Origin: Limnanthes douglasii subsp. nivea
Lineage: Eukaryota > Streptophyta > Magnoliopsida > Brassicales > Limnanthaceae
NCBI GenBank assembly: GCA_036936605.1
Contig: JAUPFV010000005.1
Coordinates: 58,920,742 to 58,984,741 of the forward strand
Length of the DNA: 64,000 bases
Direction: 5' to 3'
The notes beneath the pieces were generated by a model. The model did not search any database. It saw only the letters and a program-made list of their open reading frames with translations, and had not been told where the DNA came from. The position numbers and the translations under genes are program-made. Shown here in pieces: positions 1 through 64,000 of this stretch; within the stretch, counting starts at the first letter, position 1, and each line of letters opens with the position of its first letter.

Positions 1-785
1 GAACGTTTGGTTTTTGATTTTCAAAATAAGTCATTTATTTCTCATTTATTTAAATCTATTTTGAGATTCAAAATCTCATTTAATTGGATTTAGTAGTATT
101 TTAAATTTTTGATTAATTCTTTTTAACAAACGATATTTTAAATTTTTTAATTCTCGTTTATTTTCTTTTAAGGTTTTCGTTTTAAATTTTATTTGTTCTT
201 TTTTTTAATTTACTTTTTTTTACTCTGAATTTACTACTAAACAAACAAACAAACAAATGAGAGTATTTTATTCATTATTAATTAAACTAACATATAAATT
301 AGTATAAAAATAATATAAAAATCAATGATAAATATCTTTTGAGCAAAATTCAATTTCTTGTAAAATTTATTTACCAAATAGTTGGGAAACTTTTGTCGCA
401 GCTCTAAGAAATTCAAGACCACAAAGAAATGTGAATTTAAGGATAGTAAAAAGAAAGTATTGCAATAGAAGGTAAAAGAAAAGTTGAGCAAATCTCTTTC
501 AATCATCTTCATCTTCAGGGACAAACACTAACATATAGAGGGAGGAAGAAAAATAAGTTAAGAGGTAAATCAAAGTCAACAGGAAAATCCACCTTCAATT
601 ATTATCATAAACCTAAAAATTCAAGAAGGATAAATGGAAGATAGAAAAACGTGTCTAAATAAATATTGAAGACGATAGAGGAAATAGAGGCTGTCATATC
701 CAATGATGGTGAACTATACCTCATTTCTTTCTATGAAAACGTGTCAACGTAGCATGCCAAGACATATAGATGACTGATTATGAAG
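1..785. other. AT-rich intergenic DNA
   Basis: No coding region, RNA gene or repeat with clear ends is visible. There is a short run of the simple motif AAAC near 238-256. Reading frames here are short, with no recognisable motif. Confidence 0.5.
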
Positions 786-788
786 TAA

Positions 789-1091
789 GAGCATCCCTAA
801 CAGATACGCTATTTCACAGCTATTTTTAAAAATACCTATTATCTTTAAAAAAATGTTTTCCAACACTTAATCTAAAACATAGTCTAAATTTACAGATTTT
901 ATTTTGATAATTTATATTTACATAGGCGGCTACACAATCTGTAGATTTTCTCCTTATTTTTCTCACCACTTACAAAACTAAAAAACTAACATAATTATAG
1001 ATTAGTTGTTTTATTTAACAGTCTAGAATTATAAAGTGTCATAATTTAATCTATATCTACCTAAATTATAGATTAGCTGTTGGGAATGCTC
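789..1091. mobile_element. MITE, PIF/Harbinger (Tourist)-like, 303 bp
   Basis: The ends are near-perfect inverted repeats: GAGCATCCCTAACAG on the left and CTGTTGGGAATGCTC on the right. The element is flanked on both sides by TAA (786-788 and 1092-1094), the 3-bp target duplication typical of PIF/Harbinger-derived MITEs. The interior is AT-rich and non-coding. Family assignment rests on the duplication size and the end sequence; no transposase is present. Confidence 0.8.
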
Positions 1092-1094
1092 TAA

Positions 1095-2429
1095 CATTCC
1101 ATATAAAATCCGATATAAGCCCTTCGTGTCCATTTATAAAAGTTTGAGTTTGGTTTTGTCAAGATGGAAAGTGAAGCGAGATGCCAAATTGTTGGTAAAT
1201 GTGAACCATAGAAACTAGAAGTGGTTACAAGTTGTTATTAAAATATATTATGTATGTTCCAAATATCTGCATCTATTTGATATCTACTAGCCCGCTTGAT
1301 GATATGAGATATAAAAACACCTTTGGAAATGGAGTTTGAGAGCTTAAGAAAGATAATTTAGTTATGGTAAGAGGTAAAAAGATTGATTGTTTGTATTGAA
1401 TGAAAATGAAACAATTAATTGAAATTTGAAGTACATACAACCTAAATGTAGATCCGACTAATCTGTGGCATGCATACCAGACTTGGTCAAATAAGTGAGA
1501 AATGACTTTAAATTCTCACGAAATAAAATCTTCTACCAAACTATCCAAACACTCCTTTAAAACCTCATTGATTGGTAGGAAAACAAATAGAGTTGTATTA
1601 GCACGACGATCATACAAAAAGAATCATATTCTTGAACTAATTCATACATATGTATGTTCTATGGGTGAAAAAAGTATTCTTGGATAATTATATTTTTTCA
1701 TATCTATTGATGATCATCTAGAAAAGTTTGTCAAACATTCTTTTAATTTCCCATTGTTTATATCGAAAGTAAAAGGCTTGATATATCCTATTTTTTTTGT
1801 AAGATACATAAGCAATCGTGAGATGGAAATAATGTTTTTTAGAAAACGTATTTAGTACGTGTTTCACGTCCAATAATTTTTGAAGACCTCCCTACGATAC
1901 TTCTATGATGTTACTCCAAGTTTTTTTTCTCTATAGTGGGAATGAAGATTATTATTGACTACCATAAAAATAAAGAATCAAGATTTGGCCCAATTGGATC
2001 GGTACGACAAAGCAAACCATTGCAAGGTAGAAGAATAATTTTTTTTTTAATTTTGGAACTTAGATTTGGAGCATGCTTAGGAAGAAACATGGATACCACT
2101 AAATCTCTTATATCTTAATGTGGAAATTATAAGTTTTTAATAGGAAACAATTTCTTCCTCTAAATTCTTGAAGTTTAGAAACATAGTTAAAATGTTCGTG
2201 TTCCCATGCAAGTTTTTTGCCATACTTTTCCACGACGTAAAATAACACATACACTTATGCTTATAAAGTTTGAAATTAGAAGACTCTAAAACTAGAGATT
2301 AGTTTATGAAAGATCATAATCGATACATGATTATGATTTGGGTCTTGTTTCCAACTTTCATTCACTACACTTGTAAATCTTAGGTTAAGTTGAAAATTCC
2401 AAATGTGCAAGTTCCTTAAACTAAGTTTT
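1095..2429. other. AT-rich DNA, no gene recognised
   Basis: Only short open frames without recognisable motifs occur (for example at 1502-1687 and 1936-2118, plus strand). The stretch lies on the downstream side of the minus-strand copia integrase relic and may hold more of that element, but I could not recognise reverse transcriptase or RNase H here. Confidence 0.4.
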
Positions 2430-2830
2430 TGCTATAGACCTAATGAATTCTTCCAAAAAACAATGTCGGTAAGGATATATAATGGTTAAGAATCCCTATC
2501 ATATCATTAAAATATAGTTTTATCTCTAAAGTTGCCCATTCATATTAGACAAGCTCCACATTTTATATTTAGGAACTAAACCACACTCCTCTAGGTATAA
2601 AAATAGGTATGAGGTTGCTGCAAAACATTTATACATTCTATAGTAGTCACCATCATGGTCTGATCGGACATACTTTATTCGTTTGACCAAGTTGTAACTC
2701 ATTCTTAGTGTTAGAGGCTTAAACTTATCAATAACTTCATATTTCTCATGAAGTAAGTATATGAGCCTAAATTGTTATCTCCGAACGATATAATGTACCT
2801 CTGACCATTTCATAAAGTTGAAAAATGGTT
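2430..2830 (-). pseudogene. Ty1/copia integrase fragment (decayed)
   Basis: Reading the minus strand across stops and frameshifts gives a recognisable stretch of a plant copia integrase core: an IYLLHEK motif (about 2.77 kb), then KRIKYVRSDHDGDYY (about 2.68 kb, matching the usual K-VRSDRGGEYY), then LEECGLVPKYKM and an eroded equivalent of the TPQQNGVAERRN block (about 2.55 kb). About 400 bp are readable. The usual Arg-Gly-Gly in the RSDRGGE block is changed. No LTRs belonging to this copy were found, so its limits are unknown. It is separate from the element that starts at 5384, which has its own integrase region. Confidence 0.65.
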
Positions 2831-2839
2831 GACAAATAT

Positions 2840-5383
2840 TAGTATGTATTAGTTCTAATATTTTTGTTGCTCTATGTGTGCATATTTTTTCTGTTTGGTA
2901 TATTTCTATTTCATATACTCAACATGAATGCGAAAATGTTAACAACAAAGAGATCTTAATAAGATTTTAGCAACTAGTTTGTCATTTACACTTCTAGATA
3001 AATTATCTACATTTGTGTTTATATTCTATGAGTAGGTTACAATAATATTCAACGTACACAAATTATTACCATATTCTAACTTATTTGTGCCTAAATATTT
3101 ATTGTCATAATATATGTGTTTTTCATTTAAAAATAAAAATAACTAAAATTATTTAATAGTGAAAAATAACTTTGATATGTATCCTACAAACAAACACACA
3201 AATTAGTATTTATGACTGAATCAACCCATCAAGTGTTTTCAGATGTTGAAACTAAATTAATTTTGTAAGACAAACTATAAGTAAGATAAGCTTTCATGAC
3301 CATATGCGTTGTATTTCTCTTAGTCTTTTTTAAAATGATCAAGATCCTCAAAATAAAAACTGCATGATTTTGGAGCTATTTAAGTCTTTTTAGTTCTCAA
3401 ACATTCTGCAATTCTATATATTTGCTTCCTCTTGTTGTTTACATCGTTAAATATGTTCGTCATATTGGCCGTTGCAGTCAATTTATAACTTCCAAGCCCT
3501 TTATAAAATTGAAATAAAATGAAATTATGTGTAGTTAATTTTGACGGTAAAAACCATATGGTATTTCAAACAAACTGAGCTAAGATGTGAGAGTGTAAAC
3601 CAAACTTACAATGAAATTCTAGTAACAATAACTTTGAATGTTTTGAGTTTTTTTCCTAAGCCTATTATTTTCATGATATGATCACTAACTGTTCATTTAT
3701 ATTTCAATTTCATTAAGACTAGTTTTATCATCTTAATTTCTATTTTTTTCTATCAAAGCTTTCTTAGGCACGGTGAAAAAATTAATAGAAAATTTAATCT
3801 ATTTAGATACATAACCTCGATATATATCATGAATGTATTTTTAATGTATGATCAAAATAATATCTTTTTAATTATCTACTTTTCATATGAGTGTTCTTAT
3901 ATGAAATATTGATGACTGTTTTTTATATTTTGGATCATAATAAAGGTTGTGTTTAGAAGCATTTGATACATGTCTAATAATAAATAAACTTTACTCTTAT
4001 GTCCATATAGTTCATATCATAAACTTAATTTTATCATTGTGGAGTCGTTCATTTTATATATAAATGGTTCATCGAAATCCTTAAGCAATATTTTTCTCGT
4101 AACACACTAATCTCGATTTCTAACAATATCATTTTAACAGATTTCAATTAGTTTGTTTTCATCGTAAGGTAAAACTATATTTTTTGTGATAACTTTCTAA
4201 CTTATGAACCCAAATCAAGAAATATATGTTGAAATATTAATTTTATATAACCATTTGACATATAATTTATCTTTCAATTTTATGATTTTATCATACATTG
4301 ATGTTCACCTATGTCAAATACAAGCACAATATTCTTTTGTAATAATTAATGCTCAAGCATGTCACATTATGTATACTTTAAAACATCTTTAATGATCACT
4401 CATATAGATTACTTTTGTGATATTTTAACATTATTAGTATATTTATGATGTTCATTCATCTTAAAATAATATGAAATTTTGAAACAATTTAAGAAAAGAA
4501 TACTAAAACTTTAAACATGAAATACTATTTTCTTTTTAAAATCTCTATTGTAGTCACACCAATTATACACAAATAACATGATAATTTTATATATTATAAA
4601 GTATGTAGTATTATACGCCTCCGACATATAAATTTTATATACTTACTATAAATTAGTATAATGGATCATGTGGTTTATTGCTGGTCCCATTGCTAAAACT
4701 TATTGTTCAAATTAAAACAGTATCATAATAAGCATCATTGAGGTATTTTCAGAGCATTTCCGTAACATAAGGCCTGAATCACTACGATGAACTATGAGAT
4801 ACATATTTTTTCTCAAATAATTTTACGGTTTCAAAAACAAAACGTTTTAAAAAAATATATCCCAAGTTTACAGACATGCACAAAACCATAATCCAAATAT
4901 CAAAATAATACATAATTTAACTATATAAGTGATTTTTTTATAAATCTAAAAGCATCTTAAATCATGCATTTAAAAAACAAATCATGTGCCACACGAAGTA
5001 ATGCATAGTCTATAAGCTAAAATTAAGTCTTAATTTATGCAAACTAATTTAAAAATTGAGACTTTAAAGATCTCAATAGATTATCTTCATCATTAAAATG
5101 TCTTGATACTTGCTTTTTTGTAAACTTAATTTTACAAAATGAAAGAAAATATAAAATTTTCAGTTTTCTGTTATATATATATATAATTCATTTAAAAGGT
5201 TAATTGATCCTTCTAAGCCCAAAAACTAAATTGATAATTATATCGTATGGAGTAGGGTTGCTAATTTGTGTCACATATTAGATTCTCATCGGGTTATTTA
5301 GATTTGGTAAAAGAAAATACTAACATAAAGTTAATTCGAATCCAAAATATTTATGACTTTAAACTTCAAATATAGGTAACAAG
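2840..5383. other. AT-rich DNA between two copia relics
   Basis: No gene, LTR pair or RNA gene is recognisable. A TA run lies near 5174-5184. Part of this stretch may be the gag-side remnant of the integrase relic to its left, but no zinc knuckle or protease motif could be read. Confidence 0.35.
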
Positions 5384-5920
5384 TGTTGTATAAAGTTATA
5401 AGATGGTGCTATAAACTTCACTGTCCCAACAACTGATTATTTAGATTAAGGGATACATAAGAAAAAAAGCAATACACTTACATGTTTGTATGTTGTCTCG
5501 TACAATTGAAGAACTACAAATGAAGTCTTGATCTCAATTTATGAGAGATAGATTATGCTCTTCCTATGGGTCAACTAACTGCAATAAATACCACTTATGA
5601 TGATAGGAAGCGAGTGCTACTTGATGGATTGAATGATTGATAAAACCTACAATTATGGGAAAAAAGAAGGAGAATAGAGAAAAAACATAAATCCTAATTT
5701 TGCCTAAAGTTTTGTATTCTCGTAAATGAATAAAGGTTTAAGTGGAACCTTGTATACTTAGTAAAATATTTCATTAAATTATTAAACAGTTCCTGAATGA
5801 AACTCTTGCTTTAGATTTTGAATTTACATATTCTATTTTTTCTTTTTTAACCTCAAGGTTTCCTAATCCACTATAATCCGATATACTGGCCGTTGCAGGA
5901 GATCATAACCTTTGTTGGGG
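5384..5920 (-). repeat. 3' LTR of old copia element
   Basis: It aligns with the right copy over most of its length. Shared blocks include GAGAGATAGATTATGCTCTT (5542-5561 here, 10318-10337 in the right copy), the TTAGTAAAATATTTCA region near 5758, and a common end around GATCATAAC. The start is set by the shared TGT-GTATAAA/TGTCGCATAAA block. Boundaries are uncertain by some tens of bases. Confidence 0.7.
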
Positions 5921-5951
5921 AACTGATGCAGTGATAATCTTTATTTTTTCA

Positions 5952-6200
5952 CTATAGAGGTATCCATAGGTTTTCTCTTATCCAAACATATCGACACAAT
6001 ATGCTTTCAATGTATGTCTCTTGTGAGAGACCCACGATGCTCTTAGGGAATTTCCTTATAATACAAATCTTTAACACAGAGGAAGCTTTACCAGGGTTCT
6101 TTATATGAAATTTATTTGACATAAATTCCTTGGAAGTGTGCAATAAACCTACAGTGGCTAAGAGTATGTCATCGATATAAAACACTAAATATATCAATTT
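5952..6200 (-). pseudogene. Copia reverse transcriptase fragment
   Basis: The minus-strand translation opens with LVFYIDDILLA, the copia form of the YxDD active site, followed by a stretch resembling the usual GLSQETYIESIL (LGLSQKAYIEKVL-type) segment. One open stretch of about 81 residues survives; sequence to the right (6200-6850) is the eroded upstream palm region. What would normally follow (RNase H) is absent before the LTR begins. Confidence 0.75.
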
Positions 6201-6845
6201 ACTCCCACCGATCTTGTGGCATACATAATATTAAACAAGTTTTACCTTAAAACCGAATGAGGTAACAATGTATAGGAACTTGTGGTACCATTGATGAGAT
6301 ACCTGCTTGAGTCCATAGATTGATTTTTTAGTTTACACACCATTGAATTTGGATCTCTAATTAAAAAAAAAAATAGGATACGTTATGTAAATTGTTTCTC
6401 CAATGTCTTTATTGTGAAATGTTATCTTAACATCAATTTGGTAGAGCTCTAACTCGAAATGAGCAACAAGATCCACGATTGTTCATAATGAGTTTTTTTG
6501 ATAAAACATGAGAAACGTTATCTGAATAACAACCCCTTCAGTTTGATTATACCTTTTTAATACAAGACAAGATTTATATTATTCTATTTTATTAAGTATC
6601 ACGTTTGATTTAAACACCCATTTGTATCATAGTTCTTTCATCCATTTATGTATAATGATAAGATCCCAAACGAAATTTCATGTATCGATTTGTACTATTC
6701 ATTCATTGCTTAAATTTAAAGTTTCGAGTTTGAACTTTTCATAACATCCTAAAAGGTGACTGACTCCTCTTCCATAATACTTGAATGATCTTCATGTTCA
6801 TTAAAAAATGTCATATAGTTCAAAGATATATAATTTTGTCCTCTC

Positions 6846-8000
6846 TCAATTCGACTTACGCAATGATGGGTCATTATGTTGTTCTATTTCTTGAGGTTGC
6901 TGAACTTGGTCATCATAACTAATATGAAAATTTTCTACATGTAGTAAATACACAATATTAGTTTGAGGAACTAAAACTGAACTCCATAGCCTACTATTGA
7001 TGACTGGTATACTAGCTGTAGTTGAAACTTCAATATCATAGACTGAATGTGTTGGTGCCAATTATTCTTCAAAGATAGTGTTATGCTTCCCATCAAAATC
7101 TGCATCCTCAAAAAATAGTATAGCTCCCATCTTAAAAATTGAACCCTTAATAGGAGAGTACATTTTTTAACCCTTATAGTAGTCTCGGTACCCTATGAAA
7201 TTATAACTAACTATTTTAAACTCTAGATTTTGTTCTATAGGCCTATAAAGCTTCGCTTCTCATGAATATCTTCACACATGAAAATGATTAAAGCTAAGGT
7301 TACGCCCTCCGATAGTTCATGTAATTTTCTAGTTGTCGCAGAAGTATCTATCCTACTAAGGATATATGATGCACACTGAAGATCTTCTCTCTACAATGAA
7401 TGCACAAGAGATGTACGAGCAATCATGCTCACAACTATATCCATTAATATGCACTTTTTTCATTTAAATACACCATTCATAGTGAACGAGCTCGACATGG
7501 TCTATTGATGAAGAATTCTAAATCATGGATGTAGAGAGGTATATGTGCCATTACATTGTTCTCCTGAACCATTATATATTCCATGGTATCTACCACTATA
7601 GTCAGATCTGGTATGATTAATCTATTAGTATCGTTATAATTCAACTTCGGCTTTAAATGACCTTAATTTTTCTATGACTTTCGATTTCTCGTGAAACACG
7701 TATATGTAGTTGTATTGTGAAAAGTTGTCTATAAAAGAAATGAAGTAAATTTGGTTATTACAAGATCTTGTAGGGAATATGCCCTAAATATATGTATGGA
7801 TTAACTCCAAAATGTCTTTAGTATGATAGACTTCAAACCTGCTCTGTTTGGTATGTGTCCCTTTGATACACCCAACACATTTGTCTAAATTAGTGTAATC
7901 GTGAAAACCTAAAAATTCCTTAATAACAAGCTTGTCTATTATCGTTTTAGAGATGTGACATACACGTTTATGTCATAGAGAAGCTGGATTTTTAGAAGCT
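6846..8000 (-). pseudogene. Copia integrase region (decayed)
   Basis: On the minus strand, several degraded blocks fit copia integrase. A zinc-binding segment reads approximately DKCVGCIKG near 7.87 kb. The core start reads approximately YFISFIDNFSQYNYIYVFHEK over stops near 7.7 kb. The piece 6846-7061 resembles the variable linker after integrase, ending in an LR-S-type motif that in intact elements precedes reverse transcriptase. Stops are frequent. Assignment is by motif order rather than by any intact frame. Confidence 0.55.
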
Positions 8001-8091
8001 ACTGTATGTGTTACATTCATTGAAATAGGATAATTAAAGATAATAATTAACATATATATATTATCATTAAAATCAAGAACACGTGAGATAA

Positions 8092-8520
8092 TTAATAACT
8101 TTTCATAAAAGAGCTATAGTTTTTCATTTCCAAATGACAAGTATAACAAAATTTGTCCAATAACAAAAGAAAAGTAAATTCCTCATTAAAAATGGAACAT
8201 ACAAAACGTCTTAAATGTAATTTATGTCCCAAATTTAAACATAATTTAAATTGATAATTAGCTTCAACAAGCAAGCCACATCCTCTACATTGAAGATTTG
8301 GATATATCATTCACTAAGAGGCTTGCTTTGGCTTGAGCCCTACAAAGAAACACATACATGAGTCGTTGTATCAAACAACCACGTGTCATTTAACAATGAA
8401 ATTAAATTAACTTCTGTAGTTTACTACATAACAGAGATTTCCCTTACTCACCAACCATTCCTTGACTTAGGGTAGTCTCTCCTCCAATGATTCGTACCTT
8501 TACAGTAAAAACATGTCATT
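8092..8520 (-). pseudogene. Copia zinc knuckle and protease region
   Basis: A zinc-knuckle segment CFYCKGTNHWRRDYP is readable on the minus strand near 8.47-8.51 kb; its last metal ligand is Tyr instead of Cys. It is followed by WLFDTTTHVCVSL, a degraded form of the WW-DSGATTHVS protease active site, near 8.36 kb. The frame at 8092-8310 then matches the protease/pre-integrase stretch with a LKLC-G--L-L-----VP-RRNLISIS-like pattern. The element cannot make an active protease. Confidence 0.7.
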
Positions 8521-8699
8521 ATCTTTCTTTTCCCTTCTCTTTTCTAGATCCTGAAGGTGTAGCATGTAAATCTTCAATATATGAATTCTTTCTATTGTTT
8601 CGAGGGGAGATTCTGCCGACACTAACCATATTGGCCTCTTTGTTTGCTTACACTAATATTTTTCTTCCACATTGACCAGATTTGCAATAAGAGTGGTCA

Positions 8700-9463
8700 T
8701 GTCCCACTTATTCTCTAGGAAATCATATATAGTATCAAGGACTTTAAACTTTGAAGGGAGATATAGAAAAATATAAGCCATTATAACAGTCCCATGCTAC
8801 TCAACGTTTAATACCTTGAGTTTTCCATGGATCTTAGCCATCAGATCTTACCATTTCCCTTTTATTTTATAGTAGAGATATTCACAATTAAGTTTTTAAT
8901 TTTAATTTGAGGGGAGTTAACAAAAATATTCTCTAAATGGGAAATCTATGTATTTAGCCAATTTCATGTTGACCCCACTCTATAAGACATATCGACTAAG
9001 GCGATTAAAGTGTTCCCACCGCTCCGAGCACATCCTTTCCTCAAGAGTGATTTTTTTTGTAGGAGCAAGTGGTTGGACCTCTCTAAACTAATTATCAATG
9101 TCAGTAAGTCCCAACATGAATAAAAGTTTCTTTTTCCACTATATAACTTGCACCCAACATGAATTAGAACCCGAAGTGAGTTTTTTAGTTGAGATTCATT
9201 AACTGAGAAATCAATTAATAAAAAATATGAATTAGTGAAACATGTACCAAACTTATCTAAATACATATACTTGATTTTATCAGGTTATAAATTATGATTG
9301 GGCATTCATATGTAATGCACTCATCATAATCTTTAGTCGACAGTAGAGTCAATACTTTAAGGTTAGACAATATTGATTCTATGGCATATATGAAATCAGC
9401 CAAACCTTCCGTGGGGGCCATACCTGGCTGATTCATGGTAACTGAACCAACCTTTTGCCACAA
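8700..9463 (-). pseudogene. Probable gag remains of old copia element
   Basis: This lies between the zinc knuckle and the 5' leader, where gag belongs. Two open stretches remain, 9257-9463 and 8964-9266, in different frames. They have no strongly diagnostic motif, so the call is mostly positional. Confidence 0.4.
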
Positions 9464-10144
9464 GAAAACATATTATGCATGAGTATGATACATGTAAAAT
9501 CAACAACTACATCATACAATATGTGCTAACAAAATATGTGACGTAGTCTTTTATGGGTGACGACCTACACATACAACAACTGTTCTTTAAGTTGTGAGCC
9601 CCCAAAATTGTTTTGTTTTATGACTCGCATTATATTTCCCACCCATGTGGGATACTAGGTTGCCAATCAGTCTAGAGAATGGTCATATGAAGTGCTCGTA
9701 TTATAATTATAAAAACGTTATTGAATCATTTATTTGTAACATAACAAACTTTAACACGATGTATCTCAATACTTTTTGAGCATTTGAAGCAGTTCAAATA
9801 TGTAAACTATCTCTTCAAGCCTCAGATGTATGAAATGAGATGAATGCTAACTAAACTTATGTACCTGAAACATACCTCTGATTGTGGCCAACCTTACGAT
9901 TTTGAACCTGCACTTTCAAACATACATATACATATGTTCAATTATGTGCCTTCAATCGCATAATCAAATCCCAAGCATACAATTATAAATTTTCAAACAC
10001 CTAATTATACTTAGGTCTTAAAAATCAAAACATATAAAATTTTGGGGCTTTTCTCCCAAACTGAAATTAATCATGAGGTTAAAGATTTGGAAGACTCGAT
10101 CATAGGTCTAATCATGCATCTCATATCTCATAAAAATCAGACTG

Positions 10145-10156
10145 ACTATCATACCA
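10145..10156 (-). promoter_or_regulatory. Eroded tRNA-iMet primer-binding site
   Basis: The plus-strand sequence ACTATCATACCA resembles GCTCTGATACCA, the complement of the canonical plant copia primer-binding site. It sits two bases left of the start of the right LTR, which is correct for a minus-strand element. Confidence 0.6.
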
Positions 10157-10158
10157 AT

Positions 10159-10690
10159 TGTCGCATAAAATTATACATTGGGCTATAAAATCCAGTGTCC
10201 CTAGAATTGATTCTTGAGATTCAGATATACATTAAGAAAAAAGTAATAAACTTACAGGTTTGCACCTTGTCTCCTACGATTGATGAACTACAACAGAAGT
10301 CTGGATCTCAATTTATGAGAGATAGATTATGCTCTTTCTGCAGGTTGGTTAGGCGCAATGAATCCCATTTCTACAAGATAGAATGGGAGTGCTAGTGCTA
10401 CTTGACGCATTGAACGATTGAGAAAACCTGCAAATAGGAAAAGAGAGAAAGAGATGAGAAAAATTGGTAATCCTAATTTTTTGTGAAGTGTTGTTCGCAT
10501 AACATAACTAAGGGTTTAAGTGAACTTTTATTTACTTAGTAAAATATTTCACTAAATTATTAAACAATCCGTGAATTAAGCTTTTGTTTTAGGTTTTGCT
10601 TTTATCTCTTTAATCATTACTCACTTGACCTCTACTTCTTGTACGATGTACTAGCCTTACGGAGGATCATAACTCTTAATGAATTTTGAG
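10159..10690 (-). repeat. 5' LTR of old copia element
   Basis: This is the partner of the LTR at 5384-5920, with conserved blocks in the same order. It begins with TG directly after the primer-binding site. The right end is placed around the shared GATCATAAC block and is approximate. Confidence 0.7.
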
Positions 10691-10753
10691 GATTCAATAC
10701 TAAATTGTATAAGTTTTAAGGGTATATACACTTTATATACTTCCACTACACTA

Positions 10754-10804
<51 letters not shown>
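10754..10804. repeat. (ATT)n microsatellite
   Basis: About 17 uninterrupted ATT units, just right of the old copia element. Confidence 0.95.
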
Positions 10805-10805
<1 letters not shown>

Positions 10806-11106
10806 CGTCGTCGAATATCCATTATATGAATTACTTTAATTAATTGTACATATATCAAATGAATATTCTGAATGCGCACATGAGATAATGAAACGTACCA
10901 ATTCAAGATTTTAGTACAATTCAAGATTTCCTTACTACGTGAACCTATTTTACTGAATTTAATAATAGATTACACTGAACAAAAATATGTTACCACAAAA
11001 AATTCGCTTAAACATTAAAACTCAAAACACCTACTATATTAAAAAATCTTATGAGTTTTTATATAGTTTGTATAAGTTTTGGAGTCTATATGTGTGGCAT
11101 GAAATT

Positions 11107-11584
11107 TGAAGATTGAAGAAGAGAGAAGAAAAGGATTTAAAATTGTATAACTGATTCTCTTAATTGAATTGTAACAAATAGTACAGTTTTTATAGTAGCA
11201 GTAGGAATCTAATTGGTTAGGTAGTTTTGCCAGCTAGTGTAGTTTGTTACAAAGATTGTTACACCCTATAATTTATTCAATAGGTAGTTTAATAAGAGTA
11301 ACTAGTCCACAACAACATCAGAACGTGTGATGTAGTCCATAGGCTTTGCTGGACTCGACATGGGCCTGTGTGAATAGCTAGACCGACCCGATTGGAGGCC
11401 CAAACCATTAATACCCTTGAAACCAATTCGACACAGATGAGGGTTGTCTGAAGAAACCCTAAAACACATTCTCTCCTTTCTATCTCTTGTACACACATAA
11501 AATCCAGTAGCCATGAAAGATCAGGTTGAAGTTTCAAGCAACTCAATGTTGCCTTGAAACTTCACCGGTCACATATTCTTTACA
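11107..11584 (-). repeat. 3' LTR of copia element
   Basis: 478 bp, starts TGAAGATTG and ends TCTTTACA, co-linear with the right LTR without indels. A pyrimidine run (TCCCCCC) follows at 11585, i.e. a purine tract on the coding strand. Confidence 0.95.
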
Positions 11585-11594
11585 TCCCCCCGCA
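11585..11594 (-). promoter_or_regulatory. Polypurine tract
   Basis: TCCCCCCGCA on the plus strand directly beside the 3' LTR, equivalent to a G-rich purine tract on the element's strand, where plus-strand DNA synthesis is primed. Confidence 0.8.
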
Positions 11595-13211
11595 AACGAA
11601 GGGGCGACTCAATGATCCCAAGTTTGTCCCGGAGGAAGGAAAAGCGGTGGTGAGTGAGGGGCTTTGTGAGACAGTCAGCGAGTTATTCGTGAGAGGGGAC
11701 GAATCGAACTTGAAGAGAGCCCTGCAGAACTTGGTCACGGATGAAGTGGATATCGAGTTCGATATGCTTCGTCCTCGCATGGAAGACGGGGTTACAGGAA
11801 AGAGAACTCGCCCCTAAGTTGTCACACCAGATGACTGAGGGAGGCGTGACTGGGAATTCGATTTCAGTGAGGATAGAACGCAACTAAATCAGTTCTGCCG
11901 ACAAATTCGCCAAAGCCCTATATTCAGATTAAGTCGAGGATCGAGCAACTACATTTTGCTTCTTGGAGGACCACGAAACCAGAGAGTCTCCAAGGTAAAC
12001 ACAATACGCACTAACACTTCTTCTATCATCTGGGGAAGACGCCCAATCGGCATCAGAGAAACCCTGGAGTTGAAGATTACAACTGGGTTTGATATGAAGA
12101 CCAACCCAGCTAGATCCAGATAAGTAACGAAGCACCCTCTTTAGACTTTGTAGATGTAGAGTAGTATGTGCCTGCTGATATTAGCATAACTTATTGACAG
12201 CAAATGCAATATCAGGTCGGGTGTGTGTTAAATACTGTAAAGTACCTAATAAACTTCTGTATGGTGTAGGATTAGCAAGAGGAGTCCCTGAGGTGCTTGA
12301 AAGGTAGACACCAGCAACAATGGGAGTTGGACATGGCTTAGCCTGAGAGAGCCCCTGCGAAATCACTAAGTTTTTAATATACTGATGCTGAGTTAGATAA
12401 ATACATGTGGGGTCACGATGAACCTCTATTCCAAGGAATAGATGGAGTGGCCCCATGTCTTTAAGTGAGAACATAGCATTAAGATTGTGAACAAAACCCT
12501 GCAAACACTCTGTTTGTGTGCCTGTGACAAGAATGTCATCAACGTAGACCAAAATTAGAATCACAGTAGCTTTAGAGATGAAATAGAACAGAGAACAGTC
12601 AGCCCGAGAATTTTTGAAGCCCCACTGTAGTAATGTATCTTTCAACCTAGAATATCAGGCTCTTGGAGCCTGTTTGAGACCATACAGGGCCTTGTAGAGC
12701 TTGCACACATGTGTAGGCTGTGCAGGATCCTGAAACCCCTCTGGTTGAGCCATATATACATCCTCAGTAAGAAAACCATTTGGGAATGCATTGTTAATGT
12801 CTAGCTGTCTGACCTCCCATTCTTTAGACACTGCCAAAGTAAGAACAAGTCTGACTGTAGATGGTTTGATCACAGGACTGAATGTTTCTGAGAAATCAAT
12901 GCCAGGGTTTGATGAAACCCCTTGGCAACAAGTCTGGCCTTGTACCTCTGAACAGAACCATCCATGTGATGTTTCACTTTGTAAACCCATTTACAACCTA
13001 CAACATTCAGATTAGGATTCCACGGAACCAAAGACCAAGTATTATTAGATATAAGAGCCTGATATTCAGCCTCCATAGCAGTGACCCAGTATGGACTAAG
13101 AACAGCCTTAGAATAAGTAGTATGTTCCATGGTAGATAGGTCAGTAGTAGTTAAGGAGCATACATAAGGGACTTTAGGTATACGAGTCGTATCTTGAGAT
13201 CTAGTTTGCAT
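11595..13211 (-). pseudogene. Copia reverse transcriptase and RNase H (broken)
   Basis: Minus-strand pieces: 12870-13211 and 12655-12990 (reverse transcriptase fingers and palm, with WKVYKVK-like and [10 protein letters not shown] motifs, LDINNAF and [10 protein letters not shown]), 12181-12645 (active site LVYVDDILVTG, then FLGIEV), 11929-12135 (RNase H start, GFSDADWA and VSWSSKKQ), and 11683-11883 (CDNLGA and the ARTKHIELDIHFIRDQV block), running to about 11595. The YVDD active site is intact. A frameshift separates the two overlapping pieces near 12.9 kb, and single-base nonsense codons follow [11 protein letters not shown] (Trp to stop), VNKLC (Gln to stop), ARSST and FVPSHE. In a working copy this part makes cDNA and removes the RNA template. 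Confidence 0.9.
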
Positions 13212-13369
13212 ATGATGAGTGTGGGAAACAGACAGTTGTTTGAGAGAAGGATCAAGTGAAGAAAATGGCAGACAGATAGAGATTTTAGGATTAGAAGAAT
13301 AGTCAAGGTTTAGTGCAGTGTTTGAGGCATGTTTGTGAGTAGATAAACTAGGACTAAAGGTGTTAGTAT

Positions 13370-13662
13370 TGATAAGGAAAGATATTTTACGAGGACCTAA
13401 ATGTAATTAGTAAGGACTAAATTGATAAGTTCTACAAATATAAGGTAAGATTAAGTTTTTATAGGAGATATAGGGACTAAGTTGTAAATATTCACTTATG
13501 TAACCGCTCTTGCAACTGATTCACCTGGCCTATTTATAGAGGCTGGGGAAGACGGTTACACTCATGAAATAATCAGAAGCACAGTACTATTTTCACCACT
13601 AAAAACTCTCTCTGTGAAGATTTATGTTCTTGATTCTATCAATCCAACTTTAATTCATACCA
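13370..13662 (+). mobile_element. Solo-LTR-like insertion with AGTAT target duplication
   Basis: A 293-bp non-coding block interrupts the copia polyprotein. It is flanked by AGTAT on both sides (13365-13369, 13663-13667), starts TG and ends CA. It contains a TATA-like stretch (CTATTTATAGAGG near 13530) followed by transcribed-leader-like sequence in the plus direction. If the block and one AGTAT are ignored, the copia frame runs straight through the join, so this is a secondary insertion and not part of the copia element. Its structure fits a solo LTR; a MITE is less likely because the ends are not inverted repeats. Confidence 0.8.
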
Positions 13663-14985
13663 AGTATAGGGAGAATATTTTTTCTGAGTATGTGGTGAGA
13701 TAGGATTAGTGTGAGTGACAGGAACAGCACAAGTGTCAATACCAGGATTAGATGAATTTAGATCATTACCTTGTGAGGGAGACTGTTGTAGAGAACTGAC
13801 TTCATGAGAGACACCAAGAGGGGTAGTAGATGTAGAGGAGTTGTCATTAGTCACAAGCCCTGTAGGTAAACTAGGAAACCACAACTCTAGGGGGAAACTG
13901 TTAAGAGACTCGGATTGTGAACTGTGTAAGAAATCCTTTTTAAAAGGGAAATCTGCCTCATTGAAAACCACATTTCGAGATATATAGATTTTGCCCATAG
14001 AACTGAGATAAATGTAACTGTTGTGAGACTGAATAAACCCCAAAAAGACACACTTTGTAGTATGAAACTGAAATTTATGGGTCTGATATGACCTGAGACA
14101 AGGGAAACAGGCACATCCAAAAGTTTTCAGAACTAGGTAGTTTGGAACTTTGTGAAACAACAATTCATATGGTGATTTGTTAGACAAAATTGGTGTATGA
14201 AGTCTGTTTATAAGATAGAAAGCAGTTTCAAATGCTTGTACCCAAAACTTGTAGGGCAGACTGGCTTGTGCTAAGAGAGTCAGTCATGTCTCTACAAGAT
14301 GTCGATGTTTACGCTCAGCTCTGCCATTCTGAGGTGACGTATAAGGACAAGATTTTCTCAGAATAAAGCCCTGTTCTTGAGCCATAGTGGACAAGGGTAA
14401 GTATTTCCCTCCACCATCACACTGAACAACCTTTATAGATTTGTCAAATTGTTTCTCAACTAGATATTTGAACACTTTGAACACACCAACAACCTGACTT
14501 TTATGCTTGATAGGATAGAACCAAGTAAATCTAGTGTGGTCGTCTAGGAAAATAACATAATATTTGTGACTCTGAGTGGAAAGAATAGGAGAAGGACCCC
14601 ATACATCTATATGTATGAGGTCTAACACACTGTTAGCATAAGAGTGAGACACATGATAAGGTAGAACATGAGATTTACCAAGCTGACAAGCTTCACAAAA
14701 ACTACACTCATCTCTTAAAACAGAAGAAAGATTACAAATCTTAAGAATAGTGTTTAGAACGTGCTGTGATGGATGGCCAAGCTTCCTATGCCATCCATTT
14801 TTTAGGGAATTAGAAAGACCAGCAGACAAAGCAGTAGAAGAAAATACATCAGTGACTTGAGAACTAGGCTTTGTAAAGATAGAATGAGCCTCCAGTGCTT
14901 GTGACTTAGGAAAACTCTCCATTTTGTACAACCCATTCTCAGTAGTCCCTTTGAGAAGCACTGTCCCTGACACCTTGTCCTTCAC
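13639..14985 (-). pseudogene. Copia integrase (broken)
   Basis: 14284-14985 carries the pre-integrase zinc segment (WHRKLGHPSQHVL, then CEACQLGKSH) and the catalytic core: LIHIDVWGP with the first Asp, VVQCDGGGKY with the second Asp (GG where DRGGEF-like is usual), and SCPYTSPQNGRAERKHRH with the third acid. A Gly-to-stop change separates it from 13639-14187, the integrase C-terminal part (KSPYELLFHKVPNY, FGCACFP, KCVFLGF). The tail of this frame (13639-13662) is inserted DNA. Integrase would join the cDNA to the host chromosome. Confidence 0.9.
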
Positions 14986-15036
14986 AAGACAAAAACCATC
15001 ATGAAATTCAACAAATAACCTGTTATGATTAGTAAG

Positions 15037-15645
15037 TTATGAGACAGACAACAAATTCTTGTTTATTTTAGGTACATGTAGAACATTTTTTAGGGAAATA
15101 GGTGTTTTAGTGAAGGATTGCAAACTAGAGTTCCCAATATGTTGTATTGTGAACCTGTGACCACTACCAACCATGATACCTTTGTTACCTGCATACTCAG
15201 TCTTCTGACTCAACACAACTGAATTTCCAGTTACATGGTGACTAGCACCAGAGTCAGCATACCAAGCAAAATCTCCAGTTGAGTCTTGAGTTGTTAGATA
15301 GGCAGCATGGTCTCCATCTCCTTTAGGTTGTTCTGATGAGGTAGATCCCATAACAGATGGATCATCTCTATAGTAACAAAATGGAGCTGAATGTCCATAC
15401 CTACTGCATATCTGGCAAGTAGGTTTATTTTGGGAGAAATGTATTCCTCTCCCTCTAAAGAAATTGTTCCTTCCTCTTCCATTGTTAGAGTAATTACTCA
15501 TTCCTCTATTGTTTCTGTAAGCACCCTTGTATTGTCCATAAGAACCTCTCTGGCTGTTGCTGTTGCCTTGTGATTTATATTCTGTCTTTTGAGTGAAGTT
15601 AGCAGAAGCTAAATTTAGATTAGAAACATTGTTTTGTAGACTCAA
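15037..15645 (-). pseudogene. Copia zinc knuckle and aspartic protease
   Basis: This frame of about 200 residues contains an RGG/asparagine-rich basic stretch, a CCHC zinc knuckle CQICSRYGHSAPFC, and the protease active site WYADSGASHHVTGN. It ends at LHVPKINKNLLSVS, where a Gln-to-stop change interrupts the link to integrase. The active-site Asp-Ser-Gly is intact. A second nonsense codon separates it from gag on the right. Confidence 0.9.
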
Positions 15646-15741
15646 AAGCTGATCTAGTCTGCTCTCAAATGTGAGTAGACTAGTTTGTAGATCTAGCCAA
15701 CCAACTGACTCCTTATCTGCTAGACTAACAACAATAGGAGT

Positions 15742-16335
15742 GTACTAAGAGTCCAAACCAGAAAGGACTTGAGTCACAAGATCATCAACAGACACACCAC
15801 AACCAACCAACACAAGATTATCAGCTATACTCTTCATTTTACTTAGATAATCATTCATGCTAGAGGTACCTTTACGTGTCCTCTGAAACTCTGACTTGTA
15901 GTAAGTGATTCTGGCTCTTGTTTGTGAGCCAGAAAGCTTGCTAGCAGCATCCCATAACTCCTTAAAAGTACCTTCTTGCATAAGTTGAGTAGCCATCTCA
16001 GAAGTCATAGTAGAATACAGCCATCCAAGTAGAAGCTGATCCTTAGCGATCCAGTCTTCATAGTCAGTATTTTCAACCATGTTTCCTTCAGAATCATTAG
16101 TAAACTTAGGAGGACAAGGCTTGTCCCCTGTGATGAAACCTCCTAGTTTGTTCCCTTTGACAATAGGTAGAACCATTGTTCTTCATAGTAGACAATTATT
16201 TCTGTCAAGTCTGATTTGATTGTTGTTGTTGTTGATTGTTTGCAGGTGAACATTCTTGGTTGCAGTGGAGAAGCAGCCAGGAAGAACTGAGCCTAGCGAC
16301 TCATTGCTTAGCGTAGGTGAATCAGGATTCGCCAT
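15742..16335 (-). pseudogene. Copia gag (broken)
   Basis: The likely start is the ATG at 16335-16333 on the minus strand, 15 bases inside the primer-binding site; the frame then meets one nonsense codon before the ATG at 16176. The downstream 143 residues show the copia gag pattern (WIAKDQLLLGWLYSTM, ELWDAASKLSGSQTRAR, then FQRTRKGTSSMNDYL--MK-IADNL). It stops at a Glu-to-stop change at about 15742 before the zinc knuckle. Gag would form the cytoplasmic particle. Confidence 0.88.
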
Positions 16336-16349
16336 TGAAGGCCTTGGAT

Positions 16350-16361
16350 GCTCTGATACCA
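16350..16361 (-). promoter_or_regulatory. Primer-binding site, tRNA-iMet
   Basis: GCTCTGATACCA on the plus strand is the exact complement of TGGTATCAGAGC, the standard plant copia primer-binding site. It lies 3 bases left of the 5' LTR. Confidence 0.95.
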
Positions 16362-16364
16362 AGT

Positions 16365-16842
16365 TGAAGATTGAAGAAGAGAGAAGAAAATGATTTAAAA
16401 TTGTATAACTGATTCTCTTAATTGAATTGTAACAAATAGTAAAGTTTTTATAGTAGCAGTAGGAATCTAATTGGTTAGGCCGTTTTGCCAGCTAGTGTAG
16501 TTTGTTACAAAGATTGTTACACCCTCTAATTTATTCAATAGGTAGTTTAATACGAGTAACTAGTCCACAACAACATCATAACGTGTGATGTAGTTCATAG
16601 GCTTTGCTGGACTCGACATGGGCCTGTGTGAATAGCTAGACCGACCCGATTGGAGGCCCAAACCATTAATACCCTTGAAACCAGTTCGACACAGATGAGG
16701 GTTGTCTGAAGAAACCCTAAAACACCTTCTCTCTTTTGTATCTCTTGTACACACCTAAAATCCAGCAACCATGAAAGATCAGCTTGAAGTTTCAAGCAAC
16801 TCAATGTTGCCTTGAAATTTCACCGGTCACATATTCTTTACA
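16365..16842 (-). repeat. 5' LTR of copia element
   Basis: 478 bp, about 96% identical to the left LTR by hand count (17 substitutions, no indels). Confidence 0.95.
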
Positions 16843-16847
16843 ATGAA

Positions 16848-19639
16848 CTCGGCTGATTCTTTTTCAGATGTGCTAACCCTATCATAGGATCGAAATATTT
16901 TGATAATAATTAGATTTGCGTCGTGGCCTATTGAGGAAATTATAATCCAATTATTTTATTAGAGACTCTTAACCATATATTTTAAGTTGCTGGGCCATAA
17001 TACTAATATAATCCCATTGAAAGTTCAAAATCATTTTAATAGACGGACTAATATTAACAGATGATTTACATCCAACAGCCAAATTTCAACAATCTCGCCT
17101 TAGCAAATTAAGCAATAGATTTTCACCTTCTTTTAAGATTATTTTGACATGCAAACAAAGTAAACATAGATCAGGTTGTTTTCTTACTTAACCAATCTCA
17201 AGAAAATTAATCACATCTGTTAACTTATAATGTTTTAGCTTGTTAAATTAAACAAGAATTTGATGAAACGAACTTGAGTAGCTTATGCTTGCCCTAATCT
17301 GTATAAACAAAGAGGAATATACATATGAACTAGAGTAGTACATGCTTGCTCTAATTTGGATATATAACTAATCTCATAAATTTGGACATATAACTACTCT
17401 TTTGTATTGACCCGCCTTCACAAACAAAATCAATATCTCCTGCTCTACTTCATCTTTTTCTATTTCTTTCTTGTAAGTTTGATTAATCCAAGTATGAAAC
17501 GAAAATCTGTCATTAAAGTTTCGAAGTTGCTTCTAGAGAGATTCTTCAAACGAATTTGTCAACTCTAAAACGATCTAAAATGTTTGTTTACTCGATATGA
17601 CATGCAAAATTTGTTTATAGTTGAATACTAGCAGGATTATTTGAACGAGGGCGCCGCGATGTTTCTTGTACGACTAGATATATTTGGTCACCATATTAAA
17701 CAAAATATCTGCGTGATAGAGATACGCATATATTTTAACGATATGAGTCATATTTAGACGCAAAAAGTCATACGTGAGTCCAAAGAACCGCAGTATTTTT
17801 ATTAGAAATCATAAGAAGTGATTAACAAGCTTGTTCTTACAACAGACAGCTATCTAATTACTTTTTCATTGATTCATGCTCTTGGCTTCAAATAGGATTT
17901 AAACAGCTTCTTAGAAAGAGATGTTTAGCACACCTCATTTATTTCAGGAAACAAGTCATATATGTTCAAGTTAGTATTGTGGATCAAAATAAGGCAGGCG
18001 TGGTAGATTAACTAAGTTATGTCTTTTTACGCTTTTACGTAAAAGCTTACCCTAGATCAATCAATGTTATTTCATCATGTACAGTCCAAACATGATCATC
18101 TTTATCGAAAAAAAGAGAAAAAGATTAGATTAAAAATGAACTTATGAACCATTTATTTATGGCCTTCTTATTCTTATGTCCGATGTTTTTACTTGCAAGA
18201 AACCGAATCAATCATAGTACAAATCATAAGTTTAGTTGAAGTCCAACTTTCTAGTGCTATTTATACGTTAGACTCGGCGGATCAGTTGTCACAAAAACAT
18301 AACCATGAACGTTTAATGTAGTTCTTGGAGTCAAATGCGTGTAGCTTATACACATCGTTGGTTCCGACAACTTCTTTTGGGATGCAACATGTTAAGATCC
18401 AATGAGTAACATCGACCAAAAAATGTAACAATTCATACTACTATATATATTCTATGATGACATTTATATATGTGAATTATTGGATATATAACATTCTGTA
18501 CTTCATTTGCACCTATTTTTGAGTTATAAAGTATATATAATCTAGATCGTACAACTTCAACTAGTATGTGAGTCTCATCAAGATATATATCTTATTAACA
18601 AGTGATTCTTTCTAATTGGTTCTATTATTACTTTTCACATTTCAAAACCCTTCTCCTTTGAAATTTTCAGCTGTTGATCTTGTCTGGTCAATGATAGAAG
18701 GCTGGCTCAACAATCTTGAGAGAGTCGCTTAATACTCATTAGGTTTGATTGTGAAATCATTAAGTTTTTATTGTTATCTTAATACTCATCATCTATAATC
18801 TAACCTAACCTTCTTGAATGTGAAATCTCAGCAATATTACCTATTGTGTTACCTTTCAAAAATTGCAAGTAAACGTTTTGGTTAAAAAATATAAACATAT
18901 TGGAGGCTTGTCCATCACGAGTCAGATTATGAAACGATGGTCAGTAATTTGTGTAAGAAGATTATACCATTCCATATAAGAATAATAAGATCAAGGGTGG
19001 GTGTGGTGACGAAGACACTTGAGAAATTTCCATGCATTGAAGTGTTTGATAAGTTAGAAGAAGATCGTGTGGTGCTGAGTAGTTAGTGTTAGATCTTAGT
19101 AATTTTTAATCGAGATATTGTAGCAATGGAGACCCTTTTTCACTTTTATATCAAGTACGGTAACTGATTTTTTTTTGTACACTTGTTTACCTTTTCAAAC
19201 TACACCTATAATGTCATTTTATTGTTTTAATCGGATACCAAATCTAAGATGCTACCGCGTACATAGGGAACAGTCACCAGTTCAACGAAAATGTAATTGA
19301 TTCAAGTTCATCTTAGCAATTACCAACAAGAATGGAAGTTAATATTTAGTTCTTTTTGTCGCGTTTGGGAATATAAATAAATGAATTACGACAAATGTAT
19401 TGCTAAAGGACATAAGAATGGAGCGGTCATCAAACATGTATAGCTAGAAACGGTAGGATTCTCTCAAGATAGATATGTGGCCAAGACTTAGGTATAACTA
19501 CGCTTGCTGAAATTTAAAGGCGAGTTTGGTCGACCACATACATGTTGTTTTCTACTGAGCTGAAGACATGACTGATGGTGTAGGTACTAAGTCGATGCCT
19601 CTAAACTGAAGCTATCGAGACTCTCGAGTGCCTTCTCGC
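16848..19639. other. Unassigned AT-rich DNA
   Basis: No gene is recognised. A plus-strand open stretch around 18.93-19.09 kb and a splice-acceptor-like TTTTCAG at about 18664 followed by about 20 open codons could be gene debris, but neither matches a family I know. TA-rich runs occur near 18440-18470. Confidence 0.4.
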
Positions 19640-20391
19640 CGGATGCTTCAAATGGTGTAAGGTTTAAGTTTTAAATTGAATTGGGCTTCTTCTACTTTTC
19701 TACTTGCTAGATGTCTTATTTATTTGGACTTATTATTCATGTCTTCCTATATGATTCCATTTCCTATTAATTAAATTTCATATTAATTGGGTATCCTATC
19801 TTAATTAGGTTTCATAGTAATTTGGATTTTCATGTTTATGATGTTTCATATTTAAAAGGATTAAGACATAAAAGACATAATTATGGTCGTTGATTAATGA
19901 AATTTAGTTTAGAGCATCTGTTGAAGAATTAAGGTTTTATCTAACTCTATAAATAGAAGAAGATACACAATGTTAGGATTTATGATGTGATAAGAGTGAC
20001 GTGCGTGACAAATATTCTAAGTGAGATAAAGTTATAGGTAATATGAGCAAGAAGTGACATAAAGTTATAGGTATTCTAAGCGAGAAGTGAGATGAGAGAT
20101 AATGATTGAATAAAAAGTTCTGTGAATCATGTTATCTTTGTAACAAAGAATGATTGAGCCCTTTATGTTTGAAAGTCTTTCTGTAATCTACTTATTTAAT
20201 AAAAGAGTGTATGTTGCATGTAGATGTATGATTTTTTCACAATCTGAACCACGTTAAATCTGTCCCATGTGTTTGGTTTTACATTACACTTCATTTTATT
20301 TGTGATTAATCTCAAATAGGTTAAATGTTCTTCTTAAGAGGATCAATAACGTACCTTGGTTCTTGCCTTTGGAAGATCGACTTTCCTAGCA
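19640..20391 (+). repeat. 5' LTR of nested copia host element
   Basis: The part from about 20104 to 20391 aligns with 34921-35203. Shared blocks include AGTTCTGTGAATCA, TTAATAAAAGAGTGT and GAAGATCGACTT. A TATA-like CTATAAATAG lies at 19947-19956 and would serve as the LTR promoter. The left limit is a guess. Confidence 0.65.
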
Positions 20392-20429
20392 AGTGGTGGG
20401 GTAAGTGTGGAGAAATTGTGAAGTAGATT

Positions 20430-21135
20430 GATTGTCGAGCTAAAGGTTGGAGAGAAGATCTTGCATGGAAACTGAAAGCCACAAAGATAAGTTCCATAGA
20501 AGCTTCACCTAGAAAACTTCGATGGATCGAATGACTTTAACCTTTGGAGAATTACGGTCAAGGCTTACCTAGTACATAAGAGATTGGTTGTTCCTATTAA
20601 TGATAAATCTACACAGGTTGATGTCGTGGTATTGTCTAAATCTTATAGTGCCTCATATTGAACTTGGTAAATGAGGTATTATGTAATGTATCTGAAGAGT
20701 CTAAGATGTTGGGAATATGAAATCGTCTGGAGGCGATTTACACGAGGAAGTCCTTAGTGAACATATCGTATATGAAAAAATATATTTACACGATGTCTAT
20801 GGATAGTATGACAGAAATCCAAAGGAACCTAGATAATTAAAACCAAATCATACTCAGCTTGAATATTGTTGGTATGAAGGTGGAGGAGAAAGACCAAGCA
20901 ATCATCCTTTACGACAAAGACTCTCTTGCAATGACCAAAGTCAAGAGAACCTTCTAAATATCTTCAGAGAAAGACTATTCTGAAGGGTGAATCTAAAGGA
21001 CATAAACTAAGTGTGAGGGGTCAGTTATGGAAGATAGATTGGGGAGATAACTATCGGTCAAAGTCCAAAGGGGTTAAGACGAGTTCTAAATTAATTTATT
21101 GAGTATGCAAGGATAAATTGCATAGCAGTAGGTGA
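20430..21135 (+). pseudogene. Copia gag remains
   Basis: Across frameshifts and stops the plus strand gives DKSTQVDVVVLSKSYSAS-like sequence (about 20.61 kb) and SLNIVGMKVEEKDQAIILYD (about 20.86-20.92 kb). The latter matches the LD-LE-IG--IEDEDKALILL block of Tork-type copia gag. The sequence is cut at 21135 by the gypsy insertion. Confidence 0.6.
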
Positions 21136-21448
21136 TGTGGTTAATTTCTGTCTGAGGGTAATTTTGTAAAGTGTTTTGGGAATTTAATGTTTAAAGTAGA
21201 GAGTAGTGAGATAATTAAGCTGTGCTAGCTGGAAATTCTAATTACCCTCATTAATGAAAGTGATTGCGGTATTTATACTTAATTAATGACCCATGGGCGT
21301 GTCGTGTCGGATTGTGGAGTTGGGTCAAGTTTAAGGACCCATCTAGCTTAGTCGCACTCCATTACGTTTGTCTTGTTCGTTTTTTTTATAATAGTGGTTA
21401 TGTTCAGATAAGAATAATATACAGTGTCTAAAATATCCGACCTCATCA
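21136..21448 (-). repeat. 3' LTR of gypsy element
   Basis: It shares most of its length with 33404-33757, for example TTAATGTTTAA, TTACCCTCATTAATGAAAGT and the AATATCC-ACCT-ATCA end. It is shorter than the right copy because of small deletions, including the stretch that reads AGCCCAAGATGTGAGGTG in the right LTR. TAAAGGGGCTAC on the element strand adjoins it as a purine tract. Confidence 0.85.
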
Positions 21449-21889
21449 GTAGCCCCTTTACGTCTTGCAAATAAGCTTTGGAAGAGCTAACCTTTGAGAA
21501 TCAAAATCACTTTTTTCCGATATGTTTCTGTATCTGAACCGCAGACTTTAACTTCTCTTGTTAAGAATCTCAAGAGTTATTCTGTTCGAAATTTGGTGGG
21601 ACTAATTTTACCGTTTAGAATTTCAAGATTTGTTTTAACATGGGACACGTGTCAGGCTCTTGTTTGACCTCTCAGTCGTTTTTCTCTTAGATTCTCGTAC
21701 CTATTAGGCTAGAAAGTTACCTAGGTTTTAACTCCCATACTTTATAGCCTTTAATCATTTCTTAGATCGTTCTACATTATCCTAGGTAACTCCCACTTTT
21801 CACTGTTATATATAAATCTCCTTCATTGTTTCATTGTCTTCACAAATTACAAGCATTTCTAGTGAGAGAAAGTGCAATATATTTTCCAA

Positions 21890-24480
21890 TTTATGTTCGA
21901 GTTACTTATGTTTACAGCTAGAAACGCTCTAGTAAAAGGAGGTTGGTTAAACTTTTCTGAGTTAGAGAGAGCGAGAGAAGTTGTACGAGACGTACGAATT
22001 GCTGCTAGCCTTCCCGTTTCTCCTGGTGAATGAATCACTCAATCTCAAGCGAATACAGACCAAGTCTCATCGTCCTCAAAAGCACCTAAGGTTAGAAAAT
22101 TACCCTTTGTTCCAAACCTTTCTCCTCTTCAATCAGGGTCCTATGTCCAAGAGTCTCAAAACCCTCTCCCTAAAGAGAAAGCCATTTCTAGCGTTAGAAA
22201 ACCCTCACCCTTCATTGTAATGGGTTCAAATACTGAGAAATCCCCTGAGAAACATACCCCACGCCAAATCACTCATCAATATAAATCTAAATCGACTTCT
22301 ATCTCTTCGAAAAACACCAGTTTAGAGACAGTAAAACCTTTGCCAGAAATAAAATTATCCGAACAGCAACCCGTGGTAGAGGCCAAGCCATCCGAACAGC
22401 CTTCCATTGTAATGGAAGAAAATATGGAGGATAGTTTAGATGACACCCCTTTGAGGCGTCCGGACAAATGGAGGACACATATGTAGATAAAAAAAGCAAG
22501 ACCAAAATGGATCTGAGTCATCCGGACGCACTTCTGGAGTGCATAGAAAGGAAAGTAGGGCCAAATTTCAAGAAGGTAAGTGTGAAATACCTGCTATCTC
22601 TTCAGAATATAGCCTATGTATACACCCATACCGCTGAATTAGGTCGTAGTTGTACGAAGTGGGGAATCCCTGAGTCTGTCAAGGTGAGAATCCCAGTCAC
22701 CCTAGAAACTCCGATGGACTGTAAACCCAACGAGCTGGCTGTCTACACATAGGTGCTGAACTGGGGACTCCGGTTTCCTTTGGATCCGGAAATAGTCAGG
22801 TACTTCCACCTGACCAAGCTATGTCCAAGTCAGCTAAGCCCAAATTCCTGGTACACCGTGATGACTGACATCATGGCTTCCAGACTATCCAAGATTCCAT
22901 TGCCAATGAGACAATACGCTGTTGTGGTTATTTTTTTTCAAAAATCATCATACCCCCTTCTATCATTACAATATGAGGAATGACTACAAGGTAGTAAATG
23001 ATCTTTTGGAGTCAGAAAAGCCGTGGAGGACGCAGTTCTTGTTCATCAGCAGGGCCTGGGAGAATGGGAAGAAGATCAAGGTTGACTATAACCCAAGTCA
23101 GCTGACCAGTCGCTGGAAGAGCATTGGTAAGTTTTATTCATGTCTTCTTTAATCTTTCAAATATTAGGTAGTTACTCGGAACTGATATATATCTATTTTC
23201 AGTTCTTCGCAAGAGTTTTCAGACTATGTAGAGGCAGGTCAAGACACATGCGCCAAGCTAAACGCTTGGGCCTTGGAGAAATGGGACAATGCTTTCCACA
23301 ACTGTTTCACGTCAGGGAACTTTGTGAGGTCTCATTTGTGGAACACCACAGTGAGAAAAGATCTCCCCTGGGAAGAACTGACCATCCCTCCTCCTGCAGA
23401 TATTATCCTGAGGATAACTGAGGCAAAAGATGCAAAGCTTTACCTGCCTTCCAGGGCCAAAACCCCTAGTCATCTGAACAAGATGAAGAACAAAAGAAAA
23501 AAGAAAACCACAATAGACCAACTTCAAACAACCACCGAAGGGACCGATTCGGAGAACCAAGGAGGCATCAACGCTGCTCTGTTGGAAGCAGTAGAAGTTA
23601 CTGTTAAGGAGGCTGGTGGGTCGGACAACCCACCAAAAGTTTTGGAGAAAGATAAGAAACGCAAAGCAAGTAGTGATGAAAAAGCTGCTAAGAAGAAGAA
23701 AGTCACTCTGGGATCAGAGGTAATTCTACGTCCTTCTAAAGTCCCTCCTCCAACTCCTGCCAAGCCTACCTTACAAGAGGAAATTCCACCCAATCTTTAT
23801 TCTAAACAGGCCACTGCTGATGGAGAGGTAAATCTTGACGCTTTTCAGAACATTAACACACATTTCAATGATTTAGAAAATGATGATTTTGCGGCGCCTT
23901 ACCGTTCTCCCAACTCATCTAACGTTGTGACCCACAATGGTGAAACTTATGCGATATCGAGCAAGAAAGATACCTTGGGTCATGCCCTCTTGGGTTACAT
24001 TCGTACAATAGTTTATCTGGAGAGACAAGTTACGGATCAAACTGCCATCATAAACTCCCTGAATACAGAGAAACAAAGCTTGACAAACGATATTTCTACC
24101 GCTCAACAAAGCATAGAGTTATTGAAGAAAGAGAAAGATGATTTAGCTTCCAAACTGCTCAAGTCAGAAGAGGTCGGCAAAAACCTTTAAACCAAGTACT
24201 CTGACCTAGAGACTTCTTCCTCTAAAGTGATCACAACTTTGAAGGAGCAACTAAAAAGTAAGGATAAGACTATCTAGACTTTATCCGATGACAAAGTCAA
24301 GTTGAAGAAAAATATCCAAGAGAAGACCAAAGATAATGCTTCCTTAGTACGCAAACAAGCTCAAGAAATAGTTGCAGGGATAAAAAAGTATACTAGTAGA
24401 ATAAGGGATTCCCTAGAGAGGAGAGATAATGGAATTAAATCCGATATGGTCTTACTGTTCCACGACATTTCCTAAGAGGA
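21890..24480 (+). pseudogene. Antisense extra ORF (aORF) of Tat-type gypsy element
   Basis: Between integrase and the 3' LTR, opposite to gag-pol, lies a gene-like region. Its first part (22220-22983, with frameshifts) holds WGLRFPLDPEIVRYFHLT and LCPSQLSPNSWYTV, the pattern of the plant putative gypsy-type transposon family (Pfam Transposase_28) known from Tat aORFs. A spliceable intron of 76 nt (23127-23202, GTAAGT to TTTTCAG) joins to the long frame ending at 24190. That frame has a lysine-rich basic segment (HLNKMKNKRKKKTT; KKRKASSDEKAAKKKK) and a long coiled coil (from LIRTIVYLERQ onward), which continues past stops to about 24480. The product's function is unknown. Nonsense changes and frameshifts make this copy a pseudogene. 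Confidence 0.75.
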
Positions 24481-25273
24481 CTCTTGGTCCTTTGTGGAAA
24501 TTTGTGGACAACGATGACCTCCATTTCCATACGATGGCTGATGGTGACAAGCACAACTATTCCAGTGGGATAGATTCCTAAGACGATGAATAAGTTGGTG
24601 AGATTTCAAGTGCTGAACTCAAAAGTCCAAAAAAAAGGTGGTGAAGAAAGTACCGAAGGGAAAAGCCCTAAGGTTGTACTGTATTGTTGTGTATTTTTTG
24701 TTTGAAAAACCAAAGTCCTTGGATGGCCAAGCCAATTTGTTGCATTATTCGTTTAATCTAAGTTCTGTAAAACTCAAAGTCCTTGAATGGTCAAGGCGTC
24801 TGGTGAATCATATATCGGTTTAAGTCCGATCAGATTTTAATATCATATTTTCCTTTGTTTAAATTTTGTTTAACTCTTTATGGCCAATGTTTAGATAGCC
24901 TTCAATATTTCAGAAGTTCTAAATAAGGATATTAAACATTCTTCATCACATGTTATTAATGAATGTGACCAAGTGTTTAATACATCAGATCAACTCAAAG
25001 ACATTTGAGAGACGGGGTGTTTAATAAGCATTTAATATCCGGCCACCTTAAACTGTGGCTAAATAAAAAACATAATTGTACCATACTTTTGAAGAAGGCA
25101 TAAGATATTATTGAATAAGTTGGGAACCTCATTAAAACCTCTCCGCGCCACCACTGTAGGAAAGAGTATGCCTTCTAATATTTAAATTTATATTTAAAAA
25201 TTAAATATTTACAAAATAGTCTAAATAAAGTATAACCTGAGATGTTCAACGTTCCATAAGTGTTTTAATGCTC

Positions 25274-26484
25274 TCATTCCTTGTGTTGGAGTCTGTATGT
25301 TCGTGGTTTAAATTTCCCACAGCCCACATAAGGGCCTTCCCAGTTTGGAGCCAGCTTACCGAACTTCTTTTTCTTGATGTGTAAAAAGACTTCTCTTAAG
25401 ACTTTGTCCCCCAACTGAAGATATCTTCTTTTGACTTTGGAGGAAAATCTGCTCCTCATCAAACCTTGGTAATCCGATGTCCGTAAATGCGATTTAACTC
25501 TTCTTTCTTCAATTACATCCAACTGATTCCTGACTGGTATATCATTCGCCTGTTCGGAATAGTTTTGAACTCTGTGAGATGGAAAAGGAGCTTCTATGGG
25601 AGTAACTGCGTTCATCACATACACAAGAGAAAAAGGAGATTCTTGTGTGGTAGCCCAAGATGTAGTTCGGTTGGCCCACAATACTTCTTGTAAATAACTT
25701 TGCCACTTTTATGCAGCTCCTTCTAGATTATTCTTCAGTCCGGACTAGATTGTCCGATTTGCAACTTCAACTTGCCCATTTTCTTGAGGATGGAAGGGAG
25801 AAGAAAAACAATGTTAAATTCCTCTTGAGGTTCAGAATATTTCAATGTCTTTATTATCAAATTGCGGCCCATTATCTGTGGTAATATTTCGGGGAACCTC
25901 AAACTTGCAACATATGTTAGATAAAATAAATTTAATGATTGCCTTTGAGGTGGTTCCAGCTAAAGGAGTTTCCTCTATCTACTTAGAGAAATAGTCAATA
26001 ATAACTATGATTGTTCTACATCCACCGGATGCCATGGGAAGAGGCCCAACTAGATCCTACCCCAATTTGTCAAAGGGTATCGGTTTGGATATAGTTTACA
26101 TAGGAAATGTTGGCACATGAATTTCATTTCCATATCTTTGGCAAGGATTACACTTTTTACCATCTCTTTAGCATCTGCCATTATGGTTGGCCAGTAGTAC
26201 CCTGCTAATAAGATTCTTCTGGTTAGGGCCCTATAGACACATTGTGCAGAACCTTCTCCATCATGTAGTTCAAATAACACAACTTGCGATTTTTCAAATC
26301 CTAAGCAATGCAAGAGAGGTCTGCTGAAATATTTCTTATAAAGAACTTCCCTTAAAATCAAGAAAACACGAGCCTTATACTTGATTTTTTTAGCCATGGC
26401 TTTATCTGGAAGCAATATCCCATCAGAGATAAATTGGAGAAGATCATACCTCCAATCTTTAGGTTGAATAAAAATTATACTCAT
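25274..26484 (-). pseudogene. Gypsy integrase (broken)
   Basis: 26050-26484 covers the H2C2 zinc region: LHDGEGSAQCVYRALTRR then GYYWPTIMADA. The first His is present but the later His and Cys ligands are lost. Eroded core sequence follows. 25274-25681 is the C-terminal part, with WANRTT--ATTQESPFSLVY, then LQLGDKVLR and GKLAPNWEGPY, the typical GPY-like end. The catalytic DD35E residues are not readable as a set. Confidence 0.85.
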
Positions 26485-26604
26485 ACTTTCTTTGATCTTT
26501 TTATCTTGACCGATCTGTACGGATGGACATTCTTACACAAGAATACATGGGTAAGATTCAGAATAAGCTATAGCTGCCAAAGAGTTTGCCACAGTATTCT
26601 TCGA

Positions 26605-26898
26605 TCAAGGGATGTGTTCATAACAGATATTCTTGAAGTTTGCAGCAACTTCTTTCAAGATGAGCAAGTATTTGATCAACTGTTCTTTCTTTGCTTCAGA
26701 TTGTCCTTGAACATGGTGAATTAGCAATTGAGAATCACTTATTAACCGGACTCTCCTTGCCCCACATATGAGAGTCAACTTAAGACCAGCTATTGCTGCT
26801 TCATATTCAGATTCATTGTTAAAAGCTCTAAAGCTAAAACATATTTCCTGGTACATATTATCACCATAGGGAGAAGTTAAACAAATTCGAGCCCACAA
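26605..26898 (-). pseudogene. Second RNase H-like domain of gypsy pol
   Basis: The frame reads AFNNESEYEAAIAGLKL then RVRLISDSQLLIHHVQGQ, the pattern of the additional (archaeal-type) RNase H found between RT-RNase H and integrase in Tat elements. Acidic residues equivalent to E (in NNESEYEA) and D (in SDSQL) are visible. Confidence 0.8.
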
Positions 26899-27071
26899 CC
26901 CATAGTACTTGATACACCATCAGTTCGAACTATCCATTCTTACTTAGACTAATTTTATGACATTTGTCCGGAGGATTTATCAACATGAAATTCTACTAAG
27001 AAATCAGCCACTGACTGGGCTTTAATCGCTGTTCGGGGTGCAAAATCAATATCATAATCACCCAGCTCCAC

Positions 27072-27428
27072 TTACCACTTGATCATTCTGCTTGACACAT
27101 CAGCTTTTTGAAGAACACTTTTTAAGGGAAAAGTTATTCGAACAACAATGGAATGAGCTTGGAAGTATGGTCTCATATTTCTTGCTGCAGTTACTACGGC
27201 CAATGCCAGTTTTTCCAACTTCAAATATCTTATTTCAGCATCCAACAAACTTTTACTAGTGTAATACACTGGACGAGGGTAATTATCTACTTCTCTTATT
27301 AGCACAACACTTATAGCATAGTCTGATATAGCTAGATATACATAGAATTCCCCCCCCCCCCCGAACAGGTTTGAAGAGAGTCTTAGGTGAAGACAAATGT
27401 TTCTTGATTTCAATAAAAGCCTGATCAC
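27072..27428 (-). pseudogene. Gypsy RT-linked RNase H (broken)
   Basis: Contains YVYLAISDYAISVVLIRE, PVYYTSKSLLDAEIRY and LEKLALAVVTAARNMRPYFQ, the typical Ty3/gypsy RNase H connection. A run of 14 C on the plus strand (near 27352, poly-G on the coding strand) shifts the frame at its start. Confidence 0.85.
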
Positions 27429-27549
27429 ACTGTGGAGACTAATTGAAGTCTTTGGAATTCCTCAATACTTGGAACAATAGAGCGCACTTGTCTGACGATC
27501 TTGAAATAAACTTGTTCAACGCAGCCAACTCTCCTGTCAGTTTTTGAAC

Positions 27550-28196
27550 TTATTTGATATTTCGAGGAGGGTTCATAGCTAACAAGACATTAAGTTGATC
27601 CGGATCAGGCTGAATTCCTTTCTCACTTATTATGTAGCCTAAGAACTTTCCAGATCGGACCCCAAATACACACTTTTCAGGGTTTAATTTTAAATTTACA
27701 GCCTCTAAGTTAGAGAATGTTTCTTGAAGGTCAGATATATGTGCATCTTCTTCCAAGATTTTAACCATCATATCATATATGTAAACTACTATGTTTCTGC
27801 CAATCTGATTAGCAAAGGCTTTATTCACAATATTTGGTAAGTAGCCCCATCATTTTTCAACCCGAACGGCATCACCTTATAATAATGAAGACCTCTGTAT
27901 GTGATAAAAGTAGTGTGGTCTTGATCCTTCAGATCTACTTGTATCTGGTTGGATCCTGAAAATGCATCCATGAATGATAACAACCTAATTCCAGAAGTCG
28001 AATCCACCAACTGATCTATTCGGGGAACAAGATAAAGATCTTTAGGGCATGCCCTATTAAGATCAGTAAAATCAATGCACATGCGCCACTTGCCATTCTT
28101 TTTCTTGACCATAATAGGGTTGGCAGTCCACAAAGGGTACTGAGATTTTTTAATGTGATCCATCTTGGTTAAACGATCAACTTCCTGAACAATCAC
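27550..28196 (-). pseudogene. Gypsy reverse transcriptase (broken)
   Basis: 27825-28196 has KKNGKWRMCIDFTDLNRACP, then LLSFMDAFSGSNQI and MPFGLKN. 27550-27828 (another frame) has the active-site stretch as YIYDMMVK, where the family has YVDDMLVK, followed by LKLNPEKCVFGV and GKFLGYIISEKGI. One of the paired catalytic Asp residues is therefore Tyr, so this copy could not polymerise even if the frames were joined. Confidence 0.9.
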
Positions 28197-28651
28197 ATCT
28201 GCTTTTTCCTTAGAGAAAGATCTTCTCCTTTGTACAACTAGTACAACATCACTTCAGATAGACAACTTCTAAGAAATAACATCAGCTGGCACTCCAGTGA
28301 CATCACTGTTACACCATGCGAAGACATGTTGATTATTCATAAAAAGGGACAATAACTAGTGTTTCAAATCTGGTGACAATTTTGTACCAATTTTAACATT
28401 CCCGCCCTCAGCGAGGGAGTGGGTTTCAACCTCCTCAATAAGTATTATGACACTGGGAGCCTCCATGGGATCATCAATTCATTCTCATCAGTCGAAAGGC
28501 TCTAATAACTGCTAATCTTGTTAAACTTGACGGCCTCTAAAGTCTTAGGGGCAAGACCTGTTGCATAACATTCCCTGGCTATCTTATGGCTGCTCCGGAC
28601 AACACCTACTTGTCCCTAGACAGCATACTTTAAACATTGGTGGATCGTAGA

Positions 28652-29435
28652 TGATGTAGCAAAGACTGCGAACAGACTGGTTTTTTTCCTAGGTATCGGA
28701 ATTGGGTCAAACAGGTACTCAAATCGAAGATTTCGACGAGCCCATCAGATTTCAAAAATGTGACTTAGTCACAAAGTTTGAGGTTTAAATCAGGAAATAG
28801 TCCCTTGACTGTCACATTTTCTTTCATTTAGTCCTTCGACTAAAAAATCACCGGCGAGGGTCCCTCGACTATCCCATTTTCTTTCATTTAGTCTTTCGAC
28901 TTTAAAATCACCGGTGAGGGTCCCTGGACTTTACAAAACTTTATAAATTTAGTCCCTGATTTGGGGTTTTTTTCTTAGATTCACGGACTAAATTTATAGA
29001 TTTTTCAAAGTCCAGGGACCCTCACCGGTCATTTTAAAGTCGAAGGACTAAATGAAAGAAAATGGGATAGTCGAGGGACCCTCACCAGTGATTTTTTAGT
29101 CGAGGGACTAAATGATAAAAAACGTGATAGTCGAGGGACTAGACAACGATTTAAGCCTAAAGTTTGATACCCAGATTCGACCTGTAGAGCCTTCGAAAAC
29201 CAGTTTTAATAGTTTAGCATTATTTTATTTATTTATTTTATTTTAAAATATTTATGTAATTTTCCTTATTTGGAATTAGGGTTTTGGGTCATGCTATATA
29301 AAGCATCCTATACCCTATTTTGCCGTCAGACTTTGATTAATTGAATTTTGAGAATTATTATGAGTCTCCTTATTTCTCTAACCTAGGGTTAGGGTTTTAT
29401 CGTTGTCTATTTCTTCTATTTCTGCTTCGTTATCA
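28652..29435 (+). repeat. 5' LTR of short element, interrupted by MITE
   Basis: It matches 30893-31281 on both sides of the inserted 378-bp foldback element. It carries a TATA-like GCTATATAAAGCATC near 29293, an A/T-rich promoter and a conserved end. Without the insertion and its duplicated target it is about 398 bp. Confidence 0.9.
28781..29158. mobile_element. Foldback MITE inside the 5' LTR
   Basis: The left and right halves are inverted repeats of about 190 bp; both arms carry the motif AGTCC-TCGACTA and ACCGG-GAGGGTCCCT. The ends are AGGTTTAAATC and GATTTAAGCCT. AAAGTTTG is duplicated on both sides (28773-28780, 29159-29166) and occurs once in the 3' LTR, which proves insertion after the retroelement landed. 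An 8-bp duplication fits hAT; if the following A is counted it is 9 bp, which would fit Mutator. Confidence 0.9.
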
Positions 29436-29438
29436 TAT

Positions 29439-29450
29439 TGGTATCAGAGC
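29439..29450 (+). promoter_or_regulatory. Primer-binding site, tRNA-iMet
   Basis: Exact TGGTATCAGAGC, 3 bases after the 5' LTR. Confidence 0.95.
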
Positions 29451-29455
29451 CCAAC

Positions 29456-30388
29456 AATTCCTGCTACGCAGATACAGGAATCATGTTTCGGGTACCTCTT
29501 GATTTGAATGCTAGAATAGAGAACGACATCTTCCAGTTTACCTACACAATTGGAGGAAGAATTTGCAAATTTGTAATTGATTCAGATATCTATGAGAATC
29601 TGATTTCAGAGGAGGCTGTTCAGAAACTGGCATTGAAGACTGAAGCTCTTCCATACCCGTACATACTGTCAGGACTGATAGAGTACACTGAGGTAACAGT
29701 TTCTAAACGGTGTCAAATTGCATTTTCTGGTGGTAATTACAAAGATACAACATGGTGTGACGTAGTTCCTATGGACGTTTATCATCTAGTTTTAGGAAGT
29801 CCATGGCGATTTAAGAGAAATTCTACTTATGATAGTAGAACAAATTGATATAGTTTTGTGAACGATGGTATCAAGTTTATATTAGTGCCATCTAGAGTAA
29901 TGTCTCCAAAACCACCGCCAGTTAAGGAGTTTCATGCTCAAATTGCACCAGCTGCCGATCTTAGTTGTGATGGTAAAACCGTGTCTGACTCCGTGTTTGA
30001 TAAACCAGTCTATGATACACATATTTTTGAAGATATATCTGGGTTGGTATTTGACAAACCAGTCTACGATGAGTATGATGGTGATTGGGATGATGAAGAT
30101 CTAATTGATATTGAGGAGAAACTTGTAGATCGAGATATTACCTCAGGCTTCAATACACCAGACTACATCGCTTCAGACCTTCTATTGAAGAAGCACTGCA
30201 AACTAGCAGATTTTATCGTGGAGATGCATCTTCCATGTATTTTATGTTATCCTAAAATCAAACATTTGATTCGGTTTTCAGTGGATACATGTTGTCGTAT
30301 TGGAAAAATAGATGATGATATTTTTGTGTTTGAGATTATAAATAAATTGATAAAAGAAAAGAATAGTGTTTTAATGGATAAAAGATAA
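29456..30388 (+). pseudogene. Gypsy-type retropepsin and linker in the short element
   Basis: 29438-29848 is open and reads as the plant gypsy aspartic protease: ICKFVIDSDIYENLIS in the active-site position (family usually has IDSGS-EN; here Asp-Ser-Asp), KRCQIAF, then WCDVVPMDVYHLVLGSPW. A stop at about 29848 precedes a second open frame to 30388, which begins with the usual YSFV-DGIKF-L-P continuation. It then holds a repeated acidic linker (DKPVYD occurs twice). The Gly of the DSG triad is replaced, so proteolytic activity is unlikely. This is the only pol domain in the element. Confidence 0.85.
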
Positions 30389-30415
30389 GGTTTTGTAATA
30401 GAACCTGGAGGATTT

Positions 30416-30895
30416 TTGTGTGATGGTTGGGGAAATAAAAGAAAGTGTTACAAGTTAAAAATAGAAGATTGCAGTGTTTTGAATCTGCTGGCAGAAATAT
30501 ACTCTGAAGAGCTTGAGAAGCCATCTACTATTCAACAAAGAGGAATTGTTCCTTTCTGCAAGGGTTTTGATGTGATACAACAAGCACAGTCTGGAACTGG
30601 AAAGAAAACAACTTTTTGCACGTGCAAAGTTGATGTTGTGCTTAGTAAATGGGTTGAAAAAGCGGACATAGAACAAGTGGGTGGAGTATATCTTGATACT
30701 GGTGACCACGGTACTGCTGATGACATGGTAAAGAGGGACAAAGCTGAGAAACCACTTCTTGACAAGAGCTGCAGCATTCAGATTCTCACCTCTTACACCC
30801 TTATGATCGGTGAACACGCCAATGTTTTTTCAGTTCTTTCAATGTTTCAGCGTTCCGAATTCGAGGTCGAATTCTTCCCAACCGGGGAAGGATGA
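30416..30895 (+). pseudogene. Open frame with eIF4A-like DEAD-box fragment
   Basis: This is a 159-residue frame. Residues about 21-68 (DNA about 30478-30621) match the N-terminal part of plant eIF4[21 protein letters not shown] (Q-motif region, Gln-Gln preserved), then [20 protein letters not shown] with the motif I P-loop, and GKKTTFC where eIF4A has GKTATFC. Similarity stops abruptly at C-T; the DEAD box and the second RecA domain are absent. The remaining residues are not recognised, except that the end resembles the 3' end of plant gypsy internal regions. The P-loop Thr after GK is Lys, so no helicase or ATPase activity is expected. The fragment is in the same orientation as the element. 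Confidence 0.85.
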
Positions 30896-31281
30896 TGTAG
30901 TGAAGACTGCGAACATACTGGTTTTTTTCCTAGGTATCGAAATTGGGTCAAACAGGTACTCAAATCGAGGATTTCGACGAGCCCATCAGATTTCAAAAAT
31001 GTGACTATGTCACAAAGTTTGATACCCAAATTCGACCTGTAGAGCCTTCGAGAACCAGTTTTAATATTTTAGCGTTATTTTATTTTAAAATATTTATGTA
31101 ATTTTCCTTATTTGGAATTAGGGTTTTGGGTCATGCTATATAAAGCATCATATACCCTATTTTGCAGTCAGACTTTGATTAATTGAATTTTGAGAATTAT
31201 TCTTCTGAGTCTCCTTATTTCTCTAACCTAGGGTTAGGGTTTTATCGTTGTCTGTTTTGTATAATTTCCGCTTCGCTATCA
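30893..31281 (+). repeat. 3' LTR of short element
   Basis: 389 bp, intact, with TATA-like GCTATATAAAGCATC at about 31135. A purine tract directly precedes it, and GTAGA follows it. Confidence 0.93.
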
Positions 31282-31393
31282 GTAGAGGCCACATCATGCA
31301 TTCTGGAGAGAGCCAAGACCTCCCAAATATAGCATTGTAAGATGTTGGGCAATCTACCACAACAAACAACACTCTTACCATTTTCTTCAAGGG

Positions 31394-31603
31394 TCATTTA
31401 CCCAACAATACTTCCTCTTCGAACTCCCTAATAACATTTGCAGAACTTCCTGTGAAGTCTACAATGGTTCTATTTGAATGTTGTATAAACGAAGGGTTTC
31501 TCATCTGCTTGTAGGAGCTTAAAAACAGGATGTTTGCCGAACTTCCCGTGTCAATCAGAATTTGGCGTCTATCGTTTCCTCCTATTGATGCTCCTATTAC
31601 CAC
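31394..31603 (-). pseudogene. Gypsy (Tat) aspartic protease fragment
   Basis: The frame reads RRQILIDTGSSANILFLSSY with the intact DTGSS active site, then a degraded VIREFEEEVLLG stretch. It belongs to the 12.6-kb gypsy element, not to the short plus-strand element beside it, whose protease is a different type. Confidence 0.85.
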
Positions 31604-31689
31604 AACATCTTCATGAGGCCCTGCAATGTCTCTCAGGTTATCCTCATCAAAAACTATAAAGGGAGATGGGGATTAATATAGGTAGGTGG

Positions 31690-33370
31690 ACATACCTCTA
31701 TCCAGTTGGGTGGAAAGACTGTGGACATGCCTCTTCCTTGATGAAGTAGAAGGTGCAGTCACAGTATCTCCTCCGAAAATAGTCAATGACTCAAAAACGT
31801 TAATCAGACCAGAAACCAGTTTAGTCTTGTTTGTTATCACCCCTATCCGATTTCGACTCGGTTATAGATCAAGATACTCAAAGTCTATAACAAATCTCTT
31901 AGTAATTTCCATCGCCCCTTCCTGCGTGGATGTCTCAGGATTATTCGAAGGACCATTTCGGGGATGTGCATTATCCGGTCTGCTTCCCCCTCATTTTTTA
32001 CATAAGCTCCCAACTTACCCTTTTCAATGAGGTTCCAGACTTCCTACTTTAAGGCTATACAATCATGAGTATCATGGCCTATGTCATTATGGTATTGGCA
32101 CAAACGGGTGCTCCAGTTTTCCATAGGGGATTGCAATGCTGCTGACTTTCTAAAATGCACTTCATTTTTAGTTTTATCGTAGATTGTAGCCACACTCTCC
32201 CCCAATTCATCGAACCACTCAGGTTGAGCCCATGGCCCCCTTTTGTTTCTGATCTGTTGGCTTTGAGTCTGGTTAGACTGATTTTGCTTTTAGACCCATG
32301 TCTAGTCTCTTTTGCCCTGTAACCGGACTGATTGGTAGCTGGATGAGTTGTTGTTGTAGTAGTGGACCTAACCCGGAGGTGTACTCTAGTTTTCTTGTCT
32401 CCTCAATGTTGATTTTCTTCCCCACCTGATTCAACAGGTCATAGCCTTCTTCCGAGTTACTGAATCAGCTAAATTACCTGGATTTAAACCTTGTCTCATG
32501 GAAGCAATTGCAACTTGTTCAAAACAATCTACTAACCCATTCTTTATATTTACGAATCGGTTGATGTACTCCTTTAAAGACTCATTTGACTCTTGAACAC
32601 AGTGGATAATGGTGTCCCTATTACCCTTGAGTTCCCTGCTTCCAACAAATTACCAACAGAAGTCAACCCAAATGTATCAAAATTTCTTATGCACCTCTGA
32701 TGGAGACTGTTGTACCATTTGAGAGAACTTCCCGTGAAAGTTTGGGAGAAGGCCCTACACAATAGTTTGTTTTAGTCGTCAAAATTCATCATGAAGTTCT
32801 TAAACCGCTCCCGATGGAGAGTATCTTTGTAGACAAAGGCGATTTCCTCCAATTCTTGCTACGACTAGGGACAACTGATCAATATGATGGTTGGCTGACC
32901 CCTTACCCTTGTCATGGTGCTTGTTAAGCCTGCCATGCCTATCTCTTTTTCTTGAATGTCTTTTAGTCAGTCTCATTTTCTTTTTTGACCTTCTCTCATC
33001 ACTGCTTGAAGATATTTATTCTTCAAGCCCTGCCGCATTAGATGAACTGCTAGAGAACTCAGATGCAGAACTCTGCATAGGTTTAGATCGGTGTGTCTTC
33101 TTGGAACTAAGATGGGTCTTCAAGGACTGCTCATTTTCTCCAGGATTTTCAGTGTGGTGAACTACTGACGCACCAAATTTTTCTTTAACTCATTTCTCTG
33201 CTTGATTTATTGCTATCAGCACCTCTATTTCAGCTCTCAACTGGTTGTGTTCCTCGATAGTATACTCATTGTTATGCCTTAAAACTTATACCTCATACGG
33301 TGGAACATTCTGCTTATTCGGATCCATCCGAACTACTTTGTTTGTTGGTTTTGAATTGTGATATTCAGGC
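31690..33370 (-). pseudogene. Gypsy (Tat) gag (broken)
   Basis: The C-terminal zinc-knuckle-like segment LCQYHNDIGHDTHDCIALK lies at about 32050-32109 (pattern C-x2-H-x4-H-x4-C, as usual in Tat gag), with a stop directly after it. Further right, 32574-32762 carries MCRAFSQTFTGSSLKWYNSL, the gag core pattern AF--TL-G-A--WY--L. The rest is broken by stops up to the leader. Confidence 0.8.
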
Positions 33371-33379
33371 ACCGTCGTA

Positions 33380-33397
33380 CTCCCATTGTGGTCGCCA
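33380..33397 (-). promoter_or_regulatory. Gypsy primer-binding site
   Basis: On the minus strand the sequence TGGCGACCACAATGGGAG begins 6 bases inside the 5' LTR. It has the TGGCG start of the primer-binding sites used by many plant Tat elements. The exact tRNA is not resolved by eye. Confidence 0.65.
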
Positions 33398-33403
33398 TTT
33401 TGG

Positions 33404-33757
33404 TGTGGTTAGTTTTTGTCTAAGGGTAATTATGTAAAGTGTTTTGGGGAATTTAATGTTTAAGGTAGAGATTAGTGAGATAATTAATCTGTGTGCTAGA
33501 AATAAACTCTGATTACCCTCATTAATGAAAGTGGTTGGGGTATTTATACTTAATTAATTACCCATGGGCCTATCGGGTCGGATTGTGGAGTCGGGTCAAG
33601 TTTAAGGACCCATTAGCCCAAGATGTGAGGTGACCAGCACCTAGCTTAGTCACACTCTATTACATTTGTCTTGTTCGGTTTTTTATAATAGTGGTTATGT
33701 CCGAAAAACCCTTCTGATAAGAATAAGATACAGTGTCTAAAATATCCAACCTTATCA
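33404..33757 (-). repeat. 5' LTR of gypsy element
   Basis: 354 bp, partner of 21136-21448. On the element strand it starts TGATAAGG and ends CCACA. Confidence 0.85.
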
Positions 33758-34916
33758 ATACGTAACCTTGTTTTCATTGGGATGTTATATGAGGAAGGGT
33801 TACCTATATGGGTGGTAATTAACAAACTTAGGGTCTTATAAGGATCTTATGTTGATATGAAAGCCAATATGACTAACAATGCGTTAGTTATTGAGGGTTT
33901 TATAGTAGTAGGGGGTGTGTCTAGTGGTGAAGGATTTTACCAGGTTGTGGAATTATTGGATGGGGCATTTAAGTGAGAAGGGACTTTGTAAGATGATATA
34001 ACATGGATGTCAGATGGTACCACAATTCATAAGCTAAGAGGGTGAAGTTTCTTCCCAGCAACCAGACAACCAATGAAATACTTGGTTATCTTCATTCAAA
34101 ATATTGTGATTCTACATACGAACCTACCATAGGTGGTGCAAGGTACTCTATGTCGTTGCTAGATGATTAATTCGGGAATGTATTAGTAATACTTTTAAAA
34201 ACCAAGTATAAATTGTTTGTTGCATTTGTGAACTATAATAATATGGTAGAAAATCAAAGCGGAAAGTGTTGAAGAAGCTATATACTGATAATGGCTTGAA
34301 TATATAAACAATGAGTTCATTAGATATTATGCAACGCTTGTAATTTCTAGTTTGCGAACCGTAAGTGAGACTCCTTAATAGAATGGGGTTGCTGAGAGAA
34401 TGAACCAAACCTTGCTGGAACGGGTTAGGTGTATGCTTCATACAACTGGAATGGGCTTAAGATTCTGAGGAGAAGTCATGACAACGGATGCATATATCAT
34501 CAACACGAGCCCATCTATAATTCTTAAGCTTTTTATCCTCAAGTATCTTATGATATACTTGAAGGGATCAGTTGTTGTAGGTTATGTTATAATTAGAAGG
34601 ATAGGGCTATAATGCTACGATGGTATGTGGACTCTGATTATGATGGGTGCCTTAACACGGGTAAGTCTACTTCGAGTTATTTGTTTATCGTGCTTGGAGG
34701 AATGGTTAGTTGGAAAGCTTATATATAAAATATCGTCGCGTTATCATGTACATAAGTCGAGTGCAAGACTTTTATGGAAGACATAAAGAAGTTATTGAGT
34801 GAATGAATTGCTAAGTGAACTTACTGGTCTGGTAGTTTGTTTTGTGATAACACTAGTGTTTTTTATTTAATGAAGAAGTTGAAGTTCAATGATAAAACTA
34901 AACATATAGATATCAA
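33758..34916 (+). pseudogene. Copia integrase and RNase H remains
   Basis: Plus-strand, multi-frame remnants. Eroded integrase core is followed by SETPQQNGVAERMNQTLLER and VRCMLHTTGMGL-FWGE (about 34.36-34.48 kb), then INTSPS. A jump without reverse transcriptase leads to RNase H: RWYVDSDYDGCLNTGKSTSS (about 34.62 kb), VSWKAYI, FCDNTSVFYL and KTKHIDI-IH (about 34.9 kb). The direct step from integrase to RNase H shows that reverse transcriptase was deleted. The type is Tork-like copia. Confidence 0.8.
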
Positions 34917-34920
34917 TATT

Positions 34921-35203
34921 CATTGAATAAAGAGTTCTGTGAATCACATTATTTTTGTAAAAAAGAGTGATTAAGCCATTTGTGTTTGAGAGTTTTTATG
35001 TAACTTCCTTGTTTAATAAAAGAGTGTCTGTTTCCCGTAAATGTAGGATTTCTTCATGATCTAAACGACGTTGAATTTGTCTTATATACTTAGTTTTATA
35101 TTATACTTTCTTTTATTTATTTTTAATTTAGAATAAGGTAATTGTTCTTGTCCAAAAGATTGATGACGTACCTCGGTTCTTGCATTTAGAAGATCGACTT
35201 CCC
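34921..35203 (+). repeat. 3' LTR fragment of nested copia host element
   Basis: Aligns with 20104-20391. The first half of the LTR and the purine tract are deleted, because RNase H sequence runs into it directly. Confidence 0.7.
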
Positions 35204-36040
35204 AATAAAAGTAATGAATAAGGAATAGTTAGAATGGAACCAATGTCCGAATATTAGAATTAATGACTGAAAATTAATGTAGATTAGGTTAAACCGTGTA
35301 TTGATGATATTGTGATACAAAATCAAGAAAATAAGTTAAAAAAATAGTTGAATCAAAGATAATGATAAACATTGTAATAACAAAGTGACATAATTATTTT
35401 TTTAGAAAAAGTTAAAAACAAATTGTAGTTGTTTCTATAAATGAGTTTTGATTTTTGTTCCCTTTATAAACATTAAAATTCATATGTTTGGTTTGTTTCC
35501 TTTAACACATTCAATACGTGTATGAAAGTCATAATAATTAATTGACCTATAAGACTATAATAAACTCGCTTACCAATTATTTTCTTAATAATAAACCCAA
35601 ATATATGCTACTTTTAAATTTTAAATTTAATTTAAATTACTTATTTATATTTATTTATTGTAATTGTATTATAGGCAAAGGTACCTAAGCCTAAATTTAC
35701 TACCAGTGAATATCCAACTATAAAAAACAACTACATAGTATTCAAATATGGTACTTAACTGCCATATAATACATAACATTTTTCATAATATCTCAAATAC
35801 TCATGCTTCATTACTAGCTACATCATTCTCTCTTTGTATATATATATATATATATATATATAAACAAATCTGTATCTTTCAAACTGTAACTCAGGTTAAA
35901 ATATAAAAAGACCATGAGTTCTGTTTTTCTAAGACGAGCATAACTAGATCCATGAATGATATTCTTTTTGCTAGACCTAGTAACCCTGATCTCGTATTAC
36001 GTTTTCATGATCTCGCATCTCGTACTTTATTTTACCATTG
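35204..36040. other. AT-rich intergenic DNA
   Basis: No gene recognised. Contains a TA microsatellite at 35837-35862. Confidence 0.5.
35837..35862. repeat. (TA)n microsatellite
   Basis: About 13 uninterrupted TA units. Confidence 0.95.
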
Positions 36041-36054
36041 ACTCGTATGATGTA

Positions 36055-37020
36055 ATTGAAGGATGCAAGATAATGCATGATGTAATGGATGGATACGAAA
36101 CCATACATTATGAAATAGAGCGATGTAAGACCATAAATTATAAAGTGAAGAGACCAATCATGATGAAATAGAGAGACAATTCATAAAAATATAGATATCA
36201 TGCATGATAAAATGGAGAGACCATGCATGATAAAATGGAGATATACGAGATAAGACGTGATGAAGTGTATAGACTAGACATTATGAAGTGGAGAGACCAT
36301 GCGTGATAATATAGATAGATAAGATATGATGAAGTAGAGAGACCATGCATGATAAAATGGATAGATGTGATATGCTGAAGTAGAGAGGCCATGCATGATG
36401 AAGTGGAGATACCATTCATGATCAACTGGAGAGATGTGAGATAAATTATGATGTAAGGGAGAGATGCAAGACCAAACATGATAAAATTGAATGATGCAGG
36501 ACCAGGCATGATGAAGTGGAGACACCATGTGTGATAAAGTGGAGACACCAAAGCATGATGAAGTGGATAGACCAAGCATAATGAAAATGATATATCATAT
36601 ATGATGAAGTGGAGAGACTATGCATGATGGAATGGGGAGATCATGCATGATGAAGTCGAGAAACCAAACATGAGCGAAAGACCCGAAATGATAAAATAGA
36701 GAAACCAAAGCATAATGAAGTGGAGAGACGAGACATGATAAAATGGATAAACCAATCATGATTAAGTGGAAAGACTAGGTATGATGAAGTGGACAGACCA
36801 AACATGATATTGAGGAGAGACCAAACATGATGGAGTGAATAGTATGCATGATGAAATGGAGAGATGCAAGACAATACATGATGAAATGGAGAGACTACGA
36901 ATGATGGAACGAAAAGATGTGAAATAAGGAAATATGTAATGGAGAGATATGACATGATGAAAATGGAGAGACCGTTTATAATGAAGTGAAGAGACCGTGC
37001 ATGATGAAATAGAGAAATGT
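36055..37020. repeat. Degenerate minisatellite, about 23-bp unit
   Basis: Roughly 1 kb of imperfect repeats built on GAGAGACCATGCATGATGAA followed by GTG, with variants such as ATAAAATGGAGAGATG and AAGACCAAACATG. Unit length varies (about 23 to 45 bp), and copies differ by several bases. Long minus-strand open frames here (rich in His, Ser, Leu) are by-products of the repeat, not genes. The array ends where the 1.54-kb duplicated block begins. Confidence 0.85.
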
Positions 37021-37028
37021 AAATTGAG

Positions 37029-38565
37029 ATATGCAAGATATGGGTTATTTGATGATACGAGATGCGACACCATCCTAGTTGGGTTTGGAAAAAACAACTC
37101 ATTCAGTGATCTAGTGTTGTTCATCTTAAAAAACAAAGTCGTTGGTACTTTTAGATTTTTTTTTGAGCTACGGTTTGAAAGATACGAACTTTAAAAAAAA
37201 TATAAAGTAATAAATATAAGGTTTGGTTCAAAAAATGACAAGAGTCATACTTTTGGTTTTTCCTTGTACAGATTGTAGTTTGAAAACTTGACTCGGTATG
37301 CTTGGGTAAATCACCTTTATTGTAATTAATAATAATATTTAATTTATATAAATCATCATTACAATCCAAACGCATGTGCCAATATTTTGATTTTGATAAA
37401 AATGAATTTTTTTATTTCTAAATGAACGCTTGTAAGTAGAATTTTCTAATAATAATAAAACTCTAAAAGAATATGTATATAAAATTTCTTCTAATAATAA
37501 GAAAAAGTGTGCAATAGTTAATAACGATAAAAAAACATAAATGTATCCAATTTGGCATGATCTCAATTATGCTATATAGATAAACATTTTGCCAACTATG
37601 GTTTTTTCTTAGATAGAAAAATATTTTGCCAGTAGTGGATTTTTCTAAAGTGTCTTATATAAAAAAATATAAACATAAGTGGTTAGTGTTGTATCAATCT
37701 ATCATGTATTTTCACACACTAAAACTAAATTAATCTCTGCATAGACCATTAAGTTAATTTACCATTATTGGCCATATAGGTTTTATATCTCTCACAACTC
37801 TTCTTATAGATCCTTGTTGTGTAAGAACACCTTTTTTTGGTTTATTTTTTGCCTTTTTTTAGATATGATCATAATTATGTAGTTGTAACATTCTTCTTAT
37901 GATTTTTCTTTTTGTTTAAATTTATCCCATATCGGTTGGATAATATTAATTTGGATTGCACAAGAAGAATAAAATGTCATCTTCTATTAAGGTGTCTATG
38001 GGAAAGTGTTAGCCTTATATATTCTAATATGGTATCAAAGCTTGGTTTTCCTTAATTCCTTGAGTGTATATCTTCTCCTTGTCAACAAGATTTGAAATGC
38101 AGAACTGAGACAAAATACAAAGATGCTCTATCTTAGACTAGTATTATTATAAAGTATCAAATATAGTAAATTGAGACATAAAATATAAAAATAAAACTCA
38201 TAAGCCTCGTTCGGGTAGACAATACTAAGAGCTTTAATATTTGAGTTAATTAAAGTTATTATGACGATGTACTATCAGATCTTATATTTCACTTTATATT
38301 TTAGATAGAAAACACATTGAGCATGTTTAACCAAGCTTCACAATTTTGTTCTCAATATGGAATGCACGTTCTTAGAAAATTTAATCTCACTGGATAATAA
38401 ACTCAAAAACATGTTTGGGAATCTGTTCTAAAGTATGATTATTCTTAATTTATTGAACTCAATAACCTCACAAGTAATTTAAACTTAGAACATGTATAAT
38501 GTACATGTTAAAGCACATGTTAACTTTTTTAATAAAAAAATCTCCAATGAATGTGTTAGTCATAT
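37029..38565. repeat. Direct duplication, copy 1 (1.54 kb)
   Basis: Nearly identical to 38770-40305 over its whole length, with a handful of substitutions and one 1-bp indel in a T run. It starts with ATATGCAAGATATG at the edge of the minisatellite and ends inside the left end of a MITE (CCAATGAATGTGTTAGTCATAT). Inside, TGGTATCAAAGC (38030-38041) following an LTR-like stretch marks an old LTR/primer-site remnant. No gene is recognised. Confidence 0.95.
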
Positions 38566-38576
38566 AACCTTAAATA

Positions 38577-38773
38577 AAGACCCATATAACCTACAATATA
38601 ATGGTTTATCTCTAAAATATTTAAATATTTACTTATTGTTCACACTATAAATGTTAAAATATACCTTAAATAAACTTGAACATACATCACATTTCTAATT
38701 GACGAATTATATAATTTTTTACATCTCTTAAATTCCCAAATAAATATTGGGACACTGATCAACAGAAAAATAT
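38577..38773. repeat. 197-bp block shared with 59223-59419
   Basis: Identical to 59223-59419 except for one base near its right end, and in the same orientation. It fills nearly the whole spacer between the two 1.54-kb copies and overlaps the first 4 bases of copy 2. Confidence 0.95.
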
Positions 38774-40305
38774 GCAAGATATGTGTTATTTGATGATACG
38801 AGATGCGACACCATCCTAGTTGGGTTTGGAAAAAACAACTCGTTCAGTGATCTAGTGTTGTTCATCTTAAAAAACAAAGTCGATGGTACTTTTGGATTTT
38901 TTTTGAGCTACGGTTTGAAAGATACGAACTTTAAAAAAAATATAAAGTAATAAATATAAGGTTTGGTTCAAAAAATGACAAGAGTCATACTTTTGGTTTT
39001 TCCTTGTACAGATTGTAGTTTGAAAACTTGACTCTCTATGCTTGGGTAACTCACCTTTATTGTAATTAATAATAATATTTAATTTATATAAATCATCATT
39101 ACAATCCAAACGCATGTGCCAATATTTTGATTTTGATAAAAATGAATTTTTTTATTTCTAAATGAACGCTTGTAAGTAGAATTTTCTAATAATAATAAAA
39201 CTCTAAAAGAATATGTATATAAAATTTCTTCTAATAATAATAAAAAGTGTGCAATAGTTAATAACGATAGAAAAACATAAATTTATCCAATTTGGCATGA
39301 TCTCAATTATGCTATATAGATAAACATTTTGCCAACTATGGTTTTTTCTTAGATAGAAAAATATTTTGCCAGTAGTGGATTTTTCTAAAGTGTCTTATAT
39401 AAAAAAATATAAACATAAGTGGTTAGTGTTGTATCAATCTATCATGTATTTTCACACACTAAAACTAAATTAATCTCTGCATAGACCATTAAGTTAATTT
39501 ACCATTATTGGCCATATAGGTTTTATATCTCTCACAACTCTTCTTATAGATCCTTGTTGTGTAAGAACACCATTTTTTGGTTTATTTTTTGCCTTTTTTT
39601 AGATATGATCATAATTATGTAGTTGTAACATTCTTCTTATGATTTTTCTTTTTGTTTAAATTTATCCCATATCGGTTGGATGATATTAATTTGGATTGCA
39701 CAAGAAGAATAAAATATCATCTTCTATAAAGGTGTTTATGGGAAAGTGTTAGCCTTATATATTCTAATATGGTATCAAAGCTTGGTTTTCCTTAATTCCT
39801 TGACTGTATATCTTCTCATTGTCAACAAGATTTGAAATGCAGAACTGAGACAAAATACAAAGATGCTCTATCTTAGACTAGTATTATTATAAAGTATCAA
39901 ACATAGTAAATTGAGACATAAAATATAAAAATAAAACTCATAAGCCTCGTTCGGGTAGACAATACTAAGAGCTTTAATATTTGAGTTAATTAAAGTTATT
40001 ATGACGATGTACTATCAGACCTTATATTTCACTTTATATTTTAGATAGAAAACACATTGAGCATGTTTAACCAAGCTTCACAATTTTGTTCTCAATATGG
40101 AATGCACGTTCTTAGAAAATTTAATCTCACTGGATAATAAACTCAAAAACATGTTTGGGAATCTGTTCTAAAGTATGATTATTCTTAATTTATTGAACTC
40201 AATAACCTCACAAGTAATTTAAACTTAGAACATGTATAATGTACATGTTAAAGCACATGTTAACTTTTTTAATAAAAAAATCTCCAATGAATGTGTTAGT
40301 CATAT
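38770..40305. repeat. Direct duplication, copy 2 (1.54 kb)
   Basis: Partner of 37029-38565. Its right end continues into the complete MITE at 40228-40903, so this copy keeps the original right-hand context, while copy 1 keeps the original left-hand context. Confidence 0.95.
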
Positions 40306-40903
40306 TGTTTACTAACACGAACCCAAAAATTGGTACCGGTTTTGCTAATTTCCCAGAGCGAGTTAGCAAAGCCAGGTTAGCTATGTTAACCATTTGGCGG
40401 ATTTCTCTCTCTCCCGTTTTTTATATTCATCTTCTTCATCTTACAGTTTTTTTCCATTAGTGTCTTATTCATTTTCTTCATCTTCTTTAATTTCTTCGTA
40501 TATATCTTTTCTTTTTATATAATCCTTGACACATGTGATACCATAGGCGGAGGTAATAAAAAATTACACTTACATTATCGTTTTCGTTAACGATTAAACA
40601 TAATTTCTTGTTCTTCGTCATATCCATTGAACTTTCCTTTTGTAAATTTTTTGAAGATTTACAATTAGGTTTTTACATATCAATTTTTTATGATGGACTC
40701 ACAAACATAACTATCTTCGGTATATATTGATTAACAACAAAGAAACTCGAAGTCATTATTTAAAATACGTTTTTGAAAATATATTAACAAAGATGTTTAA
40801 AGTAAAATTAGGTTTGTTAACTAAAAGAAATGTAAATATTGTTTCTCTTTCCTACGTGGAACCCATTAATACGTAAGTTTAACACGAACGATTGTACATG
40901 CTC
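40228..40903. mobile_element. MITE, PIF/Harbinger-like, about 676 bp
   Basis: The ends GAACATGTATAATG and CGATTGTACATGCTC are imperfect inverted repeats. TTA flanks both sides (40225-40227, 40904-40906). A truncated left end is present in the other duplicate (from 38488). No transposase is present. Confidence 0.65.
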
Positions 40904-41012
40904 TTATTTTTTAATCTTTTAAAAATGAAAAACTAAGAAAAAAAGCACATGAATAATTAAAAAATAGCATATAAACATCACATACACATGACACGTATAT
41001 ATCACCATATTT

Positions 41013-41850
41013 AAGTGTTCAAGTAATATATATCGCCATATTTATTAGTGTGACATCGTTCGGTTATTGTGCTATAAACTATTTCTAGAGTTATTTTAAA
41101 AGAGAATTGATGTGGGTTCATTATCACATATGAAAAAAAAATTATTTCGGTCAATTTGCTCATATCGTGAAACATAATGAAACCAATCATCATTGAATGT
41201 TGAGTTGCACATTAACGTGCATTTCTTAATGAAATAAATATATATTACATGAGTCTTTACATATGATGAATGTAAGTATAATATTTATTTGAGTTGATTG
41301 ATAAAAGTAACTAGTCACGATGTGAATGACCAAATCTCGTGAATGGATAATTTACCAATGACGATCATTAGCAATTCTTTTATCTCTAGATTATGTTGAC
41401 ATAACAATTTAGTTTTTAAATTCTAATTTTCTAAGTGTTCATGAAAACTATCTCGTCATAGTTATTGTATGAGATCATTAGGTCGATATGCTATATAGTA
41501 TAGGCCTTTTAAAAGAGAGTTGATGTTGGTTTATTTGCACATATGAAACAATATCTTTATTTGGGTCAATTCTCTCATATCGTAAAATAGAATGAAACTA
41601 TTCACCATTTGATATCGAGTTGTGTATGAAAATTCAATGCATAATGGTATAAATATATTATGCATTAGTGTTTACATATGATACCAGTAAGTATAATTTT
41701 TATTTGGGGCTGACTGATAAATATAATTTGTCACGATGTAAACAACCAAATTCTGTGAATGAATAACTGACTAATAGGGATCAATATCACTTATTTTGTC
41801 TTTATATTCTACTACAAACTTTAGTGAGTTCGCTTTTTTTTCTTCTAATT
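41013..41850. repeat. Diverged head-to-tail duplication, about 420-bp unit
   Basis: Copy 1 is 41013-41432 and copy 2 is 41433 to about 41850. Both start AAGTGTTCA and share ordered blocks: TTTTAAAAGAGA-TTGATG, GGTCAATT-CTCATATCGT, TTTACATATGAT, and TCACGATGT-AA then CCAAAT. Identity is moderate with many small indels, so the duplication is old. Confidence 0.8.
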
Positions 41851-42281
41851 GATATTCAGAAAATTAAAATATAATATACATATATAATGTTATTTTTCGC
41901 AAAATGTGATTAGTTGTCTCATTCAACCAAATGTTTTATTGTATCTTTTGGTTTTATTTCTAATAAAAAATCTGAGATAGAAACTATATGTTATTCTAGC
42001 TTGCAAGATGCAACGTTTGAAATGATAAAGGAATTACTAGTTCTTGAATTTGGTTAATTTACATGTCAAAGTGAATCTACGTGGAAAAGGTAGCTCGTCT
42101 AAATAAAACATATAGCAAAATATTATACTCATACATATAGGATTGACTATTCTGAGATTTCTTTTTGGTAACAAAATTTTACCTCTCTTCATTTATTTAT
42201 TTCTTTAGAAACTTCAAATGATTGGTCATTGCATCAATTAGATATCTAAAATGTATTTTTACATGGAAAAAATCAAAAGCA

Positions 42282-42625
42282 AATATTTATGGATCAACCA
42301 AATGAGTTTATTTCTTAACATAATAATTGAAATTTATGTGATGAGTACAAGTTTTATATGGTTTAAAACGAGTCATTGTGTTTGGTTTGGCATGTTTAGT
42401 AATATAGGATTTGAATTTAAAAAAAAAAACGGTTGTGATAAGTTTGTGTTTAATAAGAAAATATATATGGATCAACCATTTTGGTTTATTTCTCAAATGA
42501 ATAATATAAATTTATGCGATTTGTAAAAGTTTTATATGGTTTAAAATGAGCCTAGTGATACAAACATAGGATTTGGATTTTAGAAAAACGGTTGTGATAA
42601 TTTTGTTTTTCATAAACGATGTCTA
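42282..42625. repeat. Tandem duplication, about 179-bp unit
   Basis: Copy 1 is 42282-42460 and copy 2 is 42461-42625. Shared blocks are TATGGATCAACCA, AGTTTTATATGGTTTAAAA, ATAGGATTTG and AAACGGTTGTGATAA. A plus-strand 91-codon frame across it (42251-42526) is a by-product of the repeat. Confidence 0.85.
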
Positions 42626-42629
42626 CAAA

Positions 42630-43235
42630 TGGTATTATACTCATAGTTGTATAATATGATATTTTTATTATAAGGAATGATAAAAGTCGTGTTGTTTTTG
42701 TAAAATTTCAAAATAAAAAAAACATATTTTTTTTGAAATAGTACTAAAAAGATTAGTCGTCCACGTCAAGCTCACTCATCACTACAATAATTTGGCTCAT
42801 TATTATTGTAAACACATATCTCGTCATGGTGTTAGGTTGTTGCACTCACTGCATTTCCGTAATTGTCAATTTACTGCAACAAAAAAGAACCTTTTGCCGC
42901 GCTAATGAAGGTTGAGACAATATATTTTTCCCTAAAATTGCAAAAAAAAATCAAACTTAAAAATAACGCGTACATCTTCACTTAAGGTCTGAAACATTTA
43001 TTCATATATTTTGACAATAATATAGATATAGTTATTAACTCTCAATAGCTAAAAATATGATTTAAATCAAAATCGAAAGAATATTTTATAAATATTTTAA
43101 TATGTATTATCTACAAAAATATTTTCCAATTGTTTTATTTAAAAAAAAATCTAAAAAACCGAAATAAACGATCGCCATACCTAGAGTGACTCTCGTACCA
43201 ACTGTAAAAATGGATCGCTTGATTTTCTCTTTGTA
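42630..43235. other. AT-rich intergenic DNA
   Basis: No gene or repeat with clear limits is seen between the tandem duplication and the LTR element. Confidence 0.45.
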
Positions 43236-43240
43236 CTTCA

Positions 43241-43734
43241 TGTTGGGAATTTTGTTTAGAGATTTCCCGATAAACTCTAAGGTCTTGTTTTAACAATTTC
43301 AGATTGAAATTATTTTGGTGGTTCTCCAAAATTTTCAACCGGATAAAATCAGAGCATATGCATTTGAACAACGAGAATGGATTTTTGTTGTTATTGTCTT
43401 TTCTTCAACAGAACCATCCTTATTTATTCAACCAAATTTCAAAAACTGTAAAACAATTTTAAGTCCAATAACGGCTATAATTTTAAATGATAAAAATGGG
43501 CAAAATTATTCAAATTCAAATTTGAATTAATTTTACAAATTCAAAATTTCCATGAATATTCACAATAGCCTTATCATTTAAAATAAATTTAACCACAACC
43601 AGGAACCGTCCCTTGGACCCACTAATCATAATATATTCTAACAAGCGTGTACTTCACACTCTCCGACTTACTTGATAATATATTACGACTGCATTGGTCG
43701 ACTAGTCAATCCAATTACACTAAAATATCCAACA
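43241..43734 (-). repeat. 3' LTR (494 bp)
   Basis: Co-linear with 46001-46494 without indels. Followed by ATATTCCCCCATTTTA, a purine tract on the element strand. Confidence 0.95.
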
Positions 43735-43750
43735 ATATTCCCCCATTTTA
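43735..43750 (-). promoter_or_regulatory. Polypurine tract
   Basis: AAAATGGGGGAATAT on the minus strand, directly beside the 3' LTR, the correct position for priming second-strand synthesis. Confidence 0.85.
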
Positions 43751-43999
43751 GTGCAATTCATGATTAACTAAAACAAACTCACAACAAATAACAAATTTAT
43801 GCATAAATGAAATATCGTAACGATTGAATTTCATATTAGTATATTACACAGTCCAAATATTCGAATATCAAGGTATCACTAAGGACTGAACCTTTACTAT
43901 CCATAATGAATACTCAAAGATAATATACACATAAATTTACATTCTCAAATGTTCTTACTTGACACTATCTTTTACTAGCCTTGTGTCCTTATCCTTCTT

Positions 44000-44975
44000 A
44001 AGCATATCAAAGCCAAGTACTAGCTTCTTGAAGCGGCTAAACTTCATGCTTAAATAGGTAGATATTTTACTCTTTCACATGCATATGCAATTTTTCAAAA
44101 GAGTTATTAAGAAGATAAACTTCAACCTCCACAACTTGCATGTCTGAACACATACTTTGGGATAATACTACTAATGTGTTCCAATCTCTAGATGTTAAGC
44201 TTTCCACATTGAATTCAGCACCTAACGTCATATTAGATGGGAATTGAGTATCTTAACATCAGAGATTTCAAATGGACTTTAATCACATCCCAATAACCGA
44301 TTGTGCACAAGATCTTTACTCAACCTTTTGGTTAAATAACCAGCTACATTTTATTGAGTTCTCACAAACTCAACTGAAATAACATCATGCGTGATGCGCT
44401 CACGAATCATACTCTGTCTAACACCTAATTGTCTAGACCTGCCTTCGTAAACTTGTCTAGTTACATTAGCCAAGGCAACTTCACTATCACATCCGGTAGA
44501 TTTAGGTGATATCTTTTGGGCCACAACGGAATTTCATACACTAAATTTCTTAGCCAATAAGCTTCCTTGTTAGCTGTTGCTAATGGCACAAACTCTGATT
44601 CCATTGTTGAATCAATAATACTAGTTTGTCTCTTAGATGCCCAAAATATAGCACGTCACCCAAGTAAAACTACACATCCACTTGTGGAAGTGTGGTCTTC
44701 CATATTCAAAATATAACTCGCATCCAAACATCCTTCAAGTACGGAAGGAAATCCGATGTGAACTAGGATTGCCAGTATACCTACTAAGCTTTCGAACAAC
44801 AAAGGCAATATCTGTCCTAATGTTAGTCATGCCATACATATAACAAGAAGCCTATGAGCTTCTTCTAAACTTTTCATCTCAAAACTAGATGATAAGAATG
44901 TCTTTGTTTCATCAACTTGATTTGGTTAATGCCAAAAATCAACATGTCATCCACATATAAACGAATCATAACTCA
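44000..44975 (-). pseudogene. Copia RT active site and RNase H (truncated)
   Basis: On the minus strand the sequence opens with LYVDDMLIFGIN, the copia active site with both Asp present. It passes through RT thumb and RNase H sequence: a C-MTNIRTDIAF block, then NGIRVCAI--- near ESEF-type sequence, YEGRSRQLGVRQSMIRERI (usual Y-GKSRHI-LRH--VR) and NVAGYLTKRLSKDL (usual N-ADP-TKGL). Stops and shifts are present. Everything upstream of the active site is missing. Confidence 0.8.
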
Positions 44976-44980
44976 TTTAC

Positions 44981-45068
44981 GAATAACATCAAAATTTACC
45001 AAATTCGTAAATTATATTATATGTGAATAACATCAAAATTTACCAAATTCATAAATTATATTATATAT
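44981..45068. repeat. 44-bp tandem repeat, two units
   Basis: Two nearly identical 44-bp units (44981-45024, 45025-45068) beginning GAATAACATCAAAATTTACC. They lie at the junction between the copia RT remnant and the captured gene fragment. Confidence 0.9.
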
Positions 45069-45233
45069 AAAGTTATATTCAATTGCATAAATAATTCAAT
45101 AAATCACTAATATTATGCCACAAACTTTACATGCATGACACAGTATATAAATTCTAATTATATAAATATATATAAAACTTTACTAACCAGGAGCCGTATT
45201 TCTTTAGTGAAGGAAAGTCCAGCAATTTCCTTT

Positions 45234-45870
45234 TTAATATATATTAATACAAGAAACTTTACTACACCTGTGCCTCCCACAATTCTTCTTCCGCACACAT
45301 GGTTTATCGCATGAGAATCTCTCTTTATCCAATGTTTTTTTGTAGCATTCCACAGTCCGAGAAGTCGATCCACATCCACATTTTTGGGCTACAGAAATCA
45401 AACAAGGTGGGCACTTGCAGCATGGCATACTTCATTACAGCTATGCACCCTGCAAGGAAGGGACTTCCCACATATATTCAGACAAGTAAGAATTGGATCC
45501 AAGCAACTCTCTCTAGCCTCTTGCAAGCTTGTTTTCCCACAATAGCATGACTTAACCCTGCCCGACATTAAGTCACACTCACCACAAGGGCTTGGATGAC
45601 AAATTTCATCACAAATGTGATTACCACATCCACGCTGCCTTCCACAAGTTGAACTGCAGCAGAAAACCCCATCTTCGGTTTTCACTTCTCCCTTCACAGT
45701 CATCTCCCCACAAAGGACAACCTCCGTCTTTTTTTTGTTTTTGTTTTTTTTTGCAAAAACAATTAGCATTGACCAAAACCTGGCAAGGATCACATGGACC
45801 CACATAGCATACCTTCTCACATTGGTGCCTCCCACAGTTGAGAATTTTATTGCAGCGAGACCATAATTGA
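45234..45870 (-). pseudogene. NF-X1-type zinc-finger gene fragment (NFXL2-like)
   Basis: Three overlapping minus-strand frames, joined by two frameshifts (near 45.74 kb in a poly-A/KKKQKQKK stretch and near 45.41 kb), give consecutive NF-X1 zinc-finger units. These are CNKILNCGRHQCEKVC then GPCDPCQVLVNA; CGRQRGCGNHICDEICH then CGECDLMSGRVKSCYCGKT; CGKSLPCRVHSCNEVCHAA then PCLISVAQKCGCGSTSRT; and CVRKKNCGRHRC. The Cys/His spacing and the linker motifs (CDLM-GRVKSCYCGKT, GSTSRTVECYK) fit the plant NFXL2 subtype, a nuclear zinc-finger regulator of stress and clock responses. The fragment covers about 200 residues from the middle of a protein of roughly 900. It starts and ends abruptly inside an LTR retrotransposon and is in the same orientation. 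It cannot encode a full protein. Confidence 0.9.
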
Positions 45871-46000
45871 TGCTTTAATACTTGATTATGGATTGAAGAT
45901 GACAACAAATATCTTCATTTCAATCTTCATACAAATCATGAAACAGAAACATCTTTGTACAAATCTCTTCACAAAACAAGAACATATAATTTCAATCTTT

Positions 46001-46494
46001 TGTTGGGAATTTTGTTTAGAGATTTCCGGATAAACTCTGAAGTCTTGTTTTAACAATTTCAGATTGAAATTATTTTGGTGGTTCTCCAAAATTTTCAACC
46101 GGATAAAATCAGAGCATATGCATTTGAACAACGAGAATAGATTTTTGTTGTTATTGTCTTTTCTTCAACAGAACCATACTTATTTATTCAACCAAATTTC
46201 AAAAATTGTAAAGCAGTTTTAAGTCCAATAACGGCTATAATTTTAAATGATAAAAACGGGAAAAATTATTCAAATTCAAATTTGAATTAATTTTCCAAAT
46301 TCAAAATTTCCATGAATATTCACAATAGCCTTATCATTTAAAATAAATTTAACCACAACCAGGAACCGCCCCTTGAACCCACTAATCATAATATATTCTA
46401 ACAAGCGTGTACTCCACACTCTCCGACTTGCTCGATAATATATTACGACTGCATTGGTCGACTAGTCAATCCAATTACACTAAAATATCAAACA
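46001..46494 (-). repeat. 5' LTR (494 bp)
   Basis: Partner of 43241-43734. CTTCA follows directly as target duplication. On the element strand the sequence after the LTR (AAAGATTGAAATTATATG) does not resemble the usual primer-binding site. Confidence 0.95.
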
Positions 46495-46499
46495 CTTCA

Positions 46500-47480
46500 A
46501 CCCGTATTATGAACAATAATGTATTAGATTAAAAAGATACTATCATGTAACCTTGAAGTCATTGGTTGTTTATAAAAGCCTTTCGGCCAATACGCACATT
46601 AAAAATTTGTTAAAAAATGATATATACTAGAATCTGAAGAACCCTACATATAACTAAAAATACGTTAGAAAAAAATAAATTTTATTTTATTTATTTTAAA
46701 AATTATTATCATTACAATTAATAATAAATTATTCATTCAATTTATATAAATAGTTAAATTATAATATTTATGGGTCAAGAGAGTACGTGTTAGATTTACC
46801 GAATGTTAAATTTGTTCTATCCGTAAAATATAATCTATGGGACTCATAAATATTAATATATTATAAATAAAGTTATTAGTTTTATTACCAATATCACACG
46901 AAACCAATAGACAAACCAAATAATAGCTAATTAAAAACAATAATATTATCATATTATTATTTGATAGTTCAAATTTAATTTAAGATAATCACTTTCTTTA
47001 TATGATAAATATTTAAATAACCTAAAGTATATCAAATTAACATCCGATGGTTCATATCAAACCATCAATTCTTACAAAATCCTATAACAATCAACATAAT
47101 TAAATCTAATATCAATTTTGTTATCATTTGTAAAATTTCTTTAAAAAATTATTTCTCATAAATTGAGATATATTGGGCCAAAATCATTGAATCATATGTT
47201 ACTATTATATACTTATGAAATATTTTGACAAGATTGAGGACAAACACTTCGAATTGGATTTGAATGAATTCTGTATAATACAAACTTGTGAAATGATAAG
47301 TTGTTGTTAGAATTTTAATCACTTGCAATATTCGAATTTATGTATAAAACCCGGCATGAATTTAAAGATTCACTTCTATTACAAAATAATTTAATATATT
47401 TTGTCTACCTATTTCTTTTATACCACATCACTCGAAATATATACCCAGATTACTTTGTTTTAATATATATTGTTCAGTAA
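46500..47480. other. AT-rich intergenic DNA
   Basis: Very AT-rich (many ATTTA and AATAT runs); nothing recognisable. Confidence 0.5.
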
Positions 47481-48470
47481 AAGCTTTAAATGAATTTACT
47501 GAAGATGGAATATAAGCTCACAGACAAAGTCTCGGTGTTAGAGGTTTTGACTTCTACATGGTGTTGGGCTTTATAAAAGAGTTCAGCTTATGAAAGGTTT
47601 GGATTCAGTTTAGTAGGTTTTGGTCACTATAGGGTTGTGATCTCATCAGAGAGTTTAGTCCCGGATGATTTTGATTATTATAAAGGAAGTCAAGTCTCAG
47701 CATGAGACCAGTATCGATGGGAGAGAAGTCTTGGTACTAAGAGAAGAGACTTTGGGAAGTTGCTTTTAGAAAAGTTGAAAACTTCAACTATATCGAAATT
47801 AATCTAGATTGATTTGGTATGTTGGAAAAGGTTTAATCAAAGAATAGTTGATATCTCAAGGTGGATTAATTTTGCTATAAGTGAATTGGATGCATTGTTT
47901 TATTAAAGTTGTTCATTTGAAATATTATACATGTTGTAATAATAAATTGTCGTATGATTTGATCAAATTCGTTGATCAAGATCTTATTGTAACAATTTTG
48001 GTTTGTTTTTTTAGCATGGTGTATGTTTATCCTAACCTAGACGCATTTGGATCATATATATATATATATACAATTGATCTGACATCTATAAAGAGTATCT
48101 TTAATCTTGAAATCAGAAAGAGAATGTGTGCTTATTGAATTGAGAGTTTGTAGAAATAGATAAAGCTTTGTTTGTGAGAGAAAATGCCTAATAAATCAAG
48201 TGATTTCAGGGTTGATAAATTTTTGAAGATAATCACTTGAAAGACACTTAAGATAAATAATTAAGGTTGTAAGATATTAGTGGAATTTGATACTCTATTT
48301 TGAGAAGTTTGGACGTTGCATATTTACTAGTATTTTGTAATTTTTTTGTAAAAGTTTTATATATAAAATAATATTTGTTTGCCAATCTATGTAGGATTTT
48401 TCTATAATCTGAACAAAATAAATCTTGTGTTGTTCCCTTTCGTTGTTTCTCTTCCATTTATCAAAGTTTC
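47480..48470 (+). repeat. Possible LTR-like remnant (Tork-type copia)
   Basis: The stretch 48380-48440 (GTAGGATTTTTCTATAATCTGAAC, interrupted, then TAAATCTTGTGTTGTTCC) resembles the R-U5 end of the copia LTRs at about 20.23 and 35.05 kb. Sequence from 47.5 kb onward is G-richer than its surroundings. No partner LTR is seen. Confidence 0.3.
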
Positions 48471-48484
48471 ATATATTTTAGGGA

Positions 48485-48860
48485 ATTGATTTATGATTTA
48501 TAGATAAACTCTGAAGTCTTGTACAAAGATAATTTCAAATTGAATTATTTTTTGTGGTTCTCCAAAATTCAAGCAGATGAAATCGGAGATGTTTTTTATA
48601 TGTTGAAAAAGAGAATGACATTGCGTAAAACAAAGTATTTTCAAATTATAACAAATAGGGTAAAATTTGAAAATTTAAATTCAAATAGATTTTCAAAATA
48701 GCGAAATTCAAACTCGACCTAGTAAGGTGTTTCGTTCCTTGGCACACCTCGCCATGCTCGCTGGTCAGAATATAATTAACAATCGTGCATTCTTCTAACT
48801 TGTTCGATAATATAGTACGATTATATTGGTCGTTTATTCAATCCAATTATACTAAAATGC
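48485..48860 (-). repeat. Diverged LTR related to the NFXL2-carrying element
   Basis: It shares ordered blocks with the 494-bp LTRs: GATAAACTCTGAAGTCTTG, GTGGTTCTCCAAAATT, TCGATAATATA-TACGA, and TCAATCCAATTA-ACTAAAAT. It is shorter and clearly older. No internal region follows, so it is a solo LTR or fragment. Confidence 0.75.
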
Positions 48861-49370
48861 CACTATGGCAGTAACTTGCTTAGAAACCAAAATACCAACA
48901 CGGAAGCAAAACTAACTAGAAGCTTAAGTTTGCGTTCTTCAGTTCAATTAACCTTGATTCTTTGTTAGGTAAATCACGAAAATCATGCTGAACAAAGTGT
49001 CCTGTTAACTAGGTCTTCTAATGGAAAGTTTTACAATAATTCATATACATATATGTATAGATTAGTAAAATCAAAGAATTAGATTCATATGTGATGGACT
49101 ACTAGACCATCACATTTCTTATGCCTGCAATACAACACAACATTAATCATGAATCTCATTCTTGGATTTTACAAATGTAAAATTGGATAGTATCACTCGT
49201 TCCAGTATTCGAGATCCCTATGCTCACTATGGAAAATCTAATTCTTCTATGACTAGTAGTACCCACATTACTTTACGATAGAAAAACCACATGGGTGTGT
49301 ACCTTGTATGTGAAGACTCATATTAGGTGACAGCTTCAACTTAAAGATTCTTTTTCCAAGACAACTTTTT
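48861..49370 (+). promoter_or_regulatory. Upstream region of the NAC gene
   Basis: About 500 bp of non-coding DNA upstream of the likely TATA box. No specific cis-element is claimed. Confidence 0.4.
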
Positions 49371-49384
49371 TATTTATAAATAAA
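49371..49384 (+). promoter_or_regulatory. TATA box candidate of NAC gene
   Basis: TATTTATAAATAAA, about 315-330 bases upstream of the start codon, and followed by a C/T-rich leader typical of plant 5' untranslated regions. The leader may itself hold an intron (GTAAGTTA at 49489 to ATAACAG ending 49662). Confidence 0.55.
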
Positions 49385-49698
49385 TTCTCTGATAAACCCT
49401 AACCTCATGCACTCTCACACCTTCATCTTATAGAATCCCACAAGTTACCCTAAATAACCTAATTCAAGAATTTATCTTCTCCATGCAAGTAAGTTACCTA
49501 GCTACTTAAACCACAATTTTCTTTCTCTTCTTCTTCTTTTACTGAACTTTTGGCTAAAACTGATCTTTATTAGTTATTTCACATAAAAAAATTATAGGTA
49601 AGAAACTTGAATTCTTGATTTCTATTTTATCTTTTTTCTTTGTGGTTTGGGTCATATAACAGAAGCAAAGTAGTGAAAAGGGGAAGAAAAAGAGGGAA

Positions 49699-52600
49699 AT
49701 GGAAGGAGAAGAAAGAAAAGAAGAAACACTGCCTCCCGGATTTAGGTTTCATCCTACAGATGAAGAATTGATCACTTGCTATCTTGTGACCAAAATTTCT
49801 GATCCTAAGTTTACAGGCAGGGCTGTAACTGATGTTGATCTGAACAAAAATGAGCCATGGGATCTTCCAGGTATCTTAACCTAAATATCCCTAGTTTTGT
49901 TCAACAAGTTTTTTTTTAGCTCTTTCCTATTTGGCATTAGGGTTGGGTAAGAACATATCTATTGACTTTTGATTATTGTCACAATAAATGACCATGCCTC
50001 TAAAAACTTATATTTTTATAGTTTTATCATTTGCAAAACTGAAGTATATTTTTTAGCTGGGTTTTCTTTCACCTGCTTGTTTATAATTTTAGGTTTTAGT
50101 CCGTTATTAGGGTTCGATCCGTTATGGGTCCTCCCACAATTTATTTGTTGGATAATTGGTTTTCCGACATTAAAAACGTTAACATATCTCTTAAACTTGT
50201 TTATATATGTGGACAATAAAAGGTATCTCTTAAACTTGTTTATATACGTGGACAATAAAAGGTAGGCCAAAATTATTTTCTTCCATTTTATTTTTTATTT
50301 CCTCCATCATTCAAATTTTTAAAAACACTAGTGACTTGCTTTTACCAAATTATCCTTATTTTTATTTCAAATTTAACACTAGATACCATTGATCTAATAG
50401 ATAGTCTTATATGAAAAAACACACCAATAACCTAACTTTAATCCAACGTAAATGATTCTACTTCTAAAATTAACCCTAAAACAAAGAACTTCAATTTTAT
50501 TGAAGATTAATCATGAAAAATGAAGAAACCCAAACTAAACCGGAACGAACAAGGTAATTTAATCTTTGTTTTGTAATCTTTGTTTTTATGTTTTACCATT
50601 TCGAAACTTCTTTTTTTCAGCCAAACCCGATTTCTGCAGTTCTGAACGAAAAACAACTGATTCCGAGACGGTATCTCGGAATCAGTTATTTTGTTCAGAA
50701 GCAACTATTGCTAGCCAAAAAATTTAAACATTAGCGAAAGCATGTGATTCCGAGATGGCCTCTCGGAATCACATGCTTTCGCTAAAAAACAGAATATAAA
50801 AGAACAACCATATAGTCACAAAATCGAACAAAACTCAAAAACAGATCCAACCAAAAGCATAAACCCTAATCGAACCCTAAATCTACCAAATAAGAATCCT
50901 AACCTAACAAGAAGAGCCATAGCCAAAAGAAACTGGAAAACAAAAGACAGTAGAAAACCGAAGAGATTAGGGGTTTGAAAAGAAACTGGGAAACAAAAGA
51001 AAGTATGGCGTTCTTGAAAAGGAAAGAGATAGAATAAATGGATAGAAAGACAAATGTGTAATTTCCTTTATGGAAGAAATAACAAAATGAAGTTATTTTC
51101 AAATTATGGAGGAAATAAAAATTATCATGGGAGGAAATAGCTTTGGCCTAAAAAGTATCCTATTGATTTTCCGGTTTGTTAACTTTTCTATAATTAGTAT
51201 TACTTAGATCTTATGTCTACCTTTTTTTTCCAAACCTATATTATGGTAGCTTTTAAAGTCCAAACGTTAATCTTATACGTAGGTTTATATCGCAGAATAT
51301 TTTTCCGTTATGCTTTTTTTTTAGGCCATCGTCATTATAGATTTTTTGGACCGACAAAATCTATAAATTTAGTAACTCAAAATATAAATTAAACCGTACA
51401 GAGAATTTTAAAATCGAAAAACTAAATAAAATAGAAGCGGGATAATAAAAAAATTCTTCAACAATTTAAGTGTCCATACGTATATAGCACGCCTATGGAA
51501 TACCTTAGGATTAAATGTTTAGAAAATAGATAGTCGGAAGAAGAGCTAGGGATCAAACCCATAATTTTATGGGTGAGTTTTTATTGTGATGTTAAAAGTC
51601 TATCAAATGCGTATTCAAATTCTTCTTCTAGCTAGCTAGCTAATTTCTTGAATCTGTTCGATCATAGGTTTAAATTTTCCAATCCTTGTCAAAAATATAT
51701 TCAAGGTTGATACGTCTTACCAAGTTTAAATAAATTATTCTTAATTTATCAAAAAGGTGTTTAAGATTCCTCTCCTACCTGTTTTATTCCTAAACTTATC
51801 ATAATTTAAAGTTTGAATCGTAGTTTTACAAGAAATTCAAAACCAGAGTTCAAAGTTTCTCAACAAACACATATGTGGTTGTATTCACTTCTCATCTAAA
51901 TTTGTTGACTAAATTAAAAGGTCTAAAATTTCTACAGGGAAGGCAAAGATGGGAGGAAAAGAATGGTATTTCTTTAGCCTTAGGGACCGCAAGTACCCAA
52001 CCGGAGTGAGAACCAACCGAGCCACAAACACGGGCTACTGGAAAACGACTGGAAAAGACAAAGAGATCTACAATAGTACGACTTCCGATTTGATTGGGAT
52101 GAAGAAAACTTTGGTTTTCTACAAAGGAAGAGCTCCAAGAGGAGAGAAAACCAACTGGGTCATGCATGAATATCGAATCCACTCCAAACCTGCCTTTAGA
52201 ACTGCCAAGGTAACCAAATTAAGTTACTGGGAGTCTTAAAAAATCTGACTTGAATCCAAGTCTAAAATGAACATAAAAGAGGATATGTATATATATATGG
52301 CTTTTAACTTGGCTAGATTCCTATAAACTTTAAACCTTATCGACTTTTTCTGAGAGATTCATGAGAAAAAAAAAACTTACGGATATTTTGTTTTAGTCCA
52401 GAAATAATTAACCTAGCGAACCCTCACATTCCAAGTCGACAGCACACAATGGCACTCAGACTCTTTTTCGATCTGAGTTATGCCCTAAGCAAACTCTCAC
52501 AATAAGGATGTTCATATTATAAGTTAGGCTTTTAAAAAGTAATCGGTCCATTTACTATCTATTTTTGTGAGAGATAGTTTCTCGACTAAAAAACGTTCCG

Positions 52601-53621
52601 TTTTAATCGTATAACTATCCACTTTCCTATATATAATTCTTCGATTAAAATCTGTCCGGTTTTAGTGCATTGACTATTCATTTCGGACTATTGTGCATGT
52701 TTATGTTTATTTAGAAGCCTATTTTTATCGAAAAGGATAACAAAAGACTAATTTTATCAAAAATGAATAGTCGACGACTATTTGTCACGAAAATAAATAA
52801 TCATAGTAAAAAAAGATGGACGTTTTTAGTTAGAGAAATTATCTGTCACAAAAGTGGATAGTTAATGGACTATTCGAAGCTTCAAAGTTAAGTCTTGTTA
52901 TATCCATTTAACCGATATGCTTCGTATACTTGATTTCGTCATCTAGCCCGACATGCTTCACACTTGAATTCATACGGAAATTTATAGTAAATTCAAACTT
53001 TAAGACTTTAGCCAACCAATTTCACCATATGATAGAAATAATAGATGTTGTTTACTTGAACAGGATGAATGGGTAGTCTGCCGAGTATTCCAGAAAAGCG
53101 CAGGAGCTAAAAAATACCATACAAGCCAAACAAGATCAATGAATCCTTACATGGATTTAGGAACTACAAGTGTTATGCAAGCACCAATGATGCATACAAA
53201 TCCACCTACAAATATAAACAACAACAACAACTATCAATTCTCGGTAGTGGAAAGAAACAACTACGTAGCAAATAACACAGCCGAAATGGCAGAGCTTTCT
53301 AGGGTTTTGAGAATGAATGGTGTTTCGTCAACTACTTCCACTTCAATCAATTTACCTATGCAATCTCACAGTAACTATCAAGCAGCTCTCGGATTAGGGG
53401 GAGGAGCTCTTAACTTGAATCTAGGATCAACAATGGACCTCGCGGCAATGAATCGTCATCATCAACAACAACAACAGCAACGTCAAGATGCAGCAGCAGC
53501 GTCGCTGATGGGTGCTCCTACTAATGTCTCGTTTGTTTCAGAGAATGGATATGGTGGTGGAAATAGGTTCATGGGTATGGATCATTGTGTTGATCTTGAT
53601 AGTTACTGGCCCTCATATTGA
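49699..53621 (+). CDS. NAC-domain transcription factor, three exons
   Basis: Exons 49699-49870, 51938-52209 and 53064-53621 have GT-AG borders and join in frame to 333 residues. The NAC domain spans about residues 10-158. Subdomain A is [16 protein letters not shown] has [13 protein letters not shown] has [15 protein letters not shown] and TNRAT; D has [32 protein letters not shown] and VMHEYR; E has [12 protein letters not shown]. Intron positions after DLP and before DEW are the usual ones in NAC genes. The C-terminal activation-type region is Asn-, Gln- and Ser-rich, with a His-His-poly-Gln tract, a short LNLNLG stretch and the end motif DLDSYWPSY. It acts in the nucleus as a DNA-binding dimer. 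The closest subgroup appears to be the CUC2/NAC92/NAC100-like clade, so roles in organ boundaries or senescence are possible but not proven here. MGGKEW replaces the common MGEKEW. All exons are intact. Introns of 2067 and 854 nt are enlarged by foldback elements. Confidence 0.95.
50186..50263. repeat. 39-bp tandem repeat in NAC intron 1
   Basis: Two units (50186-50224, 50225-50263) starting ATCTCTTAAACTTG and ending AATAAAAGGT, differing at one base. The second unit ends where the MITE inverted repeat begins. Confidence 0.95.
50640..50700. repeat. Hairpin 1 in NAC intron 1
   Basis: A perfect 14-bp stem (AACTGATTCCGAGA with its complement, 50655-50687) closes a 5-nt loop. An outer stem (TTCTGAAC with GTTCAGAA, 50640 and 50693) extends it with a few bulges. 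Confidence 0.9.
50731..50785. repeat. Hairpin 2 in NAC intron 1
   Basis: A perfect 25-bp stem with a 5-nt loop (TGGCC). Its inner 10 bp (GATTCCGAGA) are the same as in hairpin 1; the outer 15 bp differ. Confidence 0.95.
52522..52890. mobile_element. Foldback element in NAC intron 2
   Basis: The left arm (about 52530-52600, with GTCCATTTACTATC, GAGAGATAGTTTCTC and ACTAAAAAACGT) is an imperfect inverted copy of the right arm (about 52810-52890, with ACGTTTTTAGTTAGAGAAATTA and GATAGTTAATGGAC read in pieces). The interior also holds repeated GGACTATT/ATAGTCG words. End points and target duplication are not resolved. Confidence 0.7.
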
Positions 53622-54655
53622 AGAGCAATGTAGATAAATATGCTGTAACTCTCTTATTTACTCTATGTTCTGTTTGTATGCTTTTTTTTTTTTTATAAGG
53701 AGTATGTAAAATGGGTGAAGTGCCCATTTCTTCATTCATAAGTATTATTACAATAATCTTTTAGCCGGAAAATAATAATTTTAAGATAAAAGACAAAATA
53801 AACATTTGGTTTGGGATAGATAAACTTTCTTGACAAACCAAAGACTTAATATTTCTTATCAAACTTCGCTTTCTCATATTACATTACATAGTCATGTCTA
53901 TACATACCAAAATTGGAACAACCTTTCAGCTTCAGACCTAAGTGACTCTTCTATAACAAACAAAATATTAAGACTTGACTTGTGGTTAGAAACAAGGAAC
54001 CAAATTAAAGAGAAACATAGAGACTTCCAGTAAAATTTACATGCATATAAAGTGCATTATTCCAGCTTGGAATGGGATTCGTTGATCGCTTACTAGAATA
54101 ATCATAACTCCATTTTGCCTTTTTTTTTATAATTAAAGCTATAAACTCGTATAAGTTTCAAAACATGGTACCCCTTGTGGAGTAGCACATGACTCGGTAG
54201 TCAGAACACAATCTCTTGCAAAGTTAACCTAAATGTGATTCTGCGAAACTTAGATAGCAACAACTTTAAGCCCACCTATTTGATCAAACGTTTTTTAATC
54301 ATGATCCACTTTGAGGGTTGGTTTGGATTGAGCCTTTACTTAAAACATAGCTGAGGATGGAGATTTTGAAGACGAGTCACTGAGAATAAATTATTTCTAA
54401 CTTGGATACTCAAAGATTACTTTGATACACGAAATCCTTGTTGCGTAGACTTTTCATTTTCTTTATTAATTATTACTACTATTTAGCACTTCTTAGATTT
54501 GTATAGAGTTTGACTTAGATTTTTTTAAGGAATTAATTTCCACATTAGTTCATTATACTAATGTTTCATTAACTTTCTCAAGTATTGGTGTTTAGAAGTT
54601 TTTTTTAGTGAAAATGTTCATCACTTATTCATTTGTGTTGTAATATTTGATATCG
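53622..54655. other. NAC 3' flank and AT-rich DNA
   Basis: The first 150-200 bases are the likely 3' untranslated region of the NAC gene (T-rich, several AATAAT-like words near 53750-53780). The rest has no recognisable gene. Confidence 0.45.
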
Positions 54656-54659
54656 ACTT

Positions 54660-57600
54660 TATCTTTTGGTGATATTTCTAATGAAGTGATATTTGACTAC
54701 AATGTGACGAATTAAATTTTTTGGCATGGCAATTGCAGATGTATTGGCACGCATGACCGGGATCATTTTTTCTTGTTTTTCTCCGACATCCGTTTGTGTG
54801 TTCTTTATCCATATTTCATATGATGTCGTTAATGTAGTTGATACAACGGATACATATTATGATTCAGTAGATGAATATGCTACCATTTTTGCTTCTTTGA
54901 AGACCGCACAACTACAACCGAACTAATACTAAAAGCGTATCCCAAAACATTTTTCATGTCGTCAACACATCTAGCTTAATCACAATAAAATATATGAGAA
55001 ACTTTACCCTAGGATTCAACTGTCAGATTACATAAAGTATATACTTTTATTTATTGATAAAACATATGAGCTAATGGGCTTGGGTCTAATATCTCTAACA
55101 CAACTTCACCTTACTTCACCTTGGTATTTTTCTCATGTGAGATACCGAGATCAACAATACCTTTGATGTACTTTATAAATCGTTTTGCAGCTCTGAGCTG
55201 AATTTGACTCAATGTATACATGAACCTCGATGATTGAATGGTTGTACACGTCACATCAGGTTTAGTATTCATTAATATAGTAACCTTCTTATCAAGCTTC
55301 TATATAGTGACGCATTCACTTCCTTGATTTTGTAATTTTTTGTTTAGCTTTTTGTTCACATGTAATAGGGTGTATACTTGATTACAATTTTTCATTCAGA
55401 TTTCTCAAGAAGATACTTTACATACTTGTTATGGCAATAAATAATCCCGATTGTTTTTATTAATTCTGATTCGTGAGGGATGATGCACCACCCTGAAATC
55501 ACTAATCGCATATATTTTTTCATCTCGGTCTTGAAGTCTGAGATCATTCTTTGTTATTTTTACTGATCACTATATCATCGGCACATATAGGGATAATGGA
55601 ATTCTTGATATATATTTTATCTTGACATGCAAGGTCGGCTCCTTTTTACCTATATAAAAGCTTTTGGCTCTAAAGTAACAATCAATATCGATGCACCATG
55701 TTAGGGGTGTTTGTTTGATCCCAATTATGCTTTTTTAGTCGTAAACCTTATTTTCTTCTCCTTGTGTCACTAATCCTTGAGGTTTCTTTACATACACCTC
55801 TTCTTACAACATAATACTCAGGAATACTAATTTTACATCAAAATGATGAAATAACCAGCTATTTTAAGCGGCCAGTACAATAAAAACGCTAATTGTGTCA
55901 TGTATTGCTACTATGAAGAGGCTTTCTTTGAAGTTGACTTCGAGTTGTTGAAATAACTCTTAGAAACCATCTTTGTTTTCTTCTTGAGAACATACCCATC
56001 TGGATTGGATTTGGCTTTGTATATCCATTTCACTCCAATCGCATCCTTCTTTTTTGTTTTTAGTGAGCTCTCGTGTTTTTTTTCTCAGTTACTTTAATTT
56101 ATTCTTTCATTGCTTTCTTCCAACCTTTCTCAATGAAAATTTCTTCAAAGATTTTTTAATCAATAATGCAGAATTTGCAATGATCATACATATCTCTTAG
56201 AATCCTCATCTTTTTTAGGGCTGAAATCGGTTACTTTGATCTTGATATTGATTTTGGAACTTGCTTGTTGGGTATTTATGGGAGACGTCGGCTCTTTGAG
56301 ATTATTTTATTCGTATTCATCATCTAAGAATGTATCACATAATACTAGGGTGCGTAAGATCACTTTGGTAGATGAAGGTGTTTGTGCTCGTTTCGTTTCC
56401 ATTTCTAATATAAATTTTCATCAAATATAAAATCTATTTTAATCGCCAGCTTGTTCTTCTTCAAATTAAAGAGTCGATATCACTTTGATTTTCGGCTATA
56501 ACCCATGAATATGCATTTGTTACATGTCTTCTGAAGATTCTAGCTTAGTTACTTTGGAACATGTTCATACCATATGCATCCTAATACTCATAGATGATTT
56601 ACGGAAGGTTTTATTCCACCCCAAGCTTCAACTTGTGCTTTATATTCCACTTTGTTTGTTGAACATCGGTTCAACAGATAGATAGAAGTGGCTACAAATT
56701 CAATCCAAAATAACATGGGAAACCTTTTTCGTGAAGCATTGACTTTGATATCTCTTTCACTTTTCTTTTATTTGTTTTGGAAACTCCATTTGATGGTGGA
56801 ATGTATCCAAGCTTTAAGTTCATAATTAAACTAATATCTTCACAGAAGTTGATGAACTCATTAGATTTGTACTCGTCACCTCGTTCACTTCTCGATACTT
56901 TGATAAAGTGTGTGCTTCTCTTTTTACACATTGCTTAATATTTTTTAAAAATAGAGAACACATTCATTTTTTTGCCTCAAAAAGTACACCCACGTCATTT
57001 TAAAATAATGATCGATGAAGGTTATAAAATATTTATTAGCTTCATAATATGTTGGTGGTATTGGACTACATAAATTGGTGTGGACTAAATCTAATCATGT
57101 TTTAACTCTCCACGTTTTTTGTTTTGAAAATACATCTCGGAGATGTTTTTCAAGTGCACAACCTTCACATAATTACTTTAACTCTTAAATTGGTGGAAGT
57201 CTTCAACGTGGTCTTTTAACGAATATTTTTCATACTTTCGAAATTAAGTGTTCAAGCATTTTATGTCAAAACTATGAGTCAACGACCATCTTAGTTTTGA
57301 GATAAATATTTCCGTAAGAAAAAAATAAGAGGAATTTTTTTTTCATATTTACTTTTTCCACTTTGCACTTTCTTTGATCAAATATATTTCCATATATGTT
57401 CTCAAAATAAGCGGTGTATCGTTATTCGTAGAAATTTTCCAAGATTTAACAAATTTTATGTTAAGTCTCTAACTCGCAACAGATATATCTCTATTATGAT
57501 TTGTTTATATAATGATTATTCACTTTTTTTTTAAACAGATGAGACATCATTCCCCATTTCCATCTGGAAATTTCAAGGTGAATTAGTGTCCTTGAATATG

Positions 57601-57810
57601 ATTTCATTTTTAGTAGTATGGTTGCTACATCCACTATCAATGAACCACACCCCATTTTTTTTATTATTTGGCAACTTGACAAGCATTAAACATGTGTTTA
57701 ACAACAAGTTTTCTTGTTTATTTTCCTCCAAGTTACAGTCTTTTTGGAGATAGTCGTACCTCTTTTTTTTAGGAAATCCGCAGCCGCTACTCAACGAGTG
57801 CACACATGGT
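54660..57810 (-). mobile_element. Decayed Ty1/copia element, minus strand
   Basis: Read right to left on the minus strand. The zinc-knuckle end and protease lie at 57573-57803 (VWFIDSGCSNHTTKNE). Integrase lies at about 56690-57400, including 56692-56931 (RSERGDEYKSNEF, YIPPSNGVSKTNKRK, LHEKGFP-YF). Reverse transcriptase lies at about 55150-56080 (AIGVKWIYKAKSNPDGYVLK near 56.0 kb; CADDIVIS near 55.57 kb). RNase H lies at about 54690-55260 (TKPDVTCTTIQSSRFMYTLS, AAKRFIKYIKGIVDLGI, then VAYSSTES and ANTSAIAM). The domain set and order are those of copia. LTRs were not identified; the right end abuts a dispersed repeat at 57770. All frames are broken. Confidence 0.8.
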
Positions 57811-57822
57811 AAACCATCTAAT
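57770..57822. repeat. Dispersed repeat fragment
   Basis: GGAAATCCGCAGCCGCTACTC, interrupted, then GTGCACACATGGTAAACCAT resembles the start of the repeat at 60385-60603 (GGGAACCCGCACTCGCTACTC, interrupted, then GTGCACAGGGTAAACCC). Confidence 0.6.
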
Positions 57823-57829
57823 TAAAATT

Positions 57830-59222
57830 GATGGGTATCAATTAAAATAATCAAGGTAACAGTAATCAATTAAACTTTTATGTAAGATTTAAATCATTTT
57901 AGACTAAATCCTCTAATTTAGTAAAAGTATAAAAATTAAAAAGGTATTAGAATTACATGAAGCTGATTTGTCTAGATTTCATGTGAGTTTTTTTGTTGGG
58001 CCTATGGATTTTTCGAACAATTTCATATGACCACTTAGGATTATTTTGGGTAAAAAAATTGTTAAGAATAAGCAATAATGTTTTTTAATATAATTAACCA
58101 TACGTGTATCCAATTAGAGAAAATAATGAAGATTATGAAGTTTTAATATATAATAATGGAGAGTGGTTTATTCATTTAACTTAAGTACTCATTTATTTAC
58201 ATTTAGTGGGTTTTTTTAGATTCAATAAAATGTTGGAACCTATCGTTCCAAAATATTATAGTCAATTGGATATCTAAAACAAAATATCAATTATGAGACC
58301 CTCCTAGTTTATTAATGTTTTATAGTTAAACTTGATCTCAATACTAATTATTTTTATAATCAGATAGTGTTTATAATATTTAAAATATAATGAGTTATCA
58401 TCATAAACTATTATAACATTTCATTTGGATCATATTTGGTACTAAAATGATATATTAATTTATAATAGCATATCTTATGAAACTGTATTTTCATTTTACT
58501 TGATAATTAATAAAGTAGTAAAAGGGATATGTTTTTTTAGAAAAGAGGGAAACATTTTCCATCAATAATCATAGTGTTCACTATTATCTAAATAAAATTA
58601 GTCTTATCATAACATGCAATATGAAAATGACATGATCTTGTTATCATAACATATAAAAACCTAATTGATTCTTCTTATTTGAACTAAAATCATTGAAATT
58701 GAATATGTACAAAATGTTTAAAATATATGGAAGGAAAACTAAATATTGTATCACTTACTTTAATTTTATACATTTAAAACTAAAAATAATAAAATCTAAA
58801 ACTATTGTGTTCGTAAAATCTTTGGGCATTAAATCTTAGCAAAATAGCATAAGCAGAGAGAGATGAGTTTTTTTATGCAATGTGATAACTGAATTAAGAG
58901 TTTGATCGTATATGTTTTATTTTGGTTTCTTTAATGGTAAATACCTAAATTTATTTTCATAACCTAATATTTGTGAATTTACTTGACAGTGTCATTGATA
59001 TCAGGAGGGTCTTTTCGTAATACAAGAAATAAATAAACTTTAGATAGTGTGCAGAGAGATAATTGAGTTGTTTGGATATTAATTATAGAGAGAAAGTCTG
59101 GCAAGAGTAGTTCAAAGTGTAAATATTGTAATAAATCTCTCTAAATTCTAAAACAAGGCTTTATATGACGTTTTGAGCCTAGTGGAATTAACATGCGATA
59201 TCATGTTCTTTCTAAATATTGG
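57830..59222. other. AT-rich intergenic DNA
   Basis: No gene, RNA or transposon ends recognised. Confidence 0.5.
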
Positions 59223-59419
59223 AAGACCCATATAACCTACAATATAATGGTTTATCTCTAAAATATTTAAATATTTACTTATTGTTCACACTATAAATGT
59301 TAAAATATACCTTAAATAAACTTGAACATACATCACATTTCTAATTGACGAATTATATAATTTTTTACATCTCTTAAATTCCCAAATAAATATTGGGACA
59401 CTGATCAAGAGAAAAATAT
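59223..59419. repeat. 197-bp block shared with 38577-38773
   Basis: Same sequence and orientation as the spacer between the 1.54-kb duplicates, with one mismatch. The surrounding DNA is unrelated to that at 38 kb. Confidence 0.95.
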
Positions 59420-60384
59420 ATTTTATTTATATCAACGCATCTATAAGCTTGTTATTGTTCATAACAAAATATTGAAACATTCATGTATTTTTTGTGATAA
59501 ACTTAAAATACAACAAGATCGATCTCGGTGAATCTAAATTCTTAATACACGAGATGTCTCACCTCAGTATTTTACATCAAATTACTTTAACATAAATATT
59601 TTAGGGGCATGCATCAGATTTATATTGTTTATGGAAATTAATATGTCTTTAACATACAACACTGAATATATGTCCACTATAAAGTTAAGGGTGTAATCCA
59701 TAGACTCGATTAAACATAAATACTTGCATAACTTATTAATATGAATATTTTAAAGCACGGAAGAGGACCAAAAAACTAATCGGTTATATGTTTTCGTATG
59801 TTTGTATTGGAAGCATAAGTATTGGTTTTGAATGTAATCAATTTTCAATTAGGATATGAGCAATGCTTTCTTATAGTAACCTAAAAAATATTTATATATG
59901 CTCTTTATTGATTTTGAAATAAAATAGTGCATACCTTTAACTTAAAGTTTGTGTGTCTGTGTGAGTGAAAAATATATACACTATATAAAGGTATAGGAAA
60001 AAATAATATATTATTATTCTTTTTCTCTTTTATCCTTATGTATATCCAAGTACTTATGAATGTATTTTGACTCAATAGTCGATCTATTTTTATGTATGTA
60101 GTCATAAAATTCATTCTCTACTAGTTATACTCAAGAGAGTATTACCAATAAGACCTTATGATTTTGTCCATATTAGGGACTATAATCGTATTTGACTCTA
60201 GGGTTGAATAACTATAATTTCATATTAATGGGGGCTCATTCACGATCTCACATAAATCTAACTAGTGTTTAAACTATAGATTTTATGAAACTTCATTTAT
60301 ATATCGGTTCAATAAACAGATTGTTGATTACAATTAATTAGAGTTATAATTAAAATAATTTGGTTACTCTCTTTTTTTACTAAG
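59420..60384. other. AT-rich intergenic DNA
   Basis: Nothing recognised. Confidence 0.5.
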
Positions 60385-60603
60385 GGAACCCGCACTCGCT
60401 ACTCAAATAGGGTGAGTGTGCACAGGGTAAACCCTCGACCTGACACAATAACCTGCAAACCAACGCCAGAAGGTAAACCATACAAGGTGACAAGATCAAC
60501 CAAGAAGGCGTTTGTAGAGGGAATCAAAATCATGACCTTTGGTCACGAGCTCTGCTTACTCCACCAACTCGGCTACCCCTTTCGGGGAGCAATTTGGATA
60601 CTT
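60385..60603. repeat. Dispersed GC-richer repeat (SINE- or MITE-like)
   Basis: A 220-bp block of clearly higher GC than its flanks. It starts GGGAACCCGCACTCGCTACTC, has GGTAAACC twice (60426 and 60471) and ends CCAACTCGGCTACCCCTTTC. A related fragment lies at 57770-57822. Sequences of this style are common dispersed repeats in eudicot intergenic DNA; the class is not settled here. The 64-codon frame inside it is not taken as a gene. Confidence 0.6.
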
Positions 60604-60609
60604 TAAATT

Positions 60610-62089
60610 TACATGGATGGGAATATTTAAATTTAAGATATATTTACAATCTTCCACTTGTATCATTTCATGTACTCAAGTGTATCCACCAAAATATGCA
60701 GTTATATTATTATTATTTTACAAGCAATCCCACAAGCCTTATCAATTTAGACATTTGTCAGCAAAGAGTCAATGAGAACTTATTATGTTTTTATACGTGA
60801 GTAACAATTCCTATAATAATTATATTGTTAACTAGTATTTAAATGAAATTTAGGTTCCCGTTGAGTTGATCACGGAAATGAAATAATCTCTTAATCATTA
60901 CTTGTCAATTTCTAACTGGCCCAACTTAAGTGAAATTGAGATCGTTAAATTTTACATAATTTACAGTGGTACATGAAAACATTAAACATTTTATTGTTTT
61001 CACTTAATAATATACAAAATGAAACTAAACACAACATAATCTAAACTTAAACTAAATATTAAATTACAAACAAACTCTCAATGAATCTAAATATTATCTA
61101 AACTAAGAACACCTACATGGATATTGTATCTATGAAAGACTTTTGGGTGTTGACACCTTAGTTGAGAAAGATAGAAAAGAGAAAGATGATTTTTTATACT
61201 TTTTTATAACCATAATTGTATGGTGGAGTTTGACTTTGTTTGTTTAATTTTAATTTACTTGACTATACAAAATTAAATGTATTTTTTATTGGATGTTATT
61301 AGATGTACTTGTTAATCTATTTTATCACACAAACTAATCTAACATCCTCATAAAGTCGTGGAGCTTTTCATGACTTTCATTACGTCAGACTAAACTAATC
61401 TATCATCCACTTAACTCATAAAATCGTGGAGCTTAAATAATTTTCTCAATTGCATGACTTTCATTACGTCGATATAGTTTGAACCGAACTTTTTTGACCT
61501 TGAAATTTTTAATACGAAGGAACGTCTTCTCGAAGAACTTATCCTAAACTAAACTCTCGGGAGCGGACCCGTAAATTATATTTGCTTCCGTTTATATTTT
61601 GATAACTTAAAACCTTTAAGTGAGCCTTAGTTCTATTTTATTTTATTAGATCTAATCTAGTATTTTTCACCATCATTATGTTCTGCAAAGTGATTAGCAA
61701 CTTGAAAAGATAGTAAGATGGTCTCGACATGGAAGACCTCATCCATGTCATACTAAACAGAAAGGAATCTTGCTCATTGTTGTTCGGGGGTGTCCTTTTA
61801 TATGCCCCATAAGACATCCTAAATAAAGTTAGGCTAATTGCATACTGCTTCTAAGTTAATTTTCAATCCTTCTAATAAAATTTGGTTTGTAATCTCAACA
61901 TGGTCTTTAGCCTGAGGATTTACAGCATAGCATATGCTTCTACAATTACTTTGTTCTTAGAATATAGGATAAATGAATCACCAAACAAAAAGCGAAGAGT
62001 CAGCACCGCATAAATCTAAACTAAGGGACAAAATGAAGACCGCATAAATCTAAAGGTAAGGATAAAAGGGAAGACAGAATGAAATGTCT
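60610..62089. other. AT-rich intergenic DNA with a small tandem duplication
   Basis: No gene recognised. About 61325-61470 contains two diverged copies of a stretch with AAACTAATCTA-CATCC, TCGTGGAGCTT and CATGACTTTCATTACGTC. Confidence 0.45.
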
Positions 62090-62372
62090 ATAAAACAATA
62101 AAATTATGTCTATCCACATATGTGACTAATGCTAGGAGTCCAAATTACACCAACTAGAAACTTGGGATTCTTTCTGATTCTGTTGACTCCAGACTGTTCA
62201 AACTTATATCCACAGGATAGCAAATAGGAAAATGAACGAACTAAATAAGACTCAAGTATTACACAAAACATCTGAGCTAGCTGGATGTCGTGTTCACGTA
62301 GACGATTAACCAACAACCTGTGCTTTTTCAAAAAGGATAGTGACCTCAATGATTCAGCTCTCAGGTCCTACC
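62090..62372 (-). other. Possible 3' untranslated exon of the membrane-protein gene
   Basis: On the minus strand an acceptor-like TTATTGCAG precedes this block. It is less AT-rich than its flanks and runs into A/T-rich sequence with AATAAAA-like words (62090-62110). It lies about 1 kb downstream of the stop codon at 63425, so it could be a spliced 3' untranslated exon or the end of another transcript. The 79-codon frame in it has no known motif. Confidence 0.3.
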
Positions 62373-63424
62373 TGCAATAATAATATAGAAAAAGAGATCA
62401 GAGTTAGTTGCGTGAGAAAAGCGAAACGGCTTTTATAGAATTTCGGCAGTCGTAAGCATTTGTAGTTATAAATCTGGGGCGAAAGCTGAAGGGGTAGTAA
62501 AGTTCCCCAAGATGAAACCAACCGATTGATCAATGATTCTATAGCAGTTTCTTAAGTGGATATGGATGTGAGAGATGAATATGGCTGCATTCATGTCTAA
62601 CCTTAAAGTGGGTACAAATAATATGTCGACATCATACCTCTATCAAACATAGCCTCCAAAATATTACATTATAAATCACACAGATTGGACTCCATTTATG
62701 TCAAAGGTACACTTTGTTTAGCTTAGTTTCCAGATCTACCCCCTAATTATTTGTCTCAAATCGCCTAGGTTTTAACTACTGATGTTTCCAAACATCCCTA
62801 GTTTGTTCTATCCAATTTAATAGAAACTCTTGTGTCTAATCTATGTTTCTTTACTACTCACTATGTCGCACAGTTTGGAATATCTTGTTCTACAGGCCTT
62901 TCTAATGGGTTGTTTACAACAAAACCAGCAGCTGGCACCAAAAACCAAAGGTCTAGGTTTGACTTGAGCAAACAGCAGTATCTTATGGATACATTTGAAA
63001 GTTGACCGAATAATAAACATTGATCAAAGAGTACAGAAACTTCAATAGTTATATCTTCTAGCCACTTAAGTTGAGATCAGGTAGGTAAACAATGTGCACT
63101 TTACCCTTCATACAACAAATAACTTAGTTTGGCGAAACCTTTTCATCTGGCTGAACTAGAATACTTTCATCTTAATGAATTATAGAAACAAATATGCCTA
63201 ATATCATCTTTTTAAGGCCATTCAAATTTCCATTGCCTCTTTACTAATAATAGAGTCACTAACCCCAACAGTAAAGTTCAAATTTTCAAAGAGAATCATA
63301 TGGGTATTAACATTTAAATGGCAAACAATCAAAAAGTTCCCATACGGCAAACAATCAAAAAGTTCCCTTAATATATTACCTTAAGTACTTCAAAAAGGAA
63401 AGATGGTATAAGCCTTATAGTAAT

Positions 63425-63835
63425 TCACTTCTCGACAACATGAACTCGTTTCTTACGGCGAGACTGGTGGTGACCGTTTGAATGTCGAGCAGGTTTCTTT
63501 GACCGCTTGCTGCAGAGAATAGAGCGAGTACAAAGAGTTAAAGTATAAAATCAAAAGGACCAAACATCAAACAAAAATGGAAACAAAGTTTCTTTACATA
63601 AACTAATTGATACTCACAAGAAGAGGGCTCTGAAGACTCTAAAAAAGAAGAAGACAGGTAAAGCCAGCAATGCCGAGGCCTGCAGTGAATGGGAATAAAG
63701 TTTAAATTTGGTAAAGACGATCAAAAGCAGACCTTTGCAACAACAGATACATACCACAAACCACTCAAGCTCTTCGTTCACAAACTGCCTTGTCGTTTCG
63801 TGTCTATTCAGGAATTCCTTCACACTACCTCGGAC
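63425..63835 (-). CDS. C-terminal exons of an uncharacterised membrane protein (partial)
   Basis: Three minus-strand exons, 63755-63835, 63618-63679 and 63425-63509, have good GT-AG borders (GTATGT and GTGAGT donors, GAGCAG, CTGCAG and CTGCAG acceptors) and join in frame to 75 residues ending at TGA. They encode VRGSVKEFLNRHETTRQFVN, then EELEWFV, one hydrophobic helix (ASALLALPVFFFFRVFRALF), and a strongly basic tail with RRKKRVHVVEK at the end. A single hydrophobic segment close to a basic C-terminus suggests a tail-anchored or single-pass membrane protein. The upstream exons lie beyond the right edge of the window. I do not recognise the family with confidence. Confidence 0.7.
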
Positions 63836-64000
63836 CTGCTCAATAAAACACAATATATACTTTAATATACTTGACATACTTCTGCCAGAAAATAGGACTC
63901 TGGTCACTTTTAAATTAGGTCAGTAATCACTACCAAATTTTGACACACTCAACAAAGTTATCAATATAACAAATCAAGAATAAAGAAGTTTGTTTGTAAG
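63836..64000 (-). other. Intron of the membrane-protein gene
   Basis: AT-rich DNA upstream (on the minus strand) of the acceptor at 63836. No further exon is recognised before the window ends. Confidence 0.4.

Follow-up and report, generated by a model that had tools for sequence, protein, structure and literature searches.

A stretch of coding sequence from the zinc-finger gene NFXL1 has very probably been captured by a largely non-autonomous, probably TAR Copia-type family of LTR retrotransposons in Limnanthes douglasii subsp. nivea and then copied to several sites, one of these insertions lying in the 64,000 nucleotides analysed here (the window). Starting from one suspected chimera, a history can be traced that covers the source gene, a common junction and the sister lineages as well as deletions and later swaps of cargo, the repeated exchange of cargo within one family being the interesting part.

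The element in the window and its NFXL1 fragment

The element is a complete insertion of 3,254 bp on the minus strand, at 43241-46494. As a preliminary description had it, two LTRs of 494 bp (43241-43734 and 46001-46494, both on the minus strand) enclose the interior, and the target-site duplication CTTCA, TGAAG in element sense, stands directly outside them at 43236-43240 and 46495-46499. The LTRs align without gaps and differ at 17 positions, 12 of them transitions (96.6% identity), and these direct paired repeats with TG..CA ends mark the element as an LTR retrotransposon. The polypurine tract AAATGGGGGAATAT (element sense; 43735-43748, minus strand), which recurs in sister copies with one or two differences, abuts the left-hand LTR, and the right-hand LTR is thus the 5' LTR and the left-hand one the 3' LTR that the tract precedes. 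The order on the minus strand is then 5' LTR, a family leader adjoining it (45866-46000, 99.3% identical to that of the sister copy L010 over 135 bp), the NF-X1 fragment, the broken end of the reverse transcriptase (RT) with RNase H (44276-44980), the polypurine tract, and the 3' LTR. The RT and RNase H remnant, read by eye, contains stops and frame changes and consists of DNA common to the sister copies; beside it, on the same strand, lies a tandem duplication of 44 bp at 95% (44981-45068, repeat family D8). The copia RNase H noted earlier is likewise visible only to the eye, Pfam having found no match in the three tail ORFs given. Neither gag nor integrase occurs in the window copy, and the order of integrase before RT is not visible there. 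The earlier description of a clean element holds for the LTRs and the duplication; the interior is a deletion derivative with no tRNA-type primer site adjoining the LTR. Rfam and tRNA scans across the whole window found nothing.

The fragment comprises about 609 bp of NF-X1 coding sequence (45249-45857, minus strand) in element sense, the orientation reported before, at a length slightly below the 640 bp or so first given. With protein relatives as queries, tblastn gave, among the matches listed, three collinear blocks in element sense (45857-45744, 45736-45413, and 45413-45249), and the DNA matches positions 4540-5124 of L009, the locus of the source gene. Two frameshifts, a 16-nt insertion and a 1-nt deletion, part the blocks, within which there are no stop codons. 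Pfam recognised zf-NF-X1 in one ORF (E 1.2e-05) and, below the curated cut-off, in another (E 0.0019), and found nothing in the remaining ORF, which covers the 3' block. Among 77 relatives longer than 900 aa, 42 C/H columns show at least 90% conservation, and the fragment keeps 40 of them; it agrees with the column majority at 147 of 199 comparable columns, against a median of 160 and a lowest value of 110 for the 77 plant relatives themselves. These relatives are the protein-search matches above 900 aa, drawn from 212 proteins, with P0089-P0092 and shorter sequences left out. By its sequence, the fragment is a decayed gene piece and no chance motif.

The preliminary description had called the source NFXL2-like, a name that the protein search does not support: among its 90 matches, at 42 to 73% identity, 30 bear an NFXL1-type name and none is named NFXL2, the others being unnamed, hypothetical, cut off or otherwise named. 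The assignment to NFXL1 follows these names. Viral contigs searched with the NFXL1 piece yielded no relative. Compared with the source gene, the window copy differs at 14 of 584 sites, 3 synonymous and 11 not (a ratio of 3.67, with 3.19 expected without selection), and L010 at 34 of 1,326 sites, where 11 changes are synonymous and 23 are not, a stop among the latter (2.09, with 3.05 expected). The counts are small and take in changes that belong to the gene's own branch; nothing in them suggests that the window piece has been retained as a protein.

Source gene, sister copies and ages

A search of the host genome (1.78 Gb in 633 contigs) found nine NFXL1-matching pieces in six places, the window included. 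One of these, L009 at 94.11 Mb of contig C441, is the intact locus that the preliminary description had proposed to look for: a gene with a single ORF of 1,244 codons between stops, aligning to residues 71-1114 of the unnamed 1,116-aa protein P0015 at 74%. The window element lies at 58.96-58.97 Mb of the same contig, 35 Mb from this gene. With an intact source gene at another locus, the fragment in the window is not ancestral there. The alternative that the zinc-finger piece is in its original place, with two LTRs inserted independently around it, found no support and faces LTRs that are 96.6% alike, one common 5-bp duplication outside them, and the gene at L009; its probability is negligible. 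The earlier reading of a chimeric LTR element with a host gene piece between its LTRs is borne out, as expected of a gene-capturing element whose source gene sits elsewhere.

Five other copies of the family hold pieces of NFXL1. In coordinates of L009, the piece in L010 (contig C1) spans 4494-5826 and so contains the 4540-5124 of the window copy; L011 and L012 (both C223) hold 4494-4799 and 4931-5076, L013 (C112) holds 4704-4799 and 4931-5076, and L024 (C334), which had been chosen by its LTR only, holds 5280-5622. The exact 5' junction at 4494, with the same 1-nt deletion beside it, is common to L010, L011, and L012, and L011, L012, and L013 have all lost the same 131 bp inside the gene piece and share its 3' edge at 5076. 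A junction shared at different loci means that the capture preceded these insertions and that the chimera transposed after it, as gene-capturing LTR elements do; the mobility first suggested from the window copy is thereby supported. One capture would explain the junction of these three copies, and the window copy and L024, in which the original junction is not preserved, are inferred to come from that same capture, though separate captures for these two may have taken place. L024 has the same element sequence up to the junction and then diverges, reading TTTGCAG where L010 reads TTTGCAC; over its 343 gene bases it shares three changes with L010 and has 18 of its own, L010 having four of its own. 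Three changes relative to the gene are common to all five aligned copies and may have arisen on the gene's own branch.

Another mobile element already carrying NFXL1 might have entered the retrotransposon; in its favour, the gene in L010 is preceded by 522 bp of leader, and the search for such an element was not exhaustive. Against a nested insertion of this kind, none of the three inverted-repeat pairs found in 41000-49000 flanks the fragment, and the gene in L010 directly follows leader-type sequence common to L024; it is regarded as improbable.

The window copy and L010 agree at 96.2% over 43241-45266, a stretch that includes the 3' LTR. For L012 and L013 the figures are 84.7% and 84.6% over most of the same interval, and L011 reaches 95.0% over 43241-44387 and 74.1% over 44560-45066. 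Likeness in the RNase H tail does not follow cargo: there L010 is 95.3% identical to L030, a copy without any match to NFXL1. The cargo in the window is shorter than that of L010 on both sides: the left edge of the gene piece lacks leader sequence along with the first 46 captured bases, and at the right edge gene and element are joined via the 6-nt TGTAGT, which L010 has separately in the gene and in the element. Neither frameshift of the window copy occurs in L010, and L011-L013 likewise lack its 1-nt deletion. The 16-nt insertion lies in an A-run that L013 does not cover and that holds different insertions in L011 and L012, which indicates that this run is unstable.

The distance between the two LTRs (K2P) is 0.035 in the window copy, 0.021 in L010 (with the match to its 5' LTR cut), 0.010 in L011, and 0.016 in L012. 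A rate of 1.3e-8 per site per year would date the insertion in the window to about 1.4 million years ago. In L025 and L026 the two LTRs are identical, from which it follows that cargo-bearing copies have moved recently. Among the two-LTR copies, a count that leaves out L013 with its single LTR in the stretch covered, 12 of 14 have 5-bp duplications, as does L032 in addition; the exceptions are L010, with its 5' LTR match cut, and L031, in which the first LTR comes after a polypurine-tract-like end. According to the part of a survey of LTR elements seen here, 93.4% of all its elements have 5-bp duplications (PMC6317226).

Leader, priming and lineage

The first TGG of the window copy lies 137 nt into the interior, and no tRNA-type primer site adjoins its 5' LTR. 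Two other structures in the window, element A (LTRs at 11103-11584 and 16361-16842, copia domains present) and the LTR-like pair B, show TGGTATCAGAGC without mismatch where the primer site would be expected. The difference could be taken to mean that the NFXL1 piece entered the window element after its insertion, as filler in the repair of a dead copy. A related leader starting with AAAGATT, though, follows the 5' LTR in 14 of 14 two-LTR copies, and other insertions hold pieces of the same gene, three of them with one junction; since the leader is family-wide, a repair patch after insertion is rejected as very improbable.

The leader points to another way of priming. In the window copy, the putative self-priming site AGATTGAAATTAT (45986-45998, minus strand) is complementary to the LTR stretch ATAATTTCAATCT (46061-46073, minus strand). 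Across the family, the bases after AAAGATT pair with the copy's own 5' LTR over 13-14 nt in 12 of 14 copies, the pairing stretch sitting 73 or 74 nt before the 5' LTR end; in L010, L023, and L024 pairing with the 3' LTR is shorter (11-12 nt). L030 and L031 are the two copies that lack the pairing with the 5' LTR, because the primer site has changed without a matching change in the LTR. A control with random LTRs reached 13 nt in 8 of 20,000 trials, elements A and B reach 5 and 7 nt, and when the interior is scanned in 2,248 windows, 13 nt is attained at the first three offsets alone. A related LTR family, present at 48486-48858 of the window, has an LTR that differs in the pairing stretch. Self-priming has been predicted for the TAR lineage of plant Ty1/copia elements, with Houba and Osr-1 mentioned in the portion of the survey seen (PMC6317226). 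The family probably belongs to this self-primed lineage, a placement drawn from the good fit of the predicted pairing, and its probable membership in copia is based on a gag ORF in the sister copy L022 (PF14223, E 2.3e-37). In 12 of 14 copies the leader contains, 136-169 nt from its start, a splice-donor-like GTAAGT that may be a used splice site; downstream of it, the content differs between copies.

Exchange of cargo and the route of capture

The best 40 LTR matches of 2,354 first-look candidates were scored, and 14 further places from among these 40 (L022-L035) were read, L033, L034, and L035 over part of their length; a sample picked in this way gives no estimate for the family. Tool-supported pieces of host genes are present in 6 of these 14 LTR-picked copies (L024, L025, L026, L028, L029, and L033), and the other 8 have no supported host gene piece among the ORFs scanned. 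L025 carries a piece of an AMP-binding ligase (E 4.1e-12) that is found at 95-98% in L026, L028, and L029, the four copies thus representing one cargo. In L033 the cargo, at 8611-8922, is a piece of BIG (PDB 9qt9, E 2.2e-27), which Pfam did not match. L011 holds further cargos at 3752-4739, a piece of PTPA (Pfam E 5.2e-19; PDB E 1.1e-18) and a FYVE domain (Pfam E 1.7e-16), both antisense to the element; after its gene edge L011 continues for 14 bases as in L012 and L013 and then with other sequence, a switch which indicates that cargo was exchanged again after the first capture. NCBIfam found nothing in four cargo ORFs.

Other readings of cargo ORFs found no support. A 430-aa ORF in L035 (1630-2919), a tentative VPS13, matched nothing in Pfam and PDB. 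ORFs in L012 and L023 were considered as a partitivirus polymerase, a reading that is not claimed: Pfam RdRP_1 reached only E 0.17 in L012 and did not match in L023, eight PDB matches were all unrelated (E 0.34-1.9), and viral contigs searched with the virus-like cargo ORFs held no relative. Integrated partitivirus RdRp sequences are seldom detected, according to the excerpt available of PMC3136472.

The favoured sequence of events begins with part of NFXL1 being picked up in sense between the leader and what is now the RT and RNase H remnant, probably by template switching during reverse transcription with a co-packaged RNA. The chimera would then have been copied and inserted at several sites in trans, by proteins from other copies; deletions, loss and exchange of cargo, and separate insertion dates would have followed, with the coding frame of the window copy decaying. 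The preliminary description had expected an intronless copy to demonstrate capture at the RNA level, an argument that fails at this gene: the captured region of L009 is itself without intron, and the intronless copy cannot tell RNA- from DNA-level capture. The NFXL1 of Populus is stated to be intronless in the section seen of PMC3176232, and the part of the wheat NFXL1 paper available (PMC6814032) contained nothing informative on introns.

A break in an ancestral element may instead have been repaired by copying the NFXL1 stretch, the chimera transposing afterwards. RNA and DNA copies of an intronless source look alike; the PTPA and FYVE pieces of L011 are antisense, which simple minus-strand switching onto mRNA would not lead one to expect; and some two bases, judged by eye, are common to both sides at the 5' capture junction, as end-joining repair could leave them. 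Wherever both ends are seen, however, the cargo has the leader on one side and the RNase H tail on the other, and for several unrelated cargos in one family repeated errors of reverse transcription are the simpler explanation, although neither point is decisive. With the antisense pieces and the intronless source, DNA-level capture keeps a substantial share of the probability, well short of even. Template switching, the favoured route, would in a wider form make the family a serial collector of transcripts, recently active and self-primed, with cargo swapped behind GTAAGT by switching to host mRNAs and perhaps plant-virus RNA, the LTRs, leader, and RNase H tail being preserved throughout. This wider reading is tentative and, on the whole, doubtful. 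If multi-exon cargos turned out to be spliced, the family would be a natural record of co-packaging by a plant Copia element, showing which RNAs are taken along, and the youngest copies, L025 and L026, would allow study close to the time of capture.

Literature on NFXL2 and retrotransposons, judged by title and the start of the abstract, contained no related report, and novelty of the case is not claimed. Comparable systems have been described. Bs1 of maize is an LTR element that contains parts of three host genes, as given in the part seen of a review (PMC13317346), and L011 likewise holds broken pieces of three: NFXL1, PTPA, and FYVE. The family described here differs from Bs1 in being Copia-type and probably self-primed, in having copies with differing cargos, and in showing no sign of a translated chimeric protein. 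With the TAR lineage represented by Houba and Osr-1 it shares the lack of a tRNA primer site and the predicted self-priming, whereas the window copy and most copies read are without coding domains. In rice, sorghum, and maize, 672, 1,343, and 424 LTR-captured genes are reported in the text available of PMC3726574, and there, as here, host gene sequence lies in full-length LTR elements and has been amplified by transposition; in the present case, one family has been followed copy by copy, with source gene and common junction identified. Families that collect many host gene fragments are also known as Pack-MULEs and gene-carrying Helitrons (the same review, in the portion seen, PMC13317346), but those are DNA transposons, unlike the LTR retrotransposon considered here. 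The kind of event is therefore already known, and the case adds to it an unusually well resolved history.

Possible virus-like and VPS13-like cargo in sister copies

Two of the host-genome stretches that carry copies of the element's LTR family, L012 and L023, each hold a cargo ORF on the minus strand (L012:5891-6412 and L023:3641-4021); the two ORFs are 69% identical to each other, share the motif DFPRLKSPGL and may resemble a partitivirus polymerase. The Pfam family RdRP_1 reached an E-value of only 0.17 on the L012 ORF, and searches of PDB and viral contigs returned no relevant match. A partitivirus origin, if true, would place sequence from an RNA-only source within an LTR element. The sister copy L035 carries an uninterrupted cargo ORF of 430 aa on the minus strand (L035:1630-2919), possibly resembling plant VPS13, for which Pfam and PDB searches gave no match; if it is VPS13, the presence or absence of introns there would be informative.

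Further cargo ORFs in copies with NFXL1 pieces

Downstream (3') of their NFXL1 pieces, L012 (from 5133) and L013 (from 5075) have sense cargo in common, the sense ORF of which starts HLLVVKASDNAG and found no family at a convincing E-value in Pfam or NCBIfam. L024 contains a 213-aa ORF on the plus strand (L024:3018-3656), antisense relative to the element and lacking a match in Pfam, NCBIfam, PDB and viral contigs.

Other repeats and an exon in the window

The sequence at 48486-48858 resembles a diverged LTR from a related family (75-79% identity over two pieces), and repeat searches within the window revealed no partner for it. An LTR-like repeat pair occupies 28650-31281; this region also contains an inverted repeat (28778-28938/29001-29161) and, at 29439, a perfect TGGTATCAGAGC. 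At 37029-40305 a segment of about 1.5 kb is directly duplicated (98.7% identity; 1.74 kb start to start). The named relatives of an exon at 53004-53621 are NAC transcription factors, at no more than 46% identity among the matches listed, and a Pfam search with this exon gave no match.

Probable NFXL1-like fragments in another plant

Two partial NFXL1-like proteins (P0001 and P0002) come from public contigs. Judged by eye to be close to a Vitis protein (P0087), they look like broken, dispersed copies of NFXL1 in another plant.
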